From: Enterovibrio sp. JCM 19048
GTDB taxonomy: Bacteria > Pseudomonadota > Gammaproteobacteria > Enterobacterales > Vibrionaceae
NCBI GenBank assembly: GCA_001310415.1
Contig: BAXE01000010.1
Location: 1-64,000 of the forward strand
Length of the DNA stretch: 64,000 nt
Direction: 5' to 3'
Position 1 is the stretch's first letter. Each line of letters starts with the position of its first letter. The notes under the pieces are model-generated. The model was given only the letters and a program-made list of their open reading frames with translations, had not been told where the DNA came from and did no database searches. The position numbers and the translations under genes were made by a program. Below, piece by piece: positions 1 through 64,000 of the stretch.

Positions 1-1
1 G

Positions 2-388
2 AAGGCAGAGGCGGAAGAAGCGGCGCGCTTAGCAGCGGAAGCACAAGCGAAGACAGAGGCTGAAGAAGCTGCACGTCTGGCGACGGAAGCACAAGCGAAG
101 GCAGAGGCTGAAGAAGCCGCGCGTTTAGCTGCGGAAGCGCAAGCGAAGGCAGAGGCTGAAGAAGCCGAAGCGAAGGCAGAGGCGGAAGAAGCAGTGCGTC
201 TGGCGGCGGAAGCCCAAGCGAAGGCAGAAGCGGAAGAAGCCGCACGTCTGGCCGCGGAAGCACAAGCCAAGGCAGAAGCCGAGGAAGCTGCACGTCTGGC
301 TGCAGAAGCCGAAGCTAAGGCACAAGCCGAAGAAGAAGCCCGTTTAGCAGCGGAAGCACAAGCCAAAGTACAGGCTGAGCAGGAAAAA
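2..388 (+). repeat. 48-bp tandem repeats coding the FtsY acidic region
   Basis: Seven Arg-Leu codon pairs (starting 26, 74, 122, 197, 245, 293, 341) are spaced exactly 48 bases apart except for one gap of 75 bases (48 + 27), which looks like a partial extra unit. Each unit codes 16 residues of the type RLAAEAQAKAEAEEAA. The array begins outside the window, so copy number is a minimum. The units should form a long charged alpha-helix; slippage could vary the copy number between strains. Confidence 0.9.
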
Positions 389-1318
389 CCAAAGCGCGAA
401 GGTTTCTTCGCCCGATTGAAGCGCGGTCTTCAAAAAACCAAAGCCAACCTGGGTGCCGGTTTCTTTGGTCTGTTCAGTGGCAAGAAAATCGACGATGAGC
501 TGTTTGAAGAACTTGAAGAGCAGCTGTTGATTGCTGATGTCGGCATGGACACCACCACCAAGATCATCAACAGCCTGACCGACAAAGCGTCGCGTAAAGA
601 GCTGAAAGACGGTGAAGCGCTGTACGGCCTGCTCAAACAAGAGATGGCTGAAATCTTGAGCAAGGTAGAAAAACCGCTTGAAGTGGAAAAGAAAGACGGC
701 CCGTTCGTTATTCTGATGGTTGGCGTGAATGGTGTGGGTAAAACCACCACCATCGGTAAGCTGGCCAAACAATTCCAGCAACAGGGTAAGTCCGTCATGC
801 TGGCGGCAGGTGATACCTTCCGTGCCGCAGCGGTTGAACAGCTGCAGGTATGGGGTGAGCGCAATAACGTGCCTGTGATCGCCCAGCACACAGGTGCAGA
901 TAGTGCATCAGTGATCTATGACGCGATTGAGGCTGCAAAAGCACGTAACGTCGACGTGGTCATTGCTGACACGGCAGGCCGTCTGCAAAACAAAGCTAAC
1001 CTGATGGAAGAGCTGAAGAAAATCGTCCGCGTGATGAAAAAGCTTGATGAGAATGCGCCGCATGAAATCATGCTGACCATTGACGCAGGTACCGGCCAGA
1101 ACGCGATCAGCCAGGCGCGTCTGTTCAACGACATCGCGCCGCTGTCAGGCATTACCCTGACCAAGCTTGACGGTACAGCGAAAGGTGGCGTGATCTTCGC
1201 CGTTGCTGATCAGTTTAATATCCCAATCCGTTATATCGGTGTGGGTGAAGGCATCGACGATCTGCGCCCGTTTGTGGCGGAAGACTTTATCGAAGCACTG
1301 TTTAGTCAGGAGGACTGA
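2..1318 (+). CDS. ftsY: Signal recognition particle receptor FtsY (5' end outside window)
   Basis: GTPase that docks the SRP-ribosome complex at the inner membrane for co-translational insertion. The reading frame is open from the first base, so the start lies upstream of the window; 438 residues are visible. The first ~125 residues are a repetitive Ala/Glu/Lys acidic region. The NG domain follows, with P-loop GVNGVGKTTT (about 722-751), DTFRAAAVEQL, DTAGR (about 967) and TKLDGTAKGG (about 1160), as in SRP54-type GTPases. It begins the ftsY-ftsE-ftsX-rpoH order known in enterics and vibrios, with only 5 bases to ftsE. No frameshift is seen. Identity is certain; only the length of the N-terminal acidic region is unknown. 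Confidence 0.97.
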   Translation, partial: KAEAEEAARLAAEAQAKTEAEEAARLATEAQAKAEAEEAARLAAEAQAKAEAEEAEAKAEAEEAVRLAAEAQAKAEAEEAARLAAEAQAKAEAEEAARLAAEAEAKAQAEEEARLAAEAQAKVQAEQEKPKREGFFARLKRGLQKTKANLGAGFFGLFSGKKIDDELFEELEEQLLIADVGMDTTTKIINSLTDKASRKELKDGEALYGLLKQEMAEILSKVEKPLEVEKKDGPFVILMVGVNGVGKTTTIGKLAKQFQQQGKSVMLAAGDTFRAAAVEQLQVWGERNNVPVIAQHTGADSASVIYDAIEAAKARNVDVVIADTAGRLQNKANLMEELKKIVRVMKKLDENAPHEIMLTIDAGTGQNAISQARLFNDIAPLSGITLTKLDGTAKGGVIFAVADQFNIPIRYIGVGEGIDDLRPFVAEDFIEALFSQED

Positions 1319-1323
1319 CCGGC

Positions 1324-1988
1324 GTGATCCAGTTTCAGCAGGTAAGTAAAGCCTACCGCGGTGGGCAACAGGCATTACAGAAAGTGAGTTTTCACTTACC
1401 CAAAGGCGACATGGCGTTTCTTACCGGTCACTCTGGCGCGGGAAAAAGCACCCTGCTGAAATTGCTGTGTGCGATTGAACGGCCAAGTGACGGGCAAATC
1501 CTGTTTAACGGCCATGATATCGGCCAGATCAGCCGAAAAGAGATCCCTTTCCTGCGTCGTCATATCGGTGTGATTTTTCAAGATCACAAGCTTTTGATGG
1601 ACCGCAGCGTTTTCGACAACGTGGCTTTGCCGCTGCGTATTGAACAGGCGAGCGAAAACGACATCAAAAGCGTGTCTCAGCGGCGCTAGACAAAGTGGGC
1701 TTGCTGGATAAAGCCGGATGTTTGCCCATCCAGCTTTCCGGTGGTGAGCAGCAGCGCGTCGGTATTGCCCGCGCTGTGGTCAACCGGCCTATGGTGCTGG
1801 TGGCGGATGAGCCAACCGGTAACCTGGATGCAGCACTGTCGGCGCAAATCATGGAGCTATTCCGTCAGTTCAACCAGGTGGGCGTGACGGTGCTGATGGC
1901 AACCCACGATACGTCATTGCTCAGCCGCTATGACATGCGCCGTTTTGAGCTTAACCAGGGTCATTTGTCGGAGGTGGTGCGTGGCTAA
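1324..1988 (+). CDS. ftsE: Cell division ATP-binding protein FtsE (one frameshift)
   Basis: ATPase of the FtsEX complex, which controls septal peptidoglycan hydrolases. It starts with GTG, giving [11 protein letters not shown], the family's usual N-terminus, 5 bases after ftsY. Walker [10 protein letters not shown] lies near 1430, the signature [14 protein letters not shown] near 1734 and Walker [10 protein letters not shown] near 1797. The frame breaks near 1669: adding one A to the AAAA run restores [21 protein letters not shown] and a 221-residue protein, the normal length. It overlaps ftsX by 8 bases, implying translational coupling. The break is probably a sequence error because ftsE is important for division. 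Confidence 0.93.
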
Positions 1989-2886
1989 CTATTTCTCGCT
2001 GCATAAGCAGCAAGGTGGTCAGGCGCTGCGCGACCTGTTGGCAAAACCGCTGGGCAATGTACTGACTGTACTGGCGCTGGCATTTGCGCTGGCGCTGCCG
2101 GCAACCCTGTTTATGCTGGCCAAAAATGTGGTGGCAGTGACCTCTGAATGGCAGGCACCAAACCAGCTGACGGTTTACCTGGAGTCGATGCCACAATCCC
2201 GTGCGCAGGATTTTGGTGATACTCTCAAAGGCTGGCCGGAAGTGGCCACAGCGGAATTTATCTCGCCGGAAGACGGCTTGACCGAGCTTCGCCAAATTCA
2301 GGGCTTTGAAGAGGCCGTGAGTTTGTTGGATGACAACCCGTTACCCGCAGTGGTTGTGCTGACGCCGGTCAGTGATCAGGCGGAAGACGTGACGGGGTTG
2401 GCATCCAAGCTACGTACCCAGTCTGAAGTGGAAGAAGTGCGCCTCGACAGCGACTGGCTCCAGCGCCTCGCTGCCATCGAGTCGCTGATTTTGACATTAA
2501 CCTGGGTGTTCTCCGGTCTGATGTTACTGGCAGTGTTTTTGATTATTGGCAATACCCTGCGTTTACAGGTGTTGAACCAAAAGCAGGAAATTCAGGTCAT
2601 GAAGCTGGTGGGTGCCACTGACAGCTATATCCTTCGCCCGTACTTATACACTGGCGTATGGTTGGCACTGGCAGGCGCCGTGGTTGCCTGGTTGGTCACT
2701 GCCGTGAATAGTCTGCTGATTGACGCAGCCGTGGCAAAATTGGCTACATTATATAGCAGTGGTTTCAGGCTGATGGGTCTTGGCATCGATGAAGGTTTTA
2801 TTCTTCTGATGGTGACAGGGCTGATTGGCTGGTTGGCAGCGCGTCTGGCGACGGGAAAACATTTGCGGGATATTGAACCTGTTTAA
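1981..2886 (+). CDS. ftsX: Cell division protein FtsX
   Basis: Membrane partner of FtsE that passes the ATPase cycle to periplasmic amidase activators. The chosen start is GTG at 1981 ([16 protein letters not shown]), preceded by GGAGGTG at 1970-1976 and overlapping the end of ftsE; an upstream in-frame ATG at 1930 lies inside ftsE and is less likely. The 301-residue product has the expected four membrane segments: one near residues 23-43, a periplasmic loop, then three in the C-terminal half within the FtsX/MacB permease fold. Intact frame. It lies last in the ftsYEX unit, before the rpoH promoter. Confidence 0.94.
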   Translation: MANYFSLHKQQGGQALRDLLAKPLGNVLTVLALAFALALPATLFMLAKNVVAVTSEWQAPNQLTVYLESMPQSRAQDFGDTLKGWPEVATAEFISPEDGLTELRQIQGFEEAVSLLDDNPLPAVVVLTPVSDQAEDVTGLASKLRTQSEVEEVRLDSDWLQRLAAIESLILTLTWVFSGLMLLAVFLIIGNTLRLQVLNQKQEIQVMKLVGATDSYILRPYLYTGVWLALAGAVVAWLVTAVNSLLIDAAVAKLATLYSSGFRLMGLGIDEGFILLMVTGLIGWLAARLATGKHLRDIEPV

Positions 2887-2924
2887 TATTGGCAGGTCTG
2901 AAAAGGAATGACATCGACTCAGGG

Positions 2925-2952
2925 TTGCAGTTTTTTTGAACTCAAGTAGAGT
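2925..2952 (+). promoter_or_regulatory. Candidate sigma-70 promoter of rpoH
   Basis: TTGCAG (2925-2930) and TAGAGT (2947-2952) are 16 bases apart, about 57 bases upstream of the rpoH start and after the ftsX stop. This is a reasonable but imperfect match; no transcript data are available. Confidence 0.4.
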
Positions 2953-3008
2953 ATGTCGGTCGCCTTGAATGGCGTAAAAATGTTCGAATGATTCGAAAAG
3001 AGGTGAAA

Positions 3009-3870
3009 ATGACAGCAGAGATGTATGCACTGGCCCCCATCTCCCAAGATAGCCTTGATAGCTATCTACAGCAGGTAAACAGCTATCCAATGCTGACTGC
3101 GGAAGAGGAGCGCGAGCTGGCAGAACGTCTGCACTATGAAGAAGATCTGGATGCGGCAAAAAGCCTGATCCTTTCTCATCTTCGCTTTGTTGTTCATATT
3201 GCCCGTGGTTATTCCGGTTACGGATTGCCAGTGTCTGATCTGGTTCAGGAAGCAACATCGGTCTGATGAAGGCCGTTAAGCGCTTTAACCCGGAAGTGGG
3301 TGTGCGTCTTGTGTCGTTCGCTGTTCACTGGATCAAAGCGGAAATCCACGAATACGTCCTGCGAAACTGGCGTATCGTGAAAGTCGCGACCACCAAAGCG
3401 CAACGCAAGCTGTTCTTCAACCTGCGTAAATCGAAAAAGCGTTTGGGTTGGTTCAACGCCGAAGAAGTGAATATGGTTGCGGAGCAACTGGGCGTTGATG
3501 CGGCGGAAGTCCGTGAGATGGAATCCCGTCTTGCTGCGCAAGATGCAGGGTTTGACGCCGGCGCTGATGACGACGAGCGTGACGGTGGTTCCGTAGCGCC
3601 TGTTTTCTATCTGGAAGACAAAAGTTCAGATGTCGCGACAAATCTGGAATCCCAGAACTGGGAAGACCATGCAAACCGTCGTTTAGCCAGGCCATGTCAG
3701 GTTTGGATGAGCGCAGCCAACACATTATCCGTTCCCGTTGGCTGGACGACGACAACAAAGCAACATTGCAGGAACTGGCTGATCACTACCAGGTATCTGC
3801 AGAACGTATTCGCCAACTGGAAAAGAACGCGATGCGTAAACTGAAAGAGGCGGTGGGCGACGCTCTGTGA
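3009..3870 (+). CDS. rpoH: Heat shock sigma factor RpoH, sigma-32 (two frameshifts)
   Basis: Directs RNA polymerase to heat shock promoters. Start ATG at 3009 follows AGAGGTG and gives [10 protein letters not shown], close to enteric RpoH. Conserved region 2 is clear ([20 protein letters not shown], then [20 protein letters not shown]), as are the RpoH box region ([10 protein letters not shown]) and region 4 ([20 protein letters not shown]). Two one-base losses break it: near 3253, where GG should give QEGNIGLMKA, and near 3692, where CCC should give [13 protein letters not shown]. Corrected length is 287 residues, normal for the family. The gene is essential or nearly so in relatives, so both breaks are likely errors. 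Confidence 0.95.
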
Positions 3871-3890
3871 TCGCCCCCAGCCCGATGGTG

Positions 3891-3916
3891 AAAACCGGCA
3901 TTTTGCCGGTTTTTTG
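3891..3916 (+). terminator. Rho-independent terminator after rpoH
   Basis: AAAACCGGCA and TGCCGGTTTT form a stem followed by a T-run, 20 bases after the rpoH stop. Confidence 0.85.
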
Positions 3917-3953
3917 TGCCTGTTGATCCGCTTTTTGCCTGTGTCCGGATCAG

Positions 3954-4044
3954 TTGTCCACAGTTTTATTACGATCAACACTATATGTTGTGGATCCTTT
4001 CTTCTGATCCCACTTTATCAACGCAATCCACAGTCTTTTCCACA
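3954..4044. promoter_or_regulatory. Cluster of DnaA-box-like motifs between rpoH and glpE
   Basis: This 318-base gap without a gene holds the rpoH terminator and four TCCACA/TGTGGA motifs within 91 bases: TTGTCCACA (3954-3962), TGTGGATCC on the other strand sense (3989-3997), CAATCCACA (4024-4032) and TTTTCCACA (4036-4044). Only the last fits the relaxed DnaA box TTWTNCACA exactly. A small open frame at 3916-4140 shows no protein-like features. A -10-like TACAAT at 4107-4112 could serve glpE, but no good -35 partner was found. Confidence 0.35.
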
Positions 4045-4188
4045 GGTGGCGAAAAAGCATACAAAGCCCGTAACTTCTTCGTGGCAAGCTTAAGAAAAAA
4101 GTCATGTACAATGGAGCATTACAGGTTCCGGGCGCATTGAATGGCTCAAACCTTTGGATACTATGACGGAGTGGAAAGGGTATAACTC

Positions 4189-4521
4189 ATGGAACAATTT
4201 GCGCATATCTCTGTGACCGATGCTTTGGCAATGCTGGAAAGTGATGATCATCACGCTGTTATGGCGGACATCCGGGATCCTCAGTCATTTCAGCAATCTC
4301 ATCCACAGGGGGCATTTCACCTGACCAACGACACCCTGGTGCAGTTTACGCAAGAGGTGGATTACGACCAGCCCGTGCTGGTGATCTGTTACCATGGCAA
4401 CAGCAGTCAGGGCGCGGCACAATATCTTGTTAACCAAGGCTTTGAGCAGGTGTACAGTGTAGATGGTGGCTTTGCTGCCTGGCTTCGACAGGCTTTACCG
4501 GTAGCAGCAGGAACTGAATAA
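4189..4521 (+). CDS. glpE: Thiosulfate sulfurtransferase GlpE
   Basis: Single-domain rhodanese that moves sulfane sulfur from thiosulfate to cyanide or thiols such as thioredoxin; cytoplasmic. The 110-residue product has the active loop CYHGNSS with catalytic Cys67, and the rhodanese end motif [10 protein letters not shown]. Length matches E. coli GlpE (108). It is first in a glpE-glpG-glpR order, 18 bases before glpG, an arrangement shared with enterics although its link to glycerol metabolism is only positional. Frame intact. Confidence 0.95.
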
Positions 4522-4539
4522 CCTTTAAGAAGGGGCACT

Positions 4540-5375
4540 ATGGTACGGTTGATTGCACTTTCCAACCCGCGTGCGGCACAGGCTTTCATTGATTACATGG
4601 CTTCACGCAATATCGACATCAAACTGATGCCCGAGGGCGAGGGGCAGTTTGCCCTCTGGCTGGCTGACAGCCAGCTTGAGGTGGAAGCGCATGCCGAACT
4701 GGAGGCGTTTTTGCAAAACCCGATGGCGGAAAAGTATCAGGCCGCCTCCTGGGACATGGCGGAAAGCCGTACTGCCCGTTTCTACTACCCGCGCCAGGGA
4801 TAATGGCGTCCCTGAAACAAAATTCAGGGCCCTTCACCTTGTTTATCATGGTGGTCTGTATTGTTGTCTATGCCGGGTTGACCCTTGGCTTTGGCAACGA
4901 CGTTTTCTCCCTGCTGCATTTCCCTGCCGGTGAATCACAGCAATGGCAGCTTTGGCGGCTGTTTACCCATGCTTTACTGCATTTTTCTGCCACCCACATC
5001 ATCTTCAACCTGCTGTGGTGGTGGGTACTTGGCGGGCGGATTGAAAAACAGTCTGGCAGTGCCAAATTGATGCAACTGTTCCTGCTGACCGCGCTGTTCT
5101 CCGGCCTTGGCCAATATGTATTTGATGGCCCAGCTTTCGGCGGGATGTCCGGCGTCGTTTATGCACTGCTGGGTTATCTGTGGTTGATGGGCACACTGGC
5201 ACCTGAGCGTGGTCTTTCCATCGAGCCTGCTTATGTCGGTTTTATGCTGCTGTGGCTGGTGGTGGGATTCTTCGAACCGTTTGGCATGGCTATTGCCAAC
5301 ATGGCACATCTGTTTGGTCTGGTTTCCGGCTGTGCAATCGGGCTGTTCGATGCCAAGCTTCGCAAAGCCACATAA
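4540..5375 (+). CDS. glpG: Rhomboid intramembrane serine protease GlpG (one frameshift)
   Basis: Cleaves membrane proteins inside the bilayer. The N-terminal cytoplasmic domain (MVRLIALSNPRAAQAFIDYM) and the six-helix rhomboid core are in different frames. One G added to the GGG near 4799 joins them as YYPRQGIMASLKQ and gives 278 residues, as in E. coli (276). The catalytic Ser lies in FGGMSGVVYALLGY and the catalytic His in ANMAHLFGLVSG; the helix-rich loop HIIFNLLWWWVLGG is also conserved. Two separate genes (a domain protein and a short rhomboid) are formally possible but unlikely given the family layout and the window-wide pattern of lost bases. Confidence 0.92.
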
Positions 5376-5454
5376 AGCCTGTGTGCTTCACGTTGGCATT
5401 GGCAATCTTGCAGCGTAAACTGGTGGCGATGCACAATTTTACGCAGGGGATGCA

Positions 5455-6215
5455 GTGAAACAGATACAACGCCATCAGGAAATTCTCGACCTTGTCCGCA
5501 GCAAGGGGTATGTCAGCACCGATGATTTGGTGGCGCATTTTGATGTCAGCCCGCAGACAATCCGCCGCGATCTCAATGAACTGGCGACAGAAAACAAAAT
5601 CCGTCGCCAGCACGGCGGGGCCACCATTCCATCCAGCTCCGTCAATACGGCCTACAATGCGCGTAAAGAGATGCAGTTGCAGGCCAAAAACAGACTGGCG
5701 CAGGCGCTGGTCGCCCATATTCCTGACGGTGCGACCCTGTTTATCGATATCGGTACCACGCCGGAAGCTGTCGCACGTGCTTTGCTGAACCATCAGGATC
5801 TGCGTATTGTGACCAACAACCTCAATGCCGCCAGTATCCTGATGGCGAAAGAGGACTTTCGCATCATCATGGCGGGCGGCGAAGTGCGTAACCGTGACGG
5901 TGGCATTATGGGGGAAGCGACGCTGGACTTCGTCTCCCAGTTTCGTCTGGATTTCGGCATTCTCGGGATCAGCGGCATTGATCTTGACGGCAGTCTGCTG
6001 GACTTCGACTACCATGAGGTACGTGTCAAACAGGCGATCATGGAAAACAGCCGCTCTGTCCTCCTTGCGGCTGACCACACCAAGTTTGGCCGCAACGCAT
6101 GGTGAACGTGGGTAACCTGACCCAAATCGATCACCTGTTCCTGGATGCCCCCTTGCCTGAGCCCTTACAAGGGCTGCTTAAAGAAGCCGGGACACGGATT
6201 GAAGTGATCGGCTAA
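5455..6215 (+). CDS. glpR: Glycerol-3-phosphate regulon repressor GlpR (one frameshift)
   Basis: DeoR-family repressor released by glycerol-3-phosphate. The GTG start gives MKQIQRHQEILDLV, matching E. coli. The N-terminal helix-turn-helix reads YVSTDDLVAHFDVSPQTIRR and the sugar-phosphate domain contains LFIDIGTTPEAVA and FGILGISGIDLDGS. The frame ends early after KFGRNAW; adding one A near 6099 gives GRNAMVNVGNLTQIDHLFLD and a 253-residue protein ending at 6215. It probably binds the two operators found upstream of glpD just downstream. Confidence 0.94.
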
Positions 6216-6233
6216 CCGCATGCATTCAGTACT

Positions 6234-6256
6234 AAACCGCCGCAAGGCGGTTTTTT
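6234..6256 (+). terminator. Terminator after glpR
   Basis: AACCGCC, loop GCAA, GGCGGTT followed by TTTT, 20 bases after the glpR stop. Confidence 0.85.
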
Positions 6257-6293
6257 GTGCGCACATTTCGTGGAAATTTTCGTCATTTGATCA

Positions 6294-6322
6294 TTGGGTC
6301 TTGTGCTTTTCTGTACTAGAAT
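6294..6322 (+). promoter_or_regulatory. glpD promoter
   Basis: TTGGGT (6294-6299) and TAGAAT (6317-6322) with a 17-base spacer, 67 bases before glpD. The -10 overlaps the first GlpR operator, as expected for repression. Confidence 0.6.
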
Positions 6323-6359
6323 GTTCGAAATCGAAAGTTAAATGCTCGAATGAGCGCCT
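6320..6359 (+). promoter_or_regulatory. Tandem GlpR operators before glpD
   Basis: Two adjacent 20-base sites, 6320-6339 (AATGTTCGAAATCGAAAGTT) and 6340-6359 (AAATGCTCGAATGAGCGCCT), resemble the E. coli GlpR operator pattern ATGTTCGNTANCGAACAT. The first is the better match. Their end-to-end packing suggests cooperative binding. Confidence 0.7.
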
Positions 6360-6389
6360 GATGTGAGCGTAACGCAATAGGGAGATGGC

Positions 6390-7928
6390 ATGGAAACGAA
6401 AGAGCTGCAGGGCAATAACGACATTCTCGACTTGATTGTGGTCGCGGCGGGATTAATGGGGCGGGTATTGCAGCAGACGCCAGTGGCCGGGGTCTGCGTG
6501 TCGGACTGTATGATGCTGCCGACTTTGCTTCTGCCACGTCATCTGCCAGCTCCAAACTTATCCATGGCGGTTTGCGTTATCTTGAGCACTATGAATTCCG
6601 GCTGGTCAGCGAAGCGTTGGCTGAGCGGGAAGTGATCCTGAAAAAAGCCCCGCACCTTGCCTGGCCAATGCGTTTTCGCCTGCCGCACCGCCCCCATTTG
6701 CGTCCTGCGTGGATGATCCGTATCGGCCTTTTCCTCTACGACCATCTGGGCAAGCGCACTACATTACCGGCCAGTAAAGGTATCCGTTTCGGTGAGGATT
6801 CAGTGCTGAAGCCAAACATCACCAAAGGCTTTGAATACTCGGATTGCTGGGTGGATGATGCGCGTTTGGTGATCCTGAATGTCATGGATGCGGCGGAGCG
6901 CGGCGCGGAGGTGCGCAACCGCAGTAAAGTCACCCGTGCCGAACGCAACAATGGCCTTTGGGAAGTGACGGTTCATGATGAAATTGCCAACACTACTTTC
7001 ACCCGCAAAGCTAAAGTTCTGGTTAACGCAGCGGGTCCTTGGGTCAAAGAATTTTTCGATCAGGCACATCACTCAAATCCCCGCGTGGTATCCGCTTAAT
7101 CAAGGGCAGCCATATCGTGGTGCCACGGGTACACAATGAACCGAGTGCTATATCCTGCAAAACGAAGATGGGCGCATCGTCTTCGTGCTTCCGTATCTGG
7201 ATCGCTTTTCCGTGATTGGTACCACGGATGTCGAATACAAAGGCAACCCGCGCGATGTGGCGATTGAAGACAAAGAGGTCGAGTACCTTCTGAGCGTTTA
7301 CAACCAGCACTTCAAATCTCCCCTCAGCAGGAATGACGTAGTGTGGACATACAGCGGTGTGCGCCCGCTTTGTGATGATGAGTCAGACTCACCGCAGGCG
7401 ATCACGCGCGACTACACGCTGGAGCTGGAAGACAATGGCGGTGATGCACCGATCCTTTCTATTTTCGGCGGTAAACTGACCACCTACCGTAAACTGGCGC
7501 GAGCTGCAGTGAACAAGCTGTCGCCGTTCTTTGCTGATATGGGAGAGGACTGGACGGCCAACAGCGCTTTGCCGGGCGGTGAGGGGATTTCCTCTGCCGC
7601 GGACGTGGAGAAAAAACTGGCTGCGACCTTCCCATGGATGGATACCTTTACTGCGCAGCGTCTGGCGACCACCTATGGCAGCCGTGTCTGGGTTTGGCTG
7701 GATGGCGTGAAAGATGCGTCAGAGCTTGGGCAGTCTTTTGGTCACGGACTGACTGCGCGGGAAGTGGATTATCTGGTGGCGGCAGAATATGTGCAGACGG
7801 CAGAGGATTTGCTGTGGCGCCGCACCAAGCTGGGATTGTACCTCTCCAAACAGGAGCAACAAGCTGTGGCCGATTATCTTGTAAGCCATCATGCGACCAT
7901 TGCTGACAGCGCGACAATACCCGCCTGA
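6390..7928 (+). CDS. glpD: Aerobic glycerol-3-phosphate dehydrogenase GlpD (three frameshifts)
   Basis: FAD enzyme on the inner membrane face that oxidises glycerol-3-phosphate to dihydroxyacetone phosphate and reduces ubiquinone. After correction the N-terminus carries the FAD motif VVGGGINGAGIAAD, then SKLIHGGLRYLEHYEFRLVS, WMIRIGLF, VWTYSGVRPLCDD and FGGKLTTYRKLA, all GlpD hallmarks. One base is missing near 6443 (GG to G), near 7089 (GGG to GG, restoring GIRLIKGSHIVVPR) and near 7148 (restoring AYILQNEDGRIVF). Corrected length is 513 residues; E. coli has 501, the extra being a short insert after METKEL. Preceded by GlpR operators. Confidence 0.94.
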
Positions 7929-7964
7929 CGGCAGGGCGCAAACCTCACTACGAAGAAACACAAA

Positions 7965-7988
7965 AAAGGCGTACCTAGGTACGCCTTT
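7965..7988. terminator. Bidirectional terminator between glpD and the FliL-like gene
   Basis: Perfect palindrome AAAGGCGTACC/TAGGTACGCCTTT between convergent genes, with A and T runs on either side. Confidence 0.85.
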
Positions 7989-8003
7989 ATCGGTTAAGCC
8001 GTT

Positions 8004-8414
8004 TTATTGGTAGAGATATTTGGTGAACAGCAAATCTGCCAGTATTTTCTGGTTGGTTTCAGCCAACAACATTTCATTGACCTTTTCCAGACAAGCTTTG
8101 CGTATCGCCTCACGACCGGACAGCGACTTCACACGCACTTCATTTTCCTGACTCAACACCTCGATAATGGTGTCGCGGATCAGCGGCTGGTGATACTCCA
8201 GCATTTGGATCAATGACGGGTCATCCACCATGAGATCGACACGGATATTGATAAATCCGAGTTTTCGACCTTCCGTAATAAAGTTGGTGGTGATCTCAGG
8301 CTCCATCGTATAGTAACTGAATTGCGGTGCCTCATCTTCCTCCGAAGCGACGGAAGGGACGGTAAACAGCAGCGACAAGAACAAGGCGAAAACAACGGTG
8401 ATATTTTTTTTCAT
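8004..8414 (-). CDS. FliL-family membrane-anchored protein
   Basis: Predicted 136-residue protein with an N-terminal hydrophobic segment (MKKNITVVFALFLSLLF, ending VPSVAS, which resembles a cleavable signal) and a periplasmic domain related to FliL (LGFINIRVDLMVDD..., RDTIIEVLSQ, IRKACLEKVNEML). FliL proteins sit at the flagellar basal body near the stator. I chose ATG at 8414; an in-frame TTG at 8426 would add four residues. The gene stands alone, divergent from ubiC and outside any flagellar operon. Similar stand-alone genes next to ubiC occur in vibrios as I recall. The exact role is inferred from family only. Confidence 0.7.
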   Translation of the reverse strand: MKKNITVVFALFLSLLFTVPSVASEEDEAPQFSYYTMEPEITTNFITEGRKLGFINIRVDLMVDDPSLIQMLEYHQPLIRDTIIEVLSQENEVRVKSLSGREAIRKACLEKVNEMLLAETNQKILADLLFTKYLYQ

Positions 8415-8570
8415 GGTTTTTGCCAAACCCCGGATTTAATCAATCTCTTATGGTAGTTTAGCTGCGCGCGAGCAGGCACAGCTGTGTACAATAGCGCACT
8501 TCTAATACTAAACATTATTGGCCGATTCGGCGAAAGTTTTGTGGTTTTTTGCTCTTTGGCTCAGGATAAC

Positions 8571-9106
8571 ATGTCAGATTTCAAGCAATTACACATACAA
8601 GCTCTGGTGGAGGCAAACTGGGAGACACCAGACTGGCAGCGGCTGGAACCAACATGGGAAGGAAATTGGCTCCTAGAGCGTCACTCCATGACGGAACGCT
8701 TGAAAGCCCATTGCGACACCCTGACTGTCGACGTATTAGGACTGCATGAAATTGAGCGTGGGGCACTCTCAGAGAGTGAACGTGCCTTGTTGGGTGACGA
8801 AACCTGCATGGTGCGAGAGGTGGTGCTTTCCGGTGATGATACTACCTGGCTGTGTGCCCGTACCCTGGTACCCATGTCTACCCTGACCGAGCAGGAAAAG
8901 GACATTGCGGAGCTGGGTGCAGTCCCGCTTGGACACCGGTATTTAACCAGGCCAATGCTCGCCGCGATGCGATAGAAGTGGCACACCTGACCATTGATGG
9001 TACGGTTTTGCTGGCGCGCCGTTCACGCCTGTGGGTAAATGAAAAACCGATGCTGGTATCTGAATTGTTCCTGCCGCATGCACCGATTTATCAGGAGGAA
9101 GGCTAA
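8571..9106 (+). CDS. ubiC: Chorismate pyruvate-lyase UbiC (one frameshift)
   Basis: Makes 4-hydroxybenzoate and pyruvate from chorismate, the first committed step of ubiquinone synthesis. ATG at 8571 gives MSDFKQLHIQALVE. Family motifs are LLERHSMTERLKAHC, VREVVLSGDDTTWLCARTLVP and, after the break, LLARRSRLWVNEKPMLVSELFLP. One T is missing near 8943 (corrected RYFNQANARRDA), giving 178 residues. Longer in-frame extension to 8484 is unlikely. Its stop directly abuts the ubiA start, so the two are one operon. Confidence 0.9.
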
Positions 9107-9967
9107 ATGGATGCAGCCAAAGCCCGTGCTTTCTGGCAGCTGACGCGAATGGACAGGCCAATTGGCAGCCTGCTGCTGCTCTGGCCAACACTCTGGGCGC
9201 TGTTTCTGGCCGCAGACGGCTTGCCTTCACTCAATGTGCTGGTGGTGTTTGTGCTGGGTGTGGTGATGATGCGCGCGGCAGGCTGTGTGATTAATGATTT
9301 TGCCGACCGCAATTTCGACGGTCATGTGAAGCGCACCAAAGCACGTCCGCTGCCATCCGGTCTGGTGACAGCCAAAGAAGCGCTGGCCTTGTTCGGCCTT
9401 CTTATCCTCGGCGCCTTTTTACTGGTGCTGACCCTCGACCCCCTCACCATCAAATTGTCTGTTGTCGCCGTGCTTTTGGCGTCGGTCTATCCCTTTATGA
9501 AGCGTTACACCCATATGCCACAACTGGTACTGGGAATGGCGTTTAGCTGGGCGATCCCGATGGCGTATGCGGCGCAATCCGGTGAATTGCCACCGGTCGC
9601 CTGGATGCTGTTTCTCGCCAACGTGGCATGGACAGTGGCCTACGACACTCTGTATGCCATGGTTGACCGTGATGATGACCTGAAAATTGGCATCAAGTCT
9701 TCAGCCATCCTGTTTGGCAGATATGACAAAATCGCCGTTGGCCTGCTGCAATTGGTGACGTTACTGCTGCTGACGCTGGTGGGTTATCTGAGCCAGCTTG
9801 CCACCGTCTATTACTGGTTCCTGCTTGCGGCTTCTGCTCTGTTTGTTTACCAGCAGTGGCTGGCACGCCAACGTGAGCGCGATGCCTGCTTTAAAGCCTT
9901 CCTGAATAACAACTATGTTGGGATGCTGATTTTTATTGGCTTCGCGCTGGCTGTCATTCTTAAGTAA
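9107..9967 (+). CDS. ubiA: 4-Hydroxybenzoate octaprenyltransferase UbiA
   Basis: Integral membrane prenyltransferase that joins the polyprenyl chain to 4-hydroxybenzoate in ubiquinone synthesis. The 286-residue product has the two Asp-rich metal-diphosphate motifs, NDFADRNFD (near residue 64) and [13 protein letters not shown] (near residue 184), and about eight hydrophobic helices. Start ATG follows the ubiC stop with no gap and a GGAGGA-type ribosome site inside the end of ubiC. Frame intact; ends before a clear terminator. Confidence 0.96.
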
Positions 9968-9990
9968 TACACTGGTGGCATCAGAAAAAG

Positions 9991-10018
9991 AAAACCCTCG
10001 CATGGCGAGGGTTTTTTG
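9991..10018. terminator. Terminator between ubiA and plsB
   Basis: AAAACCCTCGC AT GGCGAGGGTTTT stem and T-run between convergent genes; usable from both sides. Confidence 0.88.
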
Positions 10019-10025
10019 TTGGGGC

Positions 10026-12454
10026 TTATTCTGCAGGGTGGCTCTGTATCGCTTCGATAGTGAGCTGTACTTCCGGCGAGATCAGGCCGAAGACAGATTC
10101 GCGCAGCGCTTCCACCTTGTCGGTACGGGCATGGTCATCCTCATTGAGGTAGCCTTCTTCGCGCAGTGAGTTGAGCAGGGTAGAGAACACCCCTTTATCA
10201 AAGAACTCCGGCGCGTTGATACCGTGCAGGCGGCTCAGGCGCTGTGCCATCATCTGGCTCTGCTGCTCAAGGTCGGACTTCGACGTGTCTGGCTCATGGC
10301 TGAACAGGGCCAGGGTGATTGCATAGCGCTGCAGCGTTTCGGCAATAGTGCGGCCGAGCAGTTGAAGCTGGGTCAGCTTCGCCGGGTTGCGGCTGATGGT
10401 TTCACCGTCAACGATGATCAGCGACTGGCGCTCCATCTCAATTAGGGTCGCATCCAGATAGCTTTCCAGTGACGCATCATCAAAGCTCATAAACAGCTCT
10501 GCTTTCAGCAGCGGATAGAGACGGCGTACTGTGTCAAACAGCATACTGCGGTGGACACTGGTCTTGAACGTCAGCATCTGCGCGACCAATGATGGGATCG
10601 CAAACAGGTGGATGATGTTGTTGCGGTAGAAGGTCATCAGGATCGCCTGATGGCGGTCCAGTGAAATCACTTCACCCAAAGAGTCTTTCTCTACCACGAA
10701 CTTGTTCAGGCTCAGTGCGTGCTCAACCAGCTCCTGCGCCGAGTCTGTCGGTACTGTACTGGTTGCTGAATACGGTACTTGACGCAGCAGTTCAAGGTAA
10801 ATCGTCAGCTGCTGTTCCAGCGCTTCACGGCTCAGCGCGCGTTGGCGCGAGGCCAGCAGGGCTGTGGCACACAGGTCAGGGCGTTGGCAGCAGCAGCATC
10901 GTTGATTTTGGTCATCATGCGGTCGGCCAGCTCGTTCACCACAGGATTGAGCCAGTTTGGACGCTGAGGCTCAATCGGGTCGATGTCCTTTTGCCACTCC
11001 GGTGCTTTCTCATTCAGGAAATGGTTCACCGGGATCGGTTCGCCAAAGTTCACATAGCCTTTGCCGTAGTTACGCAGCTTGCGCACGATACCCACCACCT
11101 GGCCGAAGTTTTCTTTTTCCTTGCGCTTGCCCTGAAGCTCTTTGGCGTAGGTGCTGACTTCCATCACGTGCTCATAGCCAATGTAGACAGGCACCAGGGT
11201 GACAGGACGTTTCAGACCACGCAACATGGCCTGGATAGTCATGGCCAGCATGCCGGTTTTCGCTGGCAGCAAACGGCCAGTGCGTGAGCGGCCGCCTTCG
11301 GAGAAGTATTCGACGGAATAACCTTTGGCAAACAGCTCGGCGAGGTATTCACGGAATACGGTCGAATAGAGGCGGTTGCCTTTGAAGGTACGGCGCAGGA
11401 AAAATGCACCGCCACGGCGGAAAATCGGGCCTGCCGGGAAGAAGTTCAGGTTTACACCCGCGGCAATGTGCGGTGGTACCAGACCTTCTTTATAAAGGAC
11501 GTAAGACAGCAGCAGGTAATCCATGTGTGAGCGGTGACACGGCACATAGACAATCTCATGACCGTCCTGGGCCAGCTTACGCACGCGCTCTGCATTGTTG
11601 ATATTAATGCCTTGATACAGCTTGTTCCAAAGCCAAGTCAGGACACGATCGCCATAGCGAATGAGGCTTGGTGAGAAATCTGCCGCGATCTCTTCCATCA
11701 TGTCGATGGCTTCTTTGCGCACTTTCTCAACCGGTACATTGCGGCTTTCTGCCTCGTCCTGTACCGCTTTGTCGATGGCTTTGGATGCCAGCAGTCGCTT
11801 GAACAGAGCCTGACGGTTTGGCAAGTTCGGGCCGGATGCTGCCAGTTTCTGGCGTGAGAAGTGGATTTTTGCCACACGCGCCAGTTTGTAGGCGATGGTG
11901 GTATCCGTGCCATGCTTGTCCGCCATGTAACGCAGGGATACTGCGTTGCTCAGGCGCACCATGCTGTCACGGCCCAACGTCAAAATAGTGTAGAACTTCT
12001 GCAGGCCGTTCATGGCCTGTAGTGTCGCCGCCGCAGGGCGTGATTCATTGCCTGGGTTGCGGTCCCATACCACAGAAGCGGGTACCAGCTGGATATCCAG
12101 TTCGCTGTCGCGTTTGTGCAGCTCCAGCAGTTCTGTAAAGAGTTCGATGGATTCCTGAGGTACCGGATCGCTGCTTTCAAACATGCGCTTACCTTCAGAG
12201 ATAAACACATAGCGTCGCAGGGTTTTTCCACCCAGCTCGAGCGGTTCGAGCGGATCAGGCAGGCCGAGTTGCAGGCAGCTGCTGCGAAGGGTCAGCAGGT
12301 CGGTATGAGAGCGGAATGGCAGTACATAAACCATCGGGCGGGACAGGTCGAGGTCCAGCTGGGCGATGGGGTCTGACGGAATACTGATGGTCTTCACCAG
12401 CACCGACAGCGGTAAATTCAATAATTTGTGATACATCGATTGGCGAGCAGACAT
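10026..12454 (-). CDS. plsB: Glycerol-3-phosphate acyltransferase PlsB (one frameshift)
   Basis: Inner-membrane enzyme that transfers an acyl chain to the sn-1 position of glycerol-3-phosphate, the first step of phospholipid synthesis. ATG at 12454 gives [17 protein letters not shown], close to E. coli. The acyltransferase boxes are visible: [16 protein letters not shown] (HX4D), [31 protein letters not shown] and [12 protein letters not shown]. One base is missing near 10874 (CCC to CC), and correction restores [20 protein letters not shown]; corrected length is 809 residues (E. coli 807). Divergent from lexA as in enterics. The gene is essential in relatives, so the break is likely a sequence error. 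Confidence 0.95.
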
Positions 12455-12568
12455 CTGAGCGCAGCCTCTTATATTTTGTGCGACGCAAGTCTAGCAGAAA
12501 TCGTCCCCGAACTTGCAGCGAAATGACACGTTTCTCAGGGGTATTGCAGCAGATGTGTCGCATTCGTG

Positions 12569-12588
12569 TTTCATTGCAACAAATGAAA
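12569..12588. promoter_or_regulatory. Palindrome between plsB and lexA
   Basis: TTTCATT (12569-12575), six-base spacer, AATGAAA (12582-12588): an exact 7-base inverted repeat about 115 bases upstream of plsB and 111 before lexA. It looks like a dimer operator. It does not match the LexA box or the FadR consensus; the binder is unknown. Confidence 0.35.
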
Positions 12589-12636
12589 ACTGTGACCGCG
12601 GCACGGTGAATGGAGCCAATTGATGCAAAATGCGCC

Positions 12637-12665
12637 TTTTCAAGTGGTTAAACACTGGATATACT
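12637..12665 (+). promoter_or_regulatory. lexA promoter
   Basis: TTTTCA (12637-12642) and TATACT (12660-12665) with a 17-base spacer. The -10 lies inside the first SOS box, the arrangement seen at E. coli lexA. Confidence 0.65.
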
Positions 12666-12670
12666 CACAG
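12655..12670 (+). promoter_or_regulatory. SOS box 1 (LexA site)
   Basis: CTGGATATACTCACAG against consensus CTGT-N8-ACAG: one mismatch in the left half. It overlaps the -10. Confidence 0.75.
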
Positions 12671-12674
12671 TTAA

Positions 12675-12690
12675 CTGTATAAAAAGACAG
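12675..12690 (+). promoter_or_regulatory. SOS box 2 (LexA site)
   Basis: CTGTATAAAAAGACAG fits CTGT-N8-ACAG exactly, 9 bases before the lexA start. With box 1 it forms the tandem pair used for autoregulation. Confidence 0.88.
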
Positions 12691-12698
12691 GTCAAACT

Positions 12699-13321
12699 AT
12701 GAAGCCGTTAACCGCTAGACAGCAGCAAGTCTTTGATTTGATCAAAGCAAAAATCGACGATAACGGTATGCCGCCAACGCGTGCTGAAATCGCGAAAGAA
12801 CTGGGGTTCCGCTCAGCCAATGCCGCTGAAGAACATTTGAAAGCGCTGGCGCGTAAAGGTGTATTGGAAATCGTGCCGGGTGCATCGCGCGGGATCCGCC
12901 TGTTGGTGGAAACCGAAGCTGCAAACGACGAGGAAGGGTTACCACTGATTGGCCGTGTGGCTGCCGGTGAACCTATCCTGCTCAAGAGCACGTGGAAATG
13001 CACTATCAGGTTGACCCTAACCTGTTCAAGCCAAATGCAGATTTCCTGCTGCGCGTTAACGGTATGAGTATGAAAGACATCGGCATCATGGATGGCGATT
13101 TGTTGGCAGTGCACAAAACCCAGGATGTCCGCAACGGACAGGTCGTGGTGGCGCGTGTTGAAGACGATGTCACGGTTAAACGTTTGGAGCGCAAAGGCAC
13201 CCAGGTTTGGCTGCATGCCGAAAACGAAGAGTTTGCGCCAATAGTTGTAGACCTGACCCAGCAAAATCTCACCATTGAAGGCATTGCCGTCGGTGTGATC
13301 CGAAATACCGACTGGATGTGA
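12699..13321 (+). CDS. lexA: SOS repressor LexA (one frameshift)
   Basis: Represses DNA damage genes and cleaves itself when bound by RecA filaments. The N-terminal winged helix begins [16 protein letters not shown] and includes [15 protein letters not shown]. The cleavage site is Ala-Gly in GRVAAGEP (residues 89-90). The catalytic Ser is in [13 protein letters not shown] and the Lys in VTVKRLERK. One G is missing near 12980; correction gives [16 protein letters not shown] and 207 residues (E. coli 202; a few extra residues in the linker). Two SOS boxes precede it. In enterics dinF follows directly; here the oxidase operon intervenes. Confidence 0.96.
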
Positions 13322-13350
13322 TTTTAATTATCACATTCTGTTAACAAGCG

Positions 13351-13384
13351 ATGGCTTGTACCGAAAGGTGCAGGCCATTTTATT
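13351..13384 (+). terminator. Terminator after lexA
   Basis: ATGGCTTGTACC, GAAA tetraloop, GGTGCAGGCCAT with two G-U pairs, then TTTATT. The rest of the 329-base gap to coxB (13385-13650) shows no gene and no promoter I could call with confidence. Confidence 0.75.
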
Positions 13385-13650
13385 CAGTGCGGTTTTCTGT
13401 CTCTTTCCCATCCCTTTCTCACTCTCGCCTCGCGCCAAATACGCCCGGATTCATTGATGATGATACATCTGTCTTCATCTCGTAAATTCGTGGCAGATAT
13501 CATGTTTTTATGTTTTCCACTGTACATTTTTTGTTCTTTGCTTATTCCTTGCCTAGCTTTAGTTGTAAACAAAGTGTTAACCGAAGTTTCTATTTTCCTG
13601 ACCCAGTTCACAGTCCAAATTGTGGTATGAACGATACGAGGAGGGACGCG

Positions 13651-14798
13651 GTGACGACTCGCCAATTGCTTTTCTTCATTGCTATGCTGCCATCCTTCAC
13701 GGCGCTGGCCGCAAATGAACACTCGCCTTTTAACCTGACTCCCGGCGTCACGCAGATCAGTGAGAAGGTCTATGGCCTTCATATGACCATCCTCTGGATT
13801 TGTGTTGCGATTGGTGTTGTGGTCTTTGGTCTGATGTTCTGGGCCATTATCCACCACCGTAAATCTAAGGGCGCGGTGGCAGCGAATTTCCACGAAAGCA
13901 CCAAGGTGGAAATCCTTTGGACCCTGATCCCCTTCGTCATCCTGATAGCCATGGCAATTCCCGCCACCAAGGTATTGCTGGCGATGGAAGACCCATCCGA
14001 TTCAGATATCACCATCCAGATCACCGGTTCCCAGTGGAAATGGCATTACCGCTATTTTGACCAGGGCGTGGAGTATTTTTCCTTGCTCGCAACTTCCCCG
14101 GCACAGATTGAAGGTGAGCAGAAAAAGCGTGAAACCTATTTGCTCGAAGTTGACCGTCCGCTGGTATTGCCGGTAGGCAAGAAAGTGCGCTTCCTGATCA
14201 CCTCGGAAGATGTCATTCACTCCTGGTGGGTGCCGGCATTTGCGGTGAAGAAAGATGCCAACCCCGGCTTTATCAATGAAGCGTGGACGCGCATTGATGA
14301 GCCCGGCATATACCGCGGTCAGTGTGCTGAGCTTTGCGGCAAAGACCATGCTTTATGCCGATTGTGGTGATTGCCAAACCGGTGGACGAGTTTGAATCTT
14401 GGGTTCAGACCACGGCGACCGAGCAGCAGAAGGTGCGTGATGAAGAGCAGAAACTGCTGGCGATGAACATGGATATGGATGAGCTGATGACACTGGGCGA
14501 AGAGGTTTACAACTCCCGCTGCGCTGCCTGTCACCAGGTTAATGGCCTAGGTTTACCGGGCGTCTTCCCGGGTCTGGCAGGCTCTGAGATTGCAACCAAG
14601 CCTGAGCGCATGGTCGATCACCTCAATATCGTGATCCATGGCAAGCAGGGCACGGCCATGCAGGCTTTTGGGGCGCAGCTGGGCCTGAAAGAGCTGGCTG
14701 CGGTTATCACTTATGAACGTAACGCCTGGGGCAACAACACCGGCGATGCTATCCAGGCATCGCAGATCAATGCCGTTTTGAACGGTGACGATCTTTAA
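13651..14798 (+). CDS. coxB: Cytochrome c oxidase subunit II with fused cytochrome c domain (one frameshift)
   Basis: Subunit II of a caa3-type terminal oxidase. GTG at 13651 is chosen because AGGAGGG lies at 13639-13645 and the protein then starts with a signal peptide (TTRQLLFFIAMLPSFTALA). Two membrane helices follow (near residues 40-65 and 85-105), then the CuA domain with HSWWVPAF and, after repair, CAELCGKDHAFMP (CxxxCxxxHxxM). A C-terminal cytochrome c domain has the haem motif CAACH. One T is missing near 14352. Corrected length is 382 residues. The fused haem domain marks this as an oxidase of cytochrome c, not of quinol. Confidence 0.93.
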
Positions 14799-14810
14799 GG
14801 AGGCAAACCC

Positions 14811-16401
14811 ATGACAGATATGACGCCGGATCAGGTCGGCCATGACAGCCACGACCACGATCATAAACGCGCGGGATAATGCGTTGGCTGCTGACCACCA
14901 ACCACAAAGACATCGGTACCATGTATCTGGTGTTCAGTTTCACCATGTTTATGGTCGGTGGGGCAATGGCGCTGGTGATCCGTGCTGAGCTGTTTCAGCC
15001 GGGTTTGCAATTGGTCCAGCCGAATTTTTTCAACCAGATGACCACAGTGCATGGCCTGATCATGGTGTTTGGTGCCGTAATGCCGGCCTTTACCGGCCTT
15101 GCTAACTGGATGGTGCCGTTGATGATTGGCGCGCCGGACATGGCGCTGCCAAGGATGAACAACTGGAGTTTCTGGATTTTGCCTTTCGCTTTCCTGATGC
15201 TTCTTTCCTCTCTGTTTATGGAAGGGGGCGGCCCCAATTTTGGCTGGACCTTTTACGCGCCGCTTTCCACCATTTACTCGCCAGACAGCACGGCATTGTT
15301 TGTGTTTGCCGTTCACATCATGGGGATCAGCTCCATCATGGGGGCGATCAACGTTATCGTCACCATCATGAACCTGCGTGCACCGGGCATGACCTACATG
15401 AAAATGCCTCTGTTCGTTTGGACCTGGTTTATTACCGCGTTTTTGCTGATTGCCGTGATGCCGGTTCTGGCGGGGGCGGTCACCATGGTGCTGACGGACA
15501 AGTATTTCGGCACCTCCTTCTTTGATGCTGCAGGCGGTGGCGACCTGTGATGTTCCAACATATTTTCTGGTTCTTTGGCCACCCTGAGGTCTACATCATG
15601 ATTTTGCCAAGCTTTGGCATTATCTCGGCCATTATTCCGACCTTCTCGCGTAAGAAGCTGTTCGGTTATGCCTCTATGGTGTACGCGACGGCGTCTATTG
15701 CCGGTCTGAGCTTCCTGGTTTGGGCGCACCACATGTTCACCACCGGGATGCCAGTGTTTGCCGAGCTATTTTTCATGTACTGCACCATGCTGATCTCGGT
15801 GCCAACCGGGGTGAAAGTGTTTAACTGGGTGGCGACCATGTGGCGGGGCTCGCTGACGTTCGAAACCCCCATGCTGTTTGCGCTGGCCTTTATTGTACTG
15901 TTCACGATTGGCGGTTTTTCCGGCCTGATGCTGGCCATTACCCCAGTAGATTTCCAGTACCATGACACCTACTTTGTGGTTGCCCATTTCCATTATGTGC
16001 TGGTCTCTGGTGCCATCTTCTCCATCATGGCAGCGGCCTATTACTGGATGCCGAAATGGACCGGGCATATGTACAACAAGAAACTCGCCAACTGGCATTT
16101 CTGGTGCTCACTGATTTCGGTCAACATCCTGTTCTTCCCTATGCACTTCCTTGGCCTTGCCGGCATGCCGCGCCGTATTCCTGACTATGCGCTGCAGTTT
16201 GCTGACATCAACGCCATTGTCAGTGTAGGCGGCTTCCTGTTTGGCTTTTCCCAGCTGATTTTCCTGGCCGTAGTGATTAAATGTGTGCGTGGCGGTGAGC
16301 CTGCACCGGCTAAACCCTGGGAAGGTGCTGAAGGCCTGGAATGGACGATCCCATCGCCTGCGCCTTACCACACTTTTGCTACCCCGCCGAAAATCGATTG
16401 A
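14811..16401 (+). CDS. coxA: Cytochrome c oxidase subunit I (two frameshifts)
   Basis: Catalytic haem-copper subunit that reduces oxygen and pumps protons. ATG at 14811 follows AAGGAGG (14797-14803); the first ~22 residues form a His/Asp-rich leader (GHDSHDHDHK). Motifs include TTNHKDIGTMYLVFS, VHGLIMVFGAVMP (haem a ligand), WFFGHPEVYIMILP (CuB His and the cross-linked Tyr), HHMFTTGM and VVAHFHYVL. One G is missing in GGG near 14874 and one C near 15546 (restoring GGGDPVMFQHIFWF). Corrected length is 530 residues with twelve helices. Confidence 0.94.
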
Positions 16402-16410
16402 GGACGGCGT

Positions 16411-16955
16411 ATGAGTGATCAGGAACAGACCCAGAACAACGGCCGCTCAGCACTGAAACTGGCTGGCATGGCATTCCTGATGTTTGGTTTTGCCTACGCC
16501 TTGGTGCCTTTGTATGACGTGTTTTGTGATATCACAGGCATCAATGGCAAAACGGACAACAGTGTGGCGGTTGAAAGCCAGCAGGTGGACTTTTCCCGCA
16601 CGGTGACGGTTGAGTTTGTTGCCTATATCAACCCGGGTCTGGGGTGGGATTTTGTGCCGGAAGTGCAGAAAGTCAAAGTACACCCGGGAGAAACCCGGAC
16701 TATTGCCTATCACGCGAAAAACAATACTGCGACAAGTGCGGTAGGCAGGCGGTACCGTCTGTCACGCCGGGGCTTGCTGCCCAGTACCTGAATAAAATCG
16801 AATGTTTCTGTTTTAACCGCCAGCCGCTGGAAGCCGGAAAAGATGCCGAGCTGCCGCTGGTGTTTTATGTCGATCCGGCACTGCCGGAAGACATCAGCAC
16901 CCTGACGCTGGCTTACACCTTGTTCAGCGCTAAACCCGAGCCTGTGACTCAATAA
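16411..16955 (+). CDS. cox11: Cytochrome c oxidase assembly protein Cox11/CtaG (one frameshift)
   Basis: Membrane-anchored copper chaperone that delivers CuB to subunit I. One N-terminal helix (near residues 16-34) ends in YALVPLYDVFCDITGINGKT, a family signature, and the periplasmic domain holds the copper motif ECFCFNRQPL. One C is missing near 16746; correction gives AVGQAVPSVTPGLAAQYLNK and 181 residues. Located between coxA and coxC as in many proteobacterial cox operons; GAGG ribosome site 10 bases upstream. Confidence 0.92.
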
Positions 16956-16971
16956 ACGCAGTGAGGTCATC

Positions 16972-17865
16972 ATGACAACGCCAACGCAAAACGATGTCCA
17001 ACAGGAATACCAACACTACTATGTTCCGGCGCAAAGTGGCTGGCCGATTGTCGGCGCTATCGCACTGTTCTTTATTGCGGTCGGTGCCGGTTCAACGGTT
17101 GCTGGCCTTTTTGGCGGCAACGGCCCGTATCTACTTTTCGCCGGTTTCGGTGTACTCATCATCATGCTGGTGGGGTGGTTTCGCGATGTGATTCGTGAAT
17201 CTCTCGGCGGGCTGTATTCCGACCAGATGGATCGCTCGTTCCGCCAGGGAATGAGCTGGTTTATCTTCTCGGAAGTGATGTTCTTTGCCGCGTTCTTTGG
17301 CGCGCTGTTCTACGCAAGGTTGATCGCTGTGCCCTGGCTGGGCGGCGCGAGCAACAACGCCATGACGGCCGAGCTGTTGTGGCCGGATTTCATTCCGACC
17401 TGGCCGCTGGAGAAAACGCCGGGTGGTCTGGAAACCACAGCCATGGGGGCGTGGGGCTTACCGCTGATCAACACCCTTATCCTGCTTTCCTCTTCCATCA
17501 CCATTCATATTGCCCATGTCGCCCTTGAGCAGGGCAACCGCCAACGGCTGAAAATCTTCCTGGCATTAACTGTTCTGCTGGGCTGGACTTTCCTTGGCCT
17601 GCAGGCTGAAGAGTATATCCATGCCTATGAAGAGCTGAACCTGCGTCTGGATTCGGGGGTGTATGGCAATACCTTCTTTCTGCTCACCGGTTTTCATGGC
17701 ATGCATGTGTTCTTGGGGTCAGTCATCCTGTTCATTATCTGGCTCAGAGTCATGAAAGGGCATATGACGCCTGAGCACCACTTTGCCTTCCAGGCGGGTG
17801 CCTGGTACTGGCACTTTGTGGATGTGGTGTGGCTGTGCCTGTTTGTGTTTGTCTACATTCTCTAG
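16972..17865 (+). CDS. coxC: Cytochrome c oxidase subunit III
   Basis: Seven-helix subunit III that stabilises the oxidase. The 297-residue product has WPIVGAIALFFIAVGAG, a long insert between helices 3 and 4 as in the cox operons of pseudomonads and vibrios, EEYIHAYEELNLRLDSGVYG, and LLTGFHGMHVFLGSVILF with the C-terminal WYWHFVDVVWLCLFVFVYI. Frame intact. The next gene (DUF2909) runs in the opposite direction with only 3 bases between stops. Confidence 0.96.
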   Translation: MTTPTQNDVQQEYQHYYVPAQSGWPIVGAIALFFIAVGAGSTVAGLFGGNGPYLLFAGFGVLIIMLVGWFRDVIRESLGGLYSDQMDRSFRQGMSWFIFSEVMFFAAFFGALFYARLIAVPWLGGASNNAMTAELLWPDFIPTWPLEKTPGGLETTAMGAWGLPLINTLILLSSSITIHIAHVALEQGNRQRLKIFLALTVLLGWTFLGLQAEEYIHAYEELNLRLDSGVYGNTFFLLTGFHGMHVFLGSVILFIIWLRVMKGHMTPEHHFAFQAGAWYWHFVDVVWLCLFVFVYIL

Positions 17866-17868
17866 CGG

Positions 17869-18075
17869 TCAGTAAGGGCGTGGATTTGGTTCAATCGCGC
17901 CCGTTGCCAGCGCAATCAGGAGAATGACAAACACAATGACCGAAAACAGTACGCGGCGACCAAGGTAGCGCGACATCGGGACATCCGATTTCCCTTTCAC
18001 CAGGATAGGCAGCGCACGGAACAGGTTGTAGATAATAAATATCAGCAGACAGACGAGGATCCCTTTGAGCAGCAT
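17869..18075 (-). CDS. DUF2909 small membrane protein
   Basis: 68-residue protein with two hydrophobic helices (GILVCLLIFIIYNLFRAL and LFSVIVFVILLIALATGAI) and the linker SRYLGRRV, matching the DUF2909 family found inside cox operons between coxC and SURF1. It is coded on the strand opposite to the rest of the operon, and its start overlaps the proposed start of the SURF1 gene by 11 bases. Function unknown; position suggests a role in oxidase assembly or stability. Confidence 0.8.
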   Translation of the reverse strand: MLLKGILVCLLIFIIYNLFRALPILVKGKSDVPMSRYLGRRVLFSVIVFVILLIALATGAIEPNPRPY

Positions 18076-18832
18076 ATCGCCTCCAGAGAGTCAAAACGGT
18101 GATCAACGCGGTGAAAGGGCGACCTCAAAGGGCAAACCTTCACTGAGAAGAGTGGGTTTTCTTCTATTCACTGTGGTGGCGACTGTGCTGCTGGTCAAGC
18201 TGGGGTTGTGGCAAATGTCCCGTGGCGCAGAAAAAGCGGCACTGCTGGAGTCGTTGGCAATGAAAAGCCAACAGACAGCGACTTCGTTGGAGGCGGCAGA
18301 CGGGAAGGGTTTCGGGGTTTCACTTAGCGGTGGTTTTGCAGAAGACCGCAGTGTGCTGTTGGACAATCAGACCCACGAAGGACGTGTTGGTTACCGCTGG
18401 TTTGCACCGTTTCAAAGTGGCGAACAGTGGGTGCTGGCAGAATTGGGATGGGTCGCGGCACCGGCAAGCCGCGAGTCACTTCCCGAATTGCCAACTCTTT
18501 CTTCGGTTCAGGGCATCAGGGGCGTATTGGACAAGCCTTCCGAGCGGATCGTGCTGGGTGGAAGCAATACCGAGACGGGCTGGCCGCGCCGGGTTCAGAC
18601 TATTGAACCCTCACAGCTTGGATCGGCGATGGGGCTGACATTGTCTCCCTGGGTGGTCAGGGTCAATGCCGTGGATAGCGCCGACAACACATTTTCACAG
18701 CCGGCCATTCCTGTGTGGGAGCCGGTGGTGATGAAACCCGAAAAACATTATGCCTACGCCGCGCAGTGGTTTGGATTGGCTCTGGTGGTAGTGGTGGGTT
18801 TTGGCATCTGGTGGAGGAGGACGTCGCGATGA
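18065..18832 (+). CDS. SURF1-family oxidase assembly protein
   Basis: SURF1/Shy1 proteins help insert haem a into subunit I. Two membrane helices flank a periplasmic domain: RRVGFLLFTVVATVLLVKLG with LGLWQMSRGAEK after it, and AAQWFGLALVVVVGFGIWW at the end; the family motif GYRWFAPF is present. No ATG fits; TTG at 18065 gives 255 residues, while GTG at 18148 would start just before the first helix. The start is therefore uncertain, and a lost base near the beginning cannot be excluded. The stop overlaps the next ATG by 4 bases. Confidence 0.85.
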   Translation: MSSISPPESQNGDQRGERATSKGKPSLRRVGFLLFTVVATVLLVKLGLWQMSRGAEKAALLESLAMKSQQTATSLEAADGKGFGVSLSGGFAEDRSVLLDNQTHEGRVGYRWFAPFQSGEQWVLAELGWVAAPASRESLPELPTLSSVQGIRGVLDKPSERIVLGGSNTETGWPRRVQTIEPSQLGSAMGLTLSPWVVRVNAVDSADNTFSQPAIPVWEPVVMKPEKHYAYAAQWFGLALVVVVGFGIWWRRTSR

Positions 18833-19356
18833 AGGGAAAGAAAGCGTTACTCTTGGTTACCTTGGTGTTTGTTTTACCGGTTGCCATGGCCAAACTGGTG
18901 CTCGAAATGGGCTGGTTCCATAAAGGTGTCACCAATAACGGAGAACTTCTGGCCGAAGCTGTGCAGGCAGACTGGCTGCCTCACACCGGCCAGTGGCGGT
19001 TAGTTTATGCGCTGAACGGTGACTGCGATCGCCGCTGCGAAAGCGCCCTGTTCCAGTTGAATCAAATCCCTGTCGCGGTAGGACGTGAGCGCGACAGGGT
19101 GGCCAGTATCCTCCTCACCCCGCCGTCGGCCGGTGTGACACAGGGCGACAATGTCACCCTGCAGGAAATGGATGCTGTGCAGCAGCAGGACATTGCTGCC
19201 CTTCCTTACGCAGACGCTGCCATCTACCTCGTCGACCCACTGAATAATCTGATCCTTGCCTATCCCGTCCCGGAAGAGGAAACGGCACAGATCACCCAGA
19301 GCAAAGGGCTTTTGAGCGACCTTCGCAAACTGATGAAACTGTCCAAAGTGGGTTGA
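18829..19356 (+). CDS. Uncharacterised membrane-anchored protein of the oxidase operon, CxxxC motif
   Basis: 175 residues, one N-terminal helix (ALLLVTLVFVLPVAMA), then a periplasmic domain. WRLVYALNGDCDRRCESAL recalls the CxxxC copper site and preceding strand of Sco1/thioredoxin-like proteins, and AIYLVDPLNNLILAYP resembles the Sco1 strand that precedes its conserved His, though no clear His follows. Similar unnamed proteins sit between SURF1 and ctaA in pseudomonad and vibrio cox operons. It may be a degenerate Sco-like factor. Overlaps SURF1 by ATGA. Identity as an assembly protein is inferred from position. Confidence 0.7.
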   Translation: MKGKKALLLVTLVFVLPVAMAKLVLEMGWFHKGVTNNGELLAEAVQADWLPHTGQWRLVYALNGDCDRRCESALFQLNQIPVAVGRERDRVASILLTPPSAGVTQGDNVTLQEMDAVQQQDIAALPYADAAIYLVDPLNNLILAYPVPEEETAQITQSKGLLSDLRKLMKLSKVG

Positions 19357-19370
19357 GGAAGAGGGTGAAT

Positions 19371-20428
19371 ATGGATAAAGAAAAACGCTATCTGGCTCTT
19401 ATCTATGGTGCATTACTGCTTTCCGTCATCGTGGTTGGGTTGGGTGCTACACCCGTTTAACCGAAGCCGGGCTGGGTTGCGGACTGGCCGGGATGCTATG
19501 GCTTTCTCACCGTGCCACATTCAGAAGAAAAAATCGCAAAGGCGACAGAAGCTTTTCCCCACGCGCCGGTGGAAGTCCACAAAGCCTGGAATGAAATGAT
19601 CCACCGCTATGTGGCGGGTACGCTTGGGTTGGTGATTGCCGCGATTGCTGTGCTGGCATGGCGTGTCCCAGGGCGTTACCGCTTGTTGCCCACTTTGCTG
19701 GTGGGCGTGGTGTGCTTTCAGGCCGCGCTGGGGATGTGGACGGTCACCATGAACCTGATGCCGGTGGTGGTGATGGGGCACCTGCTGGGCGGCTTTACCA
19801 CAGTCACCCTACTTTTTCTGCTGGCCTTAATGGAACGAAGGCGCATCGATAGCACCATACAGCAAGACTGTGATGCTGCTGGGCGTCCGGCAATAGGCGG
19901 AAAGCTCAAAGCCTTGAGTCTCGCGGCGCTGCTGGCGGTGGTGATGCAGATAGCACTTGGCGGCTGGACATCCGCCAACTACGCGGCACTGGTATGTACC
20001 CAGCTTCCGGTATGCGAAGTGGATTGGGTGGAAAAATATGACCCCGATGCCTTCCATCCGGTGAGTCCGGAAAATCACACTTACCAATATGGCGTGCTGG
20101 GGTTTGATCAGCGGGTGACTATCCATGCTACCCACGCCTGGGTGCCATGTTGGTAACCGCATTGGTGTTGCTGCTTGCAGTTGCGGTTAAAAAGCCGTTG
20201 GGGAGTGGGGCGTCATGGGTGCTCGGTGCGGCGCTGGCGCTGCAAATCACCCTCGGTGTGACCAATGTTGTGGCTTATTTACCGTTGCCGGTAGCCGTCG
20301 CCCACAATCTTGGTGGTTTACTACTGTTGCTGATGACAGTGCGCACTGTGCTTGGGGTTTTCTCTCCACGGCCTTTGACGGCAACCACTTCTTCACTCCG
20401 GGATACTGGGAGGTTAAGCCATGGCTAA
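19371..20428 (+). CDS. ctaA: Haem A synthase CtaA/Cox15 (three frameshifts)
   Basis: Oxidises the haem O methyl group to make haem A for the oxidase. ATG at 19371 gives [21 protein letters not shown]. Corrected text reads [22 protein letters not shown], the family signature, then [30 protein letters not shown] and [13 protein letters not shown]. Breaks: one G near 19447, two C from a CCC near 19480 and one C near 20137. Corrected length is 353 residues with about eight helices. The end overlaps ctaB by 8 bases. Confidence 0.9.
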
Positions 20429-21336
20429 ATCATCATCGCCTTCGCTCACCAACAGAGTTTCCACTGCAGGAATACCGCACTGGCGGGATTACCTTGAGCT
20501 CACCAAGCCCAAAGTGGTCGCTATGCTACTGCTGACGGCTATGGTGGGAATGTGCCTTGCCGTGCCTGCCTTGCCACCTGCCACGTCGTTGTGCTGGGTT
20601 TGCTCGGGATTGGCATGCAATCTGCGGCGGCAGCAGTGTTTAACCATGTGATTGACAGGCGTATTGACCAGAAGATGCAGCGAACCATTCACCGTCCAGT
20701 TGCCAAGGGAAGAGTAGGTACAACGCAGGCATTGATGTTCGGTTGCCTGCTGATGGTGGCGGGCTTCGCGGTTCTCTGGATCTTGAATGCGCTGGTTGCC
20801 TGGCTGACCTTCGCCAGCCTCATTGGTTATGCGCTGGTGTACACGGTCTGGCTGAAACATGCCACGCCGCAGAATATTGTGATTGGCGGTCTGGCCGGGG
20901 CGATGCCGCCGCTGCTTGGCTGGGTAGCCGTGACCGGAACGCTTGACCCTCATGCGCTGTTGCTGGTGATGCTGATTTTTACCTGGACGCCACCGCATTT
21001 CTGGGCGCTCGCTATTCACCGCGAGAAAGATTACGCCAAAGCGGGCGTGCCAATGTTGCCTGTGACCCACGGCATTGAATTTACCAAAACCATGATTTTG
21101 CTCTACACCATGCTGCTGGTTGTCGTTGGCTTGTTGCCCTGGCTTGCAGGCATGAGCGGCGTGATTTATCTCGTCGGCAGTCTGGCGCTCAACCTGGGTT
21201 TTGTCTGGTACGCCTGGCAGCTCAAATTCGCCGATCGCAAAGGGCTGGCGTGGCAAACCTTCAAATATTCTATCTGCACGTGTTCGGGCTTTTTGTCGCC
21301 CTTCTGGCGGATCATGCGTGGTATGCTCTGACTTAG
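20421..21336 (+). CDS. ctaB: Protohaem IX farnesyltransferase CtaB/CyoE (two frameshifts)
   Basis: Adds the farnesyl group to haem B to form haem O, the substrate of CtaA. UbiA-fold membrane protein with [36 protein letters not shown] (first Asp-rich motif), [19 protein letters not shown] and [12 protein letters not shown] base is missing near 20587 (corrected [18 protein letters not shown]) and another near 21274, where restoring it moves the end to [17 protein letters not shown] with stop at 21336. Corrected length is 305 residues. Last gene of the oxidase operon. Confidence 0.9.
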
Positions 21337-21366
21337 TATCACAACGCATGAAACTGGCAGGCAAGG

Positions 21367-21880
21367 ATGTCTCACTCAACCCTTTCATTTTCAACGCCGC
21401 GGCTCGAAGCCGCGGCGTTGTTGTCAGCGACTGTTCCCCCGGCCTTTGCCGGAGAACTTGCGGCGCTGCTCACCCCGGCAGTCAAACAGCATTTACCCCC
21501 TGATATTCAGGCCGCATCAGATGCCCACGCTGCCAGCCGCTGGCTGAAGGCGACTCGTGAAGAGGCGGATTTCCTTGCCGTGACTGAGCGCGAAAGCCAC
21601 ACGCTGGTGGGGTTTATCCTGCTGTATTCAGAAGTTAATACGGACCAGATGCTGAACCTGCGCCTTGGTTATGTGATTGGTGAGCCTGGCAGGGAAGGGT
21701 TATGCCAGTGAAATGCTGGCCGGTCTGGTTGAAGCTTGCCACGCTGCTGGTGACATTGCTTCGTTGTCGGGAGGGGCTGACGCGGAAAACATAGCGTCTA
21801 TCCGGGTGCTCGAGAAAAACGGCTTTGTCCGCGACAGCGAATCATCGGGTGGTACCGTCTTTTTAACCCGCCGCTTCTGA
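21367..21880 (+). CDS. GNAT-family N-acetyltransferase, RimJ/RimL-like (two frameshifts)
   Basis: 171 residues after correction. The GNAT core shows in LVGFILLYSE, LNLRLGYVIGEPWQGKGYAS (motif A, Q/RxxGxG/A type) and ASIRVLEKNGFVRD near the C-terminus, as in RimJ/RimL-type acetyltransferases. Two bases are lost within ten positions, near 21684 (T) and 21694 (A); both are needed to recreate the acetyl-CoA loop. Substrate unknown. It lies between ctaB and the DinF-like gene. Confidence 0.8.
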
Positions 21881-21918
21881 TAAACTCCGGTCAACTGATT
21901 GAACTTCTGAGCCAATTT

Positions 21919-23260
21919 ATGCTGTCTGCGCTTCGACAAAAGGCCCTGCACGTGCGGGTGTTCTCCCTCGCTTTTCCCATGGTGCTCTCCAATATCACTG
22001 TGCCTTTACTTGGCTGGTGGATGCGGCGGTTATCGGCCATCTCGATCACGCCTGGTATCTTGGCGGAGTAGCCGTCGGTAGCACCATGATTGCTGTAACC
22101 TTCTGGGTACTCGGCTTTTTGCGCATGGCAACCACGGGTCTGACGGCGCAGGCCTATGGCGCCAATGACAAAACCGGCCTTGCCAATGTTTTCCTGCAGG
22201 GGCTGTCGCTGGCCTGGTTGCTGGCGCTTGCCATTGTTGCCCTGCATCCGCTGATTTCAGATCTGGTGTTCAGCTACAGTGATGCCAGCACGGAAGTGAA
22301 GCGCTATGCCGACGAATATTTTTCGGTGCGGATCTGGAGTGCACCGGCGGCGCTGACCAACCTGGTGATCATGGGTTGGCTGCTCGGCGCACAGAACGCC
22401 AAAAAGCCGATGATGCTGCTTATTCTGATTAACGTTATCAATATCGTGCTGGATGTGTTGTTCGTGGTCGGCTTTGGCTGGAAAGTGCAGGGTGCGGCAG
22501 CGGCAAGTGTGATTGCCGATTACAGCGGTATGGCGCTGGGACTTTATTTTGTCGCCCAGCGTTGGCAGCGCGAACTGTTGCCTTCACCATTTGAACAATG
22601 GAAGAAGGCCTCCTCCGGCATGGGACGTCTGCTGAAACTCAACCGGGACATTTTCCTGCGAAGCCTGTGCCTGCAACTGGCGTTTACCTTTATGACGTTT
22701 CAGGCGCGACCCTGGGTGATGACGTGGTAGCGGCCAACGCGGTGCTGATGAACTTCCTGATGCTGGTCTCGTTTGCCATGGACGGCTTTGCCTATGCCAT
22801 GGAAGCCATGGTGGGCAAAGCTGTGGGTGCGAAAAACCGCGATGAATTGCTCGATTCCCTGACTGCAACAACCTTCTGGAGCCTGATCATTTCCCTTTTG
22901 ATCACTGCCGCTTTCCTCGTTGGTGGCAATGCCATTGTCGAGCTTATTTCGGACATTCCTGCCGTGCGGGAGCAGGCAATGATTTATCTGCCATGGCTGA
23001 TTGCCATGCCGCTGGTTTCGATGTGGTGTTTTCTGCTGGATGGGGTGTTTATCGGGGCGACACGGGGGCGCGAAATGCGCAATACCATGTTTGTCGCCAT
23101 GGCCGGCTTTTTTGCGATTTGGTGGTCGTTAAGCAGTTTGGGTAATCATGCGCTTTGGGCGGCCATGTTGGGGTTTATGGCGCTGCGCGGGCTGACGCTG
23201 GGGACTTTGTTTGTTTACCAGTGGCGTCACCAAACCTTCCTGACTGCATCACATGGATAG
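21919..23260 (+). CDS. dinF: MATE-family efflux transporter, DinF-like (two frameshifts)
   Basis: Sodium- or proton-driven multidrug exporter family. ATG at 21919 gives MLSALRQKALHVRVFSLAFP. Typical MATE text includes AFPMVLSNITVPLLGLVDAAVIG, MATTGLTAQAYGAND and, in the second half, FAMDGFAYAMEAMVGKAVGAK; twelve helices. A C is missing near 22012 and a base near 22711. Corrected length is 447 residues. In enterics dinF sits directly after lexA and is SOS-induced; here the oxidase operon separates them and no SOS box was seen upstream, so SOS control is doubtful. Confidence 0.85.
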
Positions 23261-23270
23261 GAAGAGAAAT

Positions 23271-23296
23271 AAAAAAGGCGCCACCGGCGCCTTTTC
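23271..23296. terminator. Terminator between dinF-like gene and nfuA
   Basis: AAAAAAGGCGCC ACC GGCGCCTTTT hairpin between convergent genes. Confidence 0.85.
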
Positions 23297-23311
23297 CAAT
23301 TCGATCCACAC

Positions 23312-23896
23312 TTAGTAGTAAGAGTGATCACCGTGCGCGTGTTCAGTCACATCGCGTACCGCGTTCAGCTCACCGCTGAATTCTTCCAGCAGTTGCTTCT
23401 CGATACCGTCTTTCAGGGTAACGTCAACCATTGAACAGCCATTACAACCGCCGCCAAACTGGATGACAGCAACGCCATCCTCGGTGATTTCAATCAGGTT
23501 GATGTGACCGCCGTGGCCTGCCAGCTGAGGGTTTACCTGAGTCTGGATAACGTATTCCACGCGCTCCATCAGTGGGGCGTCATCAGACACTTTACGCATT
23601 TTTGCGTTGGGTGCTTTCAGGGTCAGTTGTGTGCCCATCTTGTCAGTGACGAAATCAATCTCTGCATCTTCCAGAAATGGAAGGCTCAGCTCATCCACAT
23701 ACGCGGAGAAACCGTTGAAGCTGATTTCGGTGTCGGTCGCTTCCACTGCATCCTGAGGGCAGTAAGAAACGCCGCATTCTGCATTTTGCGTGCCTGGGTT
23801 AACCACGAATACGCGGATATTAGTGCCTTCTGGTTGCTGCTCTAGCAACTTCACAAAATGGCTTTGTGCATTTTCTGAAATAATAATTTGTGACAC
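23312..23896 (-). CDS. nfuA: Fe-S biogenesis protein NfuA
   Basis: Carrier that passes 4Fe-4S clusters to client enzymes, important under oxidative stress or iron limitation. 194 residues: an N-terminal degenerate A-type domain ([20 protein letters not shown]) and a C-terminal NifU-like domain with the cluster motif [19 protein letters not shown] (CxxC). Length agrees with E. coli NfuA (191). It is followed on the same strand by nothing close; upstream lies the comF/gntX gene, the same neighbours as in E. coli (gntX-nfuA). Frame intact. Confidence 0.96.
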
Positions 23897-23993
23897 GGTT
23901 TCTTACCTGATTTATCCGTTAACTGATGACATTGTACGCTTGTTTTCTTTCACTATCACCCCTGAAGCAGTGCGGTTTCTTGCGCTGCAGTGA

Positions 23994-24673
23994 CTAATCC
24001 GCTGGTGGCGGGGTGCGGCAAACACAATATATATCGATGCGTTTTACACCGTGCCCGCGCAGCAGGCGGCAGAGCTGGTTGAGTGTGGTGCCGGTGGTGA
24101 CAATATCGTCGACAAGGGCAATGTGCTCAGGCATTACCCCTTTGATTGAAAAAGCGTTATTGAGATTGCTTAACCGTGATTGTCGGTTCAATCCCTGCTG
24201 CTGGCGAGTGGCACGATCGCGTTTTAAGACATTGGCTCATATTGCACCTGCAACTGCCGCGCAAGGTGATGCGCCAGCACATTGCTGTGGTTAAAGCCGC
24301 GCCGCCAATGCCGTTGCCATTGCATGGGAACCGGTAGCAATACTGGCGCAGGTTGGTCGATTTCTGTCGCCAGCAGTTTGGCAAGAGAGGGCGCAAGCCA
24401 GTAGTGTCCCTGATACTTAAAGCGGTGCAACAGCTTGTCGTAGGGAAAGGTGTAACTGCTGACGCAACTGAGGCTATTCCACAAAGGGGGCGATTTCAGG
24501 CAGCGGCCACAGCTCTCCATTTCATAGGGTGTCGGTAAACCGCAGTGCAAACAGCGCGGGGGACGCGGCAAATTCGCGTGGCAGCTTTTGCACCAGGGGT
24601 ATTGATGCTGATCCAACCTGTGATGACAAAGCTGACAGCGTAGCGGCAGGGCACGTAAGATAGCGCTGAACAT
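23994..24673 (-). CDS. gntX: ComF/GntX-family phosphoribosyltransferase-like protein (one frameshift)
   Basis: ComF-family proteins are linked to DNA uptake and use of DNA as nutrient. 226 residues from ATG at 24673 (MFSAILRALPLRCQLCHHRL). An N-terminal zinc-finger-like region has CQLC, CKSC, CLHC and CGRC pairs; the C-terminal phosphoribosyl pyrophosphate loop is ALVDDIVTTGTTL. A base is missing near 24227; correction gives EPMVLKRDRATRQQQGLNRQ. A longer in-frame start at 24724 would overlap bioH and is not preferred. Divergent from bioH, as in E. coli. Confidence 0.88.
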
Positions 24674-24713
24674 CAAGGATATGCTTGTTGATAGACGAAT
24701 GTAGGCAGTGTAA

Positions 24714-25496
24714 ATGACGACCAAACTCTACTGGCACACGGAAGGCCAAGGCTCCGATCTGATTCTCATTCATGGCTGGGGGATGAACAGTGCCGTGTGG
24801 CAAAACATCCTGCCGGCTCTCACGCCGCACTACCGCGTCCATTGTGTGGACTTGCCCGGCTACGGTTTCAGCCAACCCACTGACAGCTTCTCGCTTGAGG
24901 AAATGGCACAGTGCTTGCTTAATAATTCACCGCAGGGATCGGTATGGGCCGGTTGGTCGCTGGGGGGCATGATTGCCACCCAAGCCGCACTTCTCGCACC
25001 TGAGCGTGTGAAAGGGTTGGTGACCATTGCCAGCTCTCCCCGGTTTGCTGCAGAACACGGATGGCGAGGGATTAAACCCGAGGTATTGCAGGCGTTTACG
25101 AAACAGTTGGCTGACGACTTCACGACGACAGTTGAACGTTTTATGGCGCTTCAGGCAATGGGGAGCCCAACAGCAAGGCAAGATATTAAGTGGTTAAAGC
25201 AGGCGGTCCTCTCTCACCCGTCGCCGCAACCCGAGGCGCTTAGCGCTGGCCTTAATATTCTTGCCGATGCTGACTTGCGGCCCCGATTGCGTGAAATCTC
25301 AATGCCTTGGCTGAGAATGTACGGTCGGCTGGATGGCCTTGTGCCGGTAAAAGTGGCACAAGAGCTAGATGTTCTGGCACCGCAGTCGCAGCGGCAAATT
25401 TTTGCCAACGCATCGCACGCACCGTTTATCTCGGATCCCGACCATTTTTCCCAGGCGTTACTGGCCTTTTGCGGAGAATGTTTGCCGTCCTGTTAA
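24714..25496 (+). CDS. bioH: Pimeloyl-ACP methyl ester carboxylesterase BioH
   Basis: Alpha/beta hydrolase that removes the methyl ester to release pimeloyl-ACP for biotin synthesis. 260 residues with the oxyanion region LILIHGWGMNSAVWQ, the nucleophile in WAGWSLGGMIA (Ser near residue 82), the acid Asp in GRLDGLVP and the catalytic His in ANASHAPFISDP. Length matches E. coli (256). No frameshift. Positioned divergently from gntX. Confidence 0.95.
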   Translation: MTTKLYWHTEGQGSDLILIHGWGMNSAVWQNILPALTPHYRVHCVDLPGYGFSQPTDSFSLEEMAQCLLNNSPQGSVWAGWSLGGMIATQAALLAPERVKGLVTIASSPRFAAEHGWRGIKPEVLQAFTKQLADDFTTTVERFMALQAMGSPTARQDIKWLKQAVLSHPSPQPEALSAGLNILADADLRPRLREISMPWLRMYGRLDGLVPVKVAQELDVLAPQSQRQIFANASHAPFISDPDHFSQALLAFCGECLPSC

Positions 25497-25527
25497 TGGA
25501 AAGTGGCGAAATAAAGTGAATCGGGGC

Positions 25528-25554
25528 TAAATTTTATACCGAAGCTGCCGATAC
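25528..25554 (+). promoter_or_regulatory. Near-consensus sigma-28 (FliA) flagellar promoter
   Basis: TAAATTTT (25528-25535), an 11-base spacer and GCCGATAC (25547-25554) match the FliA consensus TAAAGTTT-N11-GCCGATAA at 14 of 16 positions with exact spacing. It lies 40 bases before the ATG of the small gene at 25595 and after the bioH stop, so it is placed correctly to drive that gene. Matched by eye from the known enteric consensus; no transcript evidence. Confidence 0.7.
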
Positions 25555-25594
25555 TTTATTCAAGTTACTTGCTATGGAATCAGGAGAGACCATA

Positions 25595-25927
25595 ATGAAT
25601 ATAGGTAACGTTGGGTATTCTCAGAATCCTTACGCCAAACCCACGTCTGTGAACAACGCAGCAAAAGCGGAGCAGGTGCAGGGAAATGAGAATGCAAAAC
25701 AGTCTTACGCACAGGTCGCCAAGGAAGTGTCTGAAGGTAAGGCTGTTAACAAAACAACGGAAGCCGAAGGCAAGACATCTTCGTCTCAAGTTGAGTCTTT
25801 CACTTATGGGGCACTGGGCATGGACCATCCCGATGAAGTGAAAAGCAACGACGATGCTGCGTATTCCGCCGGTCAGGTGCTGTCAGCACTGGGTACCATT
25901 GGTGGACTGATCGCAGTATTGGTCTAG
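25595..25927 (+). CDS. Uncharacterised small protein behind a sigma-28-type promoter
   Basis: I do not recognise this family. ATG at 25595 follows CAGGAGAG; a start at 25574 is possible but worse placed. The 110-residue product has no Cys, no N-terminal signal or long hydrophobic helix. It is rich in Asn, Ala, Glu and Lys, with NPYAKP near the start, and ends in a mildly hydrophobic tail (YSAGQVLSALGTIGGLIAVLV). The FliA-like promoter upstream suggests expression with late flagellar or chemotaxis genes. A second unknown gene follows after 97 bases and may belong to the same transcript. Confidence 0.65.
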   Translation: MNIGNVGYSQNPYAKPTSVNNAAKAEQVQGNENAKQSYAQVAKEVSEGKAVNKTTEAEGKTSSSQVESFTYGALGMDHPDEVKSNDDAAYSAGQVLSALGTIGGLIAVLV

Positions 25928-25956
25928 TTTCGCTATAGAGATATAGCACGCGCATT

Positions 25957-25973
25957 CGCGGGGTTTCCCCGCG
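25957..25973 (+). other. GC-rich hairpin between two unknown genes
   Basis: CGCGGGG TTT CCCCGCG, 29 bases after the stop of the gene at 25595 and without a T-run. It may stabilise the upstream mRNA end or reduce read-through to the gene at 26025. Confidence 0.5.
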
Positions 25974-26024
25974 CTATGCTCGCTGGCGACAAGGCCTTCG
26001 GTCGATGTTTGGAGTAACATTGGC

Positions 26025-26498
26025 ATGAACATTTCGCCCGCAAACGTCAGCATACCGGCTGTCGTACCGTCAGTGAACCCGCCAACGGAGCAAGTTGCGC
26101 GGGAAAATCGCGTGCGCGAAAAAATTGTCCCTGCACGCCAACCCAATGCCAGCGCCGAAGAAAAGCCGGTTACACAGGAAGAGAAGCAACTTCGCAAGCC
26201 TTCCTGGGATGCTTCTGAGCATCCGGATTACGCCGAGCTCTCCCGCCAGCCCCGTCAGTTTGACGGCGCGCAGTTTGCCGCCCATGAAACACTCAGCCAG
26301 CTCTCATCGATGCTGTCTAGCGACGCCTATGTGCCGCAAAATGAAAACGGCTATGCGATGAAACTCAAGTTGCCGAAGGAAGTGCTGGATAAAATCGAAG
26401 CCCTGAAAGACTCCCAGCGAACGGGTGCTGTGGTGGCGATGCGCTACCAGCAATCGTCGGTGGCCAATGTGCCGTCAGAAGTGCTGATCGTTATCTAG
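26025..26498 (+). CDS. Uncharacterised protein downstream of the sigma-28-linked gene
   Basis: Not recognised. 157 residues from ATG at 26025 (GGAG nearby upstream). The first ~60 residues are Pro/Glu/Lys-rich and probably disordered (SIPAVVPSVNPPTEQVAREN). The C-terminal half looks folded (AAHETLSQLSSMLSSDAYVP, then LKLPKEVLDKIEALKDSQ). No signal, membrane segment or Cys. It is followed by a terminator, so it likely ends the transcript that may begin at the FliA-like promoter. Function unknown. Confidence 0.65.
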   Translation: MNISPANVSIPAVVPSVNPPTEQVARENRVREKIVPARQPNASAEEKPVTQEEKQLRKPSWDASEHPDYAELSRQPRQFDGAQFAAHETLSQLSSMLSSDAYVPQNENGYAMKLKLPKEVLDKIEALKDSQRTGAVVAMRYQQSSVANVPSEVLIVI

Positions 26499-26510
26499 CA
26501 AAGCCCAAAT

Positions 26511-26545
26511 AAAAAACAGCGCCGGTTGGCGCTGTTTTTGTTTTT
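26511..26545. terminator. Terminator between the unknown pair and tex
   Basis: AAAACAGCGCC GGTT GGCGCTGTTTTT with flanking A and T runs, between convergent genes. Confidence 0.88.
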
Positions 26546-26562
26546 ACCGCTCAGTGAGCCGC

Positions 26563-28892
26563 TTAGTTGCGTTTGGCTTTGGCAAACGCATCGGCAAAGG
26601 CACCGCCAAACGGCGATGGGGCATTGTTGCCACCGCGCGGTTTGTCGCTGCGGTTGTTGCCACTAAAGCTGCGTTCCTGATTACGTGGGCGTGGTTCGCG
26701 TGCCGGTTTGCTGTCTGAACCCGGCTCCTCGCTCAGGCGCATCGACAGAGCAATACGCTTGCGCTGCAAGTCCACTTCCATCACTTTCACTTTCACCACG
26801 TCACCGGCTTTCACCACTTCGCGCGGATCGGAGATGAATTTGTCGGAAAGGGCGGAAATGTGCACCAGACCATCCTGATGCACGCCAACATCGACGAACG
26901 CGCCGAAATTGGTCACGTTGGTGATCACACCTTCCAGCACCATGCCCGGGATCAGTCTTTCACTTCGTTCACGCCATCGGCAAAGGTCGCGGTTTTGAAT
27001 TCTGGACGCGGGTCGCGACCCGGTTTGCCAAGTTCAGCCAGAATGTCGGTCACGGTTGGGATACCGAAGGTATCGTCTGCGTAATCCGACGCTTTCAGGG
27101 CGCGCAGGAAGTCGAAATTGCCAATCATGGCATCCACCGCCTTGCCGGATTTCTCTGCAATGCGTTTGACGACCGGATACGCTTCCGGGTGCACCGCTGA
27201 GCCGTCGAGCGGGTTTTTGCCGTTCATCACGCGCAGGAAGCCTGCACACTGTTCGAATGCTTTTGGCCCCAAACGCGGCACTTTCAGCAGGGTTTTACGG
27301 TCTTCAAAACGGCCGTTTTCATCTCGGAAGGCAACGATATTGGCGGCCATGGTGGTCGACAGGCCTGCCACACGGGTCAGGAGCGCTGCCGAGGCACTGT
27401 TCACGTCCACACCGACGGCGTTTACACAATCTTCGACGACCGCATCCAGACGTTTCGCCAGTTGGCTTTGGCTTACATCGTGCTGGTACTGGCCCACACC
27501 GATGGATTTCGGATCGATTTTCACCAGCTCTGCCAGTGGGTCTTGCAGCCGGCGGGCGATAGAAACCGCGCCGCGCAGCGACACGTCGAGCCCCGGGAAT
27601 TCTGCTGCCGCCAGCTCTGATGCCGAGTAAACCGACGCACCGGCTTCGCTGACCATCACAGTCTGGATTTTCTCACCGGCGTCTTTAAGCATGCCTGCGA
27701 CAAAAGCGTCGGTTTCACGGGAAGCGGTGCCGTTGCCGATGGCAATCAAGTCCACGCCGTGTTTTTTCACCAGCGCCATCACCACGCGCGCTGATTCCGC
27801 AATCTTGTTCTGCGGCGGGGTCGGGTAGATGGTGGCGGTATCTAAAAGCTTACCTGTGTTGTCGACCACGGCCACTTTACAGCCGGTGCGAAGCCTGGGT
27901 CGATACCCAGGGTGCAGCGCGGGCCAGCAGGTGCTGCCATCAGCAAGTCTTTCAGGTTGTCGGCAAAGACCTTGATGCGTCGGTTTCTGCTATCTCGCGC
28001 AGGTTGCCCATCAGCTCGGTTTCCATGTGCATCAAAATCTTGATACGCCATGCAAAGCTCACCACCTGCTTGCGCCAGCGGTCTGCAGCGGCAGAGCCGA
28101 TGTTTACACCGAAGTGGTCACAGATAATGGTTTCGCAGTATGAGCCGGTAGATTTTTCATCCTGACCCGGGTCGGCATTCAGTGACAGCTGCAGGATGCC
28201 TTCGTTGCGGCCACGGAACATGGCCAGCGCGCGGTGCGACGGCACTTTGCTCAGCAGTTCATCGTGGGTGAAGTAGTCTTTAAACTTCGCGCCTTCCTCT
28301 TCCTTGCCTGCCACTACGCGGGACTGGATTTCCGCATGCTGGTTCAGGTGACGGCGGATTTTATCTAGCAGCGCGGCATCTTCGGCGAACTGTTCCATCA
28401 GGATGGCACGGGCGCCGTCCAGCACGGCTTTGGTATCGGCAAAGCCTGCTTCAGCGTTGAAGTATTTCGCCGCTTCCAATTCCGGGTCGTGATCAGGCTG
28501 TTCCCACAGCAGGGTCGCCAGCGGTTCGATACCGGCTTCAATGGCGATCTGGCCTTTGGTTCGGCGCTTGGGTTTGTACGGTAGGTACAAGTCTTCCAGA
28601 CGGTTTTTGCTGTCAGCGTCGAGGATGTCTTTTTTCAGCGCGTCGGTCAGTTTGCCTTGCTCATCAATGGATTTGAGGATCACCTGGCGGCGGTCTTCCA
28701 GTTCACGCAGGTAACCTAAACGTGATTCGAGATTTCGCAGCTGGGTGTCATCCAGCCGTTGGTGACCTCTTTACGGTAGCGGGCGATAAACGGAACCGTG
28801 TTGCCATCATCAAGCAGGGTAACCGCAGCAGTTACCTGCGCTTCGCGGACATTCAGTTCATTGGCGATTTGTTGGTAAATGGAAGTAGTCAT
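26563..28892 (-). CDS. tex: RNA-binding transcription accessory protein Tex (four frameshifts)
   Basis: Conserved S1-domain protein related to Spt6. ATG at 28892 gives [20 protein letters not shown]. The text follows E. coli Yhg[41 protein letters not shown], the RuvC-like part [12 protein letters not shown], helix-hairpin-helix [16 protein letters not shown]1 domain [17 protein letters not shown] and a basic Gly/Arg tail. Lost bases near 28754, 27976, 27890 and 26956 (each CC to C or AA to A) restore 777 residues (E. coli 773). Four breaks in one gene could suggest decay, but each is a single homopolymer loss and all domains are intact. Confidence 0.93.
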
Positions 28893-28930
28893 GCTGTTCC
28901 TTGAATGCGTTATCACGCCGGGGCGCGTTA

Positions 28931-29416
28931 TTACTGTTCGTCTTGCTGGTAACGGATGGTGTTGACGTACCAGACTTTCGGCCCTTCCGGGGTTTGCACC
29001 ACGGCTTCTTCATCGACTTCTTTTTTAATTAAGGCGCGTGCCATTGGGCTGTCGATAGAAATGTAGTCTTTACGGCCGTAAATTTCGTCGGGGCCGACGA
29101 TGCGGAAAGAAAGGGTGTCGCCATCTTCGTTTTCGATGTCTACCCAGGCACCGAAGAAGACTTTTCCGTCCTGTTGCGGGTTGTAATCAACCACGCGCAG
29201 GATTTCGAGGCGTTTTCTGAGGTAACGCACGCGGCGGTCAATTTCCCGCAGCAGGCGTTTATTGTAAGTGTAATCAGCGTTTTCGGAGCGGTCGCCGAGG
29301 CTGGCGGCCCAGGAGACAATCTTGGTGATCTCCGGGCGTCGCTCATTCCACAGGAAATCGAGTTCCTGTTTCAGTTTGTTATAACCTTCTCGGGTGACCA
29401 GGTCGGTTTTCTTCAT
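28931..29416 (-). CDS. greB: Transcription elongation factor GreB
   Basis: Rescues backtracked RNA polymerase by stimulating transcript cleavage. 161 residues: N-terminal coiled coil ([20 protein letters not shown], with the acidic tip region [11 protein letters not shown]) and C-terminal FKBP-like domain ([31 protein letters not shown]). The tip and length fit GreB rather than GreA. Lies upstream of tex on the same strand, 38 bases away, and divergent from ompR, the order known in enterics and vibrios. Frame intact. Confidence 0.96.
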
Positions 29417-29657
29417 TATTACGTCCGAGCGCGTTGTGGCTTTTCCGGCAAGTGTTATAACCGCTTTGGCGATACGATTAAAGCGGCGCTATGCCGGAAC
29501 GTTACACGGAAGCGGGAAACGCTTTGTTATTGGCAGGCAAAATCGGTTACAACTGGTAACAGTTTTTCTTCCCATTGCACGCCGCTCTGATGTTCACTGT
29601 CCGGGTCAGGCTTTAATATTGATGCCAATTCGGTCATCCGCAAAGTAAAGGTAAGTC

Positions 29658-30374
29658 ATGCAAGATAATCACAAGATCCTGGTCGTTGACGACGATATGC
29701 GTCTGCGTTCGCTGTTGGAGCGTTATTTGTCTGAGCAAGGTTTTCAGGTGCGCAGCGTGGCTAATGCTGAACAGATGGACCGTCTGTTGTCCCGTGAAAA
29801 TTTCCACCTGATGGTGCTCGATCTGATGCTGCCGGGTGAAGATGGTTTGTCTATCTGCCGCCGTTTGCGCCAGGCGAACAACCAGCTGCCGATCCTGATG
29901 CTGACCGCGAAAGGCGATGAAATCGACCGTATCGTGGGCTTAGAGGTGGGCGCGGATGATTACCTGCCAAAACCGTTTAACCCGCGTGAGCTGCTGGCAC
30001 GTATCCGCGCAGTGCTGCGCCGCCAGACGGTAGAAGCACCGGGCGCGCCATCAAGCGAAGAGAAGATTGTTGAGTTCGGCCAGTTCCGCCTGAACCTCGG
30101 CACCCGCGAAATGTTCCGCAACGATGTACCGTTGACACTGACTTCCGGCGAGTTTGCGGTACTGAAAGCGCTGGTGACCAATGCCCGTGAGCCGATGTCG
30201 CGCGACAAACTGATGAACATGGCTCGTGGCCGTGAATATTCGGCAATGGAACGCTCAATTGACGTGCAAATCTCGCGTCTTCGCCGCATGATTGAAGAAG
30301 ATCCGAGCAAACCGCGTTATATCCAGACCGTTTGGGGACTGGGTTATGTGTTCGTGCCGGACGGGGACGCGTAA
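29658..30374 (+). CDS. ompR: Osmolarity response regulator OmpR
   Basis: Two-component regulator of porin and other envelope genes. 238 residues: receiver domain with acidic pocket VVDDDMR, phosphorylated Asp in LMVLDLMLPGEDG (near residue 55), TAKGDE and the Lys of YLPKPFNPRELLAR, then an OmpR-type winged helix (LTSGEFAVLKALV ... VDVQISRLRRMIEEDP-like, RYIQTVWGLGYVFVPDG). Start ATG has AAGG upstream. It is three bases from envZ, its cognate kinase. Frame intact. Confidence 0.97.
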   Translation: MQDNHKILVVDDDMRLRSLLERYLSEQGFQVRSVANAEQMDRLLSRENFHLMVLDLMLPGEDGLSICRRLRQANNQLPILMLTAKGDEIDRIVGLEVGADDYLPKPFNPRELLARIRAVLRRQTVEAPGAPSSEEKIVEFGQFRLNLGTREMFRNDVPLTLTSGEFAVLKALVTNAREPMSRDKLMNMARGREYSAMERSIDVQISRLRRMIEEDPSKPRYIQTVWGLGYVFVPDGDA

Positions 30375-30377
30375 TTA

Positions 30378-31720
30378 ATGCGTTTTTCCCCACGCAGTAA
30401 CTTCGCCCGTACACTGGTGGTAATGGCTGGCCTTCTGATCGCCAGCCAGATTTTCTCCTATCTCATCATCCTCAATTACGCCCTGCTGCCGAGCATCAAG
30501 CAGTTCAACAAAATCCTCGCCCACGAAATTACCGTGATGCTGGAGGACAATGTGACCCTGTCGGACGGCAAGGTGTATCACATGGATGAGCTGTTGCGCC
30601 GCCAGTTGCTGGCCAAGTTGGGCGTGACCCTGCATGAGACGTCTGAGCCCAAGGTAATGAATGAGTTCGACCATGCCGTGCCGGTGGAATACCTCACCGA
30701 GGACATGTCGGAAAAACTCAATTCGCCCACCGAGGCGCGTATAAGCCTGGCCTCGAAAAACTATGTGCTTTGGCTGCAAAGTGACGCTTTTCCTGGGTAT
30801 GTGATGCGCATACCGCTCTCTGAATTGCAGCCGGGGGATTTCCAGCCGCTGTTCTTCTATTCCATGACCATCGCCCTGCTGTTTATCGGTGGTGGCTGGA
30901 TGTTTATCAAGGCGCAGAACCGGCCGCTGGCTGCGCTTGAACACGCCGCACAAAATGTCGGTAAAGGAAAGTTCCCGCCGCCGCTGCCTGAGCGGGGGCC
31001 GTCAGACATCCGAGCGGTGACCAAGGCGTTCAACCAGATGAACGAGGGGATCCGCAAACTGGAAGAGGACAGGGCGCTGTTGATGGCCGGGGTCAGTCAT
31101 GACCTTCGTACCCCGCTGACCCGTATCCGTCTGGCGACGGAAATGATGTCGCCGGAGGACAGTTACCTCGCGGAAAGCATGATTAAGGACACTGAAGAGT
31201 GTAACGAGATCATCAACCAGTTTATGGACTACCTGCGCTCGGTACAGCTGCAAGACATGGAAGCGATTGACCTGAACCAGGTGGCAGAAGATGTCTCTGT
31301 CGCTGACGGGGCAACCGGGCATGAACTGGAGTTCAGCAAAGGGGAACTGGTCGGCAGGCTGGAGGCTAACGAAGTGGCTATCCGCCGCGCGGTGACCAAC
31401 CTGGTGGTGAACGCAGTGCGTTACGGTGGTGGTTGGGTGAAAATCAGCACCGGCACCTCGCAGATCGCCGTCACCAGTGGATTGCGGTGGAAGATAACGG
31501 CCCCGGTATCGCAGCTGACCAGATCGAAACCGTGTTGCAGCCCTTTACCCGCGGCGATACAGCCCGAGGCAGCGAGGGAACCGGATTGGGTCTGGCGATC
31601 GTGAAACGCATCGTCGAGCAGCACCAAGGCTCGCTGAAACTGAGTGGCCGCTCCGGTGGCGGTTTGCGGGCGCAGATTGTGTTGCCGGTGGCGAAGAAAA
31701 CGGTCAGACAGCGACGTTAA
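30378..31720 (+). CDS. envZ: Osmolarity sensor kinase EnvZ (one frameshift)
   Basis: Inner-membrane sensor kinase for OmpR. Two membrane helices ([20 protein letters not shown] and [18 protein letters not shown]) bracket a periplasmic domain; then HAMP, the His box [21 protein letters not shown] box [16 protein letters not shown]1 VEDNGPGI and G2 [10 protein letters not shown] base is missing near 31470 just before G1, probably giving [15 protein letters not shown]. Corrected length is 447 residues, as in E. coli (450). Without repair the kinase would lack its ATP site, which would be unusual next to an intact ompR. Confidence 0.94.
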
Positions 31721-31740
31721 TCCCGAAGACTGAGAATTGA

Positions 31741-31776
31741 AAAGCGCAGCCATTATTGGGTCTGCGCTTTTTTTGT
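31741..31776 (+). terminator. Terminator after envZ
   Basis: AAAAGCGCAG ... CTGCGCTTTTTTT stem with a 12-base loop and long T-run. Confidence 0.85.
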
Positions 31777-31870
31777 TTTTGACGTCACGTGAAATGAATT
31801 TTTACTGTGACTTTCTGTCTCATATTTGAGTCATCTGCTAATACTGTAATAAAGCGCCGATACAGCAGGG

Positions 31871-32257
31871 ATGAAAATAATGAAGATAATCATCGACCCG
31901 CAGGACCCGTCCCCCAAATTCCGTCAGCTGATGACGCAAATTCAGCGCCAGATTGTGGCGGGTACACTTATTCCCGGGGAAAAACTGACCTCCGTGAGGA
32001 AGCTCGCCGCAGAGCTGAATATCAACCCGATGACCATTTCCCGCTGCTACCAGAACATGGAAAAGCAAGGATGGCTGGAGCGCAAACGCGGTGTGGGTAT
32101 GGTGGTGGCGCGGGAAGGGCTGCATGAGCGAATGGAGGACAGATTTGCCTTTATTGAGCCGACCCTCAAAGCCTTGCTGGAAGACGCCCGTGAAGTGGGG
32201 TACAGCAAATCGGAAGTGATGGCGCTGGTGATGCAACACTGGGAAGAGGACGACTGA
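31871..32257 (+). CDS. GntR-family regulator, YtrA subfamily
   Basis: 128 residues: an N-terminal GntR winged helix (KFRQLMTQIQRQIVAGTLIP, then GEKLTSVRKLAAELNINPMT, RCYQNMEKQGWLERKRGVG) and a short ~50-residue helical tail, as in the YtrA subfamily. Such regulators normally sit in front of an ABC transporter that they control, but none is present; the next gene, recG, is convergent. A second ATG at 31880 is an alternative start. Targets unknown. Confidence 0.85.
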   Translation: MKIMKIIIDPQDPSPKFRQLMTQIQRQIVAGTLIPGEKLTSVRKLAAELNINPMTISRCYQNMEKQGWLERKRGVGMVVAREGLHERMEDRFAFIEPTLKALLEDAREVGYSKSEVMALVMQHWEEDD

Positions 32258-32278
32258 GCCGCCCCTTCCTGTTCTGGC

Positions 32279-34357
32279 TTATGCGTTGCTGTACCTGTCT
32301 TTGTTACCTAGCCAGCGGGCGATGATTGCCTTGGCGTTTTCCGGGTAACTCTGGTGCAGGTAAAGCGCCAGTTTCTGCACTTCGGGGATCAGTTTCTGAT
32401 CCCGCACCAAATCCGCAATTTTAAACTCTGCCATACCAGTTTGCTTGGTACCGAGAAGCTCGCCTGGTCCACGGATTTCCAAGTCTCGCTGGGCAATCAC
32501 AAAGCCGTCGCTGCTTTCTCGCAACACGCCCAAACGCTGGGTGGCGGTTTTTGACAAAGGTGCGTGATACAAAAGCACACAGTGCTGGCGACCGATCCGC
32601 GACCCACACGTCCGCGAAGCTGGTGAAGCTGCGCCAGACCGAGACGCTCCGGGTTTTCGATGATCATCAGGCTGGCATTGGGCACATCCACACCGACTTC
32701 AATCACTGTCGTCGCGACCAAAAGGTGCAGTTCCCCGGCTTTAAACGCTGCATGACCGCTTGCTTTTCTGCCGCTTTCATCCGGCCGTGCACCAGACCGA
32801 TTTTCAAATCCGGCAGGGCGCGTGAAAGGTCATCGGCGGTTTCTGCCGCCGCCTGCGCTTCCAGCACTTCAGATTCATCAATCAGGGTACAGACCCAATA
32901 GGCTTGTCGCCCTTCTTCGATGCAGGCGGCATGGACGCGGTTGATGATGTCGATGCGGCGGGTGTCCGGCACTGCGACTGTCTGGATTGGCGTGCGCCTG
33001 GTGGCAGCTCATCAATGACGGATGTATCCAGATCGGCATAGGCTGTCATTGCCAGGGTGCGCGGGATAGGCGTGGCTGTCATGATAAGTTGATGCGGGTG
33101 AATGCCCTGCTTCATCCCTTTCTCACGCAACTCCAGACGCTGGTGGACACCGAAACGGTGTTGCTCATCAATGATCACCAGTGCCAGCTTGTCGAACTCG
33201 ACATGCTTTTGGAACAGGGCGTGGGTGCCAACCACCATCTTGGCCTCACCACTGGCAATTTTTTCCAGCTGGGCTTCTTTGGCTTTGCCGGTCAGTTTTC
33301 CTGCCAGCCAGCCGACGGAAATTCCGAGCGGCTCCAGCCAATTGGCGAAGTTAATGGAATGCTGTTCAGCAAGAAGCTCAGTCGGTGCCATCAGGGCAAC
33401 CTGATAACCCTGCTCAACTGCCTGAAGTGCGGCAAGGGCAGCCACCAGGGTTTTGCCTGAACCAACATCCCCCTGAACCAAACGCATCATGGGTTTGTTG
33501 TCACCCATGTCGCGTTCAATGTCAGCCACCACGCGCGATTGCGCGCCGGTTGGGCTAAATGGCAGGGAAGCCAGCAACTTGGGTTTTAAATCCGTTGACG
33601 GTGGCAGGGAATAGGTTGGGTCTTGCTGCAGCTTGCTGCGCACTGCCAGCATAGAGAGATTCTGTGCCAGCAACTCTTCCAAGATCAGACGTTTTTGCGC
33701 CGGGTGTTCGCCGTTTTCCAGTTGGGTAACGGAAATATCAGGTGTTGGGCGGTGGAGGATTTTCAATGCATCGCGCAGGGTAATTTGCCGGTCGTACAGG
33801 CCTTCCGGCAGCAGTTCCTGCACCGCCGCGCCATCAAGAAGTGCCAGCGCCTGATCGGTCAGGTTTCTGAGCGTCAGTTGGCGAAGCCCTTCGGTAGTCG
33901 GGTAAACCGGGGTCAGGGTTTCTTCGAGCGCGAGTTCTGTCGGCTCGGAAAACACTTTGTATTCCGGATGGATGATTTCCAGTCCGCCCTGTCCGCGTTT
34001 GATTTCGCCGTAGGCTTTAACGCGCTTGCCCTGTTCCAGGCTGTTTTTCATTGCCGCGTTGAAATTGAAAAAGCGCAGGGTAAGCGAGCCGTTGCCGTCG
34101 GTGATTTTCACCGTCAGCATACGGCGGCGGCCAAAGACCGTGTTGTTGCTGACCACCTCGCCTTCCACGGTGGCGTGCTGACCCGGCATCAGGCTCATGA
34201 TAGGCCAGATGCGGGTTCGGTCTTCGTAGCGGTAGGGGAGATGGAACAGCAGATCCTGCACGGTGAACAGCCCGAGCTTTTCCAGTTTTTCTGCCATTTT
34301 GCCGCCGACACCGGTCAGCGACGTGACGGGAACAGCATCCAACATTGACGCGCGCAT
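32279..34357 (-). CDS. recG: ATP-dependent DNA helicase RecG (three frameshifts)
   Basis: Branch-migrating helicase that reverses stalled forks. ATG at 34357 gives [20 protein letters not shown]. Wedge/OB domain, then helicase motifs [16 protein letters not shown] (I), [10 protein letters not shown] (Ia), [12 protein letters not shown] (II), [11 protein letters not shown] (III), [12 protein letters not shown] (IV), [11 protein letters not shown] (V), and QLRGRVGRG (VI). Single bases are missing near 32996 (C), 32744 (T) and 32585 (C). Corrected length is 693 residues, equal to E. coli. Last in the gmk-rpoZ-spoT-trmH-recG run. Confidence 0.95.
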
Positions 34358-34384
34358 GATGCTTTCATCTCTCCTGAACAAATA

Positions 34385-35077
34385 TTACTTGGCTGCCTGC
34401 ATCTGTGCCCACCACGCCTCGTCAGCCACAATCTGGCCTTCGTCATCAAGCGGCGGGTAAGACAGGCCTTTGCGTTTGGCCACTTTTGCCAGCACCGGAT
34501 GGCCGCGTTCAAACAGGATGCGGTCAACTTCGTCCTGTGGGATCAGGGTGCGGGTACGCTGGTACATGCCCGCACTCTGGCGCTGGCGCTGCGCTTCATA
34601 CAGGATGAGGGCGCTGGCAACCGATACATTCAGCGACTGTACCATACCTAACATGGGAATGATGATGTGTTGATCTGCCAATTCAAGCGCTTGCTTGCTG
34701 ATCCCGGTTTTTTCCTGTCCCATAACAATCGCGGTGGGCTTGGTGTAATCAATTTCACGGAAATCGACGGCAGTGTCAGACAGGTTGGTCACCAGGATTT
34801 GCATGCCCTTGGCTTTCAGTTCGGCAAAGGCTTCCGGCGTGTTGTCGTGGGTCACCACATCCACCCAGTTGCGGGCACCGGCTGAGGTGCCGCCCAGAGT
34901 GCGCATTTTGCTGTTGCGCGGCCATACCGCGTGTACCTGATGAACGCCCACGGCATCAGCGGTGCGGATAATGGCGGAGATATTGTTTGGTTTATGGACT
35001 TCTTCCATACACACAGTTAGATCCGGCTGGCGGGTCGCCAGCACTTCATGGATGCGTGTAAAACGTTCTGGTGTCAT
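34385..35077 (-). CDS. trmH: tRNA (guanosine-18-2'-O)-methyltransferase TrmH
   Basis: SpoU-class methylase that modifies G18 in tRNA. 230 residues with the SPOUT motifs NNISAIIRTADAVGVHQVHA (motif 1), PTAIVMGQEKTGIS (motif 2) and IPMLGMVQSLNVSVASALIL (motif 3, trefoil knot). Length matches E. coli TrmH (229). Follows spoT on the same strand, 70 bases downstream beyond a hairpin. Frame intact. Confidence 0.96.
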   Translation of the reverse strand: MTPERFTRIHEVLATRQPDLTVCMEEVHKPNNISAIIRTADAVGVHQVHAVWPRNSKMRTLGGTSAGARNWVDVVTHDNTPEAFAELKAKGMQILVTNLSDTAVDFREIDYTKPTAIVMGQEKTGISKQALELADQHIIIPMLGMVQSLNVSVASALILYEAQRQRQSAGMYQRTRTLIPQDEVDRILFERGHPVLAKVAKRKGLSYPPLDDEGQIVADEAWWAQMQAAK

Positions 35078-35092
35078 GGTGTTACTCGTTAT

Positions 35093-35118
35093 AAAAACGC
35101 CCGCGGTGGGCGGGCGTT
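35093..35118 (-). terminator. Hairpin between spoT and trmH
   Basis: AACGCCCGC, 5-base loop, GCGGGCGTT followed on the minus strand by TTTAT. Acts as a terminator or attenuator after spoT; trmH and recG may need some read-through or an own promoter. Confidence 0.7.
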
Positions 35119-35147
35119 AAAGCTTAAACAGCGAAGCTGCCAGTGTG

Positions 35148-37250
35148 TCAGTTCTTCTGACGGTTTACCTTGACCACATTCGGCATGATGCGGATGCGGC
35201 GCATGATATTGGCCAGATGGACACGATTCTTGGTGGTCAGCTTAACGTAAATGGTATACAGGCGTCCGTCGCGCTCTTCGGTACTCAGCCCCTGGATATT
35301 GGCGCCGGTCGAAGCGATGGTATTGGTCAGGTCGGCCAGGGCACCCTGATGGTTCTGCATATCAATACGCAGGCCGGTGACAAAGTCCTGATCAATATCT
35401 TTGGCCCACTCGACAGCCATGTACTTGTCCGGCTCCTGACGGTAACCGCGGATGTTGGCACATTCCTCACGGTGGATCACCAGGCCTTTACCCGGGCTTA
35501 CGTGTGCAATGATGTGGTCACCAGGAATAGGTCGACAGCAGTTAGCGTAAGTCAGCAAGATACCTTCAGCGCCACGGATTGGCAGACAGTCGCCCTGTGG
35601 TTCAAGGCTGTCAGCATCACCCAGCAGGCGTTTGGCAATCACGACGCTCATCAGTTCGCCGGTACCGATATCGGCCAGCAGGTCGTCCACGGCTTCCAGT
35701 TTGAGATCGCTCAGCACTTTCTGCATGTTTTCCGGATCGATATCCTGCACGCTGCGCTCACCCAGGGCATGGTTGAGCAGGCGTCGGCCGAGGATCACGG
35801 ATTCTTTGCGGCGCTTGGTTTTCAGTACCTGACGGATTTTAGTCCGGGCGCGTGATGTCACCACATAGTTGAGCCACGCCGCGTTAGGACGGGCACCCGG
35901 AGCGGTGATGATTTCAATCGTCTGGCCATTTTTCAGCGGTTGGCTGAGCGGGTAGGACTGGCGGTTGACGCGCGCGCCGACACAGGAGTTACCCACATCG
36001 GTATGCACGGCATAGGCGAAGTCCACTGCGGTGGCGCCGACCGGCAATTCCACAATGCGGCCTTTCGGGGTGAAAACGAAAGCTCGTCCGGGAAAAGGTC
36101 TGACTTCACGCTCTCAATGAATTCGAATGAGCTGCCGGCGCTCTGCTGAAGCTCCAGCAGGCTTTGCATCCAGCGCTGTGCACGCACCTGTGCGGTAGTG
36201 CCACCTGTTGGACGGTCGGCACCGTCTTTGTAAGCCCAGTGCGCAGCCACACCTTTGTCCGCCATTTGATCCATATCTTCGGTACGGATCTGCACTTCCA
36301 CCGGCACGCCGTGCGGGCCAATCATGGAGGTGTGGAGGGACTGGTAGCCGTTGGCTTTCGGTACCGCGATATAATCTTTCATCCGGCCGGGCGTGGCTTG
36401 TACAGGTTGTGCATCTGGCCCAATACGCGGTAGCAAGTGTCCACGTCATCGACAATCACGCGGAAAGCGTAAAGATCCATGATGGTGTGGAAGCGCTGCT
36501 CCTTGTTCTTCATCTTGTTGTAGATGGAGTACAGGTTCTTCTCGCGGCCGAGCACTTTGGCATTGATTCCTGCATCTTGCAGACGGCCTTCGATTTCCGC
36601 GTGGATTTTCTGGATCATCTCCTTGCGGTTGCCGCGCGCCTGGATCACCACTTCGCGCAATACGCGGTAGCGGGTTGGGTACAGGGCTTCAAAACCGAGT
36701 TCTTCCAGTTCCACTTTGATGTTGTGGATACCGAGACGGTGGGCAAGGGGAGAGAAAATCTCAAGGGTTTCACGGGCAATGCGACGGCGTTTGTCCGGAC
36801 GCAGTGCGCCGAGTGTGCGCATGTTATGGGTGCGGTCCGCCAGTTTGATAAGGATGACGCGGATGTCGTGGGCCATGGCATGATCATCTTGCGGAAGTTC
36901 TCCGCCTGCGCTTCCTGACGGTCGCGGAATTTGAGTTTGTCGAGTTTGGATACCCCATCCACCAGGTCGGCGACGGTATCGCCAAAGCGCTGTTGCAAGT
37001 CTTCTTTGGTGACTTCAGTGTCTTCAATCACATCGTGCAGCAGGGCTGCCATCAGGGTTTCGTGATCGAGGCGCATTTCCGCCAGAATGCGGGCAACGGC
37101 AATAGGGTGGATGATGTAGGGTTCCCCGCTGGAGCGGGATTGCCCCTCGTGGGCGTCTCGCGCCACCAAATACGCTTGCCGGAGCGCCTCTAAGTGCTGC
37201 TCCGGCAAGTATTGTGCGGCGACTTCTCTCAGGCTATCGAAAAGATACAA
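35148..37250 (-). CDS. spoT: Bifunctional (p)ppGpp synthetase/hydrolase SpoT (three frameshifts)
   Basis: Controls the stringent alarmone. It starts with TTG at 37250 (MYLFDSLREVAAQYLPEQ), the same unusual start codon I recall for E. coli spoT. The HD hydrolase domain has AALLHDVIEDTEVT, followed by LKLADRTHNMRTL; the synthetase domain has GREKNLYSIYNKM and PNGYQSLHTSMIGPHG-like text, then TGS (FVFTPKGRIVELPVGATAVD) and a C-terminal ACT domain. Single G losses near 36879, 36388 and 36083 break the frame. Corrected length is 701 residues (E. coli 702). Confidence 0.95.
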
Positions 37251-37274
37251 TCTGCCTGTTTCCCTGAAGTTAGA

Positions 37275-37550
37275 TTAGCGAAGTGAACCTGTGATGGTGC
37301 TTACTGCAGCCAGTTCAGCAGCTTCTTGTTCTTGCTGCTCTTGGCGCTCACGTGCATCCAGGATGTCTTTAGTGATCAGGCCTTCCTCGATTTCACGCAG
37401 AGCGATAACGGTTTGCTTATCGTTCTCTTCCTGAACCAGTGCGTCTTTACCACCAGTTTGCATTTGGCGTGCGCGACGAGCTGCTACCAATACTAGATCG
37501 AAACGGTTGCCAATTTTTTCAACAGCGTCTTGAACGGTTACGCGTGCCAT
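37275..37550 (-). CDS. rpoZ: RNA polymerase omega subunit RpoZ
   Basis: Small subunit that aids folding of beta-prime and the response to ppGpp. 91 residues beginning [20 protein letters not shown], with [15 protein letters not shown] and [15 protein letters not shown], as in E. coli (91). Sits 24 bases upstream of spoT, as in enterics. Frame intact. Confidence 0.97.
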
Positions 37551-37644
37551 GAAGAACTCCAGTAAGTAATAAAATCAAAATGACCGAAAATTATACAAAA
37601 GCGCATTGACCTAAACAACCAACATCTTTGGTCGTTGCAGTCTT

Positions 37645-38271
<627 letters not shown>

Positions 38272-38397
38272 TCAGATCACTGTGAGGTTAAAGGGCGCGC
38301 AGATTACCACGGACCACGCAAAATTTGAATTCCACTTTTAGGATAACGGATATTTGCGCCAGCCCCTAACCGAATTCAGGTGCCGGGGGAATAAAGC

Positions 38398-38428
38398 GAA
38401 AAAACCGGGCGCGATGGCCCGGCTTTTC
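38398..38428 (-). terminator. Terminator after eda
   Basis: On the minus strand AAAAGCCGGGC, loop CATCGC, GCCCGGTTTTTT, 17 bases after the eda stop. Confidence 0.85.
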
Positions 38429-38444
38429 AATCCGTCTTTAACGA

Positions 38445-39064
38445 TCAGTGCAGGTCAGCTACCGCTTTCACCAGCGCAGCCAGACCGTCCCAGTCGCCTT
38501 TGTCCATCAGGTCGGTTGGCACCATCCAGGTACCGCCGCACGCAACCACGCTCTTGATGCTGAGGTAGTCGCCGACGTTTGCCGGGCTGATACCGCCGGT
38601 TGGCATAAAGCGAACCGGGTAAACGGCGGTCAGGGCTTTGAGCATGTTCACGCCGCCTGAAGGTTCAGCCGGGAAGAATTTCAGGGTTTTCAGACCCATT
38701 TCCATCGCCTGCTCAACCAGCTTGGATTGTTCACGCCCGGTACGATAGCAATGTTGCGCTGCTGGCAGTATTTCACTGTGGTTGGGTTGAAGCCTGGGCT
38801 CACGATGAAATCCACGCCTGCGTCAATCGCCGTGTCGACCTGTTCAGTGGTCAGCACAGTACCCGCACCAATCAGCAGCTCCGGGTAGGCTTCACGCATG
38901 ACACGGATAGACTCGGCAGCCGCTTCGGTACGGAAGGTCACTTCGGCACATGGCAGGCCGTTTTCCACCAGGACTTTAGCCAGTGGCAGCGCGTGTGCCA
39001 CGTCGTTGATGGCAATCACAGGAACGATTTTGATTTCTTGTAGACGCTGTTCAAGGGTCTTCAT
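38445..39064 (-). CDS. eda: KDPG aldolase Eda (one frameshift)
   Basis: Splits 2-keto-3-deoxy-6-phosphogluconate to pyruvate and glyceraldehyde-3-phosphate, the last step of the Entner-Doudoroff route. Beta-barrel motifs: catalytic Glu in CAEVTFRTEAAAESI, phosphate loop IGAGTVLTTEQ, FIVSPGFNPT, Schiff-base Lys in LKTLKFFPAE and MPTGGISPANVGDYL. A C is missing near 38720; correction gives NNPSLVEQAMEMGLK and 206 residues. It is downstream of gntT on the same strand, 10 bases away, so the two are probably cotranscribed. Confidence 0.94.
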
Positions 39065-39074
39065 GGGTAACCTC

Positions 39075-40449
39075 TTAAAGAATAAAGCTCAATGTTGCTA
39101 CGATAATGAATGCGATGCCGCCAAGCAAAGTTTCCATTACGGTCCAAGTTTTCAGTGTTGTCTTCTCGTCCATATCCAGCAGTCGTGAAACCAGCCAGAA
39201 ACCAGAATCGTTGAAGTGGGACAGCACGGTCGCACCGGACGCGATAGCAATCACGATAAAGCACAGATCCAGCTCGCTCAGGCCAGTGGTTGCGGCAACC
39301 ACCGGGGCAATCAGGGCAGCGGTGGTGGTCAGTGCCACGGTGGCTGAACCCTGCGCCACGCGCAAGCAGGTTGAAATAACGAAGGCGGCAAAGATAACCG
39401 GCATACCCGTGTCTGTCAGCACGCCCGCCAGCGCATCACCGATGCCACTTGCACGCAGTACGCCACCAAACATACCACCGGCACCGGTCACCAGTACCAC
39501 GCCACAAATCGGTGCCAGCGAATCGCCGCACAGTTTTCCAGTTTCGCCATGCCGTAATCTTTGGCAAATACCGCCAGACACACCATCAGGGTGATCAGCA
39601 GGGCTACCGGGGTTTTACCCAGCATGCGCAGGAATTCGACCAGTGGGGTTTTGCCGTCAATCACACCGGCAACAGACAGCGTGTGCAGGCCGGTATCCAG
39701 ACAGATCAGCAGTACCGGCAGCACCAGAATGCCCATCACGGTTGCAAACTTAGGCAGCTTGTTTTCGTCAACAATGGTGTCGCTGTTAAAGAAGGCTTTC
39801 GACAGGGGAATGTCGAATTTCTTGCCCGCGTACAGGCCAAACAGGTATGCGCCGAAGTACCAGGTAGGGATCGCCACCAGGATACCGACAACCAGCAGCA
39901 AGCCAATGTTCGCGCCAAGGAATTCTGCGGCAGCGACTGGGCCAGGGTGTGGAGGAACGAAACCGTGCATGACCGCAAAAGCACCGGCTGCAGGCAGGGC
40001 GTATTTGATCGGTGAACCGCCAAAACGCGCGGCGACGCTAAGGATGATAGGCATCATCACTACCAGGCCGGCGTCGAAGAAAATCGGGAAACCAAACAGC
40101 AGTGACGCCACACCCAGTGCAAACGGGGCTTTGTCTTCGCCGAAGCGGCCAATCAAGGTGTCTGCCAGCACTTTTGCGCCGCCGGTCACTTCCAGGATTT
40201 TGCCAATCATGCACCCAGACCAACCAGCAATGCTACCGATGCCAGGGTGCCGCCGAAGCCGCCCATCATGGTCGGAACCACTTTTTCAGAAGCGACACCG
40301 GTCGCGATTGCAGTGCCCAGGCTGACAATGGTCAGTGAAGCGAATGCGTGGACTTTCATTTTGATGATCAGAACCAGCAGCGCCGCGATAGCAAGAGTGG
40401 CGACTGTCAGCAGATACGTAGGGTCAGAGGCTTGAACAAACTGCTCCAT
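39075..40449 (-). CDS. gntT: Gluconate:H+ symporter, GntP family (two frameshifts)
   Basis: Takes up gluconate. ATG at 40449 follows AAAGGTG and gives MEQFVQASDPTYLLTVATLA. A 12-14 helix permease of the GntP family with FGFPIFFDAGLVVMMPIIL, HGFVPPHPGPVAAAEFLGAN, TGAGGMFGGVLRASGIGDAL and LSHFNDSGFWLVSR, all family signatures. A base is missing near 40210 (corrected GLGAMIGKILE) and a C near 39536 (corrected AKLENLCGDSLAPICG). Corrected length is 458 residues. Divergent from gntK with GntR and CRP sites between. Confidence 0.92.
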
Positions 40450-40474
40450 ATATACACCTTTCACGATTGGCTTT

Positions 40475-40496
40475 GTTTGTGTGTGAGTTCACATTT
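40475..40496. promoter_or_regulatory. Candidate CRP site, gntT-gntK region
   Basis: TGTGT-N6-TCACA (40478-40493) differs from TGTGA-N6-TCACA at one position. It lies between gntT and the GntR operators, where cAMP-CRP activation of gluconate genes would be expected. Confidence 0.5.
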
Positions 40497-40500
40497 GTTT

Positions 40501-40530
40501 TAGTTACCGGTAACATGTTACCGATAACAT
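40501..40530. promoter_or_regulatory. Two overlapping GntR operators between gntT and gntK
   Basis: TAGTTACCGGTAACAT (40501-40516) and ATGTTACCGATAACAT (40515-40530) fit the GntR operator pattern ATGTTACC-N2-TAACAT-like and share two bases. They lie in the divergent control region, so one repressor can control uptake, phosphorylation and Edd. Confidence 0.75.
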
Positions 40531-40605
40531 TCGTAAGATAAACCCCAATCGCGCTGAGAATTCCAAAATTGAGAGCACGCGCAAGTTTGGTATAGAGGAT
40601 TAGTC

Positions 40606-41127
40606 ATGGCTGGAAGTAGTGTCATCGTTATGGGCGTTTGCGCCAGTGGGAAAACGACCGTAGGCGAAATGCTGGCAAAGCAGCTTAACCGCAAATTCAT
40701 TGATGGGGACGACCTGCATCCCCGTGCAAATATTCAAAAAATGGCATCCGGTCAGCCGCTGAATGACGATGACCGCGCACCTTGGCTGGAGCGTATCCGC
40801 GACGCAGCTTACAGCCTTGAAAGCAAAAACGAGCATGGTGTGATTGTCTGCTCAGCCTTGAAGAAAAAATACCGCGACCAAATCCGCGAAGGGAACGAGA
40901 ACGTCACCTTCCTGTTTCTGGACGGTGACATGGCCCTGATCATGGAGCGCATGCGCGCCCGTTCAGGTCACTTTATGAAAGAAAACATGGTGAAAAGCCA
41001 GTTTGAAACTCTGGAGCGCCCGGAAGGCGAACCAAAAACCCTGTTTATTGATATCGATTGCACTCTGGAAGAAGTGGTTGATCGATCTGTTACGGCCGTG
41101 CTGGCCCAGCAGGAGATGGCACAATGA
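40606..41127 (+). CDS. gntK: Gluconokinase GntK
   Basis: Phosphorylates gluconate to 6-phosphogluconate. 173 residues with P-loop VMGVCASGKTTVG, DGDDLHPRANIQKMASGQPL (gluconate site) and CSALKKKYRDQIR. Length equals typical GntK (175). Overlaps edd by ATGA, so the two are translationally coupled. Frame intact. Confidence 0.96.
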   Translation: MAGSSVIVMGVCASGKTTVGEMLAKQLNRKFIDGDDLHPRANIQKMASGQPLNDDDRAPWLERIRDAAYSLESKNEHGVIVCSALKKKYRDQIREGNENVTFLFLDGDMALIMERMRARSGHFMKENMVKSQFETLERPEGEPKTLFIDIDCTLEEVVDRSVTAVLAQQEMAQ

Positions 41128-42920
41128 TCAATGCAACCGTCAAAGCCATTACTGAGAGGCTGATTGAACGCAGCCGCGCGACCCGCGATGCCTTTTTGGC
41201 GCGTACCCGTGCCCAGCAAGAAGCAGGCAAAGGCCGCACCCAACTGACCTGTGGCAACCTGGCGCATGCGGTGGCGGCGTCTTGCTCGGCAGAAAAGAAA
41301 TCCATCCTCGATTTTACCCGCGCCAACGTTGCGCTTATCAGCGCCTACAACGACATGCTGAGCGCGCACCAGCCATATCAGGATTATCCGGCGCAGATTA
41401 AAAAAGCGCTGGCAGGACAGGGGCATACCGCGCAGGTGGCAGGTTGTGTACCGGCCATGTGTGATGGCGTGACGCAAGGCCAGCCCGGCATGGATATGTC
41501 GCTGTTTTCCCGCGACCTCATTGCGCAGTCCACGGCGCTGTCACTGAGCCACAACACGTTTGATGCTACCTTGCTGCTGGGGATTTGCGACAAAATCGCC
41601 CCGGGGCAACTGATGGGCGCACTAACTTATGCTCACCTGCCAACGGCGTTTGTACCGGCGGGCCTGATGCCAACGGGTATCAGCAATGAAGAGAAAGTGG
41701 ACGTTCGCCAGCGTTATGCGGCGGGCGAAGTGGGCAAAGAAGCGCTTTTGGATATGGAATGCCGCGCCTACCACGCACCGGGCACCTGCACTTTCTATGG
41801 CACCGCCAACACCAACCAGTTGGTGTTTGAAGCCATGGGTCTGATGCTGCCGGGTTCGGCGTTTATCCACCCACACTCTGAGCTTCGCCATGCCCTGACC
41901 GATCACGCGGCACTGAAAATTGCGGCGATGACCAAAGAGTCAGCGCAATACCGCCCGCTGGCCGATGTGGTGACGGAAAAGAGCCTGATCAACGGCATCA
42001 TCGCACTGCTGGCATCCGGTGGCAGTACCAACCACACCATTCACATGCTGGCGGTCGCGCGCGCGGCAGGCATCCAGCTGACCTGGCAGGATATCAGCGA
42101 TCTGTCTGAGGTGGTGCCGTTGTTGGCACGCGTTTACCCGAATGGCCCGGCAGACATGAATGCCTTCCAGCAAGCGGGTGGTGTGCCTGCGCTGCTGCGC
42201 CGCCTGACAACTTCCGGCCTGCTGCACACGGATGTACTGCCGGTACTCGGCCAGTTTGAAGATCAGCTTTCTCTGCCTTCACTGGAAAATGGCACCCTGA
42301 GCTGGCTGCCATGCAGCGGTACCCTGGATGCCTCTGTGATCGCGGCGGATGATGAGGTGTTCCAGAGCACGGGCGGCACCCGCGTGCTGGACGGCAACCT
42401 CGGCCGTGCGGTGGTGAAAGTCTCTGCGGTAAAAGAAGAGCAGCGCGTGATTGAGGCGCCTGCGGTGGTGTTCCAGTGCCAGCATGAAGTGGAAGCCGCC
42501 TATAAACGCGGCGAGCTGAACAAAGACTGCATTGTTGTCGTGACCCACAATGGCCCTGCGGCAAACGGCATGCCGGAGCTGCACAAGCTGATGCCTATTC
42601 TCGGCAACATTCAGAAAGCGGGCTTTAAGGTGGCGCTGGTCACCGATGGCCGACTGTCCGGTGCGTCAGGCAAAATCCCATCGGCTATCCATGTGTCACC
42701 AGAGGCAATCCGTGGCGGAGCGATTGGCCTGGTGCGCGATGGCGACCTGATCGCCCTCAACTGCCAGACCGGTGAGCTTAATAACCTCAGCGACATGCAA
42801 GGGCGTGAGGTGATGGAGCTGGATACGGAAGCGCTGCAGCAAAGCTGGGGTCGCAATCTGTTCCGTGTCATGCGCCAGACAGTCACCAGCGCCGAAGAAG
42901 GCGCGAGCTTTATCGTGTAA
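41124..42920 (+). CDS. edd: Phosphogluconate dehydratase Edd
   Basis: Dehydrates 6-phosphogluconate to KDPG; 4Fe-4S enzyme of the IlvD/Edd family. 598 residues. Visible motifs: VPAMCDGVTQGQPGMDMSLF, LGICDKIAPG, a cluster Cys in HAPGTCTFYGTANTNQ, LASGGSTNHTIH and FKVALVTDGRLSGASGKIPS. Length is near the usual 603. Unlike many neighbours it has no frameshift. With Eda, GntK and GntT it forms a complete gluconate-to-triose route. Confidence 0.96.
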   Translation: MINATVKAITERLIERSRATRDAFLARTRAQQEAGKGRTQLTCGNLAHAVAASCSAEKKSILDFTRANVALISAYNDMLSAHQPYQDYPAQIKKALAGQGHTAQVAGCVPAMCDGVTQGQPGMDMSLFSRDLIAQSTALSLSHNTFDATLLLGICDKIAPGQLMGALTYAHLPTAFVPAGLMPTGISNEEKVDVRQRYAAGEVGKEALLDMECRAYHAPGTCTFYGTANTNQLVFEAMGLMLPGSAFIHPHSELRHALTDHAALKIAAMTKESAQYRPLADVVTEKSLINGIIALLASGGSTNHTIHMLAVARAAGIQLTWQDISDLSEVVPLLARVYPNGPADMNAFQQAGGVPALLRRLTTSGLLHTDVLPVLGQFEDQLSLPSLENGTLSWLPCSGTLDASVIAADDEVFQSTGGTRVLDGNLGRAVVKVSAVKEEQRVIEAPAVVFQCQHEVEAAYKRGELNKDCIVVVTHNGPAANGMPELHKLMPILGNIQKAGFKVALVTDGRLSGASGKIPSAIHVSPEAIRGGAIGLVRDGDLIALNCQTGELNNLSDMQGREVMELDTEALQQSWGRNLFRVMRQTVTSAEEGASFIV

Positions 42921-42934
42921 TGTGGTAATGAAAA

Positions 42935-42964
42935 TGGAAAGGGCAGCCAGGTGGGCTGCCCTTT
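42935..42964. terminator. Terminator between edd and gntR
   Basis: AAAGGGCAGCC AGGT GGGCTGCCCTTTTT hairpin between convergent genes. Confidence 0.87.
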
Positions 42965-42984
42965 TTGTATGCGCTATGCAGAGG

Positions 42985-43988
42985 CTACAGACTTTCGCCT
43001 TCCGTGATGCGGTAGCCAAGGTCGACCACGCTTGCTTCTATCTCTTCGCCTTTCAATCGCGCCAGCAACAGTTCGGCACTTTTCTTACCAATCTCATAAC
43101 GCGGCGTGTCGACGCTGGTCAGTTTCGGGCTGACCGACAGGCCGATATCCAGCGCGTTGTAACCCACGATTGAAAGTTGCTGCGGAATCTGAATGCCACG
43201 CTGCGTGGCGCTCAGCAGGGTACCGATAGCAATGTCATCGTTGGTGCAGAATACGCCGTCGAGATCCGGGTGCTCTGCCAGTGCCCGCGTCAGCAGATCA
43301 TGCGCCAGGGAAAAGCTCGAGTGCTCTTCGGTCAGAACATGTACCGGGGTCAGCCCAGCTTCCAGCATGGCTTTGTCGTAGCCTTCCATCCGCAGACGGG
43401 TACGGGTATCGAGACGGGCACCGAAGTAGGCAATGCGGCGTTTTCCCGCACTAAGCATACGAGTGACGACATCATAGGAGGCGGCGACATGGTCAAGCCC
43501 CACCACCATATCAATCGGCTGGGCGGGAATTTCCATGGTTTCCACCACCGGCAGACCTGCGGTTTTGATCATCTGCAGTGTGCGCGGGGTGTGGTGGCTT
43601 TCTGTGAGAATAAGGCCATCGACCTGATAGGAGAGCAGGGAGGCAATTTTTGCTCCTCTTCCACTTCATCATAACTAAAGTGCGCCAGCAGGGTTTCATA
43701 GCCATGGGCTTTGGTCACCGCCTCGATGCCCTGCACAAAGGAGGCAAAAATCTGGTTCGACAGGGAAGGCAGCAAGACACCAATCGCGCGGCTGGAGGAT
43801 TTGGACAGCATGGCCGGCGCTTTGTTTTCGATATAACCCAGCTCTTCAATCGCCAGGGCAATTTTGTCACGGGTTTTCGCTGCCACGGAGTCTGGGTTAC
43901 GAAGGTAGCGCGAGACCGTCATCTTTGTGATGCCGATTTTGTCAGCGATATCCTGCAGTGTGGTGCGGTTTTTCTTTTGATTCGACAT
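42985..43988 (-). CDS. gntR: Gluconate repressor GntR, LacI family (one frameshift)
   Basis: LacI-type repressor with N-terminal helix-turn-helix TTLQDIADKIGITKMTVSRY and hinge LGYIENKAPAMLSKSSS, then a periplasmic-binding-protein-like domain (IGVLLPSLSNQIFASFVQGI, DGVFCTNDDIAIG, LSIVGYNALDIG). An A is missing near 43649 (T5 on the plus strand; six expected), and correction gives EEEQKIASLLSYQVDGLILT. Corrected length is 334 residues. The ATG is at 43988; an operator-like site lies 19 bases upstream, suggesting autoregulation. Confidence 0.93.
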
Positions 43989-44006
43989 GTCTGATAGCCA
44001 CCTTCA

Positions 44007-44021
44007 ATGTTACCGTAACAT
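44007..44021. promoter_or_regulatory. GntR operator upstream of gntR
   Basis: ATGTTACCGTAACAT is a near-palindrome identical to the GntR operators at 40501-40530 except that it is one base shorter in the centre. ATGTTACCGGTAACAT, a perfect 16-base palindrome, would result if one G had been lost here as in so many genes. Confidence 0.65.
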
Positions 44022-44101
44022 TATTGGGGAAACGTCCAGTCGACACAAGTAGATAGACCTGACATGCTCAGATTATTGTACATTTGAAGAGAAATGCTCA
44101 G

Positions 44102-44134
44102 AAACAAAACAGGCTCCGCGAAGGGAGCCTGTCA
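44102..44134 (-). terminator. Terminator after yicC
   Basis: Minus strand ACAGGCTCC, 6-base loop, GGAGCCTGT then TTTGTTT, 21 bases after the yicC stop. Confidence 0.85.
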
Positions 44135-44154
44135 AAAGCAAAGGGTGACTATGC

Positions 44155-45018
44155 TTATTCGATGTTCTGGATCTGCTCGCGCATTTGCTCAATCAGAACT
44201 TTCAGCTCAACGCCTGATGCGGTGATTTCGGTGCTGATTGATTTTGATGCCAGGGTGTTCGATTCGCGGTTGAACTCCTGCATCATGAAATCCAGACGAC
44301 GGCCACAAGCACCGCCTTTGGCCAGGATTTTCTTGGTCTCTGACACGTGTGAGTTCAGGCGATCCAGCTCTTCTGCTACATCTGACTTTTGTGCCAGCAG
44401 GATAATTTCCTGCTCAACGCGGTTGGCATCCAGCTCAACTTTCGCTTCTTCCAGCTTGTTGATCAGGCGGTCGCGTTGCCATTGCAGGATTTCCGGCATT
44501 TTGCCACGTACTTTCACCACTTCTGCCGCGATAGCATCCAGACGCTGTTCAATCAGCGCTTTCATGTTGTCGCCTTCGCTTGCGCGCGCTGCGATAAAAT
44601 CGTTAACGGTTTCGTCAAAGCCTTCCAGCAGGGCTTTGTTGATCACGTCCATGTCCTGCTCTGGAGTGGCCATGACGCCCGGCCATTGCAGTACCTGGAA
44701 AGGACCGATATTGCCTTCACCGGACACTTCTTTTACCCATTTCGCAGCATGAATAACCTGTTTTGCCAACGCTTCATTGATTTTCAGCTCAGTATTGGCT
44801 GACGCATTGGCTTCAAAGCGCAGGTTACATTCCACCTTGCCTCGCGCCAGACGGGTGCGGAATCGCTCGCGGATGATAGGTTCAAGGCCACGGAACTGCT
44901 CTGGCATACGGATATAAGTTTCGAGATAACGTTGGTTAACCGAGCGGATTTCCCAAACGGCGGTACCCCAGGTGCCTTTGATTTCACGTCGGGCATAGCC
45001 AGTCATACTGTGGATCAT
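44155..45018 (-). CDS. yicC: YicC/YloC-family endoribonuclease
   Basis: 287 residues, the usual length. Starts MIHSMTGYARREIKGTWGTA, the family's signature start, with EIRSVNQRYLETYIRMPEQF in the N-terminal domain and EELDRLNSHVSETKKILAKG near the end, then GACGRRLDFMMQEFNRESNT. The family is linked to RNA turnover and stationary-phase survival, and structural work describes it as a ribonuclease; I recall this rather than read it. Divergent from rph, as in E. coli. Frame intact. Confidence 0.95.
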   Translation of the reverse strand: MIHSMTGYARREIKGTWGTAVWEIRSVNQRYLETYIRMPEQFRGLEPIIRERFRTRLARGKVECNLRFEANASANTELKINEALAKQVIHAAKWVKEVSGEGNIGPFQVLQWPGVMATPEQDMDVINKALLEGFDETVNDFIAARASEGDNMKALIEQRLDAIAAEVVKVRGKMPEILQWQRDRLINKLEEAKVELDANRVEQEIILLAQKSDVAEELDRLNSHVSETKKILAKGGACGRRLDFMMQEFNRESNTLASKSISTEITASGVELKVLIEQMREQIQNIE

Positions 45019-45125
45019 TGAAGTTCACTCATCGAAGGTAAATTTGCGTCATTATATGCCTTTCTGGTGAGGGATGTCAGTCAGATGCGTCAGGACGACA
45101 GTTCACTTTGAAAAACGGCATTGTA

Positions 45126-45155
45126 TTAGCACCAGCGGCGTGAAGTCGCTATAAT
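45126..45155 (+). promoter_or_regulatory. Candidate rph-pyrE promoter
   Basis: TATAAT (45150-45155) with TTAGCA (45126-45131) 18 bases upstream, 41 bases before rph. The -10 is perfect, the -35 weak. Confidence 0.55.
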
Positions 45156-45196
45156 CGCCGGTTAACGAAATTCAGCAGATTTAAACAGGTGAGTCT

Positions 45197-45914
45197 ATGC
45201 GTCCTAGCGGCAGAGAAGTTGGTCAAATCCGTCCAGTTACCATTACCCGTCACTTTACCGCCCATGCGGAAGGTTCTGTGCTGGTGGAATTTGGCAACAC
45301 AAAAGTTATCTGTACCGCGAGCGTTGAAGATGGCGTACCACGCTTTCTGAAAGGCAAGGGACAAGGCTGGGTGACTGCCGAATACGGCATGCTGCCACGC
45401 GCTACCCACACCCGTAACCGCCGTGAAGCGGCAAACGGCAAGCAGGGTGGCCGTACCATGGAAATCCAGCGCCTGATCGCACGCAGCCTGCGCGCGGCGG
45501 TTAACCTCGACAAGCTGGGTGATTTCACTATCACTGTTGACTGTGATGTTATCCAGGCTGATGGCGGCACCCGTACTGCATCTATCACTGGCGCAAGCGT
45601 GGCAATGGCCGATGCGCTGAACAAGCTGGTGAATGAAGGCAAACTGAAAAGAAAACCCAATGAAAGGCCACGTAGCGGCGGTTTCAGTAGGTATCTTTGA
45701 AGGTACGCCAATTTGCGATCTGGAATACGTGGAAGATTCCGCCGCAGATACCGACATGAACGTGGTCATGCTGGAAGATGGCCGCATGATTGAGGTGCAG
45801 GGCACGGCGGAAGCTGAGCCGTTCACCGCTGAAGAGCTGAACGCCATGTTGTCGCTGGCCACCCAGGGCATCAAGGACATCGTAGCTATTCAGAAAGCAT
45901 CGTTAATTGATTGA
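45197..45914 (+). CDS. rph: Ribonuclease PH (one frameshift, an insertion)
   Basis: Phosphate-dependent 3' exonuclease that trims t[43 protein letters not shown], the phosphate site [20 protein letters not shown] and [19 protein letters not shown] are all conserved; the C-terminal part has [19 protein letters not shown]. The frame changes near 45650. Unlike most breaks this needs removal of one A (AAAA to AAA), giving [14 protein letters not shown] and exactly 238 residues, as in E. coli. It is the upstream gene of the rph-pyrE attenuation unit. Confidence 0.94.
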
Positions 45915-45918
45915 TGAG

Positions 45919-45949
45919 AAAGCGGCTTCTATTGGAGCCGCTTTTTTTA
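45919..45949 (+). terminator. pyrE attenuator: pyrE attenuator hairpin
   Basis: AGCGGCT, 8-base loop, AGCCGCT and seven T, starting 5 bases after the rph stop. In E. coli a terminator at the same place makes pyrE expression depend on coupling of rph translation with transcription, which senses UTP. A second weaker hairpin, GGGGC/GCCCC (45964-45980) with T6, follows before the pyrE ribosome site. Confidence 0.75.
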
Positions 45950-46005
45950 ACCGGATTGTAGAAGGGGCGGCGATTGCCCCGGTTTTTTATTCGACAGGAG
46001 AGAAA

Positions 46006-46645
46006 ATGAAAGCCTATCAGCGTCAGTTCATCGAATTTGCATTGGAAAAAGAAGTACTGAAGTTCGGTGAATTCACTTTGAAGTCTGGCCGTAAGAGCCT
46101 TACTTCTTTAATGCCGGTCTGTTCAACACAGGCAGGGATTTGGCGCGTCTGGGCCGTTTCTACGCGGCGGCACTGGTAGATTCCGGCATCGACTACGATC
46201 TGCTGTTCGGCCCGGCTTACAAGGCATTCCAATCGCGACCACCACCGCGGTTGCGCTGGCAGAGCACCACGATGTGGATACGCCTTACTGCTTTAACCGT
46301 AAAGAAGCTAAAGATCACGGCGAAGGCGGCAACCTGGTAGGCAGCGCGCTGGAAGGCCGCGTCATGCTGGTTGACGACGTGATCACTGCGGGTACGGCGA
46401 TTCGTGAGTCGATGGAAATTATCCAGGCGAACGGTGCGGATTTGGCGGGCGTTCTGGTGGCGATTGACCGTCAGGAGAAAGGCAAGGGCGAGCTGTCTGC
46501 GATTCAGGAAGTGGAGCGCGACTTCGGCTGTAAAGTGGTGTCTATCATCAGCCTGGGCGATCTGGTGACTTACCTGGAAGAGCAGGGCAGCAATCCAGAA
46601 CAACTGGCGGCGGTGAAAGCTTACCGCGCGGAATACGGCATCTAA
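46006..46645 (+). CDS. pyrE: Orotate phosphoribosyltransferase PyrE (two frameshifts)
   Basis: Converts orotate and PRPP to OMP in pyrimidine synthesis. ATG at 46006 follows AGGAGA and gives [20 protein letters not shown]. Corrected text has [40 protein letters not shown] and the PRPP loop [19 protein letters not shown] is missing near 46099 and a G near 46222. Corrected length is 213 residues, equal to E. coli. A longer start inside the attenuator is not credible. Confidence 0.95.
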
Positions 46646-46663
46646 GCGGTTTCCGGTAAAGAC

Positions 46664-46692
46664 AAAAAAGGCTGCATGATGCAGCCTTTTTA
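46664..46692. terminator. Terminator between pyrE and slmA
   Basis: AAAAAAGGCTGC ATGAT GCAGCCTTTTT hairpin between convergent genes. Confidence 0.88.
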
Positions 46693-46710
46693 ATGCCATT
46701 TGCAGCACAA

Positions 46711-47301
46711 TCAGTTCAGTTGTGCGCTCAATAGTTGCCAGTACTGGTCAAATTCCGCGGTTGGCGCGTATTTGAAATTTGAGCGGACAAAACGGTTCAG
46801 ACTGCCTTCCACTTGACCAAGCAACTGCGCAGCCAATACAGACTCTTCCACCGGAAAGCCTTTGCCTTCTCGCAAACGACGTTCACGCAATACCTGACGC
46901 AACTGGCTCTCGATTTTCTCGAACAGCTGGTTGATACGCCCCTGCAGACGGTCCTGTTCAAACATCAGGGCATGACCTGTCATGATGCGGGTCAGTCCCG
47001 GGTTACGCTCACCGAATACCAACAGGAGTTGGAGAATAAGGCGAAGACGGGTCAGGGTGTCTTTTTCGTCGTTCTGGATGCGGTTTATGCGGGTGATGAG
47101 CGATTCTTCAATAAACTCAATCAATCCCTCAAACATGCGCGCTTTGCTCGGGAAATGGCGGTACAGCGCGGCTTCAGAGACGCCGACCTGTGCGGCGAGT
47201 TTGGCGGTGGTGATCCGCTGACTGCCTTGGTTGGATTCCAGCATTTGGGCCAGAGCCTGAAGAATTTCTTCTCTGCGATTCTGCTTTTTTGGGCCAGCCA
47301 T
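46711..47301 (-). CDS. slmA: Nucleoid occlusion factor SlmA
   Basis: TetR-family DNA-binding protein that blocks FtsZ ring assembly over the chromosome. 196 residues: helix-turn-helix in [20 protein letters not shown] followed by [19 protein letters not shown], then an all-helical domain ([20 protein letters not shown]). Length matches E. coli SlmA (198). Located between dut and pyrE as in enterics. Frame intact. Confidence 0.96.
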
Positions 47302-47451
47302 GAATAGATGGTTCCTTTGTTGTTCTTGGGGTCACAGACCCGAAATCTCGGCTGTAGAGCCGCTATCTTAGCGATCGGCTTTCTGTATTAAAAGAATAAT
47401 GCACCTTGTTCGGCACCGATGCCTAAAGGAATCTCTGAAACCGTGAATAAG

Positions 47452-47490
47452 GCAAAGAAAACGCCTTGTTATTGATGGCGTTTTCTTTGC
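47452..47490 (-). terminator. Long inverted repeat between dut and slmA
   Basis: GCAAAGAAAACGCC (47452-47465) and GGCGTTTTCTTTGC (47477-47490) form a perfect 14-base stem just after the dut stop. The stem itself is T-rich on the 3' side, giving a terminator-like structure. Confidence 0.65.
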
Positions 47491-47502
47491 GCAAAAGGCG
47501 TG

Positions 47503-47958
47503 TTATTTGGTGCCAGAATGACCAAATCCGCCTTCGCCGCGCTCTGTCGCGTCAAAGTCTTCCACGATGTTGAAAGATGCCTGTACCACAGGCACAAACA
47601 CCAGCTGGGCGATGCGCTCACCCGGCTCGATGGTGAAGGTGGTATTGCCACGGTTCCAGCAAGAAACCATCAGCTGACCTTGGTAATCGGAATCAATCAG
47701 GCCCACCAGGTTACCTAGCACGATGCCGTGCTTATGGCCAAGGCCAGAGCGAGGCAGGATAGTCGCCGCCAGTGAAGGGTCTGCGATGTGAATGGCAAGG
47801 CCGGTTGGCAGCAGCTCAGTCTGGCCTGGCTCCAGGGTCACTGGCGCGTCGAGGATGGCACGCAGATCAAGGCCTGCAGAGCCTTCAGTTGCATACGCTG
47901 GCAGCGGAAATTCTTTGCCCACACGTGGGTCGAGGATTTTCAAATCGATCTGTTTCAT
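47503..47958 (-). CDS. dut: dUTPase Dut
   Basis: Hydrolyses dUTP to dUMP, preventing uracil in DNA. 151 residues, with all five trimeric dUTPase motifs: AGLDLRAI (1), [11 protein letters not shown] (2), [15 protein letters not shown] (3), [13 protein letters not shown] (4), and the flexible C-terminal motif [11 protein letters not shown] (5). Length equals E. coli Dut. 18 bases downstream of coaBC on the same strand. Frame intact. Confidence 0.97.
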
Positions 47959-47976
47959 GGTCTTTTTCCGAAAGTT

Positions 47977-49200
47977 TTATTTGTTGCTGTAAAGCGTAAA
48001 AATCTCGCTGACGAGTTGGTTGCCGATGTCTGCTTTGCTGGCAAGTGGCAGGGCTTTGTCGCCTTGCGGCCAGTAAAGGTGCAGCGCGTTCTGGTCGCTG
48101 TTAAAGCCTTGACCTTCGCGGGACACATCGTTGGCGCAGATGAGATCCAGATTCTTGCGGGTCAGTTTGTCGCGCGCATACTGCTCAACGTCCTGGGTTT
48201 CCGCGGCAAAACCTACGGTAAATGGGCGACCTTCAGCTAATGCGGCCACAGACGCCACGATATCCGGGTTTTTCACCAGGGTGAGGGTCATGTCGTCTTT
48301 GCCCTCTTTCTTCTTCATTTTCTGCTCAGCGACGTTGGCAGGGCGGAAATCCGCAACCGCGGCGCTGGCCACGAAAATCTGGTGCGCTTTAGCGTGTGCG
48401 TGCACGGCGTCATGCATTTGTTGAGCGCTTTCCACGTCAACGCGGGTTACACCCTGCGGCGTAGGCAGGTTGACCGGGCCGCTCACCAGCGTCACGGATG
48501 CGCCGCGTTTGGCTGCTGCTTCCGCAATCGCGTAGCCCATCTTGCCCGAGCTGTGGTTGGTCAGGTAGCGCACCGGGTCGATGGCTTCGCGGGTTGGGCC
48601 AGCGGTGATCAGCATGGACGTGCCGGTCAGGTCACCCTCGGTGAAATACTCTTCTACCAGAGCAACCAGTTGCAAAGGCTCAAGCATACGGCCAGGCCCA
48701 ACATCGCCACAGGCTTGCTCACCGCTTGCTGGTCCCCAAATTGGGTAGCCACGGCGTTTGAGGGTGGCCAGGTTTTCCTGGGTGGCGATTGCGCGGTACA
48801 TCTGCTGGTTCATCGCCGGGGCGACGGCAATCGGCGCATCGGTGGCCAGGCACAGAGTAGAAAGCAGGTCGTTACCCATACCGGCAGCAACGCGGGCAAT
48901 CAGATCGGCAGTTGCCGGTGCCAGCAGGACAAGGTCTGCCCACTTGGCAAATTCGATATGGCCCATGGAGGCTTCCGCCGCAGGGTCAAGCAGGCTGTCA
49001 GCCACCGGGTGACCGGACACTGCCTGCATGGTCAGCGGGGTAATGAACTCTTTCGCCGCGTTGGTCATCACTACACGGACTTCGGCGCCGCGCTCAATCA
49101 GGCGGCGGGTAAGGTCAGCACACTTATAGGCAGCGATACCGCCACTGATGCCGAGCACAATGCGTTTTCCCGACAGGGATTGGGTAATCTTCTGAGCCAT
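47977..49200 (-). CDS. coaBC: Bifunctional phosphopantothenoylcysteine decarboxylase/synthetase CoaBC
   Basis: Two successive steps of coenzyme A synthesis. 407 residues. The N-terminal flavin decarboxylase (CoaC) has [38 protein letters not shown] and APAMNQQMY; the C-terminal synthetase (CoaB) has [20 protein letters not shown] and [11 protein letters not shown]. Length matches E. coli (406). Divergent from radC; the 228-base gap shows no other gene. Frame intact. Confidence 0.96.
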
Positions 49201-49428
49201 AACTCATTTCACCAAGTGAATAATGGGTGGAAAGATAACATAAAAGCGCAACCAATCCTGCTATCTCCCCGCTGATTGTGAAAGCGGAGAGATCCCAAAA
49301 TGAAATGTAATTAATCAGATACTCACAGCCAAAAGCATCCGGTATTTATCGCAAGCTGCGCAGACAAAGGTTGACGCTCCTCTATATGGCCTGAAGGCTG
49401 CAAATTTTGATGGAAAAGTGAATACGCT

Positions 49429-50101
49429 ATGTCACTGAAAAACCTGCCGGAAGACTGCCGCCCAAGAGAAAAGCTGTTGGCAAAAGGGGCGGAATCCCTC
49501 ACAGATGCTGAGTTGCTGGCGATTTTTCTGCGTACCGGTGTGGCGGGTATGAATGCGATTGAGCTGGCCGGTTACCTTCTAAAAGACTTCGGATCGCTGC
49601 GGGGCTGATGCAGGCCAACCAGACGCAGTTTTGTCAGCGAAAGGGGCTGGGCTCAGCCAAATATGCCCAGCTTCAGGCCGTGTTGGAGCTTAGCAAGCGC
49701 CACCTCGGGGAGACCCTTTCCCGTGATGACGGACTCACAAGCCCCTCACATACGGCGCGTTATTTGTCAGCAAGTTACGTGACCGGCCAAGGGAGGCGTT
49801 TCTGGTGTTGTATCTTGATAACCAGCACCGGCCGATTCGGGACGAGATTTTATTCGAAGGCACCATCAACGCCGCCAATGTTTACCCAAGGGAAGTGGTG
49901 AAACGCGCACTGGATCTGGGTGCAAACGCTGTGATTCTGGCGCACAACCACCCATCTGGCATTGCAGAACCCAGCACGGCAGACCGCCATATTACCGCCA
50001 GAATTGCCGATGCATTGGCTTTGGTTGATATTCGTTTGCTCGACCATATGGTGATCGGGGACGGTGATGTGGTATCTTTCGCGGAGCGTGGTTGGATTTA
50101 G
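49429..50101 (+). CDS. radC: RadC-family JAB-domain protein (two frameshifts)
   Basis: RadC proteins were first linked to DNA repair but their real role is unsettled. ATG at 49429 gives [20 protein letters not shown]. An N-terminal helix-hairpin-helix region ([16 protein letters not shown]) is followed by the JAMM/MPN zinc motif HNHPSG in [20 protein letters not shown] with a preceding Glu in [19 protein letters not shown] is missing near 49602 and a T near 49775 (corrected [20 protein letters not shown]). Corrected length is 224 residues. Confidence 0.93.
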
Positions 50102-50276
50102 GTGCTATTTTCCAAATAGCATCGATCGTATTTATCCCTTCTCTCTGATTCGGTTGAAAGCTGCTAAGTTTCTTGAAACGGCGTTTTTTCTGGGCGCGAG
50201 TGAGGTTTGCCTCAGGTCAACGTCACCTAGGTTGCTAAAAAACGATCAAAAACTGTCAAAAGGATCTGCTCGGGAC

Positions 50277-50305
50277 TTGAGCAATGGAAAGACAGTTAGT
50301 ATAAT
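50277..50305 (+). promoter_or_regulatory. Strong promoter of rpmB-rpmG
   Basis: TTGAGC (50277-50282), 17-base spacer, TATAAT (50300-50305), about 97 bases before rpmB. The rest of the 301-base gap after radC (50102-50276) shows no gene or clear structure. Confidence 0.8.
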
Positions 50306-50402
50306 GCGCCACCTTTGATAGCCTTGACCTAGAGCCTGACCTTGTTTGCAGGACTGGCGGACAAGGTTGATATCGAGCTGAAACGATTTGGAGAGACATT
50401 CA

Positions 50403-50638
50403 TGTCACGAGTATGCCAAGTAACTGGCAAGCGTCCTGTAGTTGGTAACAACCGCTCTCACGCTAATAACGCCACCAAGCGTCGTTTTCTGCCGAACCTG
50501 CAAACTCATCGTTTCTGGGTAGAAAGCGAAAACCGCTTCGTTAAACTGCGCCTTACCCCTAAAGGTATGCGTATCATCGACAAGAAAGGTATTGATTCTG
50601 TTCTGGCAGACATCCGTGCCCGTGGTGAGAACGTTTAA
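50403..50638 (+). CDS. rpmB: 50S ribosomal protein L28
   Basis: 78 residues beginning [20 protein letters not shown], with [20 protein letters not shown] and the usual basic end. ATG at 50403 has GGAGAGAC upstream; an in-frame start at 50342 lies between promoter and ribosome site and is not used. First gene of the rpmB-rpmG operon. Frame intact. Confidence 0.97.
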
Positions 50639-50651
50639 GAGGACTTAAAGA

Positions 50652-50819
50652 ATGGCTAAAGGCATTCGCGAGAAGATCCGCCTGGTATCATCAGCTGGTA
50701 CTGGTCACTTCTACACTACTGATAAAAACAAACGTAACATGCCGGGCAAGTTCGAGATCAAGAAATTTGATCCAGTTGTTCGTCAACACGTTATGTACAA
50801 AGAAGCTAAAATCAAGTAA
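50652..50819 (+). CDS. rpmG: 50S ribosomal protein L33
   Basis: 55 residues, [20 protein letters not shown] then [20 protein letters not shown] and ending KEAKIK, the standard gammaproteobacterial L33 without the zinc cysteines. GAGG ribosome site upstream, 13 bases after the rpmB stop. Ends before a terminator. Confidence 0.97.
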
Positions 50820-50836
50820 TTGGTCTTTGCTTTTTG

Positions 50837-50866
50837 TAAAAAACCCGGCTTTGGCTGGGTTTTTTA
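50837..50866 (+). terminator. Terminator after rpmG
   Basis: AAACCCGGC TTTG GCTGGGTTT (one G-U pair) with TTTTTT, 18 bases after the rpmG stop. Confidence 0.85.
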
Positions 50867-50929
50867 TATCTGTAAAACGGGCGGTTGGGCATATACACTT
50901 ACCTAAGTGCTTGGTACAGAGAGTGAATC

Positions 50930-51429
50930 ATGCAAGACCGTCCCGCAGAACCTTCAACAATATATTGATCCTCGGTGTATTGGTGTTCATCGCCCTGATG
51001 AACCTGCCGACTTATCTGCGAAGCCATATCGCCGGATTGGAACAGTCCCAGGACACGGAGCAGGTCACTCCAGATGGTGTGATTGCGCTGATGCCTGATA
51101 ATTTGCAGATTAAAGCGCTGCAATTCCCCAAGTTTACCCTGACCAAAGCATCTCCTTGGCTGAGCGATACCAAACTGACGGTGTCTGCAACTGACCTGGC
51201 CAATCGCTGGATACACCTTTCCGGTACGGAAATCGATAAAGCCACTTACGACAAACTCAAGCCTGCGCTGCGTTCACCGTCGACTCTGGTCGTGGATCTC
51301 GGTGCTGATGAAGAGCCGCTTCGCCTGACCTACTACGAATTACCTCAATTTTGGTTATTGCAAAACTGGGAAAACCGTTGGCTTGCCGTCTCGGTTGATC
51401 CAAACTACCTCTTCCCGCTCGCCAACTGA
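50930..51429 (+). CDS. Uncharacterised membrane-anchored protein before mutM (one frameshift)
   Basis: Not recognised. ATG at 50930 is followed by AA where AAA is needed; with one A restored near 50935 the protein reads [20 protein letters not shown] and runs to 166 residues. It has one N-terminal membrane helix ([16 protein letters not shown]) preceded by Arg residues, so the rest (residues ~30-166) probably lies outside the cytoplasm. The C-terminus ends [14 protein letters not shown]. An apparent longer frame from 50767 crosses rpmG and its terminator and is not real. Unnamed proteins in this place occur in vibrios as I recall. Function unknown. Confidence 0.75.
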
Positions 51430-51439
51430 CAGGAAGACA

Positions 51440-52251
51440 ATGCCAGAATTACCGGAAGTTGAGGTCAGCCGCCTCGGTATCCAGCCGCACGCGCTGGGGC
51501 AGGTGGTGACCCGTATTGATGTCCGTCAGCCTTCATTGCGCTGGCCGGTGCCTGAAAATATCCATGATATGGAAGGACAGGAGATACGCGCGGTGAAGCG
51601 CCGTGCCAAGTACCTATCCTTGAAACGGATGCCGGTGAGGCGCTCATTCATTTGGGCATGTCAGGCAGCCTCAGGGTGCTCGATGGCGACGTTCCGCCGG
51701 CCAAGCACGATCATGTCGATTTGCACCTCAGTAATGGCAAGATGATCCGCTACAACGATCCACGCCGTTTCGGAGCCTGGTTGTGGCAGCCCAAAGGTGG
51801 CGAGCATGCGGTGTTGGGGAAACTGGGGCCGGAGCCGCTGACCGATGATTTCACCGGTGAGTACCTGTTTGATAAAAGCCGCGGCAAACGCACCGCCATC
51901 AAGCAGTTCATTATGGATAACGCCGTGGTGGTGGGGGTTGGGAACATCTACGCCAATGAGTCGCTGTTTATCTGCAACATCCATCCTAAGCGTCCGGCTG
52001 GGCAGCTGACCCTCAACGATGCAAATCTATTGGTTGATGAAATCAAGCAGGTATTGGCAACCGCTATCAAGCAGGGCGGCACCACACTGAAAGATTTCAC
52101 CCAGACTGACGGTAAGCCGGGCTACTTCGCCCAGGAGCTCTTGGTCTACGGCAAGCAGGGAAAGCCATGCCCTGAGTGTGGCGAGATATTGCAGAGCGTG
52201 AAGATAGGGCAGCGCAATACGGTGTTTTGCCCTGAATGCCAGAAAGATTAA
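51440..52251 (+). CDS. mutM: Formamidopyrimidine-DNA glycosylase MutM/Fpg (one frameshift)
   Basis: Removes 8-oxoguanine. The catalytic N-terminal Pro-Glu is in [17 protein letters not shown]; then [43 protein letters not shown] (helix-two-turn-helix) and the zinc finger CPECGEILQ...CPECQKD at the end. A G is missing near 51621 (corrected [16 protein letters not shown]). Corrected length is 270 residues (E. coli 269). AGGAAG ribosome site 6 bases upstream. Confidence 0.95.
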
Positions 52252-52278
52252 AGCCCGCAAACGCGGGCTTTAGTTTTT
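52249..52278. terminator. Terminator between mutM and coaD
   Basis: AAAGCCCGC AAAC GCGGGCTTT with TTTTT, between convergent genes; the mutM stop lies in its left arm. Confidence 0.85.
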
Positions 52279-52293
52279 AAATAGCGACAGCAT

Positions 52294-52914
<621 letters not shown>

Positions 52915-52973
52915 TTAGCGGATGAAGGTGCATCAGGTATGATCGGCCAGAACGTCGGAACCAGGTATCCACC

Positions 52974-54011
52974 ATGAAAAAATCCTTGTCATCAGAAACG
53001 ATAAAATCGGCGACTTTATGCTGGCGTGGCCGGCTTTTGCCATGCTCAAGCAATCGATGCCGGGCGCAGAAATTACGGCATTGGTGCCTTCGTATACCAA
53101 GGCGCTGGCTGAGCTTTGCCCCTCGATTGATAAGGTGCTGGTGGATTGCGGAAAAAAAGCCGACAAGCAAAGCAAAAAGCAGCTGGTTGCTGACATTAAG
53201 GCACAGGGGTTTGATGCCTCAATCTGTCTTTTTTCCGACAGCTATAACGCTACTTTGGTGTGGAAAGCCGGGATCCCGTTCCGTCTGGCGCCAGCGACCA
53301 AGATTTCCCAGTTCCTGTATAACCACCGCATTACCCAGCGCCGCTCGCAATCAGCCAAGCCTGAGTTTGAATATAACCTCGACCTTATCCGCGCTTTTTT
53401 AGCTAAACAGTCGGTACCCGTTAAAGAGCCTTGCGCACCTTACCTGACATTCAGTGCTGAAGTACTGAACGAGCAGAAAACCAAACTGGCTGGGGGCGTT
53501 GGGTCTGGACGAGCAAAAGCCATGGCTTTATGTGCATGCAGGCAGCGGCGGCTCGGCAAACAACCTGTCGCTTGAGCAGTATTGCGCGTTGGTGGCGGGT
53601 ATCTGCGAAAAGAGTGCCATTGAAGTGGTGCTGACGGCTGGCCCTGGTGAAGCAGAGAAAGCGGCCGAGCTACAAGCTTTGCTGGCACAAAACGGCGTTA
53701 AGGCGGTGGTGTATGACAAGAACAACGGGTTAGAGGATTTCACCCGCTCGATTGCCTGTGCCAGCGCGTTTATCGCGGGCTCTACGGGGCCATTGCATAT
53801 TGCCGCTACCGTGGATGTGCCGACCATCGGCTTCTTCCCGGCCAAACGCAGCGCGACGCCATTGCGTTGGCAGCCCATCAACAGTGAAGGGCGACATATG
53901 GCTTTCGCGCCGCCAGTGGCTAAAGACAAAGAAGAAGCGGCAGACATGTCAAAGATTGCTGTCAATGACATCCTGCCGGATGTAAATGGGTTTCTGGCGC
54001 GGGTTATTTAG
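52974..54011 (+). CDS. GT9 glycosyltransferase, heptosyltransferase-like (two frameshifts, one an insertion)
   Basis: Glycosyltransferase family 9, the group of LPS core heptosyltransferases. ATG at 52974. With one A added to the A6 run near 52982 it starts MKKILVIRNDKIGDFMLAWP, the classic GT9 start. Near 53496 one G must be removed from a G5 run to give LAGALGLDEQKPWLYVHAGS. The donor-site text is FIAGSTGPLHIAATVDVPTIGFF. Corrected length is 345 residues. The last 8 bases overlap the convergent waaE-like gene. Which core sugar it adds is unknown. Confidence 0.85.
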
Positions 54012-54783
54012 CCGCGCGACTGTCGTTACTGCGGATCCAAAGGTCAGCGTATTTCACAAAGGTGGAGTGCGCTGACAACACCGCAATCAAAAAGCCCTGT
54101 TTGCCATCGAGAAAGCCGCGTTTCAGTACATACATCTTCAAAAAGCAGCCCAATGCGTGGAGCAAGCCCTGGCTGATGCTGCTTTTCTTGCCTCTGGCTT
54201 CACGGCCATCAGCAGGCTTGGCGTAGTGGGCTGATTTCACCAGATAGTGGGTCAGATCGCGGTAGGAGTAATGCAGCAGGTCGCCGTCCAATACCAGGGT
54301 TTTCGCGCCTTCCGGGCGGATGATTTTCTCGTGCACCAGCGCATCGTCATACTGGGTGTATACACGCGGATAAACGCGCACATGACTGTAGTACCAGCCT
54401 GAATGGCGAAGGAAACGGCCAAAGACCCAGGTCAGTTCATTCACTTCAACCAGGGTGTCTGCCGGTGGGTTTTCCAGCAGCTTTAGCAGGCTTTGTTTGA
54501 GCTCAGGAGAAACCACTTCGTCAGCGTCAATCGCGATGATCCAGTCTTTGGTGGCATAGCTTTGCGCCAGCTGCTTTTGTTTGCCAAACCCCGGCCACTC
54601 GGCGTTCACATAGACTTTCGCGCCTGCAGCTTCTGCAATGGCTACTGTGTTGTCAGTGCTGCCTGAGTCCACAACAACAATTTCATCGACCCAGTCGAGC
54701 GACGCCAGACATTCTGGCAGGATCTGCTCTTCGTTTTTGGTGATGATAATGGCGCTGATGGTGGCGCGTGTTGTCTGGCTCAT
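54004..54783 (-). CDS. Family 2 glycosyltransferase, WaaE/KdtX-like
   Basis: 259 residues. GT-A fold with TISAIIITKNEEQILPECLA, IVVVDSGSTDNTVAIAEAAG and metal motif IIAIDADEVVSP; C-terminal HYSYRDLTHYLVKSAHYAK and LHALGCFLKMYVLKRGFLDG are typical of the WaaE group, which adds a beta-1,4-linked glucose to core heptose I. It overlaps the following GT9 gene by ATGA on the same strand. Core linkage is inferred. Frame intact. Confidence 0.85.
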   Translation of the reverse strand: MSQTTRATISAIIITKNEEQILPECLASLDWVDEIVVVDSGSTDNTVAIAEAAGAKVYVNAEWPGFGKQKQLAQSYATKDWIIAIDADEVVSPELKQSLLKLLENPPADTLVEVNELTWVFGRFLRHSGWYYSHVRVYPRVYTQYDDALVHEKIIRPEGAKTLVLDGDLLHYSYRDLTHYLVKSAHYAKPADGREARGKKSSISQGLLHALGCFLKMYVLKRGFLDGKQGFLIAVLSAHSTFVKYADLWIRSNDSRAAK

Positions 54784-55835
54784 AGCAGTTCCTCTTTTTC
54801 AGTGACTTCGTCGAAACGGGCAATCACCGATTCAATCGTAATTCGTTGCATGGCGTTTTCGTCTTTGACGCGGGTACGCCAGGAAACCTCATCCACAGAT
54901 TTTCCGGTTTCCGCTTTAATCGCTTCTGCGTACACACTCACCACATACTGTCGCCAGTTGTAAGGCCCGGTGCGGGCAGGGTTGTGGTGGGCGTAAAGGC
55001 CAATCACCGGAGTGTTTACCGCGTTGGCAAGATGCGCAGGGCCGCTGTCTGGGGCTAAAACCAGTGCCGCGGCTTTTTCCAAAGCCAGCAGTTGCAGCAG
55101 GCTGGTTTTGCCAATCAGGTTTTTGACCGGGCGGGAAAGTTGGCGCTCAATTGCCTGACCGAGTTCAATTTCGATTTTCCCCGGGCCGCCAGCCAAAATA
55201 ACGTCAAAACCTTTGTGCAGCGCATGTTCGATCACCGCGGCATAGCCTTCCGCCGTCCAGTTCTTGAAGGCTTTACTGGCCGCGGGCGCAACAACCAGTA
55301 GTGGTTTGTCGGTGAGCTGCCCGGCTGCCCATTGGGTGTCCGCGTCCGATACCGGCAGTGTCCATGATGGGGTTTGTGCTTTCAAACCCAAGGTTTCAGT
55401 GAACGCCATAAAGCCATCCAACACATGCAGCGATTGTGGCGACAGCACCTTGGTATTGGTGAACCAGGATTGCAGATCGCTGGCGCGCACTTTGTCGAAG
55501 CCGAGTTTGTATTTGGCTTTGATGCCGACTGAAAGCAGGCTGGCGCGGATAGCAGATTGCATGTGCAGCAGGGCATCAAAGTGCTTGCCATTCAGTGCGC
55601 TCCATACCGCTTGCATGCCTTTCCAGCCCTGTTTCTTGTCAAAGGCAATCACCTTCACCGAGGGGAGCAAAGGCGTCAGCAGGGCAGCTTCCGCTTTGCC
55701 TGCAATCCAGGTGATGTCGGTGTCGGGCCACTGTGACTGGATAGCCTGCACGGCTGCGATTGCGTTACAAACGTCGCCAATCGCTGAAAGACGAAGCACG
55801 CACAGTGACTGTGGGGGCGTGGAAAATAAGGCCAT
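54780..55835 (-). CDS. GT9 heptosyltransferase, WaaC/OpsX-like
   Basis: 351 residues starting MALFSTPPQSLCVLRLSAIG, then DVCNAIAAVQAIQ as in OpsX/WaaC-type enzymes that place the first heptose on Kdo. Conserved ITWIAGKAEAALL, LLVVAPAASKAFKNW and APDSGPAHLANAVNTPVIGL. The presence of a single-Kdo acceptor with Kdo kinase next door fits the OpsX type. Divergent from kdkA. Frame intact. Confidence 0.85.
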   Translation of the reverse strand: MALFSTPPQSLCVLRLSAIGDVCNAIAAVQAIQSQWPDTDITWIAGKAEAALLTPLLPSVKVIAFDKKQGWKGMQAVWSALNGKHFDALLHMQSAIRASLLSVGIKAKYKLGFDKVRASDLQSWFTNTKVLSPQSLHVLDGFMAFTETLGLKAQTPSWTLPVSDADTQWAAGQLTDKPLLVVAPAASKAFKNWTAEGYAAVIEHALHKGFDVILAGGPGKIEIELGQAIERQLSRPVKNLIGKTSLLQLLALEKAAALVLAPDSGPAHLANAVNTPVIGLYAHHNPARTGPYNWRQYVVSVYAEAIKAETGKSVDEVSWRTRVKDENAMQRITIESVIARFDEVTEKEELL

Positions 55836-55952
55836 GGGTATGCTTATGTGGTTATGATGGCTGAAATTATGCAGTTGCCGATCCGCAATGTAAAATGCAA
55901 CCGCCGTTTACGGCCAATCGACAACACGCCCAATCCCATAAAAGGAGCTTCC

Positions 55953-56664
55953 GTGGAGCGACTAAGCCTCAACAATACCCATATCTGGTTTGACGAAACC
56001 TTGCTGAAAGAGAAGCCGGAGCTTTGCTTTGATATTGCCTTCTGGCAGCAAAAGGATGCGGTGTTGGGCTCTGCCACAGGAAGAGGCACCACCTGGTTTT
56101 TGCAGACGGAAACTGTGCCTGCCGCGCTCAGGCATTACCGCCGTGGCGGCCTGTTCGGCAAGCTGGTGAAAGACAGCTATCTGTTTACCGGCTGGGAGCG
56201 CACCCGTGCCGCGGAAGAGTTTAACCTGCTGCATTATTTGCGGGAGGCGGGCATTGCCGTGCCGCGTCCACTGGCGGCGAGAGCGTTCGCGAAGGGTTGA
56301 CCTATCAGGCCGATATCCTGGTGGAAAAATCGATGGTGCGCGGGATTTGGTTGGTATCCTGACAGAAGAAACGCTGACACCGGCGCAATACCGGGCGGTT
56401 GGCCGTCTGGTGCGCCAACTGCATGATGCCGGGGTGTGCCATACCGACCTCAATATCCACAATATCCTGCTCGATAATGAAGGCCAGTTCTGGCTGATTG
56501 ATTTTGACAAGTGCGGCCGCCGCGATGGCGACAGCTGGAAAGCGGCAAACCTGAGTCGTTTACAGCGTTCATTCAATAAGGAAGTGGGACGGTTTCAGAT
56601 CCGCTGGCAGCCAGCGGATTGGGATGCCCTGATGCAAGGTTATCAGCTAATAAAACGGACTTAG
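55953..56664 (+). CDS. kdkA: 3-Deoxy-D-manno-octulosonic acid kinase KdkA (two frameshifts)
   Basis: Phosphorylates the single Kdo residue on lipid A, as in Haemophilus and Vibrio. GTG at 55953 with AAAGGAG (55940-55946) is clearly the start. Small protein-kinase fold: HYRRGGLFGKLVKDSYLFTG, FNLLHYLREAGIAVPRPLAA, catalytic loop CHTDLNIHNILLD and LIDFDKCGRR. A G is missing near 56283 and an A near 56326 (corrected ILVEKIDGARDLVG). Corrected length is 237 residues. The stop overlaps the convergent waaA stop by 4 bases. Confidence 0.92.
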
Positions 56665-57929
56665 TTTTTCAGCCAGACGCCGACAGTTTCAAGGGTTTTC
56701 GCTACCGCGCCGCGGTTTTCTCCACAATCCCCAGTGCGGCAGTGCCCGCTTTCTCCCGCTTGCCACTGTCATCCAGCAGCGCGCTAATGTGCGCGGCAAT
56801 CTCTTCACTTTCTTGGCAGACCTCACAGGCGCCGGCTTCAATCAGCTGCTCGGCAATTACCTGAAAGTTGAAGTAGCTTGGCCCTGTCACCAGCGGTTTG
56901 GCCAAGGATGCCGGCTCCAACAGATTGTGCCCGCCAACCTTATCCCCAATCAGGCTACCGGCCATAAAAGTGACATCTGAGGCTGCAAACAGCTTCATCA
57001 TTTCGCCCATGGTATCGCCAAGGTAGACCTGGGTTTGCGGCGTGATGAACTCTTCTTTGCTGCGTCTTGCCAGCGTAAAGCCCTTTTCCCTGACCAGTTC
57101 GGCCACGGCGCTGAAGCGTTCTGGGTGTCTTGGCACCAACATCATCAGTGTGTTGGGGCTTGCGCCAGTAGAAGGCGGTGGGCATCGAGCAGGATTTCAT
57201 CTTCCCCCGGATGGTGCTGGCGGCAACCCAGACCGGGCGTTCACCACATTGTGCTTTGAGTGCGGTTACCGCTTCATCGCTGGCATCAAAGGGTGGTAAA
57301 TCGAATTTCACTGAGCCGGATACGGATACCTTGCTCTGCGGCACACCAAGGGTGACAAAGCGCTGCGCATCTTCCTCAAACTGACACAGTACATGGTCGA
57401 TATTCTTCGACAGCAGGTTAAACAGCGGCTGGACGCGCTGATAGCCCTTCATGGATTTTTCCGACAGGCGCGCATTCATCACCACAACTGGAACAGAGGC
57501 TTTCTTTACCGTCGCCAGCGTGTTTGGCCACAGCTCGGTTTCCATGATCAGCAGAATTTTGGGGTTGAGTCGACGAAGAAAGCCGCGCACAGCAAAGGCA
57601 AAATCAATCGGCATGTAGCGGTGCTCGATGCCTGCAATTTTCGAGGCAATGTCAGCCCCTGTGGCTGTGGTAGTCGTCACCAGAATGGTCTCGTGCGGAT
57701 AGGCTTTTTGCAGTGCCGCGATGACAGGTTTGGCGGCAATCACTTCACCAACCGACACTGCATGGATCCAGATTGGGCGCTTTTCACTGGCGAGTGTTGG
57801 CGTGAAGCCAAAATGTTCTACCCAGCGTTTACCAACTTTAGGTTTACCGTCTTTGGCCCGGTACAGACCGAGAAGTAGAAAGGGAGCGGCGAGGGCCAGC
57901 AACAGGGTGTAGAGAATGCGCACAATCAA
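56661..57929 (-). CDS. waaA: Kdo transferase WaaA/KdtA (three frameshifts)
   Basis: Transfers Kdo from CMP-Kdo to lipid IVA; essential for LPS. N-terminal anchor (MIVRILYTLLLALAAPFLLL), then WIHAVSVGEVIAAKPVIAAL, METELWPNTLATV, AASTHPGEDEILLDAHRLLL after repair, LGDTMGEMMKLFAASDVTFM and GGHNLLEPASLAKPLVTGPS. Bases are missing near 57213 (C), 57150 (A) and 56714 (A); the last moves the end to VAKTLETVGVWLKN at 56661. Corrected length is 423 residues (E. coli 425). The kdkA-waaA pairing suggests mono-Kdo LPS. Confidence 0.95.
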
Positions 57930-57962
57930 GCCTTATCAGTGAATCTGACGCTAGTGTACAAC

Positions 57963-57986
57963 AAAGGGCGCCTTGCGGAGCCCTTT
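57963..57986 (-). terminator. Hairpin between the gtr membrane gene and waaA
   Basis: AAAGGGC, 10-base loop, GCCCTTT; the following T-run on the minus strand is poor, so termination is only likely. Confidence 0.5.
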
Positions 57987-58008
57987 CGATGTGGTTGTAA
58001 ATCCGGTT

Positions 58009-59303
58009 TTAGCGGGTCAGCCCCTGATCACTCAGGTATTGCTGAACCTGCTCTACGTAGTCGACTTTGTAGGAGTACTTATTGCTGTCGTGAGATGCCA
58101 CCAGGTTGACCACCAGGAAGAAAGCAGCAAGGGCAAGTACGCCTTTGGTGAAACGCTCTGGCATGGTCTGCGTCCAGGACTCTGCTTTCACCAGCAGCGG
58201 GATCAGCGCCAGCGGGAAAGTCAGGATCAGGTGCCAGTACGAGAAGGTGATCGGCGACAGCATGGCGTTCACTATGATGGCCAACACGGTCGCTACGGCA
58301 AACAACAGCAGCCACTGCTGGTTGTCCTCAATCGCGGTATCACGCTTAATGCGTGGCTTGATGACTTTCCATGATGCCCAGTTAATACGCACGGACAGCA
58401 CCACCGTCGCAGCGCCGACAAGGTAAAGCACCGCTTGCCAAAGATACTGCAGAACCATTTGCAGCCAGCTGATGGTGGTGACCCAATCAAAGGTGACATC
58501 TGTAATGATGCGGTTTGAGAACAGAGTAGAGCTGTACCTGAACCAGTAAAGCACTGCTTTCAGCACCGGATAAACATGCACGGCGCCGTAACCGATATAG
58601 CGGTCACTCTCACGGCTGATCTCTTCGTTAACGGCGTATTCCTGAAAATACGGGATCAGGGAAACCAGCAACACAACACCAGCAGTGATGACACCTGCCC
58701 AGTTCGGGTGTGCCATTTTGCGGTACAGCAGATAGCAGGAAATGACTGCCAGAACCGGCCAGGAGTAGTGGAATTGCATGGCGCCGCCAATGGCCAGAAC
58801 ATGCAGGAAGCTGTAGCCAAATGCCGGTTTGTCACGCAGGTTAAACGCTGACCAAAAATGAAGTGCAGTAAAAAAGCAAAGGTAAGCCGGGTTATAGATA
58901 GTGCTGTCGTACAAAAGCCAGGGGTTCAGCCAGTACGCCACCATAAACAGGACACGCACTGGCATACTGAACACTGATTTGATCACTGCATCAAACAGCA
59001 GATAAGAGATCACGCGCAGCGCGATGATGGCCACCATCGGAGACCATGGGCTGTCCCACAGCATAATGGGGAAGCCGACAATCCAGCTGACAGGGAGCCG
59101 GGAACATTGCCGACGGCGCTGGCCGCGTTACCAAAAGCCAGCCAGGTATCCTGATAGGCACCCAGATAGCCTTTGTAGAGCATTTGGGTCTGGTCGCCGG
59201 TGATGATCTGGTTACTGGCATACAGTACGGCCAGAAGGAGTCCCGCAAAGAAGCCGGCTCTTTGCATCCATGTGGCGTGGCGGGAAAATGAATTCAGGTT
59301 CAT
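58009..59303 (-). CDS. Polytopic membrane glycosyltransferase, Gtr/ArnT-like (one frameshift)
   Basis: About 431 residues after one base is restored near 59086 (corrected SAWIVGFPIMLWDSPWSPMV). Many hydrophobic helices (AGFFAGLLLAVLYASNQIIT; GVITAGVVLLVSLIPYFQEY; GVLALAAFFLVVNLVAS). The gene follows gtrB-like and gtrA-like genes on the same strand with short spacing, the three-gene layout in which the third gene is the specific glycosyltransferase using undecaprenyl-phosphate-sugar in the periplasm. The specificity is unknown; the GT-C fold is inferred from topology. Confidence 0.75.
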
Positions 59304-59318
59304 GGTTTGTCCGTAAAG

Positions 59319-59719
59319 TTAACCCTGGGAAGGGGGATTCTCGTTATAAGTCCAAAAGCGATGGATAAAATAAGTGACCAGCGGGATCATAAACACGACC
59401 AGCAGCACACGCAGGTAGCTGTTTGTGCCTTGGAACAATTCGCTGATCAATTGTGAGATGATGAGCGCAGAAAACTGCACGGCAAAAAAGCGCGTTGCAT
59501 TTTTTAATGACAGCGACTTTTGAAAGACAAACAGCGACTGCATCAAATAAGACAATCCGAACGCACAACCAAAGCCAACCAGATTGGCAATGAACACACT
59601 GGTGGTCAGGAAGCGAAGCAGGGCAAAGGCAACCACAATGTGGGTCAGGGATGCCAGACCGCCTGTCAGCCAAAACGCACGATGCGGTGAGCCAACAGTT
59701 TCTCAGTCAAGGACGTCAT
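59319..59719 (-). CDS. gtrA: GtrA-family flippase-like membrane protein (one frameshift)
   Basis: GtrA proteins are thought to flip undecaprenyl-phosphate-glucose. 133 residues after one T is restored near 59676: MTSLTEKLLAHRIVRFWLTG then GLASLTHIVVAFALLRFL. Four helices, with NLVGFGCAFGLSYLMQSLFVF and FAVQFSALIISQLISELF and the C-terminal RFWTYNE, all typical of the family. The ATG overlaps the gtrB-like stop by one base (TAATG). Confidence 0.85.
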
Positions 59720-60678
59720 TATTGCGCTTCACCCTGTTTATCTGCGGAGTCGCTTTCGATGATGTAGACGGGCCGTCGTTTGGATTCCATATACAGCCTG
59801 CCAATGTATTCGCCCATCACCCCAAGCCCAATCAGTTGTATTCCTCCAAAGAAGAGAATCACAGTGATCATGGATGCATAACCTGGCAGGTCAACGCCAA
59901 AAAACAGGGTTTTCAAAATGATGGCGCTGCCGTACAAGAAAGCGATACCGGAAAAGAAGATCCCCAGGTAAAGCCAGATCCGAAGTGGCGCAGTACTGAA
60001 ACTGGTGATGCCTTCAAGGGCAAAGTTCCAAAGGCGCCAGCCATTAAAACTGGTTTCCCCGGCAGCACGTGGCTGGCGAACGTATTCAACCACCGACGTT
60101 TTAAAGCCCACCCAAGAAAAAATGCCCTTCATAAAACGCTGGTTTTCAGGCAAAAGCTGAATCGCGTCTACCACACGGCGGCTGATCAGACGAAAGTCTC
60201 CGACATTGTCAGGAATTTCTATTTTCGCAATCTTGTTGTGGAACTTGTAAAACAGGTTCGCGGTGACTTTCTTCGCCCAGGTGTCACTGCTGCGGTCGAT
60301 ACGCTTTGCGACCACCACGTCATAACCTTTTTGCCATTCGCGGATAAAGTCGTGGATAAGCTCTGGCGGGTCTTGCAGGTCGGCATCAATGGGAATGATA
60401 GCTTCGCCTTTGGCGAGATCAAGCCCAGCGGTCAATGCTGCTTCCTTACCGAAATTACGGGACAGGTTGATTACCCGGACAGAAGGAGTCTTCTCTGTCA
60501 GATCATTTAAGACTTCGAGCGTATTATCTTTGCTTCCATCGTTCACAAACAGCAATTCATAGGAAAGCCCCGTTGATTGCAAAATTTCTGTGATTTTGTC
60601 GGTAAAAGTGGAGAGAACTTCCTGCTCGTTATAGCACGGGCAGATGATAGAAATGGAAGGCTTGTTATGACTGTCCAT
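59719..60678 (-). CDS. gtrB: GtrB-like undecaprenyl-phosphate glycosyltransferase
   Basis: Family 2 transferase that charges undecaprenyl phosphate with a sugar on the cytoplasmic side. 319 residues: SISIICPCYNEQEVLSTFTD, LLFVNDGSKDNTLEVL, NLSRNFGKEAALTAGLDLAK, IPIDADLQDPPELI, then two C-terminal helices (LYLGIFFSGIAFLYGSAI and YASMITVILFFGGIQLIGLG) ending GEYIGRLYMESKRRPVYI, the DPM1/GtrB layout. First gene of the trio. Frame intact. Confidence 0.9.
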   Translation of the reverse strand: MDSHNKPSISIICPCYNEQEVLSTFTDKITEILQSTGLSYELLFVNDGSKDNTLEVLNDLTEKTPSVRVINLSRNFGKEAALTAGLDLAKGEAIIPIDADLQDPPELIHDFIREWQKGYDVVVAKRIDRSSDTWAKKVTANLFYKFHNKIAKIEIPDNVGDFRLISRRVVDAIQLLPENQRFMKGIFSWVGFKTSVVEYVRQPRAAGETSFNGWRLWNFALEGITSFSTAPLRIWLYLGIFFSGIAFLYGSAIILKTLFFGVDLPGYASMITVILFFGGIQLIGLGVMGEYIGRLYMESKRRPVYIIESDSADKQGEAQ

Positions 60679-60773
60679 AATCTTAAAAAAGCGCCTGTTT
60701 ATAGTGGAAATATGTCGCGCAAGCGAGAAAGCGCTAGATTAACAAAAAACAGGGGAGGCCACTCTAAAAATGA

Positions 60774-60810
60774 AAACTTGAGCCATCAAATCGTTTGATG
60801 GCTCAAGTTT
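60774..60810. terminator. Perfect 17-base stem terminator
   Basis: AAACTTGAGCCATCAAA, loop TCG, TTTGATGGCTCAAGTTT. It lies after the acyltransferase gene on the minus strand, 16 bases beyond its stop, and before gtrB. A/T runs on both sides. Confidence 0.85.
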
Positions 60811-60825
60811 TACCCTATTTATGTT

Positions 60826-61482
60826 CTATTCACGCCAATAGGTATTTGAACGGACAACGCGGGCGGGATTACCTGCCAGGCAGGTGTTCTCTTCCGAAAA
60901 AGGTTTTGTCACGACACTGGCTGTGCCTACAACGGTATTGTTGGGTAATACCGTACCTTTCATGAGATTTGCTCTAGCTCCTATCCAACAATCACTGCCT
61001 ATTGTGACTTTTTTATTTGGGTTTAAATGCAGCTGCGTCTGATTGTCGAAAACGGCATGATGGTCAGTATCAGTAATCAAGGTTTCCCACGAGATAAGTA
61101 CATTAGAGCCAAATGTTATTTCGTCTCTACAGATAATTTTTCCTGCGGCAGAGATATGAAACTTATCTCCAAACGTTGCGTTACCTGTAATGGATAAACG
61201 AGAGCCCTTACCAATTTTCGCCTTACCTTTAAAATGCATATGACCGGAGACGTAAATCACTGTTCGTTCATATTGATAGTCAACGGTTTCAACGCTGCCA
61301 AATCCAATTCTGACAATACCAGGACGGACTTTTTCAAAAGTGGCCTTTCCTTTTAAAGAAGCCAGTTTTACTTTGCGTGAAACCACAATCGGCAATTTGA
61401 TAGCATCAATCGGTCGACACAAACGGAAGTTTATGAACAGGGTTTTAGGTAGACCCAATAAATAATCGACAATCTTGTTCAT
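60826..61482 (-). CDS. Left-handed beta-helix acyltransferase
   Basis: 218 residues. The C-terminal half contains hexapeptide repeats and the typical end of maltose/serine-type O-acetyltransferases: VTIGSDCWIGARANLMKGTV, LPNNTVVGTASVVTKPF and AGNPARVVRSN; the catalytic-type His is in ITDTDHHAVFD. The N-terminal part (RLCRPIDAIKLPIVVSRK) is characteristic of LPS/capsule acetyltransferases. The coding sequence is visibly more AT-rich than the core genes, hinting at transfer. Acceptor sugar unknown. Frame intact. Confidence 0.82.
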   Translation of the reverse strand: MNKIVDYLLGLPKTLFINFRLCRPIDAIKLPIVVSRKVKLASLKGKATFEKVRPGIVRIGFGSVETVDYQYERTVIYVSGHMHFKGKAKIGKGSRLSITGNATFGDKFHISAAGKIICRDEITFGSNVLISWETLITDTDHHAVFDNQTQLHLNPNKKVTIGSDCWIGARANLMKGTVLPNNTVVGTASVVTKPFSEENTCLAGNPARVVRSNTYWRE

Positions 61483-61507
61483 CTTAAGGGCTCAGACCTT
61501 GTAATCG

Positions 61508-62589
61508 TTATTGCTCGCTTGGCTCGAGGGACTTTCGTGTCACTTTTAGCGTTAAAACGTCTGCTACACCTTGCAAGATATCTTCCGTTGACGGAATGGT
61601 GGTATCCGCATGCATCACAATCACGTGACCCGGTTCATAACGCGGTGTGTACCGGAACGGTACCGTGGCATAGAAAATGCCGACTGTCGGTGTGTGTGTG
61701 GAATAGCAACGTTCCGGACACCGGTATCCGGCGCAACAACCACCTGAGCCTTCGCGCAATATGTTAAAAGCTCATCCAATGGCAAGCTTGGCTGGATTTT
61801 GAAATTATCATTTTCGAGCAGGTGCGACAGGTAGTCGCCTTTTTCGTTGTCTTTTACCCCTTCCAGAAACACATGCTGGTGGTCAGGGTAGGCTTTAATT
61901 GCGTGCTTAAGCAGGTCTTCCATTTGAGCATTGTTTAATACTTTTCGTGGCTGAGAGGCGCCATTGAAGTAAACAATGTAAGGATTGACGTTATCGACCA
62001 AATCTCTGTGGTCAGGGTAAGCAAAGTCCAGGCGATGCGCTGGGTTATGGCCAAGCAGGCGCAGCATATCCAGCATAACTTCCACTTCAGGGGTGAAGTC
62101 AGAACGCCACACCGCAGCATTGTACAAGGTGCCTCGCAGCCAGCCTTTATAAGGAAAACCAACTTTCAGTTTGGCTTTGTTGAGTAAATTCACCCAATAG
62201 GAGCGATTGGTTCCCGCAAGGTCAAAAATAATATCCTGATCGCCGACTTCCTTAAAATTGGCCATTTTCTCGGAGAAGGAAATTTGTCCTTTTCTATCCC
62301 GGCCATGCAACACAACCGTGCGGTCGGCGAGATCTGACGGCATACCATATTGATAAGTCGACAATGCAACCAACGTGATTTCAGCGTTCGGGAAAAACTT
62401 TCTCGCTTCAACCAGAAAAGGACGGGTAATGACTTGGTCGCCAAGCGCTGCGTGTCGAATAACCGCGATTTTTTTGATTTTGGCAGGGTCAAAATCGTTA
62501 TTAAGGTAATTTTTTGCCGATTTAGACAGGTACGCGCCTTTTTCAAAACAAGCGTACTTAGACGAAATTGGGGCTTTGCTGAATTTCAT
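61508..62589 (-). CDS. GT9 glycosyltransferase, heptosyltransferase-like (one frameshift)
   Basis: 360 residues after one base is restored near 61700. The N-terminus has a ~40-residue extension (MKFSKAPISSKYACFEKGAY) before IKKIAVIRHAALGDQVITRP, the GT9 nucleotide-fold start. Further on: IIFDLAGTNRSYWVNLLNKA, IVYFNGASQPRKVL and VVVAPDTGVRNVAI, followed by THTPTVGIFYATVPFRY. The start overlaps the waaF stop by ATGA, so it is coupled to waaF. It may add a third heptose or another core sugar. Confidence 0.82.
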
Positions 62590-63633
62590 TGATTATCCGG
62601 TTGAACGCTTTGCGAAGGATGTTGATAAAGATTTAATACAGTTTGTGGTGCCAGGTCTTTCAGGCACTTCAAATGTCCAAATGGGCATTCCCGTTTAAAG
62701 CAAGGGCGGCACTCAATATCGGTATTCACCACCTGGACTTTGTCCGTCAATGGAGGCGTATATTGCGGGGAACTGGAGCCGTAAATCGCGACAATGTTTG
62801 CGCCTACCGATGCTGCTACGTGCATTAACCCTGAATCGTTGGTAAAAACGGTATGACAAGCTGCAAGCATGTCTACAGCATCAATGAGTGATGTTTTGCC
62901 TGCGAGATCAAAGCAGTTACGCTGCAAATCCTCGGGGATAAGGTCAACAATGCTCTGGGTAACAGAGGTATCTTTGGGTCCGCCAAACAGGCAGATCTGG
63001 TTACCCGCTTCAATCAGTTTGGTGGCAACGTCAGCATAGTGGTTTTCAGGCCAGCGTTTGGCTGGACCAAATTCCGCACCGGGACAAATACCGATAAGCC
63101 GCTTGCCAGTATCAATGCCGAATTTTCCAAACACGCCTGTTGGTTAGCTAAATCTACAGTCAGTTTAGGAAAAGGCGTATCGGCCAACGAGACTTCGGAA
63201 AGCATGTCAGATTTGCTGTGCGCCAGCGCCACATAGCGTTCAACCATGTACTGGAAGACTTTTCGGTCTGGGCGCAGATCATTCAAAAGCCCGTAGCGCA
63301 TTTCTCCCTTCCAGCCCGTTCGCTTGGGTATTTTTGCAAACAGTGGGATAAGCGCTGACTTGGCGGAATTTGGCAAAATATAGGCGTGGCTGTAACCATT
63401 GCTACGAAGATTTTTCCCAAGTGTCCAGCGGGTCGTTAAATCAAACTGGCCATGCCCCACTGGCATCTCAATAGCATTGCGAACTTCTGGCATACGCTCA
63501 AGAATTGGCTTACACCAAGCTGGAGCTAGTACATCAATTTGCGCGTTGGGATGTTTTTCAAGCAGCCTCTTATAAAGCTCTGGGACATCACCATATCCCC
63601 CACCCAAGAGGGACCGATAATCAAAATATTCAT
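62586..63633 (-). CDS. waaF: ADP-heptose:LPS heptosyltransferase II WaaF (two frameshifts)
   Basis: Adds the second heptose of the inner core. ATG at 63633 gives MNILIIGPSWVGDMVMSQSL, the family's N-terminus. Further text: DVLAPAWCKPILERMPEVRN, YILPNSAKSALIPLFA, RTGWKGEMRYGLLNDLR, ICPGAEFGPAKRWPENHYAD and TNDSGLMHVAASVGANIVAI. A base is missing near 63578 (C) and near 63124 (A). Corrected length is 349 residues (E. coli 348). One base separates it from the upstream acyltransferase. Confidence 0.94.
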
Positions 63634-63634
63634 A

Positions 63635-64000
63635 TTAGTAGGTCAGTTTTTCGTCCCAATGAATGTCGTTGCGAACTACCTTTGCCGGGGTTCCGGCTGC
63701 GATGCAACCTTCAGGAATGCTTTTCGTGACAGTGCTGTTGATACCAACCACTGAGCCATTGCCAACGGTCGCACCTTTAAGCACGACTACGCCATCGGCA
63801 AGCCAGACGCGATCACCAATAGAGATGTCTTTGGCTTGGTTCAGGCGTTCGCCTGTCGATTTGTCAGTAATGTCGTGGCCATCACTGGTCATCAGTTTGA
63901 CGTTACGTGAAAACATGCAGTCGTTGCCAATGGTGAGGGTTGTGCCATTTTCCCGTGCCGAGAAATAGCATCCTTCGCCAATTACGCAGCGCTCACCAAT
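63635..64000 (-). CDS. Hexapeptide-repeat acyltransferase (5' end outside window)
   Basis: The last 121 residues of a left-handed beta-helix acyltransferase; the frame is open to the window edge. Text includes IGERCVIGEGCYFSAREN, LTIGNDCMFSRNVKLMTSDG, HDITDKSTGERLN and IGDRVWLADGVVVLKGATVG, ending GCIAAGTPAKVVRNDIHWDE. The His in DGHDI fits the catalytic position of acetyltransferases in this group. It is upstream of waaF in the same operon (TAATATG junction). Substrate unknown; second such enzyme in this region. Confidence 0.85.
   Translation of the reverse strand: MGERCVIGEGCYFSARENGTTLTIGNDCMFSRNVKLMTSDGHDITDKSTGERLNQAKDISIGDRVWLADGVVVLKGATVGNGSVVGINSTVTKSIPEGCIAAGTPAKVVRNDIHWDEKLTY

Follow-up and report, generated by a model that had tools for sequence, protein, structure and literature searches.

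In Vibrio, class IV genes, which depend on FliA, encode extra flagellins, stators, MotX, CheV and MCPs, and include flgM, according to the part of PMC6504787 that lists them. It is also reported there that FlgM exits V. cholerae through the sheathed flagellum, so that a route of export exists in sheathed vibrios. E. coli sites of the FliA kind have been tabulated in PMC4183435, in which promoters such as those of flxA and modA belong to genes with no obvious flagellar role. SprA-related proteins, putative zinc metalloproteases grouped in the family PF12118, form a separate set. One of these, CJM1_0395 of C. jejuni, was found, in two strains, in the supernatant of the wild type and not in that of the flgG mutant, as described in the relevant section of PMC5223770; that it depends on flgG does not by itself prove that the flagellum exports it directly. 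In PMC7284324, a table row also names an SprA-related protein of C. jejuni.

The window analysed here is the whole stretch of 64,000 nucleotides of contig 10 of the host genome, which measures 5.27 Mb and is 87.5% complete. Among the named records used (Grimontia, Enterovibrio, Veronia and Photobacterium), Grimontia and Enterovibrio are the closest to this genome. The window hosts two adjacent genes, located away from the flagellar clusters of the genome, flanked upstream by bioH and downstream, on the opposite strand, by an S1-domain end interpreted as tex. The locus is read here as an orphan FliA operon, in which one of the two genes occupies the SprA slot but has no protease. It is organized as follows:

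25528..25554, plus strand: FliA (sigma-28) promoter-like site, TAAATTTT-N11-GCCGATAC, 14/16 matches, conserved before gene 1
25595..25927, plus strand: gene 1, 110 aa, unnamed family, an ORF with its ATG at 25595
25925..26024, plus strand: gene 1 stop codon and structured intergenic gap, with hairpins at 25932-25947 and 25957-25973 (z -3.7)
26000..26024, plus strand: hairpin whose loop carries GGAG, the Shine-Dalgarno of gene 2, reaching up to the start codon
26025..26498, plus strand: gene 2, 157 aa, with an N-terminal module common to SprA-related proteins, no HExxH, and an unnamed C-terminal part
26512..26539, plus strand: intrinsic terminator, 12-pair stem and T run

The enteric FliA consensus is TAAAGTTT-N11-GCCGATAA, and the site in the window fits it at 14 of 16 positions. 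TAAATTTT starts at 25528, and is followed by the 11-nt spacer ATACCGAAGCT and by GCCGATAC, which ends at 25554, 40 nt before the ATG. The features distinguishing FliA class IV promoters, i.e. a TAAA-type -35, an 11-nt spacer and a GCCGATA-type -10, are all present. The motif with its exact spacing, the 40 nt to a 110-residue gene, the 157-residue gene and the terminator had all been pointed out in an earlier note on this DNA, and can be read directly in the letters. The 40-nt spacing is common to gene 1 and to the flgM gene of the same genome (identified by Pfam FlgM); the corresponding distances are 158 nt for a CheW-domain gene, which begins like CheV, and 179 nt for a flagellin gene. The gene pair resembles Vibrio class IV genes in promoter type, flgM-like spacing and presence tied to fliA, but differs in that it is not part of a flagellar cluster and is not named in the available part of PMC6504787. 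It resembles flxA and modA as a small FliA-driven unit away from flagellar clusters, as these are described in the section consulted of PMC4183435. The likeness is one of description; the families of gene 1 and gene 2 are, for their part, widely conserved.

Both ORFs look like real genes, because dN/dS values measured against eight relatives range from 0.11 to 0.34 for gene 1 and from 0.07 to 0.15 for gene 2. The neighbouring tex reading (minus strand, 26563-28916) is broken into ORFs of 126, 307, 69, 243 and 66 aa, with changing frames, which denotes frameshifts or sequencing errors, the genome being 87.5% complete. The gntX gene (minus strand, 24157-24724) is apparently split over two frames, a further hint of sequence errors. 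Two sub-threshold Rfam matches, both on the minus strand, lie over the terminator.

Gene-1 loci were collected from a family search (30 best matches), from named records (25) and from other genomes. Three (L020, L052 and L080), in which gene 1 is frameshifted, were excluded from the upstream count. Among 64 distinct 150-nt upstream regions, 61 host a site with an 11-nt spacer matching at least 12 of the 16 consensus positions, and the remaining three score 10-11; in 27 of the 61 the site is located exactly 40 nt before gene 1. The 64 regions are not independent, and were therefore collapsed at 80% identity to 37, 34 of which carry a site of at least 12/16. A control scan of ORFs of at least 150 aa in 60 loci gave 4 positives out of 312; two of these were gene 1, which leaves 2/310. 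The search of the motif upstream of orthologues, proposed in the earlier note, therefore bore out its conservation, which extends to gene 2 loci lacking gene 1 and to loci outside the family, as detailed below. Frameshifted copies of gene 1 are found in Enterovibrio coralii (L080) and in genome G081, probably the same species; gene 2 is intact in both.

Genera are denoted by handles, of which g12, g7 and g10 presumably correspond to Vibrio, Photobacterium and Aliivibrio, respectively. In g12, gene 1 is located elsewhere than in the bioH locus: bioH, nfuA, gntX, tex, greB and ompR were found in none of 20 gene-1 loci of 8.3 kb each. At these loci ACAAGTTT-N11 is found in 17/20, and G(C/T)CGATA in 20/20, 23-45 nt before the ATG. 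Sites are weaker at the two g10 gene-1 loci, and score 12/16 at 83 nt and 11/16 at 91 nt. Relatives of gene 1 also occur elsewhere in the order, in three further families. These provide an independent test, since the search profile was built from proteins. Of 15 relatives found, all at unrelated loci, 13 are preceded by a site: 11 have at least 12/16 with N11 at 30-35 nt, one has N10 at 34 nt, and one is at 77 nt; no FliA site was found at the other two loci (L175, L178). At one locus of family f12 (L169), some 1.5 kb separate the gene-1 relative (3975-4337) from a FlgL-like ORF (5886-7382), the first 60 residues of which match Flagellin_N below cut-off.

When gene 2 is linked behind gene 1, no separate site precedes it, the best scores within 300 nt being 8-11/16. 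In g12, where gene 2 stands alone after bioH, G(C/T)CGATA is found 54-96 nt before the ATG in 30/30 loci, and at least 12/16 positions match within 150 nt in 26/30. A further set of 20 gene-2 loci came from genomes without gene 1. Six of these have sites of 14-15/16 at 57-126 nt; seven carry GTCGATAT at 53-55 nt, but their -35 is weaker (10-11/16); in three the site falls inside bioH, and is found solely at 263 nt (two loci, 13/16) or solely at 309 nt (one locus); none was found at L184, L196, L198 and L200. Two g10 gene-2 loci similarly have a 13/16 site solely at 243-250 nt, inside bioH. Judging from these upstream regions, when the two genes are parted each usually retains a FliA-type site of its own.

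The gap separating the two genes folds better than shuffled sequences in six stretches from genera in which the genes are linked (z from -3.2 to -5.9). Its last hairpin exposes GGAG in the loop, and ends at the gene-2 start codon. There are 35 distinct linked leaders, and in 29 of them seven or eight of the eight pairs can form, as they do in 10% of shuffles; the leaders without hairpin are L032, L033, L034, L067, L092 and L093. Solo gene-2 leaders form the hairpin in 13/47 cases, against 16% of shuffles, and are regarded as no better than these; the hairpin belongs therefore to the linked arrangement. In 22 leaders picked for showing the hairpin, 96.6% of cells pair, a figure inflated by this choice, and double changes, less affected by it, occur at 5/8 pairs (20 cells); pairing falls to 18-57% when the partner is slid. 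Covariation over the gap is weak inside Grimontia/Enterovibrio, where double changes were found at 2/29 pairs. GGA is located in or at the loop in 27 of the 29 hairpin-forming linked leaders, and few loops fit ANGGAN. By analogy, CsrA is a natural candidate regulator of the gene-2 leader, which would fit its known ligands in part: in most linked leaders the loop that overlaps the Shine-Dalgarno contains GGA, as in the CsrA-controlled leaders described in the relevant part of PMC7652899, but the gene-2 stem has at least 8 pairs and the loops are mostly not ANGGAN.

A profile built on 14 gene-2 proteins detected 17 matches outside Vibrionaceae, all restricted to N-terminal parts; 16 were examined, G328 being left out. 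Twelve of these relatives are long (273-348 aa) and carry HExxH, and four are short (143-163 aa), one of which (L158) also has an HExxH string. Pfam SprA-related was matched by 3/3 long relatives submitted and by 0/2 short ones, and the PF12118 model detected members in 5/5 genomes of the long type, in 0/2 of the short type and in 0/4 Vibrionaceae tested alongside. All 16 relatives are located behind bioH and share its strand, at 54-640 nt from where the bioH match ends; in 11 of them tex lies beyond the SprA-slot gene (the exceptions are L146, L147, L149, L154 and L159). Profile comparison (hhalign) aligns gene 2 to the long SprA-related profile over residues 1-74 (probability 97.3, E 2.2e-11), and to the short relatives over residues 1-56 (probability 98.4); homology is confined to the N-terminus. 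The N-terminal region and the locus together argue for common ancestry of gene 2 and SprA-related genes.

PF12118 was matched by 0/14 gene-2 members and found in 0/197 Vibrionaceae genomes, and HExxH is missing in all 52 distinct gene-2 proteins, against 12/12 long relatives having it. Gene 2 is accordingly not filed as SprA-related, because neither the family model nor the metal motif was found. From the bioH slot, the profile alignment and the lack of HExxH it is regarded as an occupant of the SprA slot that has the N-terminal module and no protease. The likeness to the PF12118 proteins therefore concerns the N-terminal ~70 residues and the slot after bioH, and the FliA site is a further difference, being found on the Vibrionaceae side only. 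No FliA site above background was detected before SprA-slot genes of other families (best 9-11/16, 16 loci), which suggests that the FliA promoter was added in Vibrionaceae. The earlier note had called both products nameless; this holds for gene 1, which has no family match, but not wholly for gene 2, which is the positional counterpart of SprA-related genes, devoid of the protease core. The link between gene 2 and SprA, based on profile and position, appears to be new in this analysis.

Three SprA-slot genes (L148, L151 and L152) have in common a GACAATAT box 40-47 nt upstream, closer in appearance to the -10 of a sigma-70 promoter. In families f6 and f11 the SprA slot is taken by short proteins that share this N-terminus with gene 2 (L157, L158, L146, L147); the protease core may have been lost more than once. 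The AlphaFold2 model of gene 2 is mostly without structure (mean pLDDT 54). Pfam, NCBIfam and PDB sequence searches gave nothing convincing for either family; matches to CK1gamma_C, pyrophosphatase, ATP synthase and the like were weak and scattered, and have been discarded. The tag VC2717, which we take to be that of gene 2 in V. cholerae, was found in no open-licence PMC paper, and no paper naming either family was retrieved from the same collection with the search words chosen.

The conserved sites support the reading of the pair as a late flagellar-class unit under FliA control. The explanation that best accounts for the whole, to which we assign a probability of roughly 60%, is that of a class IV FliA-dependent unit located outside the flagellar clusters, gated by a hairpin, whose products are late flagellar and either exported or active at the tip. 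After hook completion and the exit of FlgM, FliA-RNA polymerase would transcribe both genes into one mRNA that stops at 26512-26539, and the hairpin holding the gene-2 Shine-Dalgarno would gate translation of gene 2. The two products, small and predicted to be largely unfolded, might then pass out through the export channel of the flagellum or work at its end; this step is less sure than the preceding ones. Gene 2 would derive from an SprA-related protein whose catalytic core was lost and whose N-terminal module, serving export or targeting, was retained. As to mechanism, flagellar export comes first, though as yet unproven, and is put forward by analogy with CJM1_0395, a protein linked to gene 2 through the SprA-related family label. 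It is a tentative extension, rather doubtful at present, that the N-terminal module which gene 2 has in common with SprA-related proteases acts as a portable tag for flagellar export or targeting, and that, the core being lost, the remnant came under FliA and the hairpin as a late structural or signalling partner of gene 1 outside the cell or at the tip. If so, the SprA link would be a lead to the export signal of flagellar secretion, and gene 2 a case of a protease gene of which just the targeting end is left, now serving in a different regulon.

Gene 1 proteins are conserved in the C-terminal part (GALGMDHP ... YSAGQ), which has a hydrophobic end at residues 92-110; this could serve membrane entry or packing in a helical assembly. 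No Pfam or NCBIfam family was matched above cut-off. The AlphaFold2 model has a helix at 89-109 and is mostly without structure (mean pLDDT 51); the low pLDDT of both models may result from shallow alignments. The two products could alternatively stay in the cell as late-class regulators or chaperones, on the model of the FlgM checkpoint or of chaperones of late proteins, and not be exported. Small size and predicted lack of fold of both proteins suit this possibility, as does a V(T/S)(L/I)S.E stretch, reminiscent of FlgM, found in the middle of many gene-1 proteins, and one of 15 gene-1 members is hit by the NCBIfam FlgM model (E 0.0079). Pfam FlgM, however, matches 0/15, and a profile comparison with the FlgM of the same genome gave a probability of 0.3, so that homology of gene 1 with FlgM finds no support; the SprA link of gene 2 moreover points outward. 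Retention of the products inside the cell is for these reasons considered unlikely. Gene 1 is like FlgM in being small, of FliA class and predicted unfolded, with a short FlgM-like stretch in the middle, but unlike it has neither Pfam match nor profile similarity, and a different C-terminus. We had taken VC1384 to be possibly gene 1. It is given as a class III gene in the parts available of PMC6504787 and PMC12607845, and was dropped, no identity with gene 1 being established; VC1384 appears also in a biofilm-matrix table of PMC3161981.

The distribution of the two genes was compared with that of fliA in 197 Vibrionaceae genomes. Gene 2 was found in 182 and gene 1, by profile, in 148; FliA was above cut-off in 184. 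Two genomes below cut-off, G013 and G146, have strong partial FliA matches (2.7e-43 and 2.9e-55) and both genes, and were counted as FliA-positive; otherwise 2 of 13 below-cut-off genomes would keep both genes. In the other 11 the best FliA match is about 1e-29, interpreted as the level of other sigma factors. Gene 2 is present in 182/186 genomes with fliA and in 0/11 without (Fisher p 4e-15), gene 1 in 148/186 and 0/11 (9e-8); 10 of the 11 fliA-less genomes belong to g12, and the Fisher values overstate the support, because these genomes represent few lineages and few events. FliA genomes lacking gene 2 (G001, G002, G151 and G192) are small (1.1-2.7 Mb), and G151 is 74% complete; gene 1 is missing from 38 FliA genomes. 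Order-wide, among 295 genomes, gene 1 was found in 33/222 with FliA and the gene-2 type N-terminus in 36/222, and each in 0/73 without.

Loss along with fliA and retention of gene 2 in nearly all other Vibrionaceae examined suggest, from gene content, a tie to flagella. A pair controlled by FliA with no flagellar role, serving some other need of swimming cells as flxA and modA may do, is an even less likely alternative than retention of the products in the cell. Its location away from flagellar clusters fits such passengers, as does the wild-type motility of the CJM1_0395 mutant, recorded in the same section of PMC5223770. Against it stand the loss of the genes together with fliA and the retention of gene 2 in 182 of the other 186 genomes, a co-occurrence that a tie to expression alone would equally predict. 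The pair had been viewed in the earlier note as a stray late-class module: late it appears to be, given the conserved site and the absence from 11 fliA-less genomes, but it is not stray, since across the family it commonly accompanies flagella. Nothing in the analysis bears out the surface switch also envisaged there. Both families are kept by most flagellated Vibrionaceae examined, and gene 1 also by members of three other families. They seem to be absent from the flagellar parts list, and probably represent late components of the flagellum system that have escaped notice.

In the 64-kb window, 0.017 sites of at least 14/16 are expected on both strands (one in 60 first-order Markov replicates), and one is observed. 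In the whole 5.27-Mb genome, 59 sites have no more than 3 mismatches, the reversed pattern giving 78, and 10 have up to 2 mismatches; the motif by itself is weak genome-wide, shows no excess and proves little. The site of gene 1 stands above chance because it is conserved. That the motif is a meaningless chance match, as the lack of excess over the reversed control could suggest, is highly improbable, and was discarded because the site is conserved in its position in independent loci and families, as checked with matched controls, and because of co-loss with fliA.

The 10 best sites (up to 2 mismatches) include those of flgM, the CheW-domain gene and flagellin. The best FliA-like site of the genome, 15/16, is located at L223 1501-1527 (C11:14325-14351), 51 nt before a 206-aa ORF, which has a signal-peptide-like start and no Pfam match for the first 80 residues. 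At L224 (C4:90192-90218, minus strand) TCAAGCTT-N11-GCCGATAA is found 29 nt before a charged ORF of 61 aa lacking Pfam matches, possibly another small FliA gene.
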